DNA of 64,000 nt from Craterostigma plantagineum. Lineage: Eukaryota; Streptophyta; Magnoliopsida; Lamiales; Linderniaceae. The notes under the pieces were generated by a model, which was given only the letters and a program-made list of their open reading frames with translations, was not told the DNA's origin and ran no database searches. A program made the translations under genes and the position numbers. The stretch lies in NCBI GenBank assembly GCA_027422505.1, contig JAPQWV010000124.1, positions 1,488,001-1,552,000 on the forward strand, read 5' to 3'. Below, one piece after another: positions 1 to 64,000 of this stretch. Each line of letters opens with the position of its first letter. Positions within the stretch are counted from its first letter, which is position 1.

Positions 1-233
1 TGAGATCTACCACAGTTGTTTTTTTCTATTTATACGCCGTCCCATAATCGCTTGCCTGTTTAAGAACACAAAAGGGCACATCTTATATATGCCATGCGAT
101 AGTAGAAAGAAACTAAAAAAGGTGATTGGAGATTTAAAGCTAAAAGGAGGTAAGAGAGAAAAATAAGTATCAGACGACTGTAGCACTCGGAACTTGGAAG
201 AGAAGATATTTGGCTGAGCTCTTACATTACATT

Positions 234-738
234 ATGGAAGCAGCTTTGGAGTTGGACGATGATGTCTTCTTTGCAGATATAAGCAGGCAAATATCCCTTT
301 TAATCATGGATGACGAAGATGATGCATCCTCGCTTGATTCTCAGTACTATCCATCTGCTGCAAATCTACAGGTACTTCGAAGACATCTCTCTCTCTTTCA
401 AGAACTGTAAATATGGCTATTTTATTTTTTTTCTGACATCTCTTGCGAAAATCTTTCAGAGATTTGCGAACACTTTCCCTACGTCATTACAATCATCGTA
501 TCAGAGCTATGACCACAACCATCAGCAGCAAACTTGCAAAGGCACTGGAGTTTTCATACCTCGTTCGTCGAATCAAAGGAGACAAGGAAAGCCTAATAAA
601 GCTTCTGCAAACAAGTTTTTAAGGCCTTACTATGATCAAAGCGGTAGAGGGCTAGTCGTTCCTCGGGCGAATTACGACATCAATGGTAGCCCATCGCTTG
701 ATCAGTCTTTGAACGACGTCAGAAGAAGAAGATTCTGA
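234..738 (+). CDS. Uncharacterised small plant protein (two exons)
   Basis: Two exons, 234-371 and 460-738, join in phase across a GT-AG intron (donor after CTACAG, acceptor CTTTCAG) to give about 138 residues. I chose the ATG at 234; a longer in-frame reading from 210 would need a TTG start. The N-terminal 40 residues are acidic (LELDDDVFFADISRQIS, then a DDEDD run). The C-terminal half is basic, with a GTGVFIPRSS motif at about residue 75 and an RRRRF tail. I see no signal peptide or membrane segment. I recognise the acidic start plus GTGVFIP layout as recurring in plant proteins of unknown role, but I cannot name a function. It converges on the carrier gene downstream. Confidence 0.68.
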
Positions 739-1200
739 TATTCAAGACTGGCTTTTTATTAGTATAGCTAGTGATTTAATCTGTAAGAAAGAATAATAAT
801 ATATTTCAGAGTGGGGCTCGCAAGGGCTTATTATTACCTTCTCTGCTGTGTGATATAGGAATTGTATTATGATTGATTGTTTTGCTGTTAGGGTAAGGTA
901 AGGCTGCTCTATAATGTATTGTGGTGCTGTAATGTTAAATCAGCAGTATCAAATCATTGTCTCTCTCAATCGTCGATTAGTTATCATTAACATATTCTTA
1001 CCAGTATGCCCATGTCTTTGGACAACCTGGAAAGAAGAAAGAACCAAACATCTTTATTTTTTTATACCGTCATCAAGAAAAACTAGAGATGCATCTTATT
1101 AAATCAAGTGTTTCAACCCAGGTTGGATACAATGAATGTCTAATATTATAACACAGAATGTGTTTCCCTTTATTACAATGCGCATACCTCAAGGTTTCTT
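739..1200. other. 3' flank between convergent genes
   Basis: This is AT-rich sequence between the stop of the small unknown gene and the stop of the peroxisomal carrier on the other strand. It should hold both 3' untranslated regions. The short reading frames here have no family features and I call no gene. Confidence 0.6.
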
Positions 1201-3237
1201 TTAAGGGCTCTTAATCTTGGGCTTGGTGCTCAAAATGAACCTCCTAAGTGCTATCAACAAAACCCATGTTGTCTTTGTGATCTTCTCCTTTATCATCAAA
1301 AGGAGAGCAGAGCTTAGAACAGTTTTTAACATCTGGGCTTGCAAGCCTTTGAAGAAACCAGGTATCCCTTCTCTTTCCCAGATAGAGTAAAGCGTTGCCG
1401 ACGCTGTTTTGCGAGATTTTTTTGGCGCTTTTTTATCTTTCTCTTCTTCATTTGACTTAGCAGACTGAATCATCACTTTACACCTGTCCATATACTACCA
1501 TGCCTTAGCAGAGAACACCAAATTTGCGTAGGAAAGTACTTAAAAAGTTCGTATGGCGCTCCTTAAACGTATAAGACATAACACGAGAGAGAATGAAGAA
1601 CTTGACTATGCTTTGTTAGAAGATACAGGTGGACATATCACCTTATTGCAGGATAAGTCAAACATGTTGCGATACACTTAGAGGCCGCACCCAACATGAA
1701 GGCGGTAAATGCAGAAAGTGCTTCTTGAGATGATATATCATCTCCGTTTCTTCTCATCTTTTCTTTTAACATTCTGTTCTTCAACTGATCAAAAACAGTG
1801 TACTGCATCACATTACATTACAAGTTAGAATTTATCGATCAGAATTTTCTATTATTAGACTGAGGCAAAAAGGCAGATTGAACGATTCATAAAATCAAAC
1901 ACCAGTTACAGATGGAGAGAGTAAGGGAGAGATTTCATAAAATGGTACCTGTATTGAAGGATTTGTTGTTAGAAGCAGAGAGATGCCTAAACCATCAAAC
2001 GCATCACTCCAAGTACCTTCAGATAGGGACTCTAACAACCCCTTAGATTTACCAAAGTCACTTGTTTGCATTCTTGAAGATGCTGTATCAAGCGGCTGCA
2101 ATAACTAACTAACATCACAATATGGATAACAAAATGTATTTGCAGTGTAACCAGCAGAAAGATTGTGTATATCATGTAAATATAGTATATGATATTTAGT
2201 TTTTACATTAGGATCCAATAAACCACACAGAAAATATCCCCCCAGCACTTTCACATAACAAAACTAATACGCAGCATGGGTTCTTGGTAAAAAAAAAATG
2301 GCATTAATAAGTGGTAATTGCTACTTGCCTGTGTCACTATAGCTGTGCATGCACCTGCAGCAGCAGCAATGACCAAGTTTGCAGTTGTTCCTATTGACTT
2401 AGACTTGCTTTCTCTTAAGTACAGTCTCTTAAAAAAACTGTATCCGTAGAAATATACAAATTGTGAAATGAAAGACTGCAAATTCTTCGTCCCCAAGCCC
2501 TGGTACAGCGATATTATTTGACCTTTTGATATTGCTTCCCACAGAACATCTGAAATATTCCTGTTGACGAAATATTAACGCATTTGAGTAACTGACCAAA
2601 CGCTGATTTTATACAAATAAGCAACTGAAAAAGAATTTTATGTCTACTAGTCATTTAACTATATGCATCCACATGGGATTTCTTTTTAGTGAAAACTAGT
2701 ACCGAACCAAATGTTCCCTTCAGCATGAAATTATATGAGAATTTTATACCTAATTATCCATTGCATAACACAACACCAAAGAACCCACTGAAAATCAAAT
2801 TTAATTAAGAAAAGAAATCCAAAGTTACTGCCAAAAACAATCTATCATTAGCCCCAAAGTTGCATCTTTTATACTTAAGGCCAGTTACTTACTCCAGTGA
2901 TTCATTCTAAAGACTAATAATCACTGCAATCAGCACAAAACATAGAACGACCTCGCAAAACAAAGCAGCTTCTACAAGCAAAACTAAAACGAACAATCAA
3001 TCACCACGAAAACCCGATAAATTCTAAACCAAAAAGAAAACAAACCAAAGAAAGAGAGAGAGATAAAAAAAAAAATAGTATAAATCTCACAAACCTGTAT
3101 CTTTGGTAATCATGAACTCTATTTTCAGCTTGGTACTTGGTTTTACAAGTGTCGAGAGGGTACAGCACGGTCGTACTGACCAGCGCACCAATCGCACCCG
3201 ACGTCGCCTCAACTACCGACTCCATATCGAACGCCAT
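1201..3237 (-). CDS. PNC1: Peroxisomal adenine nucleotide carrier (PNC1/PNC2 type)
   Basis: A mitochondrial-carrier-family protein that exchanges ATP for AMP/ADP across the peroxisomal membrane, which fuels fatty-acid activation for beta-oxidation. Five minus-strand exons (3237-3095, 2560-2329, 2095-1949, 1802-1642, 1483-1201) join in phase to 321 residues, close to the Arabidopsis PNCs. Three carrier signatures are visible: YPLDTCK in exon 1, PLDTASSR in exon 3 and the degenerate YPAIRCK across exons 4 and 5. FFKGLQAQ and [13 protein letters not shown] near the C-terminus are strongly PNC-like. The start is the ATG of [17 protein letters not shown]. Intron 2 has a GC donor (CAG then GCAAGT): the nearby GT, four bases further on, would put a stop two codons into the next exon, so only the GC site keeps the PLDTASS motif in frame. 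PNC1 and PNC2 cannot be separated by eye. Confidence 0.93.
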
Positions 3238-3649
3238 CTACGGAAACAAAAACATCTATCTCACACAAAACGTCGAAAACTAAAAGAACTGAGTAATCAG
3301 AAAATGATCGCCGCTGATAGTTGAACCTGGTTAACGGAGACAGCGAGGGAGGACGGTGGCGATCAAATTCAATACAATTCAACGGAGGTCGTCGTTTAGG
3401 TGATCGCTTCTGAAATCGTGTCATGAATTTGGGAATTTCGATGCATTTTTAAGTATGGGCGTCAATCGCATACTGGGCCCCACTTTCTCCTACCAAGCAT
3501 GACGAAATTGAATTCATATTTGTTTATTTATTTATTTCTTTTGACCAGACTTGAGTCCAAATGCAATAAGGATACGTAAACCGAATAAATACTTTTATGG
3601 AATGGATATAAATCGGAAGAAAAATGAGTAAAAGGCTGGTGATTATATG

Positions 3650-4072
3650 TAGGGGTGGTAAACAGGTCGGGTTGGGTCACCTTCGGGTTCAACCCATTTA
3701 ATAAACGGGTTGAAAACTTCAACCCTGACCTGACATGTTTATTTAAACAGGTTGAAAAATCAAACTCAAACCCAACCTGTTTTAACCCTAACCAAACCCG
3801 CCAACCCGTTTAAAATTAAAAAAGAGAAGAAAAAAAAGACAAAATTCAGAATTATAAATCCAAATTAAACAAAACAAGGAGAACTAATGCAATTTTTTTT
3901 TTCTAAAAACGGCATGTGTGAGCGTGAGAGTGAGTAGAGAATTAGGGTTAATCCTTTTATTTTATTTATATGAATAATATGTTAATAATATATATTATTC
4001 GGGTTAAATGGTTGATTTCAGGTTGATTCCGGGTTGATTTCGGGTTGAAAATCCGAACCCTAGACAGCCCTA
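3650..4072. mobile_element. Non-autonomous hAT element (MITE) with 8-bp target duplication
   Basis: A 423-bp element flanked by identical 8-bp copies of ATTATATG (3642-3649 and 4073-4080). Its ends are inverted: TAGGGGTGGTA on the left and TAGGGCTGTC (reverse complement) on the right, matching the TAGGG-TG ends of plant hAT elements. Both sub-ends are full of GGGTTGA and AACCC motifs, such as the string of GGGTTGATTTC variants near 4010-4050, which could be transposase-binding sites. No transposase frame is present. Confidence 0.85.
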
Positions 4073-4080
4073 ATTATATG

Positions 4081-5889
4081 TATCGTAGCTTTATGAAGTG
4101 AAATACTATTTTAGTAAAAACAAATAAATCAAGAATTGTGATCTATGTGGGCTGAGCTGGGTCACAAATTTCTATATGTGCTTTAGTATGGGTTACGAAG
4201 CCCAACTTAAATTTACTATTAATGTGAATTAATAGATTTATATATTAAATCAATTGGTAACACCATGATTTCTTTTCATACCTTGAGAAGCATTGGGTTG
4301 AAAATGAAAACCATTGATATCATCAACCACCCAAGAACTCGAAAGGCACCTATGAATTATCAAGAGGCTTATGAAATTAATACTTTCAAATAAAAAATGC
4401 CACCACTTCGTAAACTACACGTAGAAAAAATATTCACACAGATAAACTCAATGGTGGAGAATGAAAAAAACTCAATTACCTGATGCAGTTGATACCTCCA
4501 TTGACAGAAGTTATTAGCATCACAACACTAATATTCACCAAATCACTTAATCTACTCGGAAAATTGCAGAAATAAATATTGATGGGGCAATTAACGAAAT
4601 CCATTAGCTTAATTTTGAACGAAGGAGGTTTATATATAATATATATATGTATATTTGTCGGAAGTTTTGTTGTTGAGCTCCTTTGCAGAAATCGAAGGGG
4701 TTTTACAACTATAGAGGAACGGCCCACATTATCAAGACTTGATCTCCATTCTCCGTATGTCCACCTATTTTTATGCGGTGTTTATTATTTTCAGTAAATG
4801 CCAAAATTTTCATATAAGATAATGGATAAATAAAAGCTTGCTCAACTACAATAAAAAAAATACAGGAACAGATACATAAATAAGTATATTACTTTTTTTT
4901 TCATAATGGCACGTCAACACGTGTATTATGTATTCGTTATTCCAAGTTTGACGACCAAAAGTCAATGAGCAGATTATCTAAAACTCTAGTTTACTGCTTA
5001 AAATTAGAATATGTTAAAAATAATAGTAAAGAAAATCACCGAATGCCTATAAATGATAAAATAAGCCGCCTTTGACATTAATCGTGTTCTCTTACACTAC
5101 ACCGATTCTCATGTTTCGCTCTTATCTTGCACTAATTAATGTCCGCGAACTCGGTGATGAGATTATGCCTTTCCTTTTACGCAATCACTCAAAGATTTGT
5201 TGTCACCATTTTATTAACATCTAATCATATATAGTTATAATATAATGAAATTATGAAGTAGTACTCAAGGAAGTCGAGCTGTATTTTAAAACAAAGAAAG
5301 TCCAACTACTTCGTTGACTTAGGTTTCGTGTGCATATTCAAAACGTGATGCTGCCATTAATTACCACGAGTGACCATTGACTTTTGTCTTGTGATGCCTT
5401 TTTATTACAAGTCCAAGTAAATTGAGTGCATGGGTTCGTCGTCTACATCTATTCGATACTACATTGAATTGTATCACACAAGCAAATTTCAAATAACTGA
5501 TTTTATTTATGTAACTAAGTATAGAGGTAAGATGGCTCGGGATTTCTTATTATAGCAACGTAGCAACGTGAGCATGAGAAATCATTTCGTATTTCCTTAA
5601 AAAATCTCTGCAATAATTATGTGAAACGACAATGCCATTAATTTTCTATACATCGACGACTTTCCTTCACCGATATTGAGCATGATTTTTCGTGTAGAAG
5701 TTAGTTAAACTACGCTAATCATTGCCATCTCTCACCATTTTTATAATAGTGTTAGGTTTTTGATTTGTTGTTAATACTTCTAACAGTATCCTAAAGATAC
5801 TATATATTCTCAACCAATCCCAATATATATACTATCGATCTTAGCATATTACTCAACTCCACAAAAGGGAAGAGCAAAACTTATAGTAT
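4081..5889. other. Intergenic region upstream of the peroxidase
   Basis: About 1.8 kb of AT-rich sequence between the hAT element and the peroxidase start codon. Small frames between 4476 and 4797 overlap on opposite strands and show no family features. The last few hundred bases should be the peroxidase promoter, with TATA-like runs near 5801 and 5823. I see no other gene. Confidence 0.55.
5801..5808 (+). promoter_or_regulatory. Probable TATA box of the peroxidase
   Basis: TATATATT lies about 90 bases before the peroxidase ATG, with CCAATCC just after it and a second TATA-like run at 5823-5832. The distance suits a short 5' leader. Which run is used cannot be told from sequence alone. Confidence 0.4.
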
Positions 5890-8402
<2,513 letters not shown>

Positions 8403-8658
8403 TGTTGATTTTGATTATATTGAATCTTTGTTTGATTGATAATTGTATTTTATATGGATATTGTATTATGTTTGTGTGTGTGTGATTTTTTGTTAATGTG
8501 ATGTGTTGGTGGATATGATTTTATGTAAGTCGTACTCATTTTGTAACTTCTCGTTACAAGTTTAATCTAAGGATTTCATGTCGGTGGGATGTTTGCTAAG
8601 AAATATTAATTTTTTTAAAAAACTATGTTAGGATATTTTCAACCCCGATAATTTTTTG

Positions 8659-9667
8659 TTAATTCCTTATCAGTCCCTCTCAAAGTTTAAACTTCCTCTT
8701 AAATACTACTCGAATTATTTCTTCCTTATAAGTACATATCTGAAAATTTATTCCTCTGCAGTACCTAAAAAGGTCTTTTCAGCGTTAAAAAGACGAAAAT
8801 ACCCCTGTCTCACATATTCCATTGAAGTTGAATAAATTATTTCACATGAATTATACCAACAAAACTTGTTATTATACCAATAAAATTGAAATTATATCAG
8901 AAATTTGTAGAAATTATACCAAATGTTCGAACATTATACTACGTTATTATAATTCGAATTTTATAAAATGAAATTGGACATTATACTAACTGATTATGCT
9001 ATTATACTAGAAATTATGGAAATTGTACCATTTGTTTTCGTAATTATACTAATAAATAAAGGTATTATAATTTATAAAAAATAGGCATTATACCAACTGA
9101 TTTTGCTATTATACCAGAAATTGAGGAGATTATACCATCTATTTTCGTTATTATACCAATAAATATTGTTATTTTAATTTTATACAGCGAAATTGAATTA
9201 TATACCAACTAATTTTTGCAATTATACCATAAATTGTGGAAAATATACCATACATTATCGTTATTATACCATCTGTCTCAGTTATTATACCAATAAATAA
9301 AGTTATTTTAATTTTATACAGCAAAATTGGAGATTATACCAACTAATTTTGCTATTATACCAGAAACTGAGTAAATTATACCATCTGTTTATTAGGTTCA
9401 ATTCTGCTGGTATAATAACGATAACAGTTGGTATAATTCCAATTTAACATTATTTTGTTGGTATAATGAGAATAACAATTGGTATAATAATCAGAATAGT
9501 TGGTATGATCCCAATTTAATATCAGGAAGGGGTATCTCCGTCCGTTCACTGTTTAGGGGTATTAAACACACAACTTTTTGCAGATGAGTACTTAACATGA
9601 AGATTTTGTCATAGGGGTACTGAACAGGAAGTTTAGTTTCTGACAGGGTCTGATAAGGAATTTACCC
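8659..9667. mobile_element. TIR element (MULE-like MITE) with TTATACCAA array
   Basis: About 1 kb bounded by long inverted ends: left TAATTCCTTATCAGTCCCTC, right (reversed) TAAATTCCTTATCAGACCCT, both continuing into (A)AACTTCC. It sits between two copies of ATAATTTTTTG (8648-8658 and 9668-9678), a target duplication of Mutator size. The interior, about 8850-9520, repeats TTATACCA(A/G) many times, first in one orientation and after about 9400 in the other (TGGTATAAT). No protein is encoded. Confidence 0.78.
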
Positions 9668-9678
9668 ATAATTTTTTG

Positions 9679-10948
9679 CCCGAGAAATGACGATAATAAA
9701 TAAGCGATACGAAAAATAAATTTGGACAGTGAACACGTACGTAGTTTGGTCAAAATGACCTACGTCCACGGGCCGGACGGTAAAACTTCATTATATGTGG
9801 AGTGAATACATACGTGTACACCTCGTAAGGATGAACTGTAGAAAACAGCTACAACGACCTTGAGAATAATGAGCAGACTGACAAAAGATTTATTGTGTTG
9901 TGGTGTGTTCTCTACGGCGTATTATGCCTATTTATAGGCAACTTCTCCCTCGCTCTTTCCATGTGAAAAGAAGTATACAGCAGCACACCATTTGAATATT
10001 CAACTCAGTAGCCGAAATGATAACCTGTTTTCTTCGTAGCATTATTTTTCACGTGGCTTTCATCCTTCATTTGTTGAATGATCAAAGACCATCACTTTAG
10101 TACAAAGGTCACTTCAACAAATTCGATAAAACTATCTTTGAAACTTATAAACTTTGGGGCTGACGCAATAGCCTGCAAACTCTGCCGAGCAAGTAATAAT
10201 AACTCCAAAACAAGTCCATCATGATCGAAGGTACATGAGGACCAACGATCACATTGCAAATAAATATCTATTCTATTATATAAAGGTTGCGGGGTGGCTA
10301 TAAACTGTCACGTTTGGTCCGTCACTTATTTGCAATATAGTCTTCTTTTTGTTAATTAATTTCGTTAATAATTTTTATATTACTTTTAAATTATTTATTT
10401 ATTATACTTATATCACTACACATTATTTTTGTTAATGAGTTAGACGTTAAATTTTATATATTAAACATTACAAATAATGAATTTTAAAATTAAAAGTAAC
10501 ATAAATATAATATATGTTGAGTTTTTTAGTGATCAGCCTAAAATTAAACAAAATTATAGACAGCGAGAATTATTAAACATACCAAAATATGTGATCAAAC
10601 TGAACATGCTATTGCTATATGGCCCTACCAAAGACATTGGGAACAAAAAATTTATACGATATTGATTAAGATTCTTTTTCTTTCTTATTTTACACATGTT
10701 AAAATGAATATATTAAACAGTACCCTGTCCTTCGACCCACAATTTAAATCGATTCATTATATACAACCATCACACATTATTACAAACTGGTTTTCTATTT
10801 CTACATTTCCGTCCAACATAATCTTCCAACTTCAAGGAAGCAGCAAATCCACAGTATTATTATTACAAGTCCCATACGAACCAACGCATATCAGCGAAGA
10901 GGTCGATGCAACAAGTTAAATAATGTTCACTTAAACAAACGTTTTAAT
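9679..10948. other. Intergenic region between peroxidase and DXS
   Basis: AT-rich, with small frames at 10477-10919 that lack any recognisable feature. The last few hundred bases should contain the DXS 3' untranslated region, which is transcribed from the other strand. A stretch around 9830-9960 with a TATTTATAGGC motif could be a fragment of an LTR, but I found no second copy or target duplication. Confidence 0.5.
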
Positions 10949-13900
10949 CTAAGACGGCGACATGATCTGAAAAGCTTCCCTAGCTTTCCCCAACATGTTA
11001 AAAACCGTAGCTGCAATATGAGAAGGCGTTAGCCCAGCTTCCATTATTTGATCGGCTGGCGATCCATGGTCTATATACCTATCAGGTAAAACCATTGGCC
11101 TCCACTGCACATAATAAAATATTCAAAATTTTCCATTATTTCCTATAAGAAAATAATTTATATATAATCATTTAATATATCACTCACCTTCACTTTCCCA
11201 TCATCAAGCAATCCATCTAGAGCCATGAACTGAACCACGTGGGACCCAAAGCCTCCTATGGACCCTTCCTCGACCGTAATAACCACCTCGTGGGACCTAG
11301 CCAAGCCCCTTATGAGCCCGCGGTCCAACGGTTTGCAGAACCGAGCGTCGGCCACAGTCACCCTCAGACCGTGCGACTCGAGAAGGGCAGCTGCGGCTAA
11401 GCAGCTCTGAACCGCCGCACCGTAGCCGAGAAGGGCCACTCGCTCACCTTCCCTGAGTATTCGGCCCTTACCGATCTGAGATGGAAAACAAACATCCCAT
11501 GTTGGTTGTTCCGATATCCATTCAACTATTTTTTTTACCGTATGAGTTAAGAGGGTGACACTTTCGGGACAATCATGGATTGCAATCTTAGCACTTTCAG
11601 GACACGGAATTGCAATTGACACTAACTTCCACGTGCGAAGCAATTCAAGAGATAAAAAAAGAGGGGCCAATCGGATGCCACATCACCCAATTCCCGATGA
11701 CGTGGCGGTCCACATTGAAGCTAACTGGGGTTGTTGGTGTCAAACTCAAGTCCCACATCGGATAAATCGAAGAAGTTGGTCAAGTATATAAGCTCGTGAA
11801 CTAACTCTCTCTATTGCCAGTTGGTTTTAGAGAGGAACCCCACCCACAAGCTTATATGGGCTGAGTTTGGCCTGTGACTGGGTCAAAAAAAATTCCTACA
11901 CAGTTGAACCCCAAGTCATCAGATATCCCTATTGTTCTTAAATTGCTTCAATTTTGAAAGTTACTGCACTAGAATACTGCAAGCCCCTTAAGTCGGGCTC
12001 CCCGAAAGTGCCGCACCCTAAACAGAAAATTTCATTACCTCGAGAGGCTTCCCCTTATTGCCCGGCGGAAGCTCGACCCCGACGCCATTGCCCCTCGGGT
12101 ACCTAAAGCAGCTCGGCCGGTCGTCGATGGCCGCCGCCGTGGCCACCACGTGGAAGAGCTCCGCCTCGTCGGAAGGAGCCATGACCACCATGTTCGGAAG
12201 GCAAGCCATGAAGGTCACGTCGAAGGCCCCGCAGTGGGTGGGCCCGTCAGCCCCGACGAGCCCGGCCCGGTCCATGGCGAACCTCACGGGGAGCCTCTGA
12301 AGGTCGACGTCGTGGACCACCTGGTCGTAGGCTCGCTGGAGGAATGAGGAGTATATGGCGCAGAAGGGCTTCACGCCCTCGCACGCCAGGCCGGCCGCGA
12401 ACGTCACCGCGTGCTGCTCGGCGATCCCCACGTCGAAGCACCGAGTGGGGAATCGACGCTGGAAGAGGTTGAGTCCCGTCCCGCCTCCCATGGCCGCGTG
12501 GATCGCCACGACGTCTTTGTCGGCTTCGGCCTCCGCAATCAGAGCCTCGGCGAAGTAGTTGGTGTAGGACTGAGTCCGCGCGCTCGACTTGAACTGCTTC
12601 CCCGTCGCCGGGTCGAACTTGACCACACCTACCGAATCGGAGAAAGATTTTTCCCTTTTATTTTGCCAAGATTTTTCACCTTGCATTTATATATATCTAG
12701 CAAGATTGATATTTTTTTCAGCCATATAATTTAGGGGATGGCATTATACGAATAGAGAATTCACGGGGCGGCATTACACAGACAACTACTTTCACAAAAG
12801 TAAGCATTTTGGGGACATCATATGCTGAAAACCTCGAATATGTCTAAAAATTGCTACTTTTGATGGTCATTGTCCGTATATTGTCACCCCCTAAATACGC
12901 CCGAACCATAGATTATATGCTGAAATCCTAGAATTTGGATCGGAACAACAAATATAGGGTGTGACGTTACACATTATAACTTTTAGAATCAAACAATTTA
13001 GAGACATTATATGCCAGAACCCTAGAATTTGGGACAAAATCCAAGATTACGGAGTATAATGTCCTTAAATTGCTTAATTTAAAAGTTATTATTCGTATAA
13101 TGTAACGCCCTGAATTTTGTATCCCTATAATATGACCCCTCTTAAATTACAGGAAGGGAAAAAAATAATGAAGCCATACATACCATGATACTTGTCGTCT
13201 GCTTTCTCAGCATAAGGGTATCCCCGTCCCTTCTCGGTGACGACGTGGATCAAGACGGGCCCCGTCGTCTGCGTGCTCTTCACCTCCTTAAGAATGGCCG
13301 TGAGGTCGTCGATGTTGTGCCCGTCGACCGGGCCGATGTAGTAAAGCCCGAGCTCTTCGAACAGGCTCGACCCGGACCCGCTGATGAGCCCGCGGGCGTA
13401 CTCGTCGACCTTCGCCGCCAGCTCGTGCATGGGCCCGCCTATTTGCTTGGTCACTCCCTAACCGAACAAAATCAAACTTAGCTTGCGAAACTTTCACAAA
13501 TGATAATAGTATCGTCGCAAGAAAGGCCAACCTTGGCAACTTCTCTGAGCTCTCTGAGCGGTCGGTTAGACTGTAGCCTACTCAGAGCACTGCTCAGTGC
13601 GCCCACGGGCGGAATTGGCCCGTCTAAATTAGCCGTAGGCAACGAAACTTGCTTGTTATCGTTGAGTATGACGATCATGTCTGAATCTAAGTAGCCAGCG
13701 TTGTTCATGGCTTCGTAGGCTTGGCCAGCTGTCATCGCCCCGTCCCCTATTACAGCTACGACATTGTTCTTTCGACCCTTTAAGTCCCTCCCCACGGCCA
13801 TTCCTGCCAACCACCATAGAATCGAAAATTCTCAACAGTTATAACCAATCATATTCTATTGGATTCTAGCGAAAACGGTTAACGATTTTTTTTTTCGTAA

Positions 13901-15094
13901 GAAAAAAACGGTTTAAAAAAAGAACGTACCTAATCCAGCCGAGATAGTAGTGGAGCTGTGTCCAGTCCCAAAGCAGTCGTATTCGCTCTCAGACCGCTTT
14001 GTAAAGCCAGCGAGGCCATCGGTCTGTCTTAAAGTGGACATCTTGTCCCTTCTGCCCGTCAGGATCTTGTGCGGATAAGACTGGCGACAAAATGCGAATT
14101 TTTTTTTAGCTGATTCAAGAAACTAATGAAATCGAATTAAGGGATCGGAAACTTTAACTACTAAACTAACGAATCTTTATCGAAGGATCGAAGAATGAGT
14201 CGACCGACCTGATGACCGACGTCCCATAGTATTCTGTCTTGAGGGGCGTTGAAGACGTAGTGAAGGGCTACGGTGAGCTCGACGACTCCGAGGTTCGAGC
14301 CAAGGTGACCGCCGGTTTTGGACACGTTGAAGATTACGTCAGAGCGGAGCTCGTCGGCGAGTTGTTTCAGTTCCTAGAGTTTGTTTAACGACGATTTCAA
14401 GAATTGGTAGGAAAATAGGAACTAATGCATAGATTTTACCAATACATCTTTCCGTTTGTCCAATCGTCGTAGGTACTTACCTTAACGGAGAGGTTTTTCA
14501 TGTGAATCGGATAATTGACGGTGTCCAAGAGAGGGGTCGGAGGCTTTTGCGAGAAGTACTCTCCTCTTTCGGACAGCGACGAGCAAATTCCCGAGGGCTT
14601 CTTCTTTCCCTTCAACTGCCATACATAACAGAAACGGAAACAAAACCCCAAATCAATTTCTCTTCTCTTTTCTTTCCTTCCAATTTCAGAATATGATAAG
14701 TGCAGTTCTTTCTCCTTGCAAACATCTCCCAAGGAAAGAAAGAAACACCGAATAATTCCACACACAACCAACACAACATGCGTAGTTTTAAGAGCAGATA
14801 AAAATAAAGCACACAAATAGCTCTTGGCAAGGATAATCACAGCCAAAAAGGTGAGCATCTTGGGACTATAACTAGCTAATCATAGATTAGTTAGCTTTAT
14901 GGGACCTATCGAAGCGCTTACAAGAATCAATGACTAAAAAGGTGATAATATCAGACCTGTTTGCCTCTATACAGAGAGTGAAACTCAAGATCCACCGAAT
15001 TCGGACACTGAAGCAGTGAGCACATTTGAGCATTTGCGCCGCCGCCAAGTCCTTTTCTCAAGTTCACCGCAGAAGCTAACGAAGACATAGCCAT
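10949..15094 (-). CDS. DXS: 1-deoxy-D-xylulose-5-phosphate synthase, plastid
   Basis: Condenses pyruvate with glyceraldehyde 3-phosphate, using thiamine diphosphate, to make DXP: the first and flux-controlling step of the plastid MEP isoprenoid pathway. Nine exons (15094-14957, 14615-14481, 14373-14209, 14080-13930, 13803-13532, 13457-13184, 12628-12039, 11475-11188, 11104-10949) join in phase to 722 residues, normal for plant DXS. The first 50-60 residues are rich in Ser, Ala and basic residues and look like a transit peptide. [15 protein letters not shown], the thiamine-diphosphate motif GDGAMTAG...ILNDN, the pyrimidine-domain [21 protein letters not shown] (split here), and [12 protein letters not shown] are all intact. 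It ends in ...[11 protein letters not shown]. Exons 5-8 are strikingly GC-rich. Introns 6 and 7 carry transposon remnants. Which of the plant DXS classes it belongs to is not decided. Confidence 0.95.
11552..12019. mobile_element. TIR element in DXS intron 7, with an LTR nested in it
   Basis: Imperfect inverted ends AGGGTGACACTTTCGGG (11552-11568) and CCCGAAAGTGCCGCACCCT (12001-12019) bracket about 470 bp. The solo LTR at 11732-11900 lies inside. The host element would be about 300 bp without it. I found no clear target duplication, so the outer limits are tentative. It lies wholly within DXS intron 7. Confidence 0.55.
11732..11900 (+). mobile_element. Solo LTR related to the TRIM in the peroxidase intron
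   Basis: This 169-bp sequence starts TGTTGGTGTCAAAC and ends TTCCTACA, like the LTRs at 6830-7389 read on the minus strand. It also shares their central CTCTATTGCCA-TTGGTTTTA block. Only one copy is present and no internal region remains, so it is a solo LTR. No 5-bp duplication is evident at its edges. Confidence 0.72.
12733..13140. mobile_element. TIR element in DXS intron 6
   Basis: Inverted ends AGGGGATGGCATTATA (left) and AGGGGTCATATTATA (right, reversed) bracket about 408 bp. The interior repeats phrases such as GGACATTATA-GCTG and CCTAGAATTT in both orientations. The sequence at 49932-50194 in the NHX gene is the same kind of element. No coding capacity. Confidence 0.6.
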
Positions 15095-16153
15095 TTTTTT
15101 CCCTCTTAAATATCGCCTTCCACAATAAAAAGGTTTCAGAAAACTCCAGCCAAATATTAAGATTTTGTTTCCAACCTTTACTCTTGCAGAAGAAAGGGAG
15201 ATGAGCTCTCAGCTCTGAGTTTATTAATGGGCTGCTGAGATTGGAACTAAAAAAAGCTGTAATGACTCTGATTTAGAGAAAAAGAAGGCCGACAGAGAGT
15301 TTGGCTTAATAATGACAGAGAATCCAAAGAATTCTTGACGAATAAAAAGAATGGAGCTTTCCCTTAATTGACAAAAAGAACACTTGTGTTAGCAAATTTA
15401 TAGTGCTAAGGAACTAAAATCAGTAATGGGAATAACGGTGGAGCGTAATGTAAAGAAAGACAAGTGGAGTGATAACGTCCTCATTGGGCCACGTCAGCAG
15501 AAAATCGCAGGAGATAGAAAGTTGATAAGGAGAAGGAAAGGAAAAGGATTGGGGAAGGGAAAGAAAACAAAATATTGTAATCGGTAAAATCGACGTTGAC
15601 TTTCTTTTATAATATTACAATTATCACATGATCCCATTTTCATTCTGTGAATAAGATCTTTTTAATGAAAGATTATAAAGTTTCTGAGCTTATCTGTAGA
15701 CAAATTTTTTCTGAAGTAAATCAGAAAATAAAAATAACTTAATGCCTCGTTAAATAGACTAGTATGTATAACACGCAACGCGTGTAAATATATTAATTTA
15801 TCATATATTTTGAACATTTTATATTATTAATAGGTCATTTAATAAAAAATTAATTTAAGAATAAACTTGTAGTAATATATTAGAATGTTAAATATAAAAC
15901 TATAATTAAGCAATTAATGGTATAGTTATAAATAATTGTGACAGACAAAATTGATTATTCACCATATGCTCTTTAAATAAGAAAATAAATAATATAGGTG
16001 ATAACGATTACCACCAATTAGTAGTCCGGTGATTTTAAAAAAAAAATCGTTTAAGGATGTTACATGCGAAATAAAGTGAAATCTCCATTATACTCTTAAT
16101 TAATTATATTATCTTATTTAATTAGTAACTTCTATTTAAAGATAAGAGGTAAA
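15095..16153. other. DXS upstream region
   Basis: The first few hundred bases should hold the DXS 5' leader and promoter. GCCACGTCAGC at about 15489-15499 contains an ACGT core of the kind bound by plant bZIP factors. The rest, up to the TSD of the palindromic element, is AT-rich with no gene that I can support. Confidence 0.5.
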
Positions 16154-18172
16154 TGTGGCGACCCTCGTTTTCTAATTAAGATTAGTGGCGGATTTCCACA
16201 ACGTAAGTATAATTATATTATTTTTTTCCTAAAAGATAATATAATTTAATAAAATATTATTTTACATAGTAGTATCTGTACAACGGGCGTAGCCCCAAAA
16301 ATGTCAAAAGAACAAAAACCCTATTATCGCTCCACAGGTCTTCATCCATGTACCGTCCTGCCCTCAAAAGTCTGTGGAGCACCGCCACCAGCCGCCTCAG
16401 TCTTGACGCGCGTCGGCGTCAGACTCAGTACCTACAACACGTAAACACTGAGCGATTTGCCCAGTAGGTGAATAGAAATGCATGTATGCACGTGAACGCT
16501 CATTCCCGACCCCAACATCTCACATGCAATGTTCACTCTTTATTTTCCCGCAATCCTGTCTCAAATCACACAACACAGGGCCCTAGGTCAGACTCGACAC
16601 CTCACGCGCCCATAATAATAACATACGGAAGCTTACACTAGCAGCGTTTTGACGATCACGCAACTGCCCTGCTAGGTCGCTCTTCCGTAAGCGGTAGCCT
16701 ACACCGACAGCGTTTTGACGATCACGCAACTGCCCTGTCAGGTCGCTCCCTCCGCTGAAAATAATAACATCACGACGGTTTTGCACCTCGGGACGTTCAC
16801 GCCCGAGTAGACAGATCGATCACGCCTGTCTGCCGTCAGGTGTCATACGAGTACCAACCTCGACTCCTCAACGAGTCAACAACAACAATCACAAACATCT
16901 CATTCTACCCCGCTCGACAATATCTCAAATCAACCGTCTCAATACGGTGTAAATATCTCACCCCTGTGATATAATATGCATATGCCATGCATATAAACGT
17001 GATAACGTATAAAATCATGATCCACATGAAGCGTACGTAAAACATATAAGTCACATAAGTCACGTAAATCACATAATCACATGAAACACATAATTGTGTT
17101 TACGTATTGTAGATGGATAATCCACCTACCTGTCCTCCCGCTAAAATTAGTCGATAATCCTGGTGAATTCCCTACTGTTCGAATCTCTGATCATAGAATA
17201 GTATTATATCAGTATATTTATTAAATCACTTAATTTCGAAATTTTCAAACTCTAAGTCTTGAAACCCTAAAATTATCAAAACCCTAAAATCATGAAAGCC
17301 CTAATTTGTTAAGAACTACTTAGTGCTGAACACTTTGTTGGGGAGGTTAAATGTCGAGGTCTACTATTTGACATTGTCGAAATCTTTACAAAATGTCGTG
17401 ATTGGTTAGGAGTGTGTTAAATGTCGAAATGACATGGAGAAATGTCGAAATGATCTAGGAAAATGTCGAGATATTATAATGTCGAGAACTTTATTTGTGA
17501 AAGGTATAATTATCGATATCTTTCTCGGAACAAGCCATCACATATCGGGTTTATTAAAGGAGTTAAATGTCGAGATAAAGTATAGATGTCGATAAGCTTA
17601 ATAGCTAAATGTCGAAACCTTTTCATAATACATGTCGAGTATCTCAAAATTCCTTTAGGACATATATCGAGATTTTCCCTTACTATACCTCGAATTCTTT
17701 CTATGACACTTCTCGACATTGTGCATTAATATGTCTCGAAATTCTATATGTAAAGCATCTCGAAAACTACTTAGGAGAAAGAGACGAAAATCTTTATAAC
17801 CATATCGAAATTCTCAAGTGTCGACATCTTAGTTATAAATTGTCGAGATCATGGTTTACAAATTCCAAATCCTTATAAGAATTTAATACCTCAGACATTA
17901 GCAAAACTTTATTGGGGAATTTTATGAAGACACAAAAACGTTATTGGTTGCTGTACTACTTATGGAGAAAACCCTAATTATAACACCAAGCTAACCTACC
18001 CTTATATTAATCTTTGAAGATTGGCCTTGTAATAACAATCGTATATTGAACTTTTGAAACTCAAGCTCTTAATTAGATCTAGCATGTTCGAAACTCCTTC
18101 ATAATTAGCATCTAATCACGCAAGTTTGTGAAAATATGTAACTATATATTCGACATAAAAGATCATAGCACA
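16154..18172 (-). repeat. Left palindrome arm: inverted LTR-like unit
   Basis: Read on the minus strand it begins TGTGCTATGATC at 18172 and ends GGTCGCCACA at 16154. It mirrors the right arm almost base for base. The visible differences are one substitution in a CCCGCAATCC/CCCACAATCC block and a replaced stretch of about 14-25 bp near the outer end (about 16208-16225). Confidence 0.9.
17343..17850 (+). repeat. Dense TGTCGA motif cluster (mirrored at about 18548-19055)
   Basis: About a dozen copies of TGTCGA, mostly as AATGTCGA(A/G), plus several reverse-complement TCGACA copies, lie in about 500 bp. Spacing is irregular, so it is not a simple tandem repeat. Because it is in the palindrome, the same cluster occurs in reverse in the right arm. 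The role is unknown; repeated binding sites in an LTR promoter region are one possibility. Confidence 0.75.
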
Positions 18173-18225
18173 GAAAAAAAATCGTCACCTCCTATACTTC
18201 GAGTTCTGTGAATTTAATTAAAGCT

Positions 18226-20255
18226 TGAGCTATGATCTTTTATGTCGAATATATAGTTACATATTTTCACAAACTTGCGTGATTAGATGCTAATTATGAA
18301 GGAGTTTCGAACATGCTAGATCTAATTAAGAGCTTGAGTTTCAAAAGTTCAATATACGATTGTTATTACAAGGCCAATCTTCAAAGATTAATATAAGGGT
18401 AGGTTAGCTTGGTGTTATAATTAGGGTTTTCTCCATAAGTAGTACAGCAACCAATAACGTTTTTGTGTCTTCATAAAATTCCCCAATAAAGTTTTGCTAA
18501 TGTCTGAGGTATTAAATTCTTATAAGGATTTGGAATTTGTAAACCATGATCTCGACAATTTATAACTAAGATGTCGACACTTGAGAATTTCGATATGGTT
18601 ATAAAGATTTTCGTCTCTTTCTCCTAAGTAGTTTTCGAGATGCTTTACATATAGAATTTCGAGACATATTAATGCACAATGTCGAGAAGTGTCATAGAAA
18701 GAATTCGAGGTATAGTAAGGGAAAATCTCGATATATGTCCTAAAGGAATTTTGAGATACTCGACATGTATTATGAAAAGGTTTCGACATTTAGCTATTAA
18801 GCTTATCGACATCTATACTTTATCTCGACATTTAACTCCTTTAATAAACCCGATATGTGATGGCTTGTTCCGAGAAAGATATCGATAATTATACCTTTCA
18901 CAAATAAAGTTCTCGACATTATAATATCTCGACATTTTCCTAGATCATTTCGACATTTCTCCATGTCATTTCGACATTTAACACACTCCTAACCAATCAC
19001 GACATTTTGTAAAGATTTCGACAATGTCAAATAGTAGACCTCGACATTTAACCTCCCCAACAAAGTGTTCAGCACTAAGTAGTTCTTAACAAATTAGGGC
19101 TTTCATGATTTTAGGGTTTTGATAATTTTAGGGTTTCAAGACTTAGAGTTTGAAAATTTCGAAATTAAGTGATTTAATAAATATACTGATATAATACTAT
19201 TCTATGATCAGAGATTCGAACAGTAGGGAATTCACCAGGATTATCGACTAATTTTAGCGGGAGGACAGGTAGGTGGATTATCCATCTACAATACGTAAAC
19301 ACAATTATGTGTTTCATGTGATTATGTGATTTACGTGACTTATGTGACTTATATGTTTTACGTACGCTTCATGTGGATCATGATTTTATACGTTATCACG
19401 TTTATATGCATGGCATATGCATATTATATCACAGGGGTGAGATATTTACACCGTATTGAGACGGTTGATTTGAGATATTGTCGAGCGGGGTAGAATGAGA
19501 TGTTTGTGATTGTTGTTGTTGACTCGTTGAGGAGTCGAGGTTGGTACTCGTATGACACCTGACGGCAGACAGGCGTGATCGATCTGTCTACTCGGGCGTG
19601 AACGTCCCGAGGTGCAAAACCGTCGTGATGTTATTATTTTCAGCGGAGGGAGCGACCTGACAGGGCAGTTGCGTGATCGTCAAAACGCTGTCGGTGTAGG
19701 CTACCGCTTACGGAAGAGCGACCTAGCAGGGCAGTTGCGTGATCGTCAAAACGCTGCTAGTGTAAGCTTCCGTATGTTATTATTATGGGCGCGTGAGGTG
19801 TCGAGTCTGACCTAGGGCCCTGTGTTGTGTGATTTGAGACAGGATTGTGGGAAAATAAAGAGTGAACATTGCATGTGAGATGTTGGGGTCGGGAATGAGC
19901 GTTCACGTGCATACATGCATTTCTATTCACCTACTGGGCAAATCGCTCAGTGTTTACGTGTTGTAGGTACTGAGTCTGACGCCGACGCGCGTCAAGACTG
20001 AGGCGGCTGGTGGCGGTGCTCCACAGACTTTTGAGGGCAGGACGGTACATGGATGAAGACCTGTGGAGCGATAATAGGGTTTTTGTTCTTTTGACATTTT
20101 TGGGGCTACGCCCGTTGTACAGATACTACTATGTAAAATAATATTTTATTAAATTATATTATCTTTTAGGAAAAAGTTTTTATTAGACGGGCCTTCCGCG
20201 ACTTACGTTGTGGAAATCCGCCACTAATCTTAATTAGAAAACGAGGGTCGCTACA
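18226..20255 (+). repeat. Right palindrome arm: LTR-like unit next to the primer-binding site
   Basis: Starts TGAGCTATGATC and ends GGGTCGCTACA, followed after GG by TGGTATCAGAGC. An LTR that ends in CA directly before such a site is in the correct place for a 5' LTR, so this arm is best read as a 2.03-kb LTR in plus orientation. It is the mirror image of 16154-18172 around a centre near 18199. Confidence 0.85.
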
Positions 20256-20257
20256 GG

Positions 20258-20269
20258 TGGTATCAGAGC
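20258..20269 (+). other. Primer-binding site for initiator tRNA-Met
   Basis: TGGTATCAGAGC matches the 3' end complement of plant initiator methionine tRNA, the usual minus-strand primer site of many plant LTR elements including Cassandra. It is two bases after the CA end of the right palindrome arm. Confidence 0.85.
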
Positions 20270-20326
20270 ACACCTCTCGCAATACGGTGCTGGTTCGGGG
20301 ACGAACCAGGCGGAAGCTGGAGGGCA

Positions 20327-20791
20327 TGTGACGCCCGGGGCCGAAGAGGGCGGGGAGTGATCGCCGGTGCCAGGGTGCACGGACAATGAGCGGCTCCTGG
20401 CAGGCTTCTAGGCGAAGGGGTACATGAACGAACCGATCCAACACCAGAATGAGAGGGGATCCTGAGACTGACAATGTATGGGCGTGTCAGGCTAAGAATC
20501 ATATAAAAGAATTGATAGTACTACTCATATCACCAAGGTCGACCTACCTTTTCGGGAGTCCATCTATAGAAACTCCGAAGTTAAGCGTGCTTGACTTGGG
20601 GCAATCTAGGGATGGGTGACCCCCTGGGAAGTTTCTCAGGGTGCGTGTGAGCGAGTGCACGAAGCACGCTAAAAGGTTAAATGGTGGTACAGTGGGGCCA
20701 GACTATCAGTCGGAGTGTGGTGGGCCCAACCCCACTAGTCCCGGTAGGGACCCAAGCTATAATGACACCCGGTATGGGACGGGTTGTTACA
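20327..20791 (+). mobile_element. Cassandra-like 3' LTR
   Basis: A 465-bp segment starting TGTGACGCCCGGGG after the purine-rich GGAAGCTGGAGGGCA and ending GGGTTGTTACA at the GTAAA duplication. It carries a 5S rRNA-like domain in the middle, the hallmark of Cassandra TRIM elements. A matching 5' copy is not present: the sequence in that place is the palindrome arm. Confidence 0.75.
20537..20652 (+). repeat. 5S rRNA-derived domain inside the LTR
   Basis: AACTCCGAAGTTAAGCGTGC (20571-20590) and GGGATGGGTGACCCCCTGGG match the internal control region of plant 5S rRNA (A box and C box), with the usual order and nearly the usual spacing. The first 35 bases and the end diverge from 5S. It is a retroelement LTR part, not a functional rRNA gene. 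Confidence 0.85.
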
Positions 20792-23004
20792 GTAAAATAG
20801 GAAATAATCAAGATATGTTATCTAGAACGCCGTAAAAGGGCTTGTATTTAAAAACAAAGTTAAGATTCTAAGGTTGTAAATCAAAGTGACTTGTTTATAC
20901 AATCGGAAGGCAGTATTAGTAATTTAGGATAAGCTTGTGTTCTAATAGATATATATGTACATTTTTATTTTACATGAGTTAATCTTAATTTAGAAGTATA
21001 TGAAATCGTAGTTTCATTTATCGTTTTAATAGTATATACAATAAAAGATGATTTATGAGGACATGATAAGAATAAATCAAAACGTAAATGATCAAATGTG
21101 ATTATAAACGATAAAATTGACAGATGATAAATAATTTTATGTTTGACGGTGATCTTATTATCTTTAGATATGGCGGTGTTGTGGAGAGGTCGAAAAATAA
21201 AATAAATTAATGGAGATATAAAATTAAATACGTTGACTATACTGTTGACCAAACAAAACCCACCAAACTGCATAGTGACATAACAATCCTAACCACAAAT
21301 AGTTGTCGGGCGATTGATTGATTGCGCACTTTGGTTTTAATTTTAATGAATTCGTACGTGGAATTAGGTACGCCAATAAGCCGTCTATGCCTACTTCTAC
21401 AATTAAATTCGAATTAATTACAAATAAATATATCTCGCGTAATATGAAAGTAACACTAACAAGTGCCAACAACTAATACTTATTTGCTATTGGCTAAGTT
21501 AGGCTCATGATTAACGAAGCTACTTAGGAAAAACTAAGAATCTATTAACTAATTGGATTGAGAGATAGGAGATCATTCAATTCCACATATTTGCGAAGGA
21601 TGTGATGTGATATTACTTCACATTAGTAGGCAAATGGCAACAAGGTCTCTAGCACTAGCAAAAATGGAGATATTTTTTTTCAACTCAATTATAGTTTCAT
21701 AATTTAATTTTATTCAAGGTCCAAGCAAACACTAACAAAATGGATTTTCCACTAAATCACGATAAAATATTATCAAGGAAAGACGAAATAATTCCACTCA
21801 AGTGAGACGTGGCAGTTCAAGATTCATTGGAGGGGTTTTCGCTTTCGGTAACATGAACACGTTCTTCTATAGTGGGTTCGTCATTAAGCTAACGGTCTTT
21901 TATCTATTTATTTATTATTTTCATTTGATAGGACAAATGCCAAGTGATTTACCACTTACCTTTTTAAGCATGGACATAGTATAGTAGCAAAGCTTTGCAC
22001 TTGAAAAAAAAATTAAATGGTCAATCATACTCTAATTAAAAACGAAACGTAATCAAGCGGTCAATTATCTTTCTATTTTATTAGGAGAGACTCACATACT
22101 AACTGTTCCAAAATCAATTGCTGTGATAATTTTTTTATTAAAAAATATTAATTAAAAATAAGTATATTGAAGTCCTAGTTACATAAAAACTGACCATTTA
22201 TAGTATGTTTACTTTGTATTAAATTATTAATAATAAAATCATCAACTACTAATCCATTTTTATTTTATGCACACAAGTAGAGTAGAGTGTGCCTAGTTTG
22301 AAGCGTGGATAAGAAGAATTCTCGAAGATCTACAACAAAACAGAAGAAGCCGACTACACTCTTCTGTGATAATATGTCAACTATTTCTATGACTAAAAAT
22401 TCGGTTTTTCATGCAAGGTCGACCATCTAGATATATTCAACATTCAAATCATCTAGATATTCGATATTCAAACTTGGTGATCTATGTTATTCAAAGTATC
22501 CATTTTTCATTTTATTATTCAAATATGGAAAACACATATTATGTCTAACACACCCTCTTAATATGTGATTTTCAAAGTCATCTTGAACTTCTCAAGTTTT
22601 TCGATAGATACCGCCTCCGTGGCGTAAATAACATGAAGATGCATAAAATAAGTAACATCTTAGCTAAACAGCCGCATTTGTTTTGGAAGTTGGGCCGTCA
22701 TATATAATGGGCCGTTGCATTATATTTTTCTTTTGGGTGGTTAGTGGATAAGGAAATGATTGTACAACTGGAACAAAGTTTTATGTCTGAGAATAATATA
22801 GTAAAGAATATTTTTAAATATGAATGATATGTAAGAGAGACTTTGACCTGAGTCATTCTACCCTTAAACGCTTTAGGGCCTGTCTGGTTGGAGGGAAGAG
22901 TTTAATCGGTATTAGTTTTAGTTGGGTTTAAATAATAGAGGTTATGAATTATTTGAGTGTTTGTTTAATGGGTTTAAATAAAAATGTCGGATGTGTGGTA
23001 TTAA

Positions 23005-23515
23005 ATTAGGGCTTTTAAAGTTTAGGCCACAACATAAGTTTCATTTAGATTTTAGGAACCTGTCAGAAAATTCATCGTTTTAAGGACCCGATTTCTGCAG
23101 AAACACTTAAGGATTCTGCTGTGCCACTTCTCTGTTCAACAGTACCACTTCATGGGTCTCAGGTGCACTTCACTGTTCACCAGTACCACTTCATGTGTAC
23201 AATACTGTAGGTCCTAAATATTCCTAACAAGTACCACTTCACTGTTCAACAGTACCACTTCATGTGTCTACAATACTGTAGGTCCTAAATATTCCTAACA
23301 AGTACCACTTCACTGTTCACCAGTACCACTTCATGTGTCTACAGTACCACTTTGTGGATCTACAATACCACTTCATGTACACTGTATAACACTTGCGAAA
23401 ATTTAGGTCATTATCTCTAAATTTCATAAAAATCGGGTCCTTAAAATTATAAATTTTCTGACATGGGTCGAAACCTAATTTAAAATATCTTTCGGGGCCT
23501 GACTCGTAGTTTGCA
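23005..23515. mobile_element. TIR element with AGTACCACTTCA array
   Basis: Inverted flanks: CTGTCAGAAAATT then TTTTAAGGACCCGATTT on the left (about 23051-23095) are mirrored by AAATCGGGTCCTTAAAATT and AATTTTCTGACATGG on the right (about 23432-23468). Imperfect pairing continues outward. The interior (23120-23385) repeats (C)AGTACCACTTCA with CTGTTCA or TGTGTCTA spacers, and includes a longer direct repeat containing ACTGTAGGTCCTAAATATTC. No protein. Outer limits are approximate because I found no clean target duplication. Confidence 0.6.
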
Positions 23516-24704
23516 CTTAAATTTTATCAAATGCAATTACAATTTTACCCTTATTCTTATTTATGAATTTATAATGTGGTTTAGGGTTTGTCGTTCATTT
23601 TATGCACCATCTATAACACTGATTAGGGTATGCAACCACTCTTTCTTTTTATTTATTCACGTATCGTTGTTCTTTTCGTTATCGTGCTCTGATAATCGCA
23701 AGGCTATGTGTTGATGTTGATATCGTAATGGTGCTTTCATTATCGAAACAATACTTTGCTTCTCAAGGTAATGCAAGCATTTCTCACCCTCTGAGCCCCC
23801 TATACTGGCTTGCAAGAAAATGATTGGAAACCAGCATCTAAATATTAAATTATTGCTTAAATATATAGTACCTTAATATTTGACAATTGGAGGGATCATT
23901 TTTTTTTTTGAAAAAAAGAATTAATATTATATTTATTAATTTATTGAGGTTCGGCAGAAGCGCCCAACGGCCGTGGTGTTCCGGGAAGGCCTAGATTTCT
24001 ACTTTCAGTTTCATACATTGAAAAATTATAAATCCGAGTTTGATACATTTTTTAGAACACTAAAATAGGTCCTTGATTTCTCATGTTGGAAAAAATGGAT
24101 CTTCAATCGTAATTCTTGACAAAATAAGTATGGAGTAATGTTAACTGATTCTTCTCGCTTGAAGAAGATGGTTTTAATTTGTCTTAAAACGGGATGAGAC
24201 TTGGGAGTCCTAATTTTTTATTCAACATATGATAATGATGTAACGATCCAAATGGATTCAAGTTTTATTAAGTAGTGCGTTTACAATGAAACTTGTGAAT
24301 TTCATCTCAAATGGCATCATTCTTTCGCCTAGAAATAAAGAACAGTTTACCGTTAGTTTTACAGACGCCGTTATGCAATGACACCTTGATTATCACTACC
24401 TACGCACATCATATATGATGACTGCGACAGCTCAAATGATATAAAAAAATATAAGGAAAACGAAAACGTGGCTGCAAGTCACGTAATAATTAATATTATT
24501 TCATCATAAGCAATCTGATTTCATTGTACCTAAATAACCTTACACCTCACGGTATGACTTTTGAAAAATGAGTGATATACAAAACCCCCAGTAAAGGTAA
24601 CGGTGATATGTAGACGCCGTTAACAAGACAACAATTGTCCCCCTCCGTTTAACTTCTATTACGTACATTTTTCGTTCTTTCTCTCTCTCTCTCAACGTAA
24701 CGCC

Positions 24705-24714
24705 TCTATATATG
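24705..24714 (+). promoter_or_regulatory. Probable TATA box with a CT-rich tract
   Basis: TCTATATATG lies about 150 bases before the ATG of the following gene. A TTTCTCTCTCTCTCTC tract occurs about 25 bases upstream of it. This is a typical plant core-promoter layout. Confidence 0.45.
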
Positions 24715-24864
24715 ACCTTAACCGTACATATCATTTCTTCGACGAGACTCATCAATCAAATCAACAACAAAGAACATAGAGAAGTTAGATAAAGAGGAGT
24801 TCCATTCTCTTTGGAGAAGAATTATATTAATTTATTTATATGTTTTACATTTCCATCGCTGAAA

Positions 24865-25539
24865 ATGGCAACGGAGGTTTTGAGGTCTCACGATCGGCTG
24901 GCCGCCGACGGTTTCCTTCACCGGCGGAGGAATATCCACCACATGCCCAGCCTCATCGTCGGCAAGAGACCGTGCATCTTCAACAACAACGGTCACACCA
25001 GGAAAACATCGGACAGCAGAAGAATCGACGGAGGGCCGAGGAAGACGCCGTCGCCGTCGCCGTCGACATCGCCGCCGTACGTGGCGGGAACCGTGACTAT
25101 TTTGAGAAGAGGCGAGTCGTCGGATTCGCTGACCAAATCGGATCTCAATCAGAAAAAGAGCAAATCGCCGGCGAAATCCCCCAATAAGCCACGCGACGGC
25201 GACGCGTTCGTCGGCGGAGGAGAATACAAAAAATTGAAGGATCGTAAGAAGAAATCGAGGTCGCGCGGTTACAGATCGTGCGACGACGTGTACGTCTGCG
25301 GCGGCAAGAAGGAATCGCCGGCGAGGCAGATCGAAATACTATCGGCGCGTGACGTCTACGCGGGATCTGGCTTCTGTTTGTCTCCTTCGCCTAGATCTCT
25401 GCCCCTGCCTTCGTTTTTCAGCAACATGAAGGCGGTCGCCGCCGGCAACGGCGATTTGGGCTCGCCGGAAGCGAAGGTATTCGCCGATGGGGACTCTGCT
25501 GCTACGAGTGGATTGAGGCGTCTTCTTCGCCTCGATTGA
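24865..25539 (+). CDS. Basic, disordered plant protein with a PNRC-like LPLPSFF motif
   Basis: An intronless frame of 224 residues starting MATEVLRSHDRLAADG. It is rich in Arg, Lys, Ser, Pro and Gly, with little predicted order. Near residue 175 it has SARDVYAGSGFCLSPSPRSL followed by PLPSFF, and it ends SGLRRLLRLD. A YAG...SPSP..LPLPSF string of this kind is found in a group of plant proteins that I associate with the PNRC/EDC1-type proline-rich motif of mRNA-decapping co-activators. That link is from memory of the motif, not a search. An in-frame ATG-like start further upstream would add a hydrophobic leader of doubtful relevance. Coding is supported by GC-rich codon use unlike the AT-rich flanks. 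Confidence 0.75.
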   Translation: MATEVLRSHDRLAADGFLHRRRNIHHMPSLIVGKRPCIFNNNGHTRKTSDSRRIDGGPRKTPSPSPSTSPPYVAGTVTILRRGESSDSLTKSDLNQKKSKSPAKSPNKPRDGDAFVGGGEYKKLKDRKKKSRSRGYRSCDDVYVCGGKKESPARQIEILSARDVYAGSGFCLSPSPRSLPLPSFFSNMKAVAAGNGDLGSPEAKVFADGDSAATSGLRRLLRLD

Positions 25540-27757
25540 GTAAAGATAGTTAATTTATTAGGGTTCATACGAAGACTTGGATCTCAGTTGGTGGAAATAA
25601 AATCAATCCCTCTCCGTACGGTATATTTTTTTCGTGTATGGACGATTGGGATTTCTTTCTGGGATCAGTCGAAGAAAGATGCAATGATGATATCTTCTTA
25701 GTTTGTAACCAGTTAATTACCAGCGATGATTTTCTTTTGGGTTTTTCTTTAGGTTTTAGGTTATGACTTGCAACATGTTTGTATGTACATATCTGCAAAT
25801 TGTCTATTTGTGGTTTTGTGGGTGCGTGTAGTTTGTTTCAACTTCATGCGATGTGATGGAGACGAGATACGGTAATAATAAAAGTCAATGATGATTTTCT
25901 TTTTTCTTTTTCTAGGAGGAATTCAATTTTGAAGCCTTGTAATTTATGTCTTTTTCTTACTGGTGTCCATAGTTTTTCCGATTTCGCATCGTACGAACTG
26001 AAATATGATGAATATGGCTATGTGGCCTGTAGGGTGCGTTTGGTATGTGTAATTCAATGCAGTGGCCCAAACAAAAAAATGTCCGTCGATCGCACTGATA
26101 GCCTCTCTTCGTGCATTAGTTCACAGACAGTTTACTCGGAAGAGGAAGGAAACATGCATTATGGGATTGTAACGACGAAGTGTCTTTGGCCTTGTAATAA
26201 TAATAGTTCTAAAGGCCTCTCTTCCTACAAGCTTCGAGCAGGGGACTTTCTGCAAGCCGGACGGTCTTCGTTTCCGGGATAGCTCCCGTTTGGACGTAAT
26301 AACGTCGTCGAGTGCTTTTATCCCGAGTTCGAACCCGTGCGGAGGGATTTGATTGAGGTTTTGCCGCTCGTCGTCGGCGTTATTTCGATTGTCGTGTTCG
26401 GTTTGATTCCTTGTACAAGGAATGAGATTGAGTATCGTTCAGCTGAGAAGTGGACGTCTCCTCGAGCCTGCAAGTTCAATTTGATTTTTCTTATTTATTA
26501 GTGTTTTTTTTGCAAAAATTCGGAAAACTGCTCTTTTTTTATTGTTGTTGTACATGGAACCTTTAGTTCGGAGAAAATGGGAATCGGAAGACTGTATACT
26601 GATGCCACTAGACTCTTAGATTAAAGAGAAAATATCTGTATTGTTTCGTGTATTGCAATTGTACTTAGGGACCACACTCATACGTATAGATGTTATAATG
26701 ACTTGTTCGTAAATAAACTTATTAAACATTTGTTGAGATGTGTTACTTAACTCCTGAAAATCTACTTTAATCCCTAGAATGTGCGGTGTTAGCCCATGGC
26801 TGATTAAGTGGGATACTTAAGGGTAATTTTAAAAAAAAAACAATTGTATTTTGTCTGGATGAACTTCACACAAGTATTAATTAGTTCACGTGCATTATTT
26901 AATTGCGATAAATCCCTCTAATCTAAGGAGGTGTTTGTTTTGGGGTGATCCTCCAAAACATCACCGTGATCCTTCCATCGCTTTCTAATCACCATGTTTG
27001 TTTTGCGTGGGTGATTAGTCATCATCATCACCGAGGTGATCAAAGCGGGGTGATATTCCAGCTTTTGAATCACCCCCAAAAAGCATTGTGATCCTCCATC
27101 ACCGTGATGGGGTGATATTTTCAATATTTATATGGACAAAAATGTCCCCGTCCCCGTGATGCATACATGGACGAAATTGTCCCCGACCCGCCGGGATTTA
27201 ATTTTTTTTAAAAATAATATTTTAAATATAATATATAAATTTAAATATTTTTTGTTACAAATATTATATGAATTATAGTTTTATATATTATTTGTATTAA
27301 TATTAATCCATATTTGATATTATTTTAATATTATTTAAATCATAATTTAATATTTTATATATTATAATATATAAATAGGGTCGGGGCGGGAATCCCCGCG
27401 TGGAAAAACCATTCCCCGTCCCCGCCCCCCGGGCCGAACCCCGTGGGGACGGGGAACCCCGCCCCACTGCCAATCCTAAATGTAACCGATCATCGAATGC
27501 GTTCTTTAACTTAATTAATTAAGATATTTTGTGTACGATTAATATAATAAACATTTACATCTATATGTCCGGTCATTAACTGTGCTTTTTTCATAGTACT
27601 GACGGTTGACATTGTTTGCAAGCTAGTGTATTATTTCTCGATTTTACTTTTGATGGAGTCATTGAAAAAAGAACCATTCGTACGTCCAGATGAGGAAAAA
27701 ATGCAAATAAAAAGCTGGTCGATAGAAAGCTAAGATTCAAATGGAATAAAAAGAACT
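25540..27757. other. Intergenic region with transposon fragments
   Basis: The first 400 bases should hold the 3' untranslated region of the previous gene. At about 26935-27125, GGTGTTTGTTTTGGGGTGAT and repeated TCACC/GGTGAT phrases look like part of a PIF/Harbinger-type MITE. At about 27378-27476 a very GC-rich block ends ACTGCCAATCCTA, like a hAT terminus (TAGGATTGGCAGT reversed). Neither shows a full pair of ends. A 117-codon frame at 25929-26282 has no recognisable feature. Confidence 0.45.
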
Positions 27758-27935
27758 GGATTGCTATTCACCGCCCCCTTTTTCCTAGTCACCGCCCCCT
27801 AAAGGACTGAAAAAAGACTATTTTGCCCTTTCTAATTTAAATTTCTTTTTAAAGTCATTTTCCTTACAACTAATCTGATATCGCAATCAGACATCCAAAT
27901 CAGATTCAAACATAACAAAAACTTAAAACATTTCA

Positions 27936-30484
27936 ATGAATCGACTATTTTCGAAATTGAAAGGTCAAAAGAAAGTGTCTACTGCCACGGATGGTAAGCA
28001 AATTCTCGTAAATTCCGTTCGTATATACGTGAATTCTCGAACTTACATTGGATTGTATCGGAAAATTCGGTCCGACCGAACAATAATTTCGGTCGGCATA
28101 AGAGGTGACCGAACAACAATTTCGGCCGCCTCTTGGGCCGACCGAAATTTCGTTTCGGTCAGCCCAAGAGGTGACCGAAATTGTTGTTCGGTCACCTCTT
28201 ATGCCGACCGAAATTATTGTTCGGTCGGACATGTCCTGACCGAAATCGGATTTCGGTTACCTTAGATGTAACCGAAATCGTATTTCGGTCGCCTCTTAGG
28301 GTAGCCGAAATCCGATTTCGGTCATATTTTTTTTTTTAATTTTTTTTCCAGACTCGGAGATTGTCCCGGAGGATTCCACGGGTGACGGGATAAACTACAG
28401 TGAGCATTTCCACGAAGGAGGACGATTTTCGACCGACGTGGAAGCCATTAACTGGGCGAAGGGCGTCGCTATTGGTCTTGGTTTCGAGTTGATAATTTCG
28501 TCGCACAAGAAATGTGGAACAAAAAAATTGATTAGATGTTCTCGCGGAGAACGTTATAGAGGCAAGGAGGATGAATTGGAGAGGATGTCCAAGTCTAACA
28601 AGTGCAGGTGTCCGTTTGTAGTCATAGCCCAGCAGGATCCAGCTACTAGGGAATGGTACATTCGTACGGGTGCAACCGAGAATTCCATACACAATCACCC
28701 TCTGATACAGTATCCCGAGGGACACCGCCAGACGAGTGGGTTAAGCAGCCAGGCAAAGAAGGTCGTAGAGGAAATGACTGCTGCCCAAGCGAAACCAGCA
28801 CATATCCTCTCAGCGATGAGGGCTCGACACAGCGTAGATAACGCGACCATCTGACATGTATATAATTACAGAGATCGTTTGAAGAAGCAATATTCTGAGG
28901 GTCGAGACGTCGTGAGCCAGTTGATGCACCAGGCGACAGAGTCCGGATATTTTGTTGAAGCGCTGAGACATGAGGAGACTAATAGGCTGACACATGTCTT
29001 TCTCGCACACCCGGAGTCACTCGCACTGCTGAGGACGTATCCTTATTTTATTGGGATTGACTCGACATACAAGACAAATAGATATAAGATGCCTCTAGTT
29101 GAGATTATAGGGATGACTCCCTGTAATCACAACTTTCTGTGTGCGTTTGCCGTCATGGAGGACGAGACTGAGGGAAGTTACGGGTGGATGCTGAGGTCAG
29201 TCAGGGATATTCTAGGGCCAGGTGTCCACCCGTCCGCGATTGTCACTGATCGTGAGTTGGGCCTTCTTTGACCGGTACATATGGTATTTCCACATTCTTA
29301 CCATCTGCTGTGCACGTGGCATATTTATAAAGATGTGGAGAACAAAATTTATTGGTTGGGGGGGAAGAGAAAAAAGACCGCAGCTCACTTCACGCACAAG
29401 TCCTGGAGAGCAGTCGTGGAAGCTCCGACGGTTGACGAATACGAGAAGGCAGTGAATGACATGCGTCTGCGTTGGCTACCCGACTCAGAAATCGTTAGTT
29501 ATGTTGAGAAGACGTGGTTGGTGCATAAGGAGAAGTTCGCCAGAGCTTGGACGAATCAGGTGCTTCATTTCGGGAACACCACTACATGTCGTGTGGAGAG
29601 TGCTCATAGCGAGCTGAAAGGATGGCTGAACTCCGCCACTGGATCACTTGACACCGTATGGGTGAAGGTGCACGAGCAGATTCAGAACCAGTTGATTCGC
29701 ATAAGAAAGGTAAATACATTATTATTACGTTTCATGTATCCTTATCTAATAATTTTGTTACTGTGGACATGCAGACACTTGAGGAGTCCCGGTCGAAACG
29801 ACCTATTCCGATGTCAGGATTTCCATTCCTAACATTATTATACAGAGTTTCACACCATGCAATATTAATTATGGGAAATGAGCTGCGGCGGGCCAAAGAG
29901 TTGTCGAATGAGGTTTACTCCAGGTGTGGAGTGTAGTACGACGTACGCACCAACTACCATGTGCTTGCGAGCTTCAGCAATGCGTGGACAACAACTATCC
30001 AGTTTCGGTAGACTGCTTGCACGACTTCTGGAGGACACTCACAATCGGCGAGGGAATAGTTCCCGATATTTCTGAGCAGGAGCGCTTTTACGACCTCGTG
30101 CGTGAGGCAGAAACGCGCGATCCCGCCGTTATGCGTGGCCTCCATCGAGTAGTTCACGAACATCTCTATCCCGAGGCGCAAGAGTGGAATGAGCCAGTTG
30201 TTAAGACATCTATAAAAGGTCGGCCAAAGAAAAGAGACTCGACGAAGCGTGATCGAAGTGCTTGGGAGTACGCACTCCCAAGGGGGGACGCAGCGGAGGG
30301 CGCAGCAGTACAAGTCGTAGCAGCAAGGGTCGTTCCAGTCATGGCCGTACGACATCTTCGTCTGCGAAGCGCTCTCGTACTTCTACTACGGATACAGGTA
30401 CATTTATCTTTCGTAGCAGAATCGAACACTGGTTGCACCTCATGCGTCATAATGGAACTTAGTTATTATTATTTCTTTTATTAA
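27936..30484 (+). pseudogene. MULE transposase, decayed
   Basis: Exons 27936-27993, 28352-29709 and from 29775 can be joined in phase. The N-terminal part has a FAR1/WRKY-like zinc-finger region (RCSRGERYRGK, SNKCRCPFVV, ENSIHNHPL). The MULE catalytic domain follows: IGIDSTYKTNRYKMPLVEI (first Asp), AIVTDRELGLL (second Asp) and LLCTWHIYKDVEN (C..H). The CACEL phrase of the SWIM finger is at about 29965, followed by a KGRPKKRDS basic tail. In-frame TGA stops occur at 28852-28854 and 29269-29271, and a 1-2 base frameshift near 29933 separates the catalytic and SWIM parts. The large first intron contains the palindrome cluster. The exact 3' end is uncertain. Confidence 0.88.
28071..28328. repeat. 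Left cluster of CCGAAAT/ATTTCGG palindromes in the MULE
   Basis: A run of short palindromes of the form GACCGAAAT-nn-ATTTCGGTC, with variants such as CCGAACAATAATTTCGG, separated by 10-20 base spacers like AGAGGTGACCG. It lies in the first intron of the transposase gene. A matching cluster is near the other end of the element. Confidence 0.85.
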
Positions 30485-31260
30485 TATTATTTTGTTGTAT
30501 TATTATTATTTGTTAATAATATTATTTCTTATGTTATTATTTTGTATTATTATTATTATTTGTTAATAATATTATTTATTATGTTATTATTTTGTATTAT
30601 TATTATTATTATTTGTTAGTAATATTATTTTTTATGTTATTATTTTGTGTTATTATTATACCTTGTTAATAATATTATTTCTTATGTTATTATTTTGTAT
30701 TATTATTATTATTATTTGTTAATAATATTATTTATTATGTTATTATTTTGTATTATTATTATTATTTGTTAGTAATATTATTTTTTATGTTATTATTTTG
30801 TGTTATTATTATACCTTGTTAATAATATTATTTATTATGTTATTATTTTGTATTATTATTATTATTATTTGTTAGTAATATTATTTTTTATGTTATTATT
30901 TTGTGTTATTATTATACCTTGTTAATAATATTATTTCTTATGTTATTATTTTGTATTATTATTATTATTATTTGTTAATAATATTATTTATTATGCTATT
31001 ATTTTGTATTATTATTATTATTTGTTAGTAATATTATTTTTTATGTTATTATTTTGTGTTATTATTATACCTTGTTAATAATATTATTTCTTATGTTATT
31101 ATTTTGTATTATTATTATTATTATTTGTTAATAATATATTTATTATGTTATTATTTTGTATTATTATTATTATTTGTTAGTAATATTATTTTTTATGTTA
31201 TTATTATTATTATTATTTGTTATTGGTAATAATATTATTTTGTATTCTTATTATTATTTT
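30465..31260. repeat. AT-rich minisatellite between the two MULE genes
   Basis: About 800 bp of tandem repeats of a unit of roughly 45-50 bp containing GTTAATAATATTATTT, then TTATGTTATTATTTTGT and a (TTA)n stretch. Neighbouring units differ by TTA number and a few substitutions such as GTTAGTAATATTATTT and ATACCTTGTTAAT, in an alternating pattern that suggests higher-order duplication. It lies between the two converging 3' ends. Confidence 0.85.
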
Positions 31261-31370
31261 GTTATGTTTTGTACGCTTTCGATAGTGAGGAATAATATAA
31301 ATAACATAAGTACGCGTCCGACACACAAAAGAACGACAAATAAAATACAACCACATCACGGGGCATTGCG

Positions 31371-33346
31371 TCAGCGGTCGTTCATGTCGTGCAGCCTGTC
31401 TCTGTAGCGCTCTAACTGGTCCTGATCGTGGTGCTGCAGCGTAGCTAGCATCTCCGTGCTCAAGGCATACATCAAGCTGTACCACTGCACACATAATTGA
31501 TACATATAAAATTTGATTAAACATACAAATATTTAAAATCCAAATCACATTAAATTACGTACGTAGTCGGTATGGCTGCGCGGGGGGATGCCGCCCGAAG
31601 AGGATCCTGACTCCGACGAAAACAGACGAGGATGAGAATGCCGCTCGTACCAGTCCATGTAACCTTCAACGGTCTCACCAAGGTATTCTGCGGTACTCCG
31701 GCTGATGTACGACAGGTTGAGGATGTACGCGTAAGGGAACTGCCGCCAAGCAGTTTCTGCTGCATCGCCAGAATGGTGCACCTTATACCTCGACGGGTCT
31801 GCTGGCATATACGCCTTCTGCGGCGGTGTCATCGGCGGCGGGATGTGCTGCACGTAACCCAGCTGGCGCAACACTCTAGAGGGTACGTAGGGCTCCACGA
31901 TGTCGCGATATCTAACCCAGCCCACGAAAAGAGTCCTCAGGTGCTGCGCCGCTGGGTCGGGACCGTACGGCAACCAAGCAACCTGATAACAATTTATTTT
32001 GTATTATATAATTGTCGTGAATATGGAATATAAATTGTTAAAATACCTCGCTCGCTGTCATCATGTCTAGCTAACGGCGGATCTCAATCAACCGGTGTCC
32101 TGTCCGCTCGACCTGAGATAAGGACCACATGCGTGATCGTGCATGGCCAGGCTCCACGTGATGGGGTAGACGGTGTGGGCGGAAGCATGGGAAGTACTCG
32201 TAGATCCACGCCTGTAGTAACGACAGGCACCCAGCTAAACCCCTTGCATCCGCTCGGCTTGCGAGCCCAAGCTGGCGATAGAGGTAAGCAAGAGCGGCCG
32301 AACCCCACGAATAATGACTGGCAGATGGCAGGGAGCGATAGAACTCGTGCATGATGTCGGGCTTCACCCGATTCCCGCTCTTGTCGACGAACAGGGTCGA
32401 CCCCAATAGAATCCATAGCCAAGCGATGGCCTGGAATCCCGCCGGCCGACCCTCCCTCATCCTCTGCATCACGTCTTTCGACGCAACCGACCCTGCCCTC
32501 CAAAATCCCCTCAGGGCGTCTGCGGAGACGCCCATAATCTCCCTCGTCGCGATCTGCTGGTCGCCGGCGTCCGGGGTGCCCGAAACCACCGTCCCGTCGA
32601 TCGGGATAAGGAGAATCTGCTCGACGTCGTGGAGCATGATCGTCATCTCCCCCCACGGCATGTGGAAGGTGTTCGTGTCGGGGTGCCAGCGCTCCACAAA
32701 AGCGCACAGAAGAGGCTGGTCCAAGTGTACGAGCATGGCATCTGCGAGGTGTAAGAGGCCTGTGCCATCGATCTCGCTCTGTGTCTCCGGCGGGAATTGA
32801 CAGTACCACTGCTTAAGCTGCCGAAGCACTAACGCCCGCCCCTCGCACTTCAGCAAGGGCCTCTCCTCCTCACCCATCCAGATGCGTGGCGCGATGTGCC
32901 CCAGGTAACTAGGGATCACCTCGCCATCTTGGGGACCACCTGGCTGTGGCCCCTGCACCCTCCAGGAATCGTCATCTACGACCCTGGAGCGCTTGCTCCC
33001 TATTTTATTTTTTAGGAATAACACATAAATAAATTTAAGACACGACATCGCAAGTCAGTTTACAATGAAGAAGGGATGTACCTGAGGAGACCGGTATCGC
33101 ATCGTCGTCGGATGACTGAAACGATGCCGCATCGTATGGCACCTCCTCATCCGCATGCGCCTCCTCCTCTACGTTCGGATCGTATTCCCGGTAGACGGAA
33201 TGCGAATCACCCGCTCGCTGCCGCCTCGCCTCCTCCCGTTCCCTACGAACGGAAGCATCAACGCCGCGCGCCCTCGTATGACGCTCTCCAGATCCCTCCA
33301 ACGAGGGGGATCTGCTGCTCCCTCCGAGCAGGGACTTCCCACCCAT
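31371..33346 (-). pseudogene. Plant mobile domain (PMD/MAIN-like) gene carried by the MULE
   Basis: Four exons (33346-33082, 32999-32047, 31982-31563, 31484-31371) join in phase. The second exon carries the plant mobile domain: PSYLGHIAPRIWMGEE, FVERWHPDTNTFHMPWGEMT, then HDVEQILLIPIDG and SALAYLYRQLGLASR-like text with WIYEYFP. The third has VAWLPYGPD, a usual C-terminal PMD phrase, and ends before a coiled stretch HHDQDQLERYRDRL. One in-frame TAG (32071-32073), nine codons before the end of exon 2, would remove the last two exons. Otherwise the frame is open, so the damage is recent or a truncated product is made. PMD genes occur both as host silencing factors and inside transposons; here it is a transposon passenger. 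Confidence 0.85.
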
Positions 33347-33389
33347 CGCCTGCAATTCGATTAAATTTTTTTTAAAAAAAAAAAAATTG

Positions 33390-33575
33390 GACCGAAATCA
33401 AATTTCGGTCGGTCCATGACCTGACCGAAATCCTACTTCGGTCAGGTTAAGGCCGACCGAAATCGGATTTCGGTCGGCGAGTTCCCGACCGAAATTCGAC
33501 TTCGGTCGGCCTCAGCACGACCGAACAATGATTTCGGTCGGCCAAGTGCCGACCGAAACATGATTTCGGTCGTGC
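33390..33575. repeat. Right cluster of CCGAAAT/ATTTCGG palindromes in the MULE
   Basis: At least six palindromes of the form GACCGAAATC-ATTTCGGTC with GGTCGGCC-type spacers, just upstream of the PMD gene start. Together with 28071-28328 they form matching subterminal arrays about 300-550 bp inside each end. Confidence 0.85.
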
Positions 33576-33948
33576 CGTTTTTCGCCCGTTCGCGTCCGAT
33601 CAACCGTTTTCCGGCCTATTTCGACCCGTTTTCGACAATCTATCTAAATACGAATGAATTTTACGACAATTTTCTTACCAATCGTGAGAGCACCCCCTTT
33701 CCCTTTCCCTTTCCTTTTCCTCGTTCCATTGCGATTTGCAAATTCCTCTGTTTTTTTGTTTGTTTTGGATGTGTGATTTGAAGTGTTGCGTAGTAAAGGA
33801 CTTTAAATAGGAATTCTTACTTTTTATTATATTTTAGCTTTTTAAATTATTTTAAATGACATAGGGGCAAAATAGTCTTTTTTCAGTCCTTTAGGGGGCG
33901 GTAACAAGTAAAAAGGGGGCGATAAATAGTAATTCCCTAAAAAGAACT

Positions 33949-34317
33949 AGGATAGAGCTCAGAAATTCTGGAGAAAATGATATAGTATTAATAACTTCTA
34001 ACTCTAGTAGTATTATTTATTATTTATTTACCATTCCATCAAATTCAATAGGAGTCGGCCTCATCGAAGTTTAGTTCGTTTTTCAATTACAATTGATGAA
34101 AGGGAGCGATCTCATCTATCATCAGCTTCGTCTAGCTCAATAATCTCCCTCGCCCTTGTATAAAATTATTGGTGGCAAAAATCTCCAAAAAAACCCTAAT
34201 CCCAGAAGTTTTCGTCTTCAATTGCCGATGCACGCATTGTCGTTGTTTTCATAGCCAGTAGAAGCACAGCAACGTATTCGCCGAGGGGTTAATGTGATTC
34301 TTTTTTCTTTCATTGAA
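33949..34317. other. SAC3B upstream region
   Basis: About 370 bases between the right target duplication of the MULE and the SAC3B start codon. It must contain the promoter and 5' leader. I see no obvious TATA box and no other gene. The MULE therefore sits very close to the SAC3B promoter. Confidence 0.5.
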
Positions 34318-37300
34318 ATGGAGCCTTTCGGATTTGGAAAGAACTCAGGTCCCAGTGCTGGGGCTCGAGCTCAGCTTCCGGCCGTTCGTTTCCCGTCGCC
34401 CAAGTACGTTATCGAATGCTATATTTCAAGAAGTCAATTCGGTTTAGTTGATTGATATGTGTGCATGATTTAGCGATTTACCGGTGAGTTTTGGTTCTAT
34501 TGCTTTTAATTGTTTGGCACGCAGCTTCACAGTTCTTGTTTCAGCATATCGTTACTCTTTAGTAGGGGTGTAAACGAGCCGAGCTCTCGCGAACAGCTCG
34601 GTCAAAGCTTGACTCGAGCTCGGTCAAAATCGAGCTCGAGCCGAGCTCGAGCTGGCTTGTTAATAATCTTTTTATTCCTAAAGAGATAAAAAGCATTATC
34701 TGTAAGATCCAGGGGAGTTGGTGTATTGCAAGTTGCTTTCTTGCATGACTTACAGAGTATTTCTGCCTTTGCTTTCACAAAATTGTTAATATTGGTCGTT
34801 ACTGTTTTAGCTTCTGGTGTTTTTCCTGATGTAGTAGCAATGGGTGAATCTTTGGTTGAGTTCTTTCTCCATGGTTTAGTAATTGAATTCTTAAACCGGT
34901 CAGTTCATGGTAATGGATCTTTAACTGACATGAGTCTAATATGTTTGGGTTATAATACCTTTAATATGTTTCGTGTTTGGACAGTGGTTCGGCTGTAACA
35001 TCTGGTAGTGGGAGCTTCATGATTCCTTCCCAAACACAATCGCCCCCTCAGATATTTCAGAACAAAAGATATGATGACGGTCAGAATCCTCGTGGTGGAA
35101 TGCAGCAGTACGTGGGTCAGAGTCCTCGTGGTGGAATGCAGCAATATGTTGGGCAGAATCCTCGTGGTGGAATGCAGCAGTATGTTGGTCAGATTCCTCG
35201 TGCTGTAATGCCACAGTATGTTTGGCCTCAACTGAAGCATAATATTGTTTATATATGATTTTCTTGTTTAACATTTTATGAATTGGTTGAATTTGTGTGG
35301 ATTGTTACTGCACTATTATTGTGTCCTTGTGCTAGCCTTCACCATTGTCATTTATACGTTGGTACTTCTTGAGTATGGCAAATTTGGCGCCTTAAGTCCT
35401 ACTGTGGCCCTCGAATTAACTGTGAATCAAATTTGTGTTATTTCAAAACCTTTCAGTTTGTTGTAGATTAACATTGTCTTTTAATCATTTTATTGGTTGA
35501 ATATGCAGGAACAGTGCTTCTTCCCCTGTTTGGGGTAATCAATCCAACTTCTCTCGTCCAAGTACCTCTCCTCCACCTCAATTGGGTAGCCGTGCAGCTG
35601 CAGGATTAGATGGCAGATATCAATCTAGACTAATCGTGACGACAGATCAGCGAGATGTTCCCCTTCAGAAACAGACAAGATCTCCAACATTTTCTCCTAG
35701 CGTAGGCGCTCCTCTCGGAAATAGTTCTTCAACACCATATGGCCATAATAGGTATTGACGATCATTGCCCATGTCATGCATATTGATTGGTCGTTTTTTC
35801 TACTTTCTCGTTTCTGTTAACTATTAAACTATATTGTTTTGCAAACTGTTAGATTGGGTGGAATTACAATGTTTGTGCATGATGTTCTATAATATAGTAG
35901 TGCCTCGTGAGTCTTTCGTTGTCCTGTAGCCCCATTTGCCGTATACAAACTTGTCAAATTCTAATTAAGATCATGGTCAACAGACAAATTCAATTTGTAT
36001 TGACTACCGTGTCTGCTGGGTCTCGTATTATTAGGATGCAACAACTTTCACACACTTATGTCAATATTTCCGCGATCTTGTAGATTAGCGGTTGACTATA
36101 GTGACCTTGATGCTCCCGAGGAAATGCCTTCACCCCCTTTGGCTTTTGAAAGCAGTTTTCCGAGTAGGCAATCTCCTCGCCAGTTTGCGGGAACTGAAGG
36201 GTAAGAATATGATCTATAACTTTAGCCGTCCTTTCATATTACGTTAGATGTCAGATCTGCAGGTATCTAGGATGTTCCTCATGATACTAAAGCTAATCAT
36301 TTTCTTGTTATTGTACTGGAAATTTTCTTCTGTTCATTTGGCGACCTATCTCCTCTAAAATCACTGAGTGGGATGGGGCAAAGTAACACTATTGGAAGTG
36401 TCCGAATTGATATATGGGTAATGCATTTTATTATCATGATTCAGTTTGGGAGAATTATAGGTCTTCTTATGTTGCATTACACGAGCATATATAATGTTCT
36501 TTGAGAGTGGCACCATTAATGATTAAGTGCATGCAATACTTAAATTTTTTACCTGGAAAAAAACTTACCTTATCTGAGTAATTACTTTCTTTTATTTAGG
36601 TCGTCTTCCCCTGTTATGTGGGGGAATCAATTAAACCCATCTAGGATTATTGATGCTCTTCCCACGCGAGAAAGCATGTTTCCACCCATGACAATCAGAG
36701 GTCCTTCCCAATCTAGGAATAATCTTCAAAGAAAGCAACCAGATGAGGCTCCCCAGAAACGGTCGAGATCTCCATCCACTCCATCTTCGTTTTCTGCTTC
36801 AAATGGCTTAAGGAGGTACTAACAATTCTAGGTTTTGATGCCTTGATTTTTTTTTCTGTATTTTATCTTCAGGGTTTCCAGAAAGTTTTTGTGTTAGAGA
36901 TATTTGCTATATCATCCTTCTGTTTCATCTTTACGATTGGTCCCTTTGTTGTCTGTTTGTTTGTTTGTTACCTTCATTTGAATTGAGGATAACCCTTCGC
37001 AGGGATACTGATCCCCAAAGTCTTGTACAGTCATTGAACCCTGGGGAAACAAAAGGTATTGAAGTCTCTGATGGAACGCCAGTACCCTTCCCTGCCGTCA
37101 AACGAACCAAGGTGCCTCGTCTGCCTTCGCCGGAGCCAAATCTTAAGTCTGATTTGGATATTGCAGATGATTCTGAACGGTAGAATTCTATCTTAAATTG
37201 ATCTTTGGGTATTATTATGATGGGATAGTTGGACTGAATGGCTTTACTGTTCAGAGAATTAAATGCGAAAGCTAAACGTCTAGCCCGGTTCAAGAATGAG

Positions 37301-40300
37301 CTTAGTCAACCTGTGCAAAGTCATCCTATTGCGAAAATCCAAAAGGTTTCATCCAAAGAGAAACCAAAGGTATCAGAGGATTCTGCGATGGACATAGCTG
37401 GGGATTCCACTTCCGATTTTGAAGGGGCGGTATCGCATGGCACTATAATTGGATTATGTCAAGATATGTGTCCAGGTACTTTAGTCAATGATTCGAGCTA
37501 TAAATCTCGTATCATAATGGAAAGATGTAGGCTGGTGCAATTCTCAGCTTACAGTTCTCATGCCTTCCTATGTCTAGTTAATGGAATGTACTACCCTCAT
37601 GTGAACTAGTTAGTTTAATAAGTTCTGATCCTGTTACTTGCTATATACAGAGTCTGAGAGAGGTGAACGCGAGAGAAAAGGTGATCTCGATCAATATGAG
37701 CGTTTGGATGGGGATAGAAATTTAACAAACGAATTTCTTGCCGTTAAAAAGGTAGTTTGTTCACAACTAGTATTCAAATTCATTTCAAAAACACTGTGTG
37801 TTGCTCAAACATGTGGATAATCGTTTCACTGATTCTTCAGTACACTAGAACGGCGGAGAGGGATGCAGAGCTAATACGTCCAATGCCAATCCTCAAAAAG
37901 ACGATGGATTATCTTTTAAATTTACTGGATCGGCCTTACGATGATAGGTTTCTTAGCCTGTATAACTTCTTGTGGGATAGGATGCGGGCTATTCGAATGG
38001 ATCTGAGAATGCAGCATATTTTTGATATGGAAGCCATCTCTATGTTGGAGCAAATGGTATGTATTCTTATTACTTCAGGTCTCATAGTTATACGGCTCTA
38101 CTTTCTTTGCTCTAACTATGACCGCAAAGCACATCTTTTTAGTAACTTGGGGATACTACAAGGATCACAATGTGATGGACATTTATGATGATGCTTCTCT
38201 ATTGGCACAACCTAAGAGACAGCCTGATAATAAGTGTTGATTTTAACACTTTGGATTGAAGAGATTGTTCTACAGTTTAATTATCATTTTCTAAGATCAG
38301 AGTTTTTACGAGCCAAAACATGTTGAGAATTACTTCTGTTCTAATCAGCGATATCTATATGATTAGTCTTTTCTCATGTGTACGGATGAAAAACATGCTC
38401 GGAATGATATCGCTATCCTGCAGGCTGCACCTTCCCTTCGTATCTTCAGCGCGCCACTTTACTTTCTATAACTTGTGCATCTCATCTTAACCTTTGCAGA
38501 TAAGACTTCATGTAATCGCCATGCACGAGTTGTGTGAATATAATAAAGGAGAAGGTTTTTCCGAGGGCTTTGATGCACATCTTAATATTGAGCAGATGAA
38601 CAAAACATCTGTTGAATTATTTCAACTATATGATGATCATAGAAAAAAGGGCATACATGTTCCATCAGAAAGGGAATTTCGAGGATACTATGCACTCCTC
38701 AAGCTGGACAAGCACCCAGGGTATAGAGTAAGTCATTTTTTATAGACAATTGTTCGATTACCTGTATTTTTATGCCAGTGGTGAAATAAGAAAAACATTC
38801 CAGGTCGAGCCTGCCGAGTTGTCACTTGATCTGGCTAAGATGACGCCAGAAATGAGGCAAACACCAGAGATATTATTTACACGTGATGTTGCCAGGTTCA
38901 GCATAGTATTTGTTTTATCTTGATTAATTTTTTCTGTAAATGTAATATGGTAATACCAGCTCAAACTTACTACGACCACTACTAACTGCAGAGCATGTAG
39001 AACTGGAAATTTTATTTCCTTCTTTAGGCTTGCCCGTAAAGCCAGCTACCTTCAAGCATGCCTAATGCATGCTCATTTCTCCAAGGTATTGGCAATTCCC
39101 TACGATTAGTGTTGGTTATGCAAGTGGCAAATCCCCAGTTATATGAGTGGTCTAGTTTAGCCATTTGAGTTATCTTCAGTTATGAATTCTACCTTTTGGC
39201 TTAATTTGTTGATATGTGCTGTTTTATTAAATTTACAATGAAATGACTGGCCCCACATCATGATAAAACATTGTAGCTGATGTCTTTTCTGTATTGCTGT
39301 CTTTGCCAGTTACGTATCCAGGCTCTCGCTTCCTTGCATAGTGGTCTGCAGATCAACCAAGGAATTCCAGTTACACATGTTGCTAGATGGCTTGGGATGG
39401 AGGTATTATATTTCAAAATCTAGTTTATTTTGTTCTAGATACCTTGAAAGTTTTTATGTTTCCTTCATATTCTGGTTTTTTCATCGTAATCAGGAAGAAA
39501 ACATGGGTGATCTATCAGAATATTATGGGTTCTCGGTTAAAGACTATGAAGAACCCTACATGGTGAAGGAAAACGTATATGTTAATGTTGATACCGACTT
39601 TCCTGTTAAGCGTTCTAAACTTGTTGAAGGTAAAAGGTCAGAGGCGATAGCGACGGATGTATCGCTTCCTTCATTGACTGAATTGCATGTTCCGAAGATA
39701 GTAAAAGAAATTCATCGAAAGAAGGATGTCGAGTCGATCTCTTCACCAAGGTTATTCGTGCCTGCTAGTAAAAATAATGCTGTTGAGGACGAAATGCATG
39801 ACTTTGTCGCCATATCATCCCCAAGAGTGGAGACTTTAAAACCAACAGGGAAACCATCCATTGATAGTGTGATGACGAAGGAAAAAATCAGTAGACCTGA
39901 GATTGAGATTACTCCACCTACCCCTTTTGGATGGGAGTTCAATATTAGTTCTGCTGAACTCCATCAAAATAGGGTTAGATCTCCACAGTCGCCAAAATAT
40001 AACCCTGATTTTGGGAACATTTCTTTTGGTGGAGTGGTAAAAAATGACTTTGAAGACAGAGCACCAATCACCCCCGAACCTATTGAGGAAATTAGTTCTG
40101 GTGCTTCGCCTTATGAATCTGCTGTCTATTCCACAAGTTCGATGATACAACCAACATTTTCTGAGGACTTAGAAGACCAAGAGCTGGCTGATGAAACAAA
40201 GGAAGATATATCTGATGCAGCAGCTAGTAAATATGATGAAGAAGTTGCTGAGGCAAAACTTAAGCTGATATTAAGGTTTTAGAATTTTTTTTATACCAAC

Positions 40301-42521
40301 AAGAGGGTTATTGTCTTTTGGTTCATTCCTTATCTGATTATTATAATTTCCAGGATATGGAAGCGCCGTACTACACGAAAAAAGGAGCTGCGTGAGCAGA
40401 AACTTTTGGCAGCAAATGCCGCAATGAGTTTACTTTCGCTTGGCCCTCCAATTTGGCATTACGAAGACGTGAGTTTTTTATGGTCCTATATATCTCTTTG
40501 CATATCAATAAGCGATGTTTCCCAAGCCATGGCAAAGAACGCGGATGTTTCTGACCTTCCTGTATTGTTTCTTTATTTAGAGTGTCAACTATCTATATCT
40601 AAGCCCTCGTGTGTACGAAAAATAATTAGCTATCCATCATCACTCCTGCTATATCCAATGCTTTTATATATTTGCAGTATGTATCTTCCTATTACATTTA
40701 TGCATGTTGTACTAACACACAGTCTACCTTCCTGTAAAGCAATCAGGCAATTATAGCATGTTGGACATTGATCACGTCATGAATGAGAGACATGAAGTTG
40801 AAAAGAGTTCGTGGTCAGTGCTCAACCCTTCAGACGTCGTAGCTTCTAAACTTGTCGTCGGGAAAAATCCAAGTGCCAAATGCATTTGCTGGAAGATGGT
40901 CTTATGTTCTTCAGATGATACAGTGATGGACGATCGAGTTTACCTCTCCAATCCTAATGTATGGTTGCATTCTAAGCTTATGCCGTTCAATAAATATGGT
41001 GTTAATGATCTGCTTATATCATCGCCGGGTCTTGCAATATGGAGAAGTTGGGTCCTTGACCAGTCGAATGAAGACTTGGTTTGTTTATCGGTTATTAGGA
41101 GCAATGCGTTCGAAAATCTTAACGAGGCATTAACTGGGGCTAGTGCTATCCTCTTCCTCGTGTCGCAATCAATTCCCATAGATCTACAGAAGAATAAGCT
41201 CCATAACCTTGTGTTATCAGTACCACGTGGTTCTAGCCTACCTCTTCTTATCTGTAGTTCTTCGAGCCAAGATGAGTGTGATTCTTCTACACTAGCCAGA
41301 GATTTGTGCCTCCACGACATCGACAATTCAAGAATAGCTACGTTCTCCATCGTTTTTCTTAAAGACGAGGAAATGAGAAACTCAGACGGGTTTCTCAGCA
41401 GTGAACGTCTTCGAGAAGGACTTGAATGGCTGGCCCGTGAGTCCCCACCCGAGATTCCCTTCAGCAATATAAGAACCCGTGACTTGGTTCAGAGCCACTT
41501 AGACTCTATCCTCGATATCCCACATGAGATGGATGCTTCTAAAGTTGGTTACGACTACTGTATCTCAGCTTTCAATGAAGCTTTGGATCGATCCATCAAT
41601 GAAGTGACCGACGCAGCTCAGGCAAATCCTACATGCTGGCCTTGCCCCGAAATCAATCTGCTCGAAAAATCGAGCGAAGAGTACATAGCTACAACTTGGT
41701 ACCTTCCAAGCGTGGGATGGAGTTCGCCTTCTACGACAGAAGCCTTAACTTCAGCGTTGACCGATCTAAAACTGCCTGCGTTCAAGGACGACTTGTCTTG
41801 GCTATACAGAGGTTGTTCCACCATCACCAAGAACAACATCGAGAATCAGAAAACTCGCCTTGAAAGCTGTTTAGTAACATACTTAGCCGAGACTAGTGGG
41901 ATAATGGGAGTGGCCTTGGCCCAGAAAGAGGCTAACGTAATGGTTCAAAAATGCACTGGGCTTCAGCTGCACAACACCACCTATTACCTCAGACCACAAT
42001 GGCTCACGATTTTCCAAAGGATATTCAACTGGCGATTGGCGTATTTAAACAGGGCTGAGGTGTCTTCGGCGTATGTCTTGGTGAGCGACCCTTCTAACAA
42101 CCTCGTATCTGTAGAGAGGAGTCATTTAAGATCGAACGATGATGCATTTATGCATCCATGTCTTTTTCAGCCGTCGCTCGATGAATTGATTGAAGTTGGC
42201 TGCAACACCTACGAGCAGAGGCCAGACCATATCGAAGGTGAAACTGATAATCGAATGTATTTGCGTATGGATTCTCAAGGTAACGGCGTTCCATCATCAA
42301 CGCCTGATGAGATTATCGAATTGATTGACGATAGAGATGAGTTGACAAAGAAGCATGAACTGTTGAGTTGTGACGATTCAATGGCTGAAGTGGAGGCTAA
42401 TGGAGAAGATGCGAAGAACGCTGTTAAACCGAATAGGGAAACTTCGAAAATAGACGAGTTGTTGAAGAAGTGCGAGTTGATGCAGAACTTGATAGATAAA
42501 AAGTTGGCTATCTATTTTTGA
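34318..42521 (+). CDS. SAC3B: SAC3 family protein B, TREX-2 mRNA-export scaffold
   Basis: The scaffold of the TREX-2 complex, which binds THP1 and centrin and links transcription to nuclear-pore mRNA export. Sixteen exons join in phase to 1597 residues: 34318-34403, 34985-35215, 35509-35751, 36084-36200, 36600-36815, 37003-37179, 37255-37475, 37651-37751, 37841-38056, 38500-38727, 38804-38895, 38992-39085, 39310-39402, 39494-40275, 40354-40468, 40740-42521. The N-terminal 420 residues are disordered and rich in Ser, Pro and Gln, with FG and GQNPRGGMQQYV repeats. The SAC3/GANP domain starts at GLCQDMCPG (about residue 424) and runs to about 705 (FLSLYNFLWDRMRAIR, MHELCEYNKGEGF, VTHVARWLGME). 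The tail ends in the SAC3B-typical ELLKKCELMQNLIDKKL. The acceptor of exon 16 (GTAAAG before CAATCAGG) was chosen by phase and is the least certain. Confidence 0.92.
34563..34665. mobile_element. hAT-like MITE fragment in SAC3B intron 1
   Basis: TAGGGGTGTAAACGAGCCGA followed by repeated GAGCTCG and CTCGAGC motifs is the start of a common plant hAT-type MITE. The sequence stops after about 100 bp without a matching right end, so I treat it as a truncated copy. Confidence 0.5.
35079..35222 (+). repeat. 36-bp in-frame repeat, four units, in SAC3B exon 2
   Basis: Units at 35079, 35115, 35151 and 35187 encode GQNPRGGMQQYV, GQSPRGGMQQYV, GQNPRGGMQQYV and a diverged GQIPRAVMPQYV. The exon's donor lies in the last unit (CCACA then GTATGT). 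The first three units differ by only a few bases. Confidence 0.9.
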
Positions 42522-42866
42522 TACAAAATAGTGTTGTATGTTTTCTAGTTTTTGCCTATGAACTATTTCTTTCTCGGCCGAGCTGATTTATCTCTAAGCT
42601 GATGTTCTTAAGCAGAATCGAAGCATGTAAGTAACTTGAATTTAGGAAACAGCATATGAATCCATTTAACTCATTTAGACTTCAGTAAGTAAATTAAGCA
42701 GCTTCAATGCTCATTAAGCAAAAAGGAACAGAAAAAGCACAAACGAGGGGCAAACAATGCATAGCAGGGCCTTGAATGGTATTATAACTTGATCTGTCTT
42801 CATGTAATAAGATGGAAAAGCAAAACATGGAGAAATTAGAACATGTTCAGAACACCACGACGCTAA
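42522..42866. other. 3' flank shared by SAC3B and the PP2C gene
   Basis: The two genes converge with 345 bases between their stop codons, so their 3' untranslated regions are close or overlapping. No other feature seen. Confidence 0.6.
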
Positions 42867-44013
42867 TTAAGTACGGTTAATCTGTACAACGACGATCGTT
42901 ATATCATCGGTTCGATTCTCACGCTCTAACCACAACTTGTACGACTCAGCAACCACAGCAGCACAAGCTTCCCTCGGATCAGCATACTTGTTCACCTGCA
43001 AATTTTTAAGGATGAAAGAGTTACTACATAAGCAAAACTAACTTTCAGACAAAGAGGCAGGCAAAACACACTTCACATCATCATCACATTACCATATCCA
43101 CGACAGCTTGGCTAGACAAGAACTCGAAAACCCCATCACTTGCAACAACGAAGAACGAATATTCGGGCAATATCTGCACCACATAAATCTCAGGGTCAGC
43201 AACTACGCCTATCTTCTCAGCCATTCTATCCCCAACGCTCCTCGTAAAAGCAGTCCCAGGGTACATTCCATCCTTCACCCAAACCCTCGGTGGATCGCCA
43301 CCCTCGGTTTCCTCGTCGCCCCAATTCTGAACCGTTGGATCTTTAATCCCTTCGACTTGATCGACGCTCAGAACCCTCGCCCCACAAGCCTTAACTCTCT
43401 CGCACTCGTCTTTCCTAAATGGGGTCTGATCGTGCGATAAATCTTGGGCAGCTACTGCGTTTCCTTCGCCCCTTCTCACGGCCAAAACTGCCCTTGAATC
43501 GCCAACGTTCGATACGTAGAGCTTGTCTCCTATGATTAGGGCTGTAATGGCCGTCGTCCCACTCATTGAATCGTCGATTTCGTTATTACGGTGGAGCTCT
43601 TCGTTCGTCGCCGAGAACGCAGAGCTGTAAGCCATGATGGGATCGTTCAGCAAAGTGGGGTCTTTCGATAGCACATCAATGAGCCTTTCCTTGACGAACG
43701 TCGAACACTGCGCGCCGAACAAACCGTGCCCATCGAACACGCCGAAGAAGTGTACGTTAGGGTTGTCTTGGATGTTAGTTTTAGTACAGTAGCTGTCTTG
43801 ATTCTCCTTGTCTGGCGTGTCTGGGTAATAACCTCGCTGGGTAAGGGCGGAGAAGGTAAGGCTGAGATTGTGGGAAGGAATATCGATGGTTTCTAAGGAT
43901 CTTGACGCAAGAACTTGGGCGTTTTGTTCGTTGTAAATGCCTAATCTTTCCTTTGCATCGCCGTTTGATGAAGATGGATATGTACTGCAACATTTTCCGT
44001 GAACACAGCCCAT
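42867..44013 (-). CDS. Protein phosphatase 2C (PP2C35-like)
   Basis: A Mg/Mn-dependent Ser/Thr phosphatase. Two exons (44013-43093, 42995-42867) give 349 residues. Metal-binding motifs are intact: [53 protein letters not shown] and the final [13 protein letters not shown]. The N-terminus [10 protein letters not shown] carries a myristoylation glycine and palmitoylatable cysteines, so membrane anchoring is expected. [14 protein letters not shown] and GGDPPRVWV are characteristic of the Arabidopsis PP2C35 (At3g06270) type. The start ATG is fixed by this lipidation motif. A short upstream frame on the plus strand (44265-44675) overlaps the promoter and is not called. Confidence 0.94.
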
Positions 44014-45255
44014 GTGTGATTGTATAAAGGGGCAAAAAAAACACGTCTATAGTCGATTCAAAAGAATCCTCAGACTATGTTGAAAAAGATTGTGGTTCTT
44101 GGAGAAAACAGAGGAGCCCATATCAAAAACAGGGTTTTTTTTCCCTATACTTTCAAGAAAAGGCACCCATCAAGAAAATGCCATACTTGAAGTTGGGGAG
44201 AAAATCAGAGATTCAAATTCTTGAACAGAAAAAGGGAGAGGAGTACTTGGATTTTTCACTTTGAATGTTTTGTTATCGTATTTTGACAAGATTGAGAAGT
44301 GAGGTTCATCACATGGTGAAAAGAATTGTCGAGTTGACGACACGGAGAAGACTCAGTGCAGTGTCAGCAGAAAAAAGACAAAACCCTAATAACCAGAAAA
44401 AGTGGAGCTTTACTTTGATTTTGATCATATTCAAGAAAAAAAGGAAAATGGAAGATAACCCTTTTGTCAATTCTGTTCTACATGGAAAGAGGAGAGATGA
44501 TGGGCGAGATTTGGGCCCACGAAAGAGAAAGTTTGTAGCTTTTTTCCATGGAAGATTAAAAGGACATTTATTGACGAGCACTTATGATGGGATTTATCTT
44601 ACATCATTAGCTGCTAATCATAGTACGTTGATCAGTGATCGCACGAAGTATTGCCTTAAACAGGGAAAGAGATAAGGCGAAAGCCATGTTTGTTTTTTTC
44701 TTGATTGCGATAAAAAAAAATATATTGATTTCGATTCTGTTTTGGTTTCAAGTGTTTGTTTCTAACAATGACGTGGAGAGGTTTCGAATGTTTTTTGTGC
44801 TTGAAATTGACCTTGTGGAATCTTTCACTTTGAACCTCAAATAAACAACAAATAACTATTATTATTTTATTTATAAAATGAGAGGTCGAAGTCTCTATAG
44901 GAATTTGGAAGTTGGAGTTTGACCATTTAAACAAAACAATTCAGTAGAAAATTAAAATTAAGATCAATCTTAAAACGTGTGATTGTAGTTTGTACAATTG
45001 ATCCTTTTCTTTTCTTTTCTTTTTTAACTCACAAAATTGATCCTTTTCTTAATTCGCTTTCGTGAACAACGGCTTGTTCAATTTCCAGTCCCACGGAAAA
45101 AACGTGCATTCATTCTTCATTTCAGAAGGGGCAACACCAAGAAATTTACACTCACCCAAACCTGAAAAAGGATCAGAAACTTCGATCGCATGCAATTCAA
45201 TCGATAATCGGGAAAATATTCGCAAGTTTCTCGTTTGAAGGAGAGATCGATAATT
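44014..45255. other. Shared promoter region of divergent PP2C and MO25 genes
   Basis: 1.24 kb between two divergent start codons, AT-rich, with no element ends that I can pair. A 136-codon frame at 44265-44675 runs through likely 5' leader sequence and lacks features. Confidence 0.5.
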
Positions 45256-48200
45256 ATGTCGTTCTCATTTTTCAAGCAATCGAAGCCCAGAACCCCACAG
45301 GATGTCGCTAGGGCGATCAAGGACAGCCTCATTGCCCTTGATTCTAAAACCGTAACTGAAGTCAAAGCCCTAGAAAAGGTCAAAATTTTCAAACTCCTTA
45401 CACTATCCAGCGTTTGGTGTTGTGCAAAATTGAGTTTTTCGGAAATGTGATGAGTTGTTTTATTTTTGGGCATGGTATATCGCTAGATTGTTAAGTGATT
45501 CAGTTATCTGTTCCGTTAGGTGTGTTCGTTCATTGATCATAAAACGATGCATTGCCTAGTGCGAAAAACTGTAGTTAAAGAATTCGAAATTCGTGGTGGG
45601 AACTGCAGTTTTGCGCATCAAGGAGTTTGATCACAAACGCTTCGACAAAACCTTATCCTCTAAGGAGATGCATGAAAGTTTGATCGCTTGATTTATCGGT
45701 AATGTGGGTATGTACGATTAGAACTATGAGGCATCTAATGCTGGTGTTGAAAAACGATTATGGAAGCTAAATTTTGACGAAACAATCTCAACCACCAAAC
45801 TCAGGTTTGTCTTGCCTTGCACTCTGGGTTTGTACGCAAACCCCTCGGATGTGCGACATTGCGCAAAAATGCAGGTCCCACCATGATGTTGTGATAGTCT
45901 TTTGTAGTTTTTTCACCCTGGTCTCCAAAAGGTTCAATACAACTGAAGGAAAGAATGGCGTATTTAGTGCCTGGACCGTTGACGTCTTACCAAAATTGGG
46001 TCTTTTTTTCTCACCGGCACCTCAAATATGAGCAACTGCAGATTTTATCTTATATTTCTTCAGACAGCGGATGAATCTTGGAAGGACTTCACTTCTCGTC
46101 CATTTTGTTTTGATTGATTTTAAAGTGATACTACTTCCAATATTTTGTTTTATCGTCAGGCTTTAGAGGAAGTCGAGAAGAATGTGTTAGCAATGAGAAC
46201 AATGTTAACTGGAGATGGTGAAGTTGAGCCAAACGCTGATCAAATTGTTCAGCTTGCCGTAGAAATATGTAACGAAGACATTATTTCACTGATCTTTCAC
46301 AAGTTGCTCATTCTGGGATGGGAAGTAAGTCAATAAACCAAATTTTATGTTTATTGATAAGTTTTTTCCGGTTCTGTGCTTGATGAATCATCTTATGTCT
46401 CTACACAGACCAGGAAAAATATAGTCCACTGTTGGTCAATATTGTCAAAGCAAAAGGTTGATTCAGTATTTTGCTGTGTTCAGTACATGGAGAACCACTT
46501 AGATCTTCTAGACTTTCTTGTTGTCTGGTAAGAGCTTCTACAGCTATATCCTATAAACCAATTATTCAGCAGAGGAGATCTAATCATAAAATATGAAGTG
46601 TACTTAGTGAACAGTATTTCCTTCCTGAATGCAACATCCTGCTAATGGACACATGTGATTCACGTGTAACATACTCGTGACATCGGAGTATCTTATCCAC
46701 TGATATTGAATATTCTTTTCTACCCTGGTTAGTAAAATGTGAATGTTTCTTTGATCAGTAGAAGTATTACCTTATAGATATTTGTCATCGTCAAATTTAT
46801 GATGTGTAACTCTATCATCATGGTTATGCCTTGCAAAATTTTAAATAGGAGAATTATGTGCTGTAAAATGGATTAAAGATGTAATTATTGGAATTTTTTC
46901 CTTAGTTAAAAAAAAATAAGTGCGTGTGTTGCAATTTATTAATATAATGTATCTTATTCAACATTTTGTTTATCCTTACTAATTCTCCCCATTTAGGATA
47001 TTTTTGACAAACTACGTCTTCTGTTGTGATAAGCAGTTATGACAACAAGGACATTGCTCTATCTTGTGGACACATGTTGAGGGACTGCATCAAAGTGCCT
47101 AGTCTTGCAAAGTAAGAAAATCATGATTCATATTTGTCTTTTTTCCCGTTAGTGTAACATAGGAAACCAGCGTTTGTCGATTATATCTTTCCGCAGATGC
47201 GTCTGTGGTGATCACAAAAACTGTACATAAGAATTCCGTCATTTTGATATTTTTTCCATTTCTGTATTCCAGATACATACTGGAGTCCCCCAGCTTTGAG
47301 TTATTTTTCAAATTTGTTGAGCTACCCAACTTCGATGTTGCCTCTGATGCATTTTCTACTTTTAAGGTCAGATATCTTCTGTTGATACATAGCATGTACA
47401 GGCTTTTATGTGTTTACAGCCTAGGTTGAACTTGCCAGGATCTTCTCACCAAACATGCCGATGCAGTTTCTGAGTTTCTCACTAATCACTATGATCAGGT
47501 GCTGCTCAATCTTTGGAGTGTTTTCCTTGGTAACTGTAAAGTTTGTGACAATAATTTGTGCATTCCAATTAAGAAGCCATTTCTTACGGTCTGTGAAGTT
47601 TTACTTACTCCCTTAGACTTATGACTGACGATATCTGTTATATGTCTTGCTAATTTTTCAGTTTTTTGAGCAATACGTGAAACTTCTAACATCCACCAAC
47701 TATGTTACAAGGAGGCAGTCCTTGAAGGTTTGTTTATTTATACTTCTTTATCTCTCTGTTTTTATTCAGTTGCATGCGTTGTCTGACCAATCCCACCATA
47801 TTGATTTGTAGCTTCTGTCAGAATTTCTTCTGGAATCTCCAAATTCAAATATAATGAAACAATATATTGCGGAGGTTCGCCACTTGAAAATCATGATGGC
47901 TTTGCTCAAGGTACTACGCAATATTTTCTCTGCAGATATGTTTGGGTTCTTGGATCAATGGTGAAGGCCCTATCATCGAATAAAAACAATTATTGCCGTC
48001 CAACCTCCTTAATTTTAAAGGCACTTCTTGCTGCTCGGTTATAATCTGATAATGTATTGAAGTAAATTGAATTTGTATACTGCTTATAACAAGATGTGAT
48101 TCCTTATAATACACCTCAATGCAGTCGTTAGAATGTTTTGGGTCCAAACCAGAGTACACTATATTCAGTAAAGAACATGGTGCATGTAATTATCAAGTGG

Positions 48201-48966
48201 TTATTCGAAGGAAATTCACGCATTAATTGTTTTTAAAGTTGGAAAGTGTGATGTTGTTGTCATGAAGACAGATCATTAGTAATGTGACTTATAATGTGCT
48301 TGAAGTGTCGTATCATTTGTTCTTTATGTGTATATGTTTACAGGATTCTAGCAAGAACATCCAAATATCTGCCTTCCACATTTTTAAGGTAACAAACTGC
48401 ACTCTTCAAGTCACACAATTAATAGTAACTTATTGACTCGGTTGTTATCATCGTTAAAAACAAAAGTTTGTTTCACGGGCTCGTTCATTCAGGGAAGCGT
48501 TTTCCCTGAAGCCTCTTTAATTCTACGCCTCGTCTGTTTCTGCGTTTTCTTTCCTATCTAAATGTTGTAAAGTTATGTTCTAGTAAAGATCGTGGGTGCA
48601 TCATACTATTCTCTAACGATCTTATCGACAGTTTTATTAGAAGGAAGTGGGGCCATCTAATCATTTTTTATTTTGCTTACAGGTATTTGTTGCAAACCCA
48701 AATAAGCCTCGTGATGTGAAAACCATTCTGGTTAAGAACAACAAGAAGCTTGTGGATCTGCTTCAAAACCTGAACGGCGCCAAAGGTCGGCCATCCACAC
48801 TTCACTTGATTATCAAGAGCTTAGTGTTTTATCCATTCATGAAGGTGTCTAGCTTTCAGATTTTAATTTAACTACAGGCTCTGAAGACGACGAATTCGAA
48901 GAGGAAAAAGAGTTGGTAATTAAAGAGATCGAACGAATATCACAACTTTCAGACCTCGACTCTTAG
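45256..48966 (+). CDS. MO25-like scaffold protein (CAB39 family)
   Basis: A helical-repeat scaffold that activates STE20/GCK-type kinases and supports polar growth and cytokinesis in eukaryotes. Eleven exons (45256-45378, 46160-46324, 46409-46527, 47037-47111, 47273-47366, 47439-47498, 47662-47727, 47812-47910, 48344-48388, 48683-48785, 48878-48966) join in phase to 345 residues, the usual family length. Recognisable blocks: MSFSFFKQSKPRTPQ at the start, CYDNKDIALSCGHMLRDCI, FELFFKFVELPNFDVASDAF, VTRRQSLKLLSEFLL, SSKNIQISAFHIFKVFVANP and an acidic tail EDDEFEEEKELV. No signal peptide or membrane segment. The start is the ATG of MSFSFFK; an upstream in-frame extension lacks an ATG. Confidence 0.94.
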
Positions 48967-49476
48967 GCATTTTCATCGTCCACAGACTACTTCAGAGGTA
49001 TAACGCCCTCCTAAAAGTAAAGCCTTGTATTTGTTTGCCTTTACCGTGTTGTTCGATTCTTTCTTTCTCGGGTGATTGCGAAATCTATTAACCATTACCC
49101 TCATCGATTGTATCGTAAATCTTGAAGTGAAAATTTTAAGTGCTCAGCATTCTTTAGCATATCGAAATGGCCATCTTTTAGGCCCTTCGTTTGTACTCGT
49201 GATTCTGAATGGTAACATGAGATTTCATCACCATCACTTGCACTGCACAGATCAAGAAATCTAACAGAAAAAGTCAAATCAGTTTTTCAGTATTCATGCA
49301 TAAAATATGCTTAAAAACCTAGTCTTACCTCGCCTCGCCTGTACAAAGCAACAATACATATTACATCTTTCTCAAACTATAACACAAAACAATCACAACA
49401 CCCAAACTCAATAGCAATAAACACATTAAAAAGAAAAAAGAGCCCATAAGAAAGAAAATTCTCCAATCCCTCCAAT
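48967..49476. other. 3' flank between convergent MO25 and NHX genes
   Basis: About 510 bases separating the two stop codons. Small frames only; both 3' untranslated regions should lie here. Confidence 0.6.
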
Positions 49477-52400
49477 TTACAGCTTCGACTCTTCATCGAC
49501 ATGCACGGATCGCTCCATGGGCGACCCGGGAATATAAGGCACGAAGCCCCGCCCGCCAAAGACAGGGCGCATGATAGCATCGTCGAACTTCCTCCAATAG
49601 TAATGCACCGTATGCGTAGGCTTGGTTAGGAACATCTTCAAGCTGCTCGGGCGCTTTATGCCTGGCCCACCACCTTCTCTCGAGGTCTGCCCATTCGTGC
49701 TGAAAAGTTCGGCCACCGAGTCCTGAAATTCGACCAAGAGCGGCGATGTCATGGAGTTTTGATTCGATGGTTCTGAAGGGATTGTTGTGGTATGGTTTGG
49801 TCTTGCCAGGGGCGGTATGCATAAACTAATGAGAGGCTTGGTCATCAACCCAAACACCTGCAAAAAATTTAAGTAGTTTTTCTGTCGTTCGTTCTTTTTG
49901 GGGTTAATTATTTTTTTAGTCGTGTCATTATAGGGAGCGTGGCATTATAGGGACAACGAATTTAAGGGATGATGTTATACAGACAATAACTTTCAAAATT
50001 AAGAAATTTAAGGACATTATACGCTGGTATCCTACATTTTGCTTGAAATTCAAGGGTTCCGGCAAATTTAAGAGTGACAATATACGGAATATTTTGGGAA
50101 GGATTCTAACGTATAATGACATTAATTGCTTAATTTCGAATGTTGTTGCCTATGTAATGTCACCCTCTAAAGTCCATGTAATGCCACTCCCCCTAAGTTA
50201 TAAAACTGAAAAACTAGTTAAACCTTTCTTTCTGGTATGCCACTGAAATTTATATATAAGTATATAGCAAATCGCGGAGGGTAAAAACTAAACATGGCTC
50301 GTACCACGGTGCTGACGAGGACAATCGTGATTGTGCTAGTGATCAGAATTGCGTTTCCACTTTCTTGGGTGTGGCCATTATTAGTGAACTGCAGATGAGT
50401 AAAATGAGGCCAAGTCGAATCGATAGCATACGTTAAGTGCGGTAATATGCGATATTTTTTCTCCTTTTTTTCTTTACCTGTTTATAGGCAAGGGCCATGG
50501 AGACAGCGCCGCGCATAAGACCAGCCCACCATATTATAAACTGTGATTTTATTGGAAATATTGATTCCTTACCAAGCGAAGATTCATGTAACTGTGGAAG
50601 AAAAAACTAGTGATGGTTCTTGAGATGGTATTATTACCTGCCGCTTGAAACTGATTTTCTCATGTGCGTTTTTCTTGGATAGATTCGAAATGAGTGACAA
50701 AGGGAAGACAAACGCTGCTCTTGCAAGCAAAACCAAGCCAAGTAGGGTTCCACTGACATATATCAATGTTTTTGGCCTGGAGACATACGATCAGATATAA
50801 TAGGAATCGTCGATAGATTTGCAATATTAAATGCACAAACGCCTTGAGAAGAAGTTACCTGTCCTTCACGAATCTCCATTTCTCGATGTCGAGCGCATCC
50901 ATGCCGACGTAGAGAAAGATGAACGTCTCGGCGACGAACGACAGTGTTGCGAAGGTATGCCTATGATTTATTGATATTTGCGTTAATTAGCTGAGGGTGG
51001 TGGGGAAACATCATATGTTGTAGAGTTTTGAAAGTCAGCATGACATACTTGGTGGTAATTCTTGAATTTTCGGTCACATTGTGCCATGTATAGTGCGACA
51101 TCACAACTCCACAGAAGAACACGGTGAGGATACCGCTTAAATTAAACAACTGCAATCAGATAGCACGTAATGTTAAATATTATATATATATATATATATA
51201 TTGTCCAGTACAAAAAGAAGAGGAAGTTCAAGGCGGAAACTTACTTCAGCTAACATGTAAGAAAGATAAGCCATGAGCATCATGATGGCTACCTCGCGAT
51301 CAGTCGAATGCCTGAAACGATGTCACAATCATAGATACAAGGCAAGTTTAACGGTTTTCGGCGTTTATCTTTGGCATTTGCAAAAATTTCTCTGAATATA
51401 GTCACTAACCTTCCAAAGTAGAGCTTTTTTATGACATATGCACTCAAAAGTCCAGACTGCAGAGAACCAAATACATCGATAAAGAGATTATTGAATTGTG
51501 CAGGTCTTCCATGGAAGAGTAGTGATGTAAAATTTAGGGTTGTACAATATGTACATGCCATATGACTCACCACAACACCCAACAAAGTGCTCGTAAGAAA
51601 CAAATAGAAGAAGGTTCCTATCAACTGCAAGGCTTTTCCGGTATCAATATCGGAGACATCTAGGTCCTGGATTGCGTTGAAGATTACTACCGAGGTTGCG
51701 TCGTTCACGACGCCCTCTCCAAATACTAAGCTGTAAAGCAATGGGGTCTCATCTTGGCTTAGCACCTGAGAAGAAAAATATTACGTCAATAGGAACTCTG
51801 AAGACTCATGACGATGAATAGATTGGTAATCAGTGGTGTCAGAAACCTGCAATGTGCAGACCGAATCTGTGGCTGCAAATATAGCTCCAATAGCTTGAAA
51901 AAACATTAACAAATTGTCAGAAAGTGTTGTAGCAGATATATATATATATATATATAGAGGAATTTTAAGGTGCTCACCTTATGTGAGCACCTTATGTGGG
52001 CACCTAGTGATGTGTCACCGATTCGTGCCATTTCAACGTCCCACATCGACATCTAAGATTATGTCGTCTCAATAAACACCTTCTAGGCGCAATTAATCGA
52101 CATTTCGGATGCTGATGTGGCATATTGACGTCCTACATAATATTTACGTATCAATGAAATATATCGCGTCAATATGCCATATCAGCATCCGAAATGTCGA
52201 TTAATTGCGCTTAGAAGGTGTTTATTGAGACGACATAATCTTAGATGTCGATGTGGGACGTTGAAATGGCACGAATCGGTGCCACATCACTAGGTGCCCA
52301 CATAAGGTGCTCACATAAGGTGAGCACCATAAAATTCCTCTATATATATATATAGATATATATAAAATATAGAGAGAGAGAGAGAGAGAGAGAGAGGAAA

Positions 52401-53327
52401 GGGGAGAAATATATACCAAGATAATCTGCAATTTCAAGATCGACATTAAGATTCCGAAAGAAGGCCACAGCACCTAATAGAAGATGTAGCAGAATTTTAA
52501 GAATAGATCAGATACTGATTATGATGATTACTCAAAGGCATAAACTTAAATGGAATTGAATAACAGTAGGACAAGCATTTCCAGGTAAAAGCCGAATTAT
52601 GAGAGAGCCAATGTAAGGCTGTCTATCTAACAGCGGCTGTTATCTATTCATCAGCGTATATTAGGATAGAATCAATTAAATGAAAAATATCAAAGAACCG
52701 AAAAACTGAACATCAAGGAGGCATCGAGCTCATTCTTAGCCATACCTGAGGTAATAATGACGAAGGATATTAGAGTACCAACTGCTCCAAACATCATAAT
52801 AGTCCCAAAATTGTGAAAGAACTGTTTCTTCTTCACCTGAAACCTGAACCAGATATCGAGATGGAAATGACGAGCGTTGCATTTTCCAAACTGAACGATG
52901 ACTTAGATCAGATCCTGTTCATGTAATAGAAACTCATCTGACTAACCCCGCATTAAATATGATCGGTGGAAGCACATAGATGAAGAAGAGATCCTCGCTG
53001 AACACCAAAATACGGGAGCTTTTCCCTCCACTTATCAGTAGAATCACAACACCAGTGACCACACCCTTCGTTGTGCCCAACAAATCAAAAGAGAAAGATA
53101 AACTGACCCAGCCAGGCGAGATCTTACAAAAATATTAGACTACAAACGTTGAGCAGCATGCTTACGATTACAAGAGCGGTGATAGATTCGTTCATCCATC
53201 GAGTTTCCTCAAGAAGGTGACCAATCACAAGACACGCGCAAAGTAGAGTGACAAACAACGTTATGGATGTCACTGATGATTTCTCTGAGGCCGATAGAAC
53301 ATCAATTGCCATTGAATCAGCTCCCAT
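49477..53327 (-). CDS. NHX: Vacuolar Na+(K+)/H+ antiporter, class I NHX
   Basis: Exchanges cytosolic Na+ or K+ for vacuolar H+, affecting salt tolerance, K+ storage and vacuolar pH. Fourteen exons (53327-53166, 53065-52947, 52843-52746, 52473-52417, 51893-51847, 51765-51571, 51456-51410, 51311-51245, 51149-51049, 50960-50859, 50776-50638, 50540-50478, 50388-50305, 49857-49477) join in phase to 553 residues, typical of class I. The amiloride-binding motif is EDLFFIYVLPPIIFNAG. AIFAATDSVCTLQVL and FGEGVVNDATSVV, with the paired acidic transport residues, are intact, as are HSTDREVAIMMLMAYLSYML and WWAGLMRGAVSMALAY. The cytosolic tail ends with HTVHYYWRKFDDAIMRPVFG and GRGFVP, as in NHX1/NHX2. 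The start chosen is MGADSMAIDVLS; an inner ATG five codons later is possible. Intron 4 holds a large hairpin element and intron 13 a MITE. Confidence 0.94.
49932..50194. mobile_element. TIR element in NHX intron 13, same family as in DXS intron 6
   Basis: Inverted ends AGGGAGCGTGGCATTATA (left) and AGGGGGAGTGGCATTACA (right, reversed), with interior GGACATTATACGCTGG and CAATATACGGAATA phrases. The ends and interior resemble 12733-13140. No target duplication could be fixed. Confidence 0.65.
51956..52340. mobile_element. Near-perfect foldback (hairpin) element in NHX intron 4
   Basis: The arms 51956-52130 and 52167-52340 are reverse complements with only a few mismatches, separated by about 36 bases. 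The ends read GAGGAATTTTA(A)GGTGCTCACC. A GTGCTCACCTTATGTGAGCAC sub-palindrome lies at each tip. It is inserted in a (TA)n tract, so the target duplication is ambiguous. The transcript would fold into a stem of about 170 bp. The inner edge is about 75 bases from exon 4. Confidence 0.85.
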
Positions 53328-55697
53328 CTTTCTCGGAAATCAATTCCACTCAGTAACGACTGACGATCACTGATTGTTTCAGATGCTGCAGCGGACTCTA
53401 ATCCAGTCCTAGATATCATAACAACTTTTATCAATCAGATTCGACGCAATAAAAGTGCCCCTGAGAAACGTTGTAGGTTAACTAAAACGCTCTTAATTTT
53501 CTAGAGGCATATTGCATAATCATAAACTGCAGTAAGCAAGCTACAGCTCTATTAAATCCAATCCAAGCATAGACTCGAAGACTGGTTGAAAACGCCATGC
53601 ACAAGCAAGATATGCCTACTTTATAGTGACAGATGACAAAAGTCCCGATTTTTCTTACAGATTCTCCACTTAATCGCGTGATTTCCACGACGAATGCTAA
53701 TAAACCATAGCGAAAAAATGTAACTAATATTAAACTGCCAAAGATATCATCAGCAAATAGGAGAACCAACCGCTTTCTCCAAATAGCAAGCTTGAAGTAC
53801 GCCAGATAAACACCGCGCTAGAAACGACGAGCTTAAATCAATATGAGAAAAATCAACCATTCAACGCCTTCGAAAATTCAAATCAACAAGATGTCACGAG
53901 GTGCCGAAGAACATCAAAATCTCCAACGAAAAGATTCACGAAGATAATGTGCTGGGAAAGAAAGTTCTAGAGTGGATGGATTGGATTATCAGGCAAAGAA
54001 AAGCAAAGCAAAGCGCTCGGAGGGTCCGTGATCGGACATATGTACTCGGCTGCGTATTTGACTGTGATTGACTCTTTTCAGCCGTAGATTGGGCGATGAT
54101 GACCATTAATCCTGTCCGTTGGATTTTCATAGTGCCGCGCAGCAGATCGAAAAAGTTTAAATAAATAACGAATTAACGCTATATACTGTGTACCATATGA
54201 TAATGATAATAAATAGATGTCATTGTGTTGAAAATAAAAATAGAAACTCATCATTCATCAAATGATTATTTATTTAGTTTTAGTTTTTCTTGCCTTTTCA
54301 AGGGCCAGGCGGGCTATATTATTAAGCAATTATTCGATGTGAAAATAACATTGAATGGATAAAGACTGACGACTCTTCATTATATTTGGCATCTGTCCAA
54401 ATGATAAGATGCTTCACCGATATATTAATTTGTCTTTTCAACAATCACAAAATTTGTTACTTGCCTTATCAGATGAGATATTACTAGGTTTCGTATACAA
54501 ATCGAACATTTTAAATGAATGTGCTCCACATATCAGTAACATGAGTGAATGTGAAAGATTTCAATTTGGCTGTCACGCTAAAATGACAGTCAGTTATTGT
54601 AATAGTCAAGCTAAAATAAAATAATTCGAGAAAATGTAAAATAAGGGCTGTTACAATATATTATATAATAAGCTGACTTGCCTTTCTTGTTTGATGACAT
54701 GTTCCAAATATGGTGGTGTTGGATAATATAATATAGTATTATGAATAATGTGGAATTTATGTGATGTTTAGCCATGGAAAAACGATGCGTTGGCGTGTCT
54801 CTAGAATCTTATCCAAATCATTAATCATATAAGTAAGTTCAAGGAAATACGAAATTAGACCAATTATAAGAGCTTTTTACTACGGAATTGTTTGAAGGTC
54901 GAATTTGTTAAACGATGATGTAATTTAGCTGCTTATTATTTGGCTAAAGAAACCATTGAAATTGATTTGTATGGGGACATGTCTTCTTCACCTATTCGGA
55001 TATTAGTCAAGTAAAAATCCATTTTTTCTTGAAAAAGAAAAAACAAAAGAAGCAAAACGTCTTTCTCGGCAAGATTCATGATGACTGTGGCTGCATATGA
55101 TTTAAAACTTAAGATAGTAATGCGTTGGCGTACACATATACAAGAGCTGCTGTAGTTAGATAATATATATAAAAAAAAATAAAAGATCTTCCATTGGTAA
55201 CTTTACTTTCGGTGTTGGAGAACTATACAATCGACACACGAAAGATCTTGGCTTGTTCTATTAAAAACCTTTATTTTTCCAATATTTTTTCCATTCATAA
55301 TCGAAACCTACAGTTTGAAGTTGAAACTTGAACCATAACTGAAACAGCCAAGAGTACATCTAGAATATTCAAAAGTAAATCTCAAACATAGAGCAGACAC
55401 AAAATAAACATATTCAATAATGTCTAATGTGGATCAATATAACTCTTCAATTCAATGCAATGCCTAGTCATTTATAAAGAGGTAATAAAGACGAGAGGTC
55501 TTAGAAATAAGCCCATCAACAAGAAAATGCAGGGGAAAAATTACACCTTTCACCACCTCTTCAATTCACATATCCATCCTCCCACACAGCACAAAGAGTT
55601 TGCAAGCTCTAAACTGCACCTTCAAAGTGCTCTCATCTAATGCTGCTATATAATATTAATATATATATATATATATATAATATCTCTCACATTTTTT
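53328..55697. other. Region upstream of NHX and downstream of the kinase
   Basis: 2.4 kb between two genes on the same strand. The first several hundred bases should hold the NHX 5' leader (possibly with a leader intron) and promoter. Small frames (53482-53769, 53936-54130) lack features. A (TA)n tract lies near 55655-55680. No gene called. Confidence 0.5.
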
Positions 55698-58692
55698 TTA
55701 TCTTCTGTTCTTGGACGGTTTTGACTTTCTTTTCGGCCCAGAAGGATCGACCAACGGGCCCGACCAAGTCTGAGTCGGTTCTTTAGAGTACGAAAAGTTC
55801 ATCGAAGTGAATGGCACGTCAGGCGGGTCCATGGAGGGCCCCATGTGGTGCGATGTTCCGAGGGGATAACCAAGCCCACCATCTTGATGAGGTGGCGGGA
55901 ATTTTTCGCTCTTGCTCTTTGCATTAGCGTTCGTGATTAGCCTTCGCCTCTGTTTAATTAAAAAGATTACATTCTAAATCGAATGTGCTTCAAGAAAGAG
56001 AAAACTAAGAGATAGGAGCTAGTATTTTTGTCTCTCCTAAGATAGGAGGAACTGAGCTGAGGCGTTGAGAAGAATGAAGTTGCAATTTTGGATGTAAAAA
56101 GAAAAAGAAGGCTTACATCGATATTGGTTTGGAGCTCGGCATTGGCTTCGGGCGCAGGCATGGCACGGATTCCTCTGTCACGTGCCTTTACCTTCTTCAC
56201 AACATCGCCTTGAGTTTTACCAGCAGCTCTCAGCCTAGGGTCAGAACATAAGTTGGGTTTCAAGAATCAAAAGGCGAATATAATAGATAAAAAATATGCT
56301 TATTAAATTAATGGAGTGCGTAATAAATTGAACTTGCAGATTCAACCTTCGAGCTTCTTCGTCGCGACGCTTGGCATCCATCTCTTTACTAGGTGGATAC
56401 TTGGGAAGCTCTGATGGATCACATGCATATGGCTCGGTGTCGAAGAACTGATTGAGGAACAATATAGATCAAAGAATGTTCGCGAAATCATGAAGATATT
56501 TCCATTATCAGCATTCAAGAATGTGAAATGAGAGAGAGAGAGAGAGCTCACATCACTGTTCAACGCAGCCGTAGCAGTTAGCCTCTCACTCGGGTCAATG
56601 GAGAGTAGAGTGTCGATCAAAGATACTGCTGAGGGCGGGAAATCCTTAAATGTCTCCTTAATGGACCTTTTATACGAGTGCTGAGGTTTGAATATGGTTG
56701 CATGAGGAAGCTTCGACTTCTTCCAATATTCTTCGGATGGAGAACCGCACAGCTTAAAAATTCTATGCAGTTGCTCCACCTAAATCACACACAAAATATC
56801 CAATAACAGAACGAATATATCTTTCTTATTCTCCATTCTCCAATAGCTTCTGCCAAATCTTTTAAAATATTTAGTGATTCAATGGATCTACCTCAGTTCG
56901 ACCAGTCATTATTGGTTTTCCAGCAAATAACTCGGCGAGAATACACCCGGCGCTCCAAAGGTCTATACCCACCCCATAGTCCGTAGCACCGAGGAGTAAT
57001 TCTGGCGGTCTATACCACAAAGTGACCACACGGCTGGTCATTGGCTGTTTATGGTTCGGGTCAAAGATCGAAGCCAATCCAAAGTCAGCGATCTTAAGAA
57101 CTCCTTCGTCGTCAATGAGGAGATTCGAGCCCTTTATATCCCTGTGAAGAACGTGGCGATTATGGCAATGCTCAAGCCCTGATAAGAGCTGATGCATGAA
57201 GCATTTGACCTGTAAAACAACAGCAACCTTCAATTAAAAAACTGAACATTAAATGGATTGGATTATAGAGGTAGACAAGAGAAGAAGAGAATAAAAATAA
57301 TTTCGACAATTTCACCTGAGGTTCTGTGTAGAGCTGTCAAATTGGCGGGGCGGGGCGGGGCGGGCCGGCCCGCTGCCCGCCAAAGCCCGCCATCTGGCGG
57401 GGCGGGGCGGGGCGGGCCGGCCCGCCGTTTGGCGGGCCCTAAAAATAGGAGCCCGCCCCGCCATGCGGCGGGCCGCGGGCCCGGAGGGCCAGGCCCGCCC
57501 ATTTAAAAAAAATAATTAATATTATTTTTTCTAATTTAAAAGTTTTAATTTATTAATAATTTATTATTAATTGTTGAATTTATTAAAAAAACTAGATATA
57601 AATATGCAATTAATTATTTATTAATTAATAAACATGATAATAATTAGATGATTTATTAATTAAATATCTAATTAATTTAATAGTTATTATAGATTTAGTA
57701 TATATTATATAATATATATAATACCTTAAATTGGCGGGCCGGCCCGCGGGCTAGCCCGCCCCGCCCCGCCAAAGCCCGCGGCCCGCGCGGGCTGGCCCGC
57801 TCAGGCCCGCCCTTCAGCGGGCCTAATAAATTGCAGCCCGGCCCGCCCTTTTGGCGGGGCGGGGCGGGCCGGCCCGCGGGCCGCGGGCCTGATTGACAGT
57901 ACTAGTTCTGTGAACTTGACCAAGGGTCTTGAAGCAAGGCCAGCCAAATCATGGTCCATGTAGTCAAAGACGAGGTACAAACTATGCACCATCCTCGAAG
58001 TGACCAATCCTTGTAATTTCACAACGTTTGGATGGTCCAACCGACGCAAAATTAAAATCTCTCGAGCCATAAATCTCACACTCTCAGGTTCCAAATTATC
58101 GAACCTCACCTTCTTTAGTGCAACGATCTTGCCCGTTATGCTGTCTCTGGCTTTGTACACGTTACTATAAGTACCTTGTCCGATCTAAACACACATAAAA
58201 CAGAAAAGAACCACGATAACATCAGACAAACCAGAATTTAGGATATAATTTTGGATGTAATTAAGAATATGTTGCCTTATCAATCTTCTCGAATGAATCT
58301 GCTCGACGAGGAGTCCAACCATTAATGGCCTCACCGGCCACAGCAGCTAACCACGCAGGCCAACCAGCAGCTACTTGCTCGCCGTGTAAGTGCTTCGGCG
58401 GATTACTCAGCCTTGGATTTGGCTTCGATCTTCTTCTTTCACCTTTGGGTCTCTGTAAATTCTCATGTTTTTGCTCCTCCGTGGGTTTTTTGTCGCCGCC
58501 ATTTTCGATTTTCTTACCATTACCATCATTTGGTTCCTCCTCGGATTTACTGACCAGCCCAACGACTACTTTCTCTTTCCTACCTGAGGAAACTTTTCTC
58601 TCTTCTCCTTTAGGATTTCGGTTTCCAATTACAGCTGAATCACCAGCTGGTGGCGAAGAGGATGAAATCGCTTTACCAAACACACAACCCAT
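55698..58692 (-). CDS. CDK-like Ser/Thr kinase (At1g54610/IBS1 group), coding exon 2 interrupted by a hAT element
   Basis: Seven exons: 58692-58276, 58184-57316 (holding the element at 57329-57904), 57209-56892, 56779-56552, 56447-56347, 56234-56117, 55949-55698. Without the element and one target copy the protein is 572 residues, the usual length. MGCVFGK at the start is a myristoylation signal. Residues 1-135 are charged and disordered. The kinase domain has IGQGTYSNVYKARD, VALKKVRF, the CDK-like ESVRFMAREI helix, HRDIKGSNLLID, DFGLAS and VTLWYRPPELLLG. The C-terminal tail is basic. Intron 1 needs a GC donor (GATAAG then GCAACA), as no GT lies nearby in phase. Reading through the hAT element gives a frameshift and an early stop (by 57801). 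A donor at 57902 inside the element would restore the frame, exchanging Pro-Gln for Leu. Whether this allele works is unknown. Confidence 0.88.
57329..57904. mobile_element. hAT-type MITE inserted in a kinase coding exon
   Basis: 576 bp flanked by perfect 8-bp copies of GTTCTGTG (57321-57328 and 57905-57912). Ends: TAGAGCTGTCAA on the left, TAGTACTGTCAA on the right (reversed). Both sub-ends are packed with GGCGGGGC and GGCCGGCCCGC motifs around an AT-rich core. The duplicated 8 bp are kinase codons (ACA GAA C on the minus strand), so the insertion is in coding sequence. Confidence 0.92.
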
Positions 58693-59464
58693 TGTCGAAA
58701 ACCCTAACCCCCATATCTCACGGCACAGCACCTTTGCATCTCACTCAAAGCCCAGCAAAAAATTACCATCAAAGAGGGGAATGAGCTGACCCTAGAAATC
58801 AAGACTTCGACCAAGATCAATTTGGTAGCTTTAAGATTAACCTACAAAAAAAAATTTCCCCAAGTCTAATCAGAACAACAACCAAATGGGCTGCAAATCA
58901 ATCAAGCACAAAAGCATACTAAAGTGGGTGCCACGGGGATCCATTCATCAATACAGCAACGATGTTTTACTTCGCAATCAGAGCGAAAACAAGCAGATAA
59001 TACGAATCGAATAGAAACAAACAAGCGTGATGCTCAAAAAAAGCAGAAGAAACAACAATGGCATTGTGAAAGCACGAAATTGATAATCATAAGGCGACAA
59101 GCCAATGTTTACTTGTTTGCTGAGCTAGTGTCTCCTTTCCTTTAACTCAATGTTTCCTTGTCGATTGAAGATCGGAAAACTGAAGCTTAAAGCTCTGCGA
59201 AGGTCTCGCTTGTCGCTTTACGGTTCGGTCAATAATGGGGTGGATATTGCAATTTGCAGCTTTCTCTCTTCAGTGTGGAATTGTGGGAGCAAAATATTTT
59301 ATTATAATAAAAAATGTATTAGCAGTAGCAGATCTGCTGTGTTGTGACTGTAAATTTGTACATATTTTGTGAATTCCGTAGTTGAGAACTTGAGACTTGA
59401 GAGATAATAATAGTAATATAAAATCGACAGTTGACTATCCTGTTTTGTCTTATACATATTATAG

Positions 59465-60321
59465 CTAGGGCTAGGGAAAAATACGAAATATCGAAATACC
59501 GTCCTTATCGTATCGAATCGTATCGAAAATATCAAAAATTTTGGTATGCAGAAGTTTTTGGTAAGGTATGATACCGTACCGAATTTTCGGTACGGTAATG
59601 CTATGAAAGTTTTTAAAATTAGGTATACCGATTATACCGAATACCGAAATACTAATTATATATATATACAAACCTACATATATTATATTATTTCAAAAAA
59701 TATAAAATGAAAAATTAGGGATCTTCATAAACTTATTTAGCGCATAAACTATTAACTTATACACAACTTTCTAAGATTAGGCACCATATTTTACTTATGT
59801 AACTCAAGTAACGTTTAATTTTTGCCTTTTTAATGTTTTTTCCAGGATTTTGAAAGTGTGAAGATGCAATGCAATTACTTTTTGTTAATCTTCACTAATG
59901 TTTTAAATATAGCTGCTTCGTTCTAATTAATCTATATATAAAGTTGTATTTTGTGGTTATGTAAAGTTTTTTGTCTTACTAAGGAGACTGGTTAATAAAA
60001 TATGTAAATTATTTAAGGTTAAAAAATATTTTATTTTGAAAATTTTGGTATTAATAATCTATCTTATTGGGCCTAAGGAGTTTGAATTGATTAAAAATTC
60101 CAAAACAACCAATTAACATGCATGGTAAAAAACCCTCCGTGTGAATGGTATAGAAAGTATGATACCGATACCATACCGAAATTTTGGTATCATACCGTAT
60201 CGAAATTTAAGGTATACCGAAATTTTCGTATGGTATTGGTATGATTTTTTTGGATACCGAAATTTCGGTACGGTATACGGTATCACGGTTTTGGTACGGT
60301 ATACCGTACCGAACCACCCCT
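59465..60321. mobile_element. hAT-like element with TACCGAAATT subterminal repeats
   Basis: About 857 bp flanked by TATTATAG (59457-59464) and CATTATAG (60322-60329), an 8-bp duplication with one mismatch. The ends are CTAGGGCTAGGG and AGGGGTGGTTCGGTACGG (right, reversed). Both 180-bp sub-ends repeat ATACCGAAATTTCGGTA in direct and inverted forms around an AT-rich core. No protein. Confidence 0.7.
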
Positions 60322-60926
60322 CATTATAGCAAAACATAATATAAATTCGATTATTACGTCACTATAATGTGCCGAAATTGACCATCAATTGCGGATGGAT
60401 TTTCATTAACTATTTACATTAATTTAAGATATTCAAGTTAGTCCAAAGAGACATGACAAAACAAACACCATTATTTCCACGTTGTCTTCAAGTCACAAAT
60501 CTTCTTTTTAATTTCCTTGATTGCTGGATTAGCATAAATAATACAATAGTGTTTAATAGAATCAAATTCATTTAGTTGGTGAAAGTTAACTGCTATGGAT
60601 TAAGTGGCAAAGTCTTAAAACTTACTAAAATTATTAATGTTATGGAAAATTCTATTCAAAGATTTACATACAAGTCAACCCTCGAGCATCACTCGACTTA
60701 CATGTGGGACAAAGTTTCTTGAAATTTTTAAACGTTCGATGGGATAACATGAGGCAAATTATAGTTCCATTGAATAATTCCTATATTAACTTTAATCTAT
60801 ATATTTTTAAACAAATTTATGGTCGATACTCTTTTGTTAAGCATCAAGACTTGAGATAAACCCGTCAATATTTGTTTGTTAAATTAAATTAATAAAAAAT
60901 ACTAAAATTAAAACTAGGTCAATCTG

Positions 60927-61325
60927 TAGAAAAATACCCAATTGTATAAAAATTTTACAAGTCAGTACTCATGTCAGAATTTTTTTTAGATAAGTACCCG
61001 TTCAACTGTGCGTACCATTTTCCCAGTCTTGACGTACATTTTATATGTGTATTGCGTACCCGTTACGCATCTATATGGTACTCATGTATGGTACCTATAT
61101 ATGTTCCATACGATACCTTGCGGCAAGCTATAAGGTGGTACCATTTTCTAACGGTATTACGTACCACAATACGTTTCTCTATGGTACCTAAATGTGTGAT
61201 ATGATGTACCTTGCGGCGGGCGGGTACCAATGTGAAAAAAATTTATTCTGACAGGGTATATAAAAAAATACTGATAAGGTACTGATTTGCTAATTTTTTA
61301 TATTAATGGGTGTTTTTATGTAAAC
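60927..61325. mobile_element. TIR element with GTACC-rich interior
   Basis: Left end GTAGAAAAATACCCAATTG...AGTCAGTACTCATGTCAG is matched, inverted, by ATAAAAACACCCATTAAT...AATCAGTACCTTATCAG on the right, followed inward by CCCTGTCAGAATAAATT. The interior repeats GGTACC, GTACCATTTT and CGTACC. Limits are approximate; no clear target duplication. Confidence 0.55.
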
Positions 61326-61705
61326 TCCCCTTAAAACTAAAAGAAAACCACACACTACATTTTTTATTGTATATTCTAATCTTATCCCTATATTTTTAGT
61401 ATACATTTATATATTGTAACACATGCATTTGAGTGATTTGAGTGTGCAAAATACTAGTCTAAATTATGAGTCGAGCAAAGGCAAGTTCGAGCTCCAATAG
61501 TCTGAATAAAAAAACAAGTGAAAAATTAAATTGAGTGACGACAGTGAATAACAAATGTGATACCATATTAAACTGAAGTTTCGATCCAACAATTTGTATA
61601 ACCTTTCTTTTCATATGCGTATATCTGTAATGATTTAATTTTGACAAAAATCTCAACAGACTTCTCACGACCACATCATCATAGTATATACTTTTTTTTG
61701 TTCTA

Positions 61706-61947
61706 CTACCTCCGTCCCAAACTGTTTTGGACATTTGGGTATGACACGGTTTTTAAGAAATTGAATATTTTAATAATATAGTACAATTAAAAGGTGAAAA
61801 AGTGTATATTTTGACACGTCTTTTAAGAATATTTAATAGTATTATATTGATTGTTTGTGGTAGTTTTTTGCTATAAAAGGAAATGTCCAAAACAGTTTGG
61901 GACGCCCGATATAGTAAAATGTCCAAAACGGTTTGGGACGGAGGGAG
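61706..61947. mobile_element. Stowaway-type MITE
   Basis: About 242 bp with ends CTACCTCCGTCCCAAACTG and CTCCCTCCGTCCCAAACCG (reversed), each flanked by TA (61704-61705 and 61948-61949). The CTCCCTCCGTCCC end is the standard Stowaway (Tc1/mariner-derived) sequence. An extra internal inverted copy TGTCCAAAACAGTTTGGGAC lies at about 61885-61904. Confidence 0.88.
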
Positions 61948-62094
61948 TATTATTTTGCATGAACTGGCAAAAAATAAAAAATAAACTGCTAAAAATTAAA
62001 TAAAATTAGAAGTTGTTTTCCCTCGTTTTATTACGTAATTAGCAATCTCTCTCTCATACGTCAAGTCAACGTCGATTGTTTTAATCGTTGAGAA

Positions 62095-64000
62095 ATGCGC
62101 TTTATCACTCTCCAAAGTCCGAGCATTATCAACAACATCTACTCGGCGGGAGTCGCGAGACATTCTCACAAGTTGGAAAAGCTCGGCTCAGCTTATTGCT
62201 CTTCCGCCTCCTTCTGCTTCACGCCCGTCCTTCGCCCGACGTCTCGCGCGATGTCTTCGCCGGTTTTTATCAAAGTCCACTCTTCTTGTAGCTCTACGAT
62301 TGGTTATTATCCTTCTCTTGCTATTTTTTTTTTCATCTTTTCCTGTATAATCCTTGCTGTTTTGAAACGTCGATCTGCATTGAAAAATGAAGCTACTGTA
62401 TGCGGAATCGTAAACGTGTTTGCGATCGTTGAAATTTCTTCAGGAGATAAATAGATTCTGAAAGTTGACCGTCGTCGTGACTTCAATAAATGCTTCTCCC
62501 TGCACTCTCTGAATAGATCTGACTAAATGTTTCGCCCTGCACTATCTGAACGTCGTTTTGACTTGTATTGATTTCTGAGCGAATCCTATGCCTAATTTAG
62601 GTTTATGTTCTGCAAAATTTATGAATTTATCATGTGAAATGCATTTTGACTCTGCACAGGAGTAATTGTTGGTAAGGATCGTTGTTGTAGAAATAGTCTA
62701 TTTTACCAACATCAACAGGCTCATTGATACTATCGCTGGTTTTGAAGATTTAGCTGATAGTGGACTGGACGTTTCAGCTACTGGAGTAGTCCCTAATACT
62801 GATTTACTGATTGTTGGACCGGGTGTGTTGGGACGCATAATAGCTGAGAAATGGAAGAAGGTAATTCCACCTGAAAATAACTCGAAAAGCCTAAATTTCC
62901 TGCGTATCTTTTGATTTTCTAACTCATGATGGCCATGACGTTCTTCTCATCACTGGCGATATATCCAATGATTTTGAGGTGTATATGTAACAATCACCAT
63001 CACTGTAAATGTGTTTCTCGCCATATTTTCTAGTACGTTGTGTCGATTTGGTTTGTCCTTTACCGATGGTGAATTAACGTTTGCAAGAAAACTTTGTATC
63101 TGCGTTCGTAATAAACAAGATGCTGAATTTTATATTTTGGACAGGATTACCCAGGCTCTCTGATTTACGGAGTGACCCTGACTAGTGATCATCACAACGA
63201 GTTAACAAATCTTGGGATATGTCCCCTTCTGAAGGGTAATCTGTCTCGTAAATTCTCCTATGTGATTTTCTGTGCGCCTCCATACACAAGTAAAGATTAC
63301 CCCGGCGAAATCAGGTATTGTCACATATGACAACTTATCATAGAGACTAGAGAGTCTGGTTCTTGGATGTGCTTTCAGTATTTTTCGCTAGAACAAATGT
63401 ACAATTCTAATTACACCGTTGACGTATAAGTTGCATTATTTGATGAGTCAGAATAACCCAGCATCCAACACCTTTTCTCGTGTTCAAATTTTTACCAGAG
63501 AAGCAACTATGATGTGGAATGGTGAGGGCTCTTTCCTGTTTACGTCGAGTTCTGCACCTTACGACTGCAATGATAATGGACCTTGCGATGAGGTATTGAA
63601 TATCAGCGAGAAATCTTTTTCTTTTTCTTTTTTCTTCTTTTTCTTGCATGCTTACTTTTGTTATTTCTTACAACCTATGAACACTCCTTTCAATCACAAT
63701 CCATTGATTTATAGGACACTCCAGTGGTCCCAATCGGGAGGAGTCCAAGAACAGATAACCTACTGAAAGCAGAAAAAGTAGCACTGGAGGCTGGTGGTTG
63801 TGTCCTTAGGCTTGCAGGACTTTATATATCCTTATTCGACGTCGACTAGAATCATTAAAAGATTAGTTGTATGCAGTGGAACAACCTTAACTTTTCACAC
63901 AAAGCTGATAAAGGTCCACACATTTACTGGTTGGAGAAAGGGGTCGTTGACGTTCGTCCCGATCACATCCTTAATTTGATACATTACGAGGTACATTGCA
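62095..64000 (+). CDS. NAD(P)-binding Rossmann-fold protein, 3' part outside the window
   Basis: Supported exons: first exon from ATG 62095 (its 3' end not resolved, before about 62305), about 62719-62860, 63145-63314, 63499-63592, 63715-63825 and 63901-63990. The later exons join in phase. The dinucleotide-binding turn is TDLLIVGPGVLGRIIAEKW. Then come SYVIFCAPPYTSKDYPGEIR, FLFTSSSAPYDC and WLEKGVVDVRPDHILNLIHY, as in plant epimerase-like proteins of the At1g19690 type; substrate unknown. The N-terminal 60 residues are rich in Ser, Arg and Ala and may be an organelle-targeting peptide. The link between the first exon and the exon at 62719 needs a phase that I could not satisfy with an obvious GT donor, so an exon may be missing there. 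Intron 63826-63900 is of the AT-AC class. The gene continues past the window. Confidence 0.82.
63826..63900 (+). other. U12-type AT-AC intron
   Basis: The 75-base intron starts ATATCCTTATT, a perfect match to the U12 5' splice site ATATCCTT. It has CCTTAAC at 63885-63891 as branch site, and ends CACAC. The branch A to 3' end distance is about 10-11 bases, in the U12 range. Removing it joins AGGLY-type exon text GGACTTTAT to AAAGCTGATAAAGG in phase (LAGLY then KADKGPHIYW). No GT-AG pair near these points keeps the frame. Confidence 0.88.

Follow-up and report, generated by a model that had tools for sequence, protein, structure and literature searches.

The window analyzed here is a 64,000-nucleotide stretch of the Craterostigma plantagineum genome, and positions 16154 to 20791 of it hold an insertion of 4,638 bp bounded by TG...CA ends. 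Its left part is a palindrome of LTR sequence, its right part is a Cassandra internal region with a 3' LTR, and a copy of GTAAA lies on either side. The features are listed below by coordinates, strand, and description, with the basis in parentheses.

16149-16153, no strand: target-site duplication GTAAA, left copy (single copy at the empty site).
16154-18231, minus strand: left unit, inverted putative R-U5 part of an LTR of chromovirus type (aligned to L011/L012, the C3 element).
16209-16222, minus strand: derived block of 14 nt, left arm (25 nt long in the four ordinary copies aligned and in the right arm).
18167-18169, plus strand: AGC, putative snap-back priming site (arm alignment).
18170-18228, plus strand: loop of 59 nt (continues the left unit co-linearly and has no counterpart in the right unit).
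18229-18231, plus strand: GCT, putative 3' terminus of the strand that snapped back (pairs over 3 nt with AGC at 18167-18169).
18229-20255, plus strand: right unit, putative R-U5 in forward orientation, stopping at the LTR 3' end (2,027 bp).
20256-20326, plus strand: Cassandra internal region, 71 bp, with a purine-rich tract before the 3' LTR (alignment to ordinary copies).
20258-20269, plus strand: primer-binding site TGGTATCAGAGC, common to the chromovirus-type element and Cassandra.
20327-20791, plus strand: Cassandra 3' LTR, 465 bp (97-99% identity to the Cassandra copies fetched).
20526-20650, plus strand: 5S rRNA-like domain in the Cassandra LTR (RF00001).
20792-20796, no strand: target-site duplication GTAAA, right copy (single copy at the empty site).

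A paralogous empty site, that is, a copy of the target within the same genome and not the orthologous site of a relative, carries one GTAAA and is uninterrupted across the join over 51/51 bases. When the joined flanks were used as a query, all 39 other rows crossed the join, 6 of them over the whole query or nearly so. Furthermore, the insertion was fully assigned piece by piece. Both of its ends are U5 termini, alike in sequence (TGTGGCGACCC and TGTAACAACCC); the left one belongs to a chromovirus-type U5 and the right one to the Cassandra U5, and in this sense the outer ends are unlike. Altogether, these data demonstrate that 16154-20791 is a single integration event with one 5-bp duplication. 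This agrees with the first-pass annotation, which had suggested one integration from the GTAAA on both sides and had named an empty site as the check; the paralogous target copy supplied it. Nesting of LTR elements is common in plants (PMC1950507), and the palindrome and the Cassandra LTR might accordingly be nested or separate insertions, or the outcome of a postintegration inversion. With a single duplication around the whole 4,638 bp, an intact empty site, and no need for an inner duplication, we find this scarcely credible; separate or nested insertions were rejected as contradicted by the empty site.

The palindrome is built of two sets of inverted arms. The main arms (16223-18169 and 18229-20175) span 1,947 bp with a single mismatch at 16550/19848, and the outer arms (16154-16208 and 20201-20255) span 55 bp with a single mismatch at 16157/20252. 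One unlike block, 14 nt on the left (16209-16222) versus 25 nt on the right (20176-20200), parts the main from the outer arms. An arm structure of this kind in 16154-20791 was confirmed to be far beyond chance. Inverted repeats are a known assembly artifact, and a folded long read can give rise to them. However, an artifact would account neither for identical 5 bp outside two unlike LTR ends nor for a matching empty site; moreover, alignment of one arm to the other revealed 2 substitutions plus the one block, and the right arm runs on into Cassandra. We therefore regard a folded read as very improbable.

The arms correspond to the terminal ~2.07 kb (putative R-U5) of an LTR of 2,560 bp and lack its first 488 bp (putative U3). 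The limits of this LTR were set by comparing paired LTRs and by aligning nine LTR starts. In the left unit (2,078 bp), the outer end is the U5 terminus and the inner end lies 488 bp into the LTR. The left side had earlier been described as an inverted copy of a 2-kb LTR-like unit; the inverted arms were confirmed, but the unit proved to be only this terminal portion of the longer LTR. The donor is a Gypsy chromovirus-type element. Protease, reverse transcriptase (RVT_1), RNase H (RT_RNaseH), Integrase_H2C2 zinc-binding, and SH3_Tf2-1 domains scored above the Pfam cutoffs, the last four lying in this order, while rve (27.8 versus 32.6) and Chromo (21.6 versus 25.1) scored below them. As in Gypsy chromoviruses, RT-RNase H lies ahead of the integrase, with the chromodomain (below cutoff) at the integrase end. 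Among the best 40 of 7,112 LTR candidates, 11 full-length family copies differ by 2 to 6% from the window arm, and the closest to the arms is an ordinary element on C3, with 184/186 matching bases at the LTR end.

The forward arm ends just before a tRNA-Met primer site, as the earlier description had it: TGGTATCAGAGC, which we take to be an initiator tRNA-Met-type primer site, starts two bases after the arm end, and the Cassandra join falls within the primer-site tract common to both families. The Cassandra internal region matches the ordinary copies L003 and L004 at 68/70 aligned bases and L002 at 67/70; these three and L008 each have two LTRs and 5-bp duplications. The 5S rRNA-like domain matched RF00001 over its full length (model positions 1 to 120) but weakly, at 18.3 bits (E 0.38) where the gathering score is 38, and nothing in the window reached gathering level. 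The 465-bp right LTR with a 5S rRNA domain noted in the first-pass annotation was thus recovered, the domain scoring 18.3 bits, below gathering. At that sub-gathering score, and with an LTR 97-99% identical to those of two-LTR copies, the right half resembles a Cassandra TRIM in its 465-bp LTR, 5S-like domain, 71-bp internal region, primer site, and 5-bp duplication (PMC7215508, PMC10853983, and PMC10886601). Unlike a Cassandra TRIM, which has two like LTRs around a short noncoding internal region, it carries the 3' LTR only; the 5' LTR is missing, and the chromovirus-type palindrome stands in its place.

Since the left unit measures 2,078 bp versus 2,027 bp for the right unit, the palindrome center is asymmetric. 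For 36 other LTR copies, the match is confined to one strand and stops at window position 18231. No second copy of the center was found in the genome search; of 37 candidates, all scored, only the window spans it. Being unique among the 37 scored places, the center offers no hint of palindromes that move as a family, and the replicating family with a palindromic LTR that had been envisaged in case other copies existed was rejected. Two other inverted LTR arrangements, C27 (L070) and C9 (L071), proved on comparison to differ in structure and are not copies of the palindrome described here.

The center coincides with a conservation step across 17 aligned LTRs, where mean identity is 0.47 to 0.64 upstream and 0.82 to 0.91 after the step. 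The step is smeared over ~25 bases and lies within about 25 bases of the center; mean identity is 0.81 in the 15-column bin that begins 25 columns ahead of it and 0.73 in the one that begins 10 columns ahead, and AAGCTCAAG is present in 17/17 LTRs. It is partly a selection effect, because most of the 17 LTRs came from a search with a query that was LTR-like only downstream of the center. With a full-LTR query, homology in three divergent loci picks up again 22 to 38 bases upstream of the center. A TATA-like GATAAATA lies ~50 to 60 bases upstream of the center, a greater distance than usual. A stable DNA hairpin had been expected at the 3' end of the strong-stop DNA, but the predicted fold was no better than that of shuffles in two tests (z = -0.47 and -0.01), one on a sequence that stopped six bases before the true junction and the other on the correct end. 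The conservation step counts in part for the strong-stop reading proposed below; its smearing, the distance of the TATA-like motif, and the lack of a stable fold count against it.

We propose that the insertion is probably the fossil of a failed reverse transcription, in which strong-stop DNA primed itself via three bases, was joined to a Cassandra minus strand at the shared primer site, and was integrated by its two U5 ends. Primed by a tRNA at the primer site, reverse transcriptase would copy U5 and then R, stopping at the RNA 5' end or close to it. Without jumping to the RNA 3' end, the minus-strand strong-stop DNA, corresponding to the left unit, would fold back, and its 3' end (...GCT) would pair with AGC 62 bases back. 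Extension of the snapped-back end through R-U5 into the tRNA would yield a plus-sense copy of the primer site, the 3' end of which could pair with the primer-site complement on the Cassandra minus strand, equivalent to a normal second strand transfer with the wrong partner. Both strands would then be completed, the hairpin thereby being opened, and integrase would join the ends, both of them U5 termini of similar sequence. Co-linearity of the loop with the left arm identifies which 3' end would have primed. As expected of a strong-stop product, the left palindrome end at 16154 is the LTR U5 end, the terminus laid down next to the tRNA primer, the arms stem from one molecule, and the loop is part of the strand that would have primed. 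The chimeric, self-primed cDNA with one integration that had been suggested from the window is supported by the empty site, the near-identical arms, and the join within the shared primer-site tract.

Compared to the nearest ordinary LTR copies, the right arm shows 28 to 29 differences in 2,005 columns. Where the arms depart from the nearest ordinary copy, they almost always do so together; thus, either one arm was copied from the other or both were copied from one molecule. These shared differences show that the arms are copies of one molecule, and two different RNAs were rejected as their sources. The left-arm 14-nt block, which contains an 11-nt inverted copy of the adjoining AATTATATTAT, must have arisen at the last copying step or later, a point that tells against the proposal. 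The match of just 3 nt at the center would also suit two R-U5 cDNAs of unequal lengths that microhomology end joining had linked head to head ahead of integration, with Cassandra acquired by template switch. However, with family copies differing by 2 to 6%, such close agreement would be rare between two RNAs that did not share a locus of origin; the ends and the loop polarity are as a snap-back predicts, and arms with different family variants were not seen. We consider such joining improbable.

The arm-to-Cassandra junction was searched for in the genome, as the first-pass annotation had asked, and is present elsewhere. One search placed the LTR-to-Cassandra fusion at 30 further places, and in a second search 33 others crossed the junction, the two lists overlapping. 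A pattern count with ≤1 mismatch gave 335 forward and 351 reverse, which includes Cassandra's own LTR ends and is unusable as a total. The AU test on six sampled fusions ruled against a single origin (p = 0.004). This recurrence had not been foreseen in the first reading of the window. In L005 and L006, the Cassandra LTR continues into a second primer site, followed by internal sequence resembling a chromovirus-type leader; a simple text search detected no target duplications for these two. Some same-strand fusions lie 5.1 to 17.6 kb apart at C15, C16, and C1 (30-place list) and C23 (33-place list).

Because many LTR-Cassandra fusions already exist in the genome, the Cassandra half may come from a composite parent and not have been gained in this event. 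The snap-back would be the same, and the parental RNA would start with R-U5, primer site 1, the Cassandra internal region, the Cassandra LTR, and primer site 2. If both sites were primed, two strong-stop DNAs would result, one short and one long, with 5' ends that coincide exactly with the insertion ends, making a Cassandra RNA unnecessary. Such a parent accords with the fusions in both overlapping lists (30 and 33 others), with the second primer site and leader-like sequence past the Cassandra LTR in L005 and L006, and with the spacing of some same-strand fusions, which might be two LTRs of one element. On the other hand, the arms are most closely related to the ordinary C3 element (184/186 bases at the LTR end), five sampled fusions (5/30) match the window arms at 94% at most, below the C3 element, and a comparison of the lists by eye placed none of the best 40 of 7,112 LTR candidates at any of the 30 fusion places. 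We grade the composite parent as a serious rival, albeit an unlikely one.

The fusions hint at the chromovirus as a candidate mover of Cassandra. Chromovirus-type Gypsy elements may carry Cassandra in the same particles, with repeated strand swaps at the shared primer site, and this insertion would be the single case seen with a self-primed strong-stop hairpin; we find this plausible and advance it tentatively.

Abortive extension of HIV-1 strong-stop DNA in vitro was ascribed by the authors to inter- or intramolecular pairing of its 3'-CCC with a GGG triplet (PMC4668388). Our proposal is similar in that R-U5 cDNA would be extended on itself or its like, with no jump and a three-base match; unlike that abortive test-tube product, the window palindrome is integrated, comes from a plant Gypsy element, and has a 59-nt loop. 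Triticeae complex LTR elements, which are fused and have one 5-bp duplication, were attributed to a wrong template switch (PMC1950507). They share with the window one target-site duplication around the whole, here GTAAA with an empty site, whereas they have three direct-orientation LTRs with like outer LTRs and the window has unlike ends and a palindromic half. Template-switch complex elements formed in one cycle have outer LTRs alike; here, a chromovirus-type U5 stands against a Cassandra U5. For HIV-1 proviruses with asymmetric LTRs, primer-site transfer between two packaged genomes was proposed (PMC9278108). There, too, the 5' and 3' ends are unlike and are attributed to strand transfer at the primer site, but between two copies of one virus instead of two unlike retrotransposon families. 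In searches of the open-license PMC literature, we recognized no report of an integrated self-primed strong-stop palindrome or of a Cassandra-chromovirus fusion.

If our interpretation is true, this integrated product would mean that strong-stop self-priming, known in vitro (PMC4668388), also occurs in cells, that the hairpin can be opened to a full duplex, and that a molecule bounded by U5 on both sides is acceptable to integrase. According to a 2024 paper, nothing indicates which autonomous LTR family mobilizes Cassandra (PMC10886601). The recurrent fusions bear on this question, and in any plant genome that has been assembled, primer-site fusions could be counted as a direct test of the partnership.

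The insertion is 4,638 bp long (16154-20791), has TG...CA termini and is flanked on both sides by GTAAA. Its parts, from left to right, are as follows.

16154-18231, minus strand: inverted R-U5 unit, leftmost part of the insertion
18229-20255, plus strand: forward R-U5 unit, second part of the insertion
20256-20326, plus strand: Cassandra internal region, 71 bp, after the forward unit
20258-20269, plus strand: primer site, within the Cassandra internal region
Right end of the insertion, after the internal region: Cassandra LTR, 465 bp, with a weak but full-length 5S match

Both flanks were joined with a single GTAAA, and this empty-site query was searched against the genome, giving 41 rows (the best 40 of 750 candidates scored). 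Of these, two were the window's own flanks and the 39 others all crossed the join; thus, the target is a dispersed repeat whose other recovered copies are empty. The query was covered wholly or nearly so in six rows, on contigs C2 (93%), C3014 (85%), C54, C21 and C75 (84% each), and C5 (80%). The C2 copy carries one GTAAA and is identical at 51/51 bases around the insertion point, and this paralogous empty site bears out the proposal of the first-pass annotation that the 4.6-kb insertion arose by one integration with a GTAAA duplication. Open frames in the window, all on the minus strand, match transketolase pyrimidine-binding (12018-12686), Plant mobile domain (32071-33048) and PP2C (43084-44013) domains, so the surroundings of the insertion hold gene-like sequence. 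Together with the Cassandra element, the Plant mobile domain match marks the DNA as that of a plant.

Genome-wide, the arms matched LTRs, and the nearest among the best 40 of 7,112 candidates scored (45 rows) were, at 98%, the two LTRs of an ordinary element on contig C3, about 7.2 kb apart from start to start. Paired LTRs place the start of the donor LTR, at TGTAATACCCG, 488 bp before the palindrome centre and give the LTR a length of 2,560 bp; therefore, its last ~2.07 kb form the arms. In the C3 element, two open frames score above the cut-off for protease, RT, RNase H, integrase zinc-binding and SH3 domains and below it for integrase core and chromodomain, and by these domains the donor is a Gypsy element of chromovirus type. 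The arms differ from each other at one position in the inner 1,947 bp, at one in the outer 55 bp and in a block of 14 nt in the left arm versus 25 nt in the right (20176-20200). Whereas arm and arm are separated by these two substitutions and the block, the right arm shows 29 and 28 differences from the two C3 LTRs in 2,005 columns; on this comparison, both arms were copied from one molecule. Relative to the C3 LTRs, the left arm holds the changed state at the 19848 position and in the block, and at 20252 the C3 LTRs carry C and the right arm T, the base also present there in Cassandra's own LTR end. The left-arm block (16209-16222) includes an 11-nt inverted copy of the adjoining AATTATATTAT, a small templated mutation; such a fold-back would be compatible with the final step of copying or with an error in later replication. 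Two differences in about 2,000 sites, at a substitution rate of ~1.3 × 10^-8 per site and year, would date the insertion to tens of thousands of years ago, provided that there was no conversion between the arms.

At each of 36 other LTR copies, one strand of the window is matched as far as 18231 and the opposite strand from about 18226 on, a strand change expected when a palindromic query meets a single LTR. Since the one-strand match runs to 18231, the 59-nt loop at 18170-18228 belongs to the left unit, and a 3-nt match, GCT/AGC, marks where the right unit begins. This polarity tells which strand primed through its 3' end: it was the left unit's minus strand. The 5' end of that strand is the left end of the insertion, the place where a strong-stop DNA starts, beside the tRNA. 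The centre was spanned only by the window itself, all 37 candidates being scored, and a mobile family with a palindromic LTR, raised in the first-pass annotation, is not borne out. A second inverted LTR duplication was seen in a divergent relative on contig C27 (C27:6439000-6447400; arms 2740-3853 and 4523-5632, 1,115 bp, 99.3%), whose arms are separated by another LTR end and a partial primer site, a structure unlike the window's palindrome.

We also considered whether the centre lies at the start of R. Across 17 aligned LTRs, including subfamilies with unlike U3, mean identity was 0.47-0.64 upstream of a step and 0.82-0.91 downstream, although most came from a query that resembles an LTR only on the downstream side of the centre, which biases the step toward it, and some are near-copies. 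In the two 15-column bins that start 25 and 10 columns ahead of the step, mean identity was already 0.81 and 0.73. All 17 LTRs contain the nonamer AAGCTCAAG, in which copying begins at the second base. The step and the nonamer suggest, short of proof, that the RNA starts at the centre or within about 25 bases of it. Two further caveats apply: a TATA-like motif lies ~50-60 bases upstream of the centre, farther than usual, and with a full-LTR query, homology at three divergent loci resumed at LTR position 450-466, 22-38 bases before the centre.

The Cassandra part begins within a tract common to both families (GGGTCG..ACAGGTGGTATCAGAGC). Of 70 aligned bases in its internal region, 67-68 are identical to ordinary Cassandra copies, and its LTR is 97-99% identical to the copies compared. 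A query taken from 20060-20791, which spans LTR end and primer site as well as Cassandra's internal region and LTR, gave 54 rows (the best 40 of 6,408 candidates scored). At least 30 other places, some possibly assembly duplicates, run from LTR into Cassandra; the match begins at query base 30 or before in 21 of them and at 95-118 in 9. Of the other rows, 11 start at 184-186 like ordinary Cassandra and 12 are parts of the Cassandra LTR only. A short junction query (20180-20330) was crossed at 33 or more other places (best 40 of 3,048 scored), overlapping the former list. Hence the arm-to-Cassandra junction does recur; the palindrome centre is unique among the places scored. Pairs of fusions on the same strand occur on C15, C16 and C1 with the long query and on C23 with the short one, and may be elements flanked by a composite LTR in which Cassandra is joined to the chromovirus LTR. 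The following pairs are 5-11 kb apart:

C15:12453204-12459145
C16:13312342-13323734
C23:9602344-9607545

The LTR ends of fusion loci L083-L086 and L006 and of the window were compared with 30 ordinary LTR ends over 186-198 columns, after removal of L041 and L066, odd rows in an earlier 38-row tree. A single clade of fusion ends was rejected (AU p = 0.004; 0.003 without L006), so a repeated origin of the fusion is probable. The earlier tree needed four label changes, one alone forced by well-supported branches; its fusions showed somewhat more clustering than under label shuffling (15/500 shuffles as low), and L085 and L086 were mutual nearest neighbours. At L006 (C1:9717419-9720910) and L005 (C12:17976906-17980397), the Cassandra LTR is followed directly by a second primer site and internal sequence like a chromovirus-type leader, and at L005 an LTR of another type precedes Cassandra; by sequence, both are complex elements linking the two families in the other direction too.

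The main rival explanation is a composite parent with two primer sites, one RNA of which would yield both insertion ends. Against it, the arms are closest to the ordinary C3 element (184/186 bases), whereas identity to the sampled fusions is at most 94%, with 5 of the 30 compared at that level. In the favoured reading, with two RNAs, minus-strand strong-stop synthesis from a chromovirus-type LTR RNA would come first, and the 3' end of the strong-stop DNA would prime on itself. Extension would copy on into the tRNA, a second strand transfer would lead onto the Cassandra minus strand, and the hairpin would be opened before integration by two U5 ends. Both outer ends of the insertion are U5 ends of similar sequence (TGTGGCGACCC and TGTAACAACCC), a likeness through which a single integrase could plausibly use both. 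The strong-stop 3' end was predicted to fold no better than shuffled sequence, so self-priming would depend on a fleeting three-base contact.

Strong-stop self-priming in vitro is already known; for HIV-1, PMC4668388 attributes abortive extension of strong-stop DNA in vitro to a three-base match. PMC9278108 explains asymmetric HIV proviruses by primer-site transfer between two genomes, and PMC1950507 describes LTR elements formed by template switch. In the open-licence literature searched, we found no report of an integrated palindrome joining a template switch and strong-stop self-priming. PMC10886601 describes Cassandra's helper as unknown, and in PMC4717578 just 11 of 289 TRIM subfamilies had larger LTR relatives. 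The snap-back is part of the explanation whether one composite RNA or two RNAs supplied the ends; what differs is whether the particle then also contained a Cassandra RNA.
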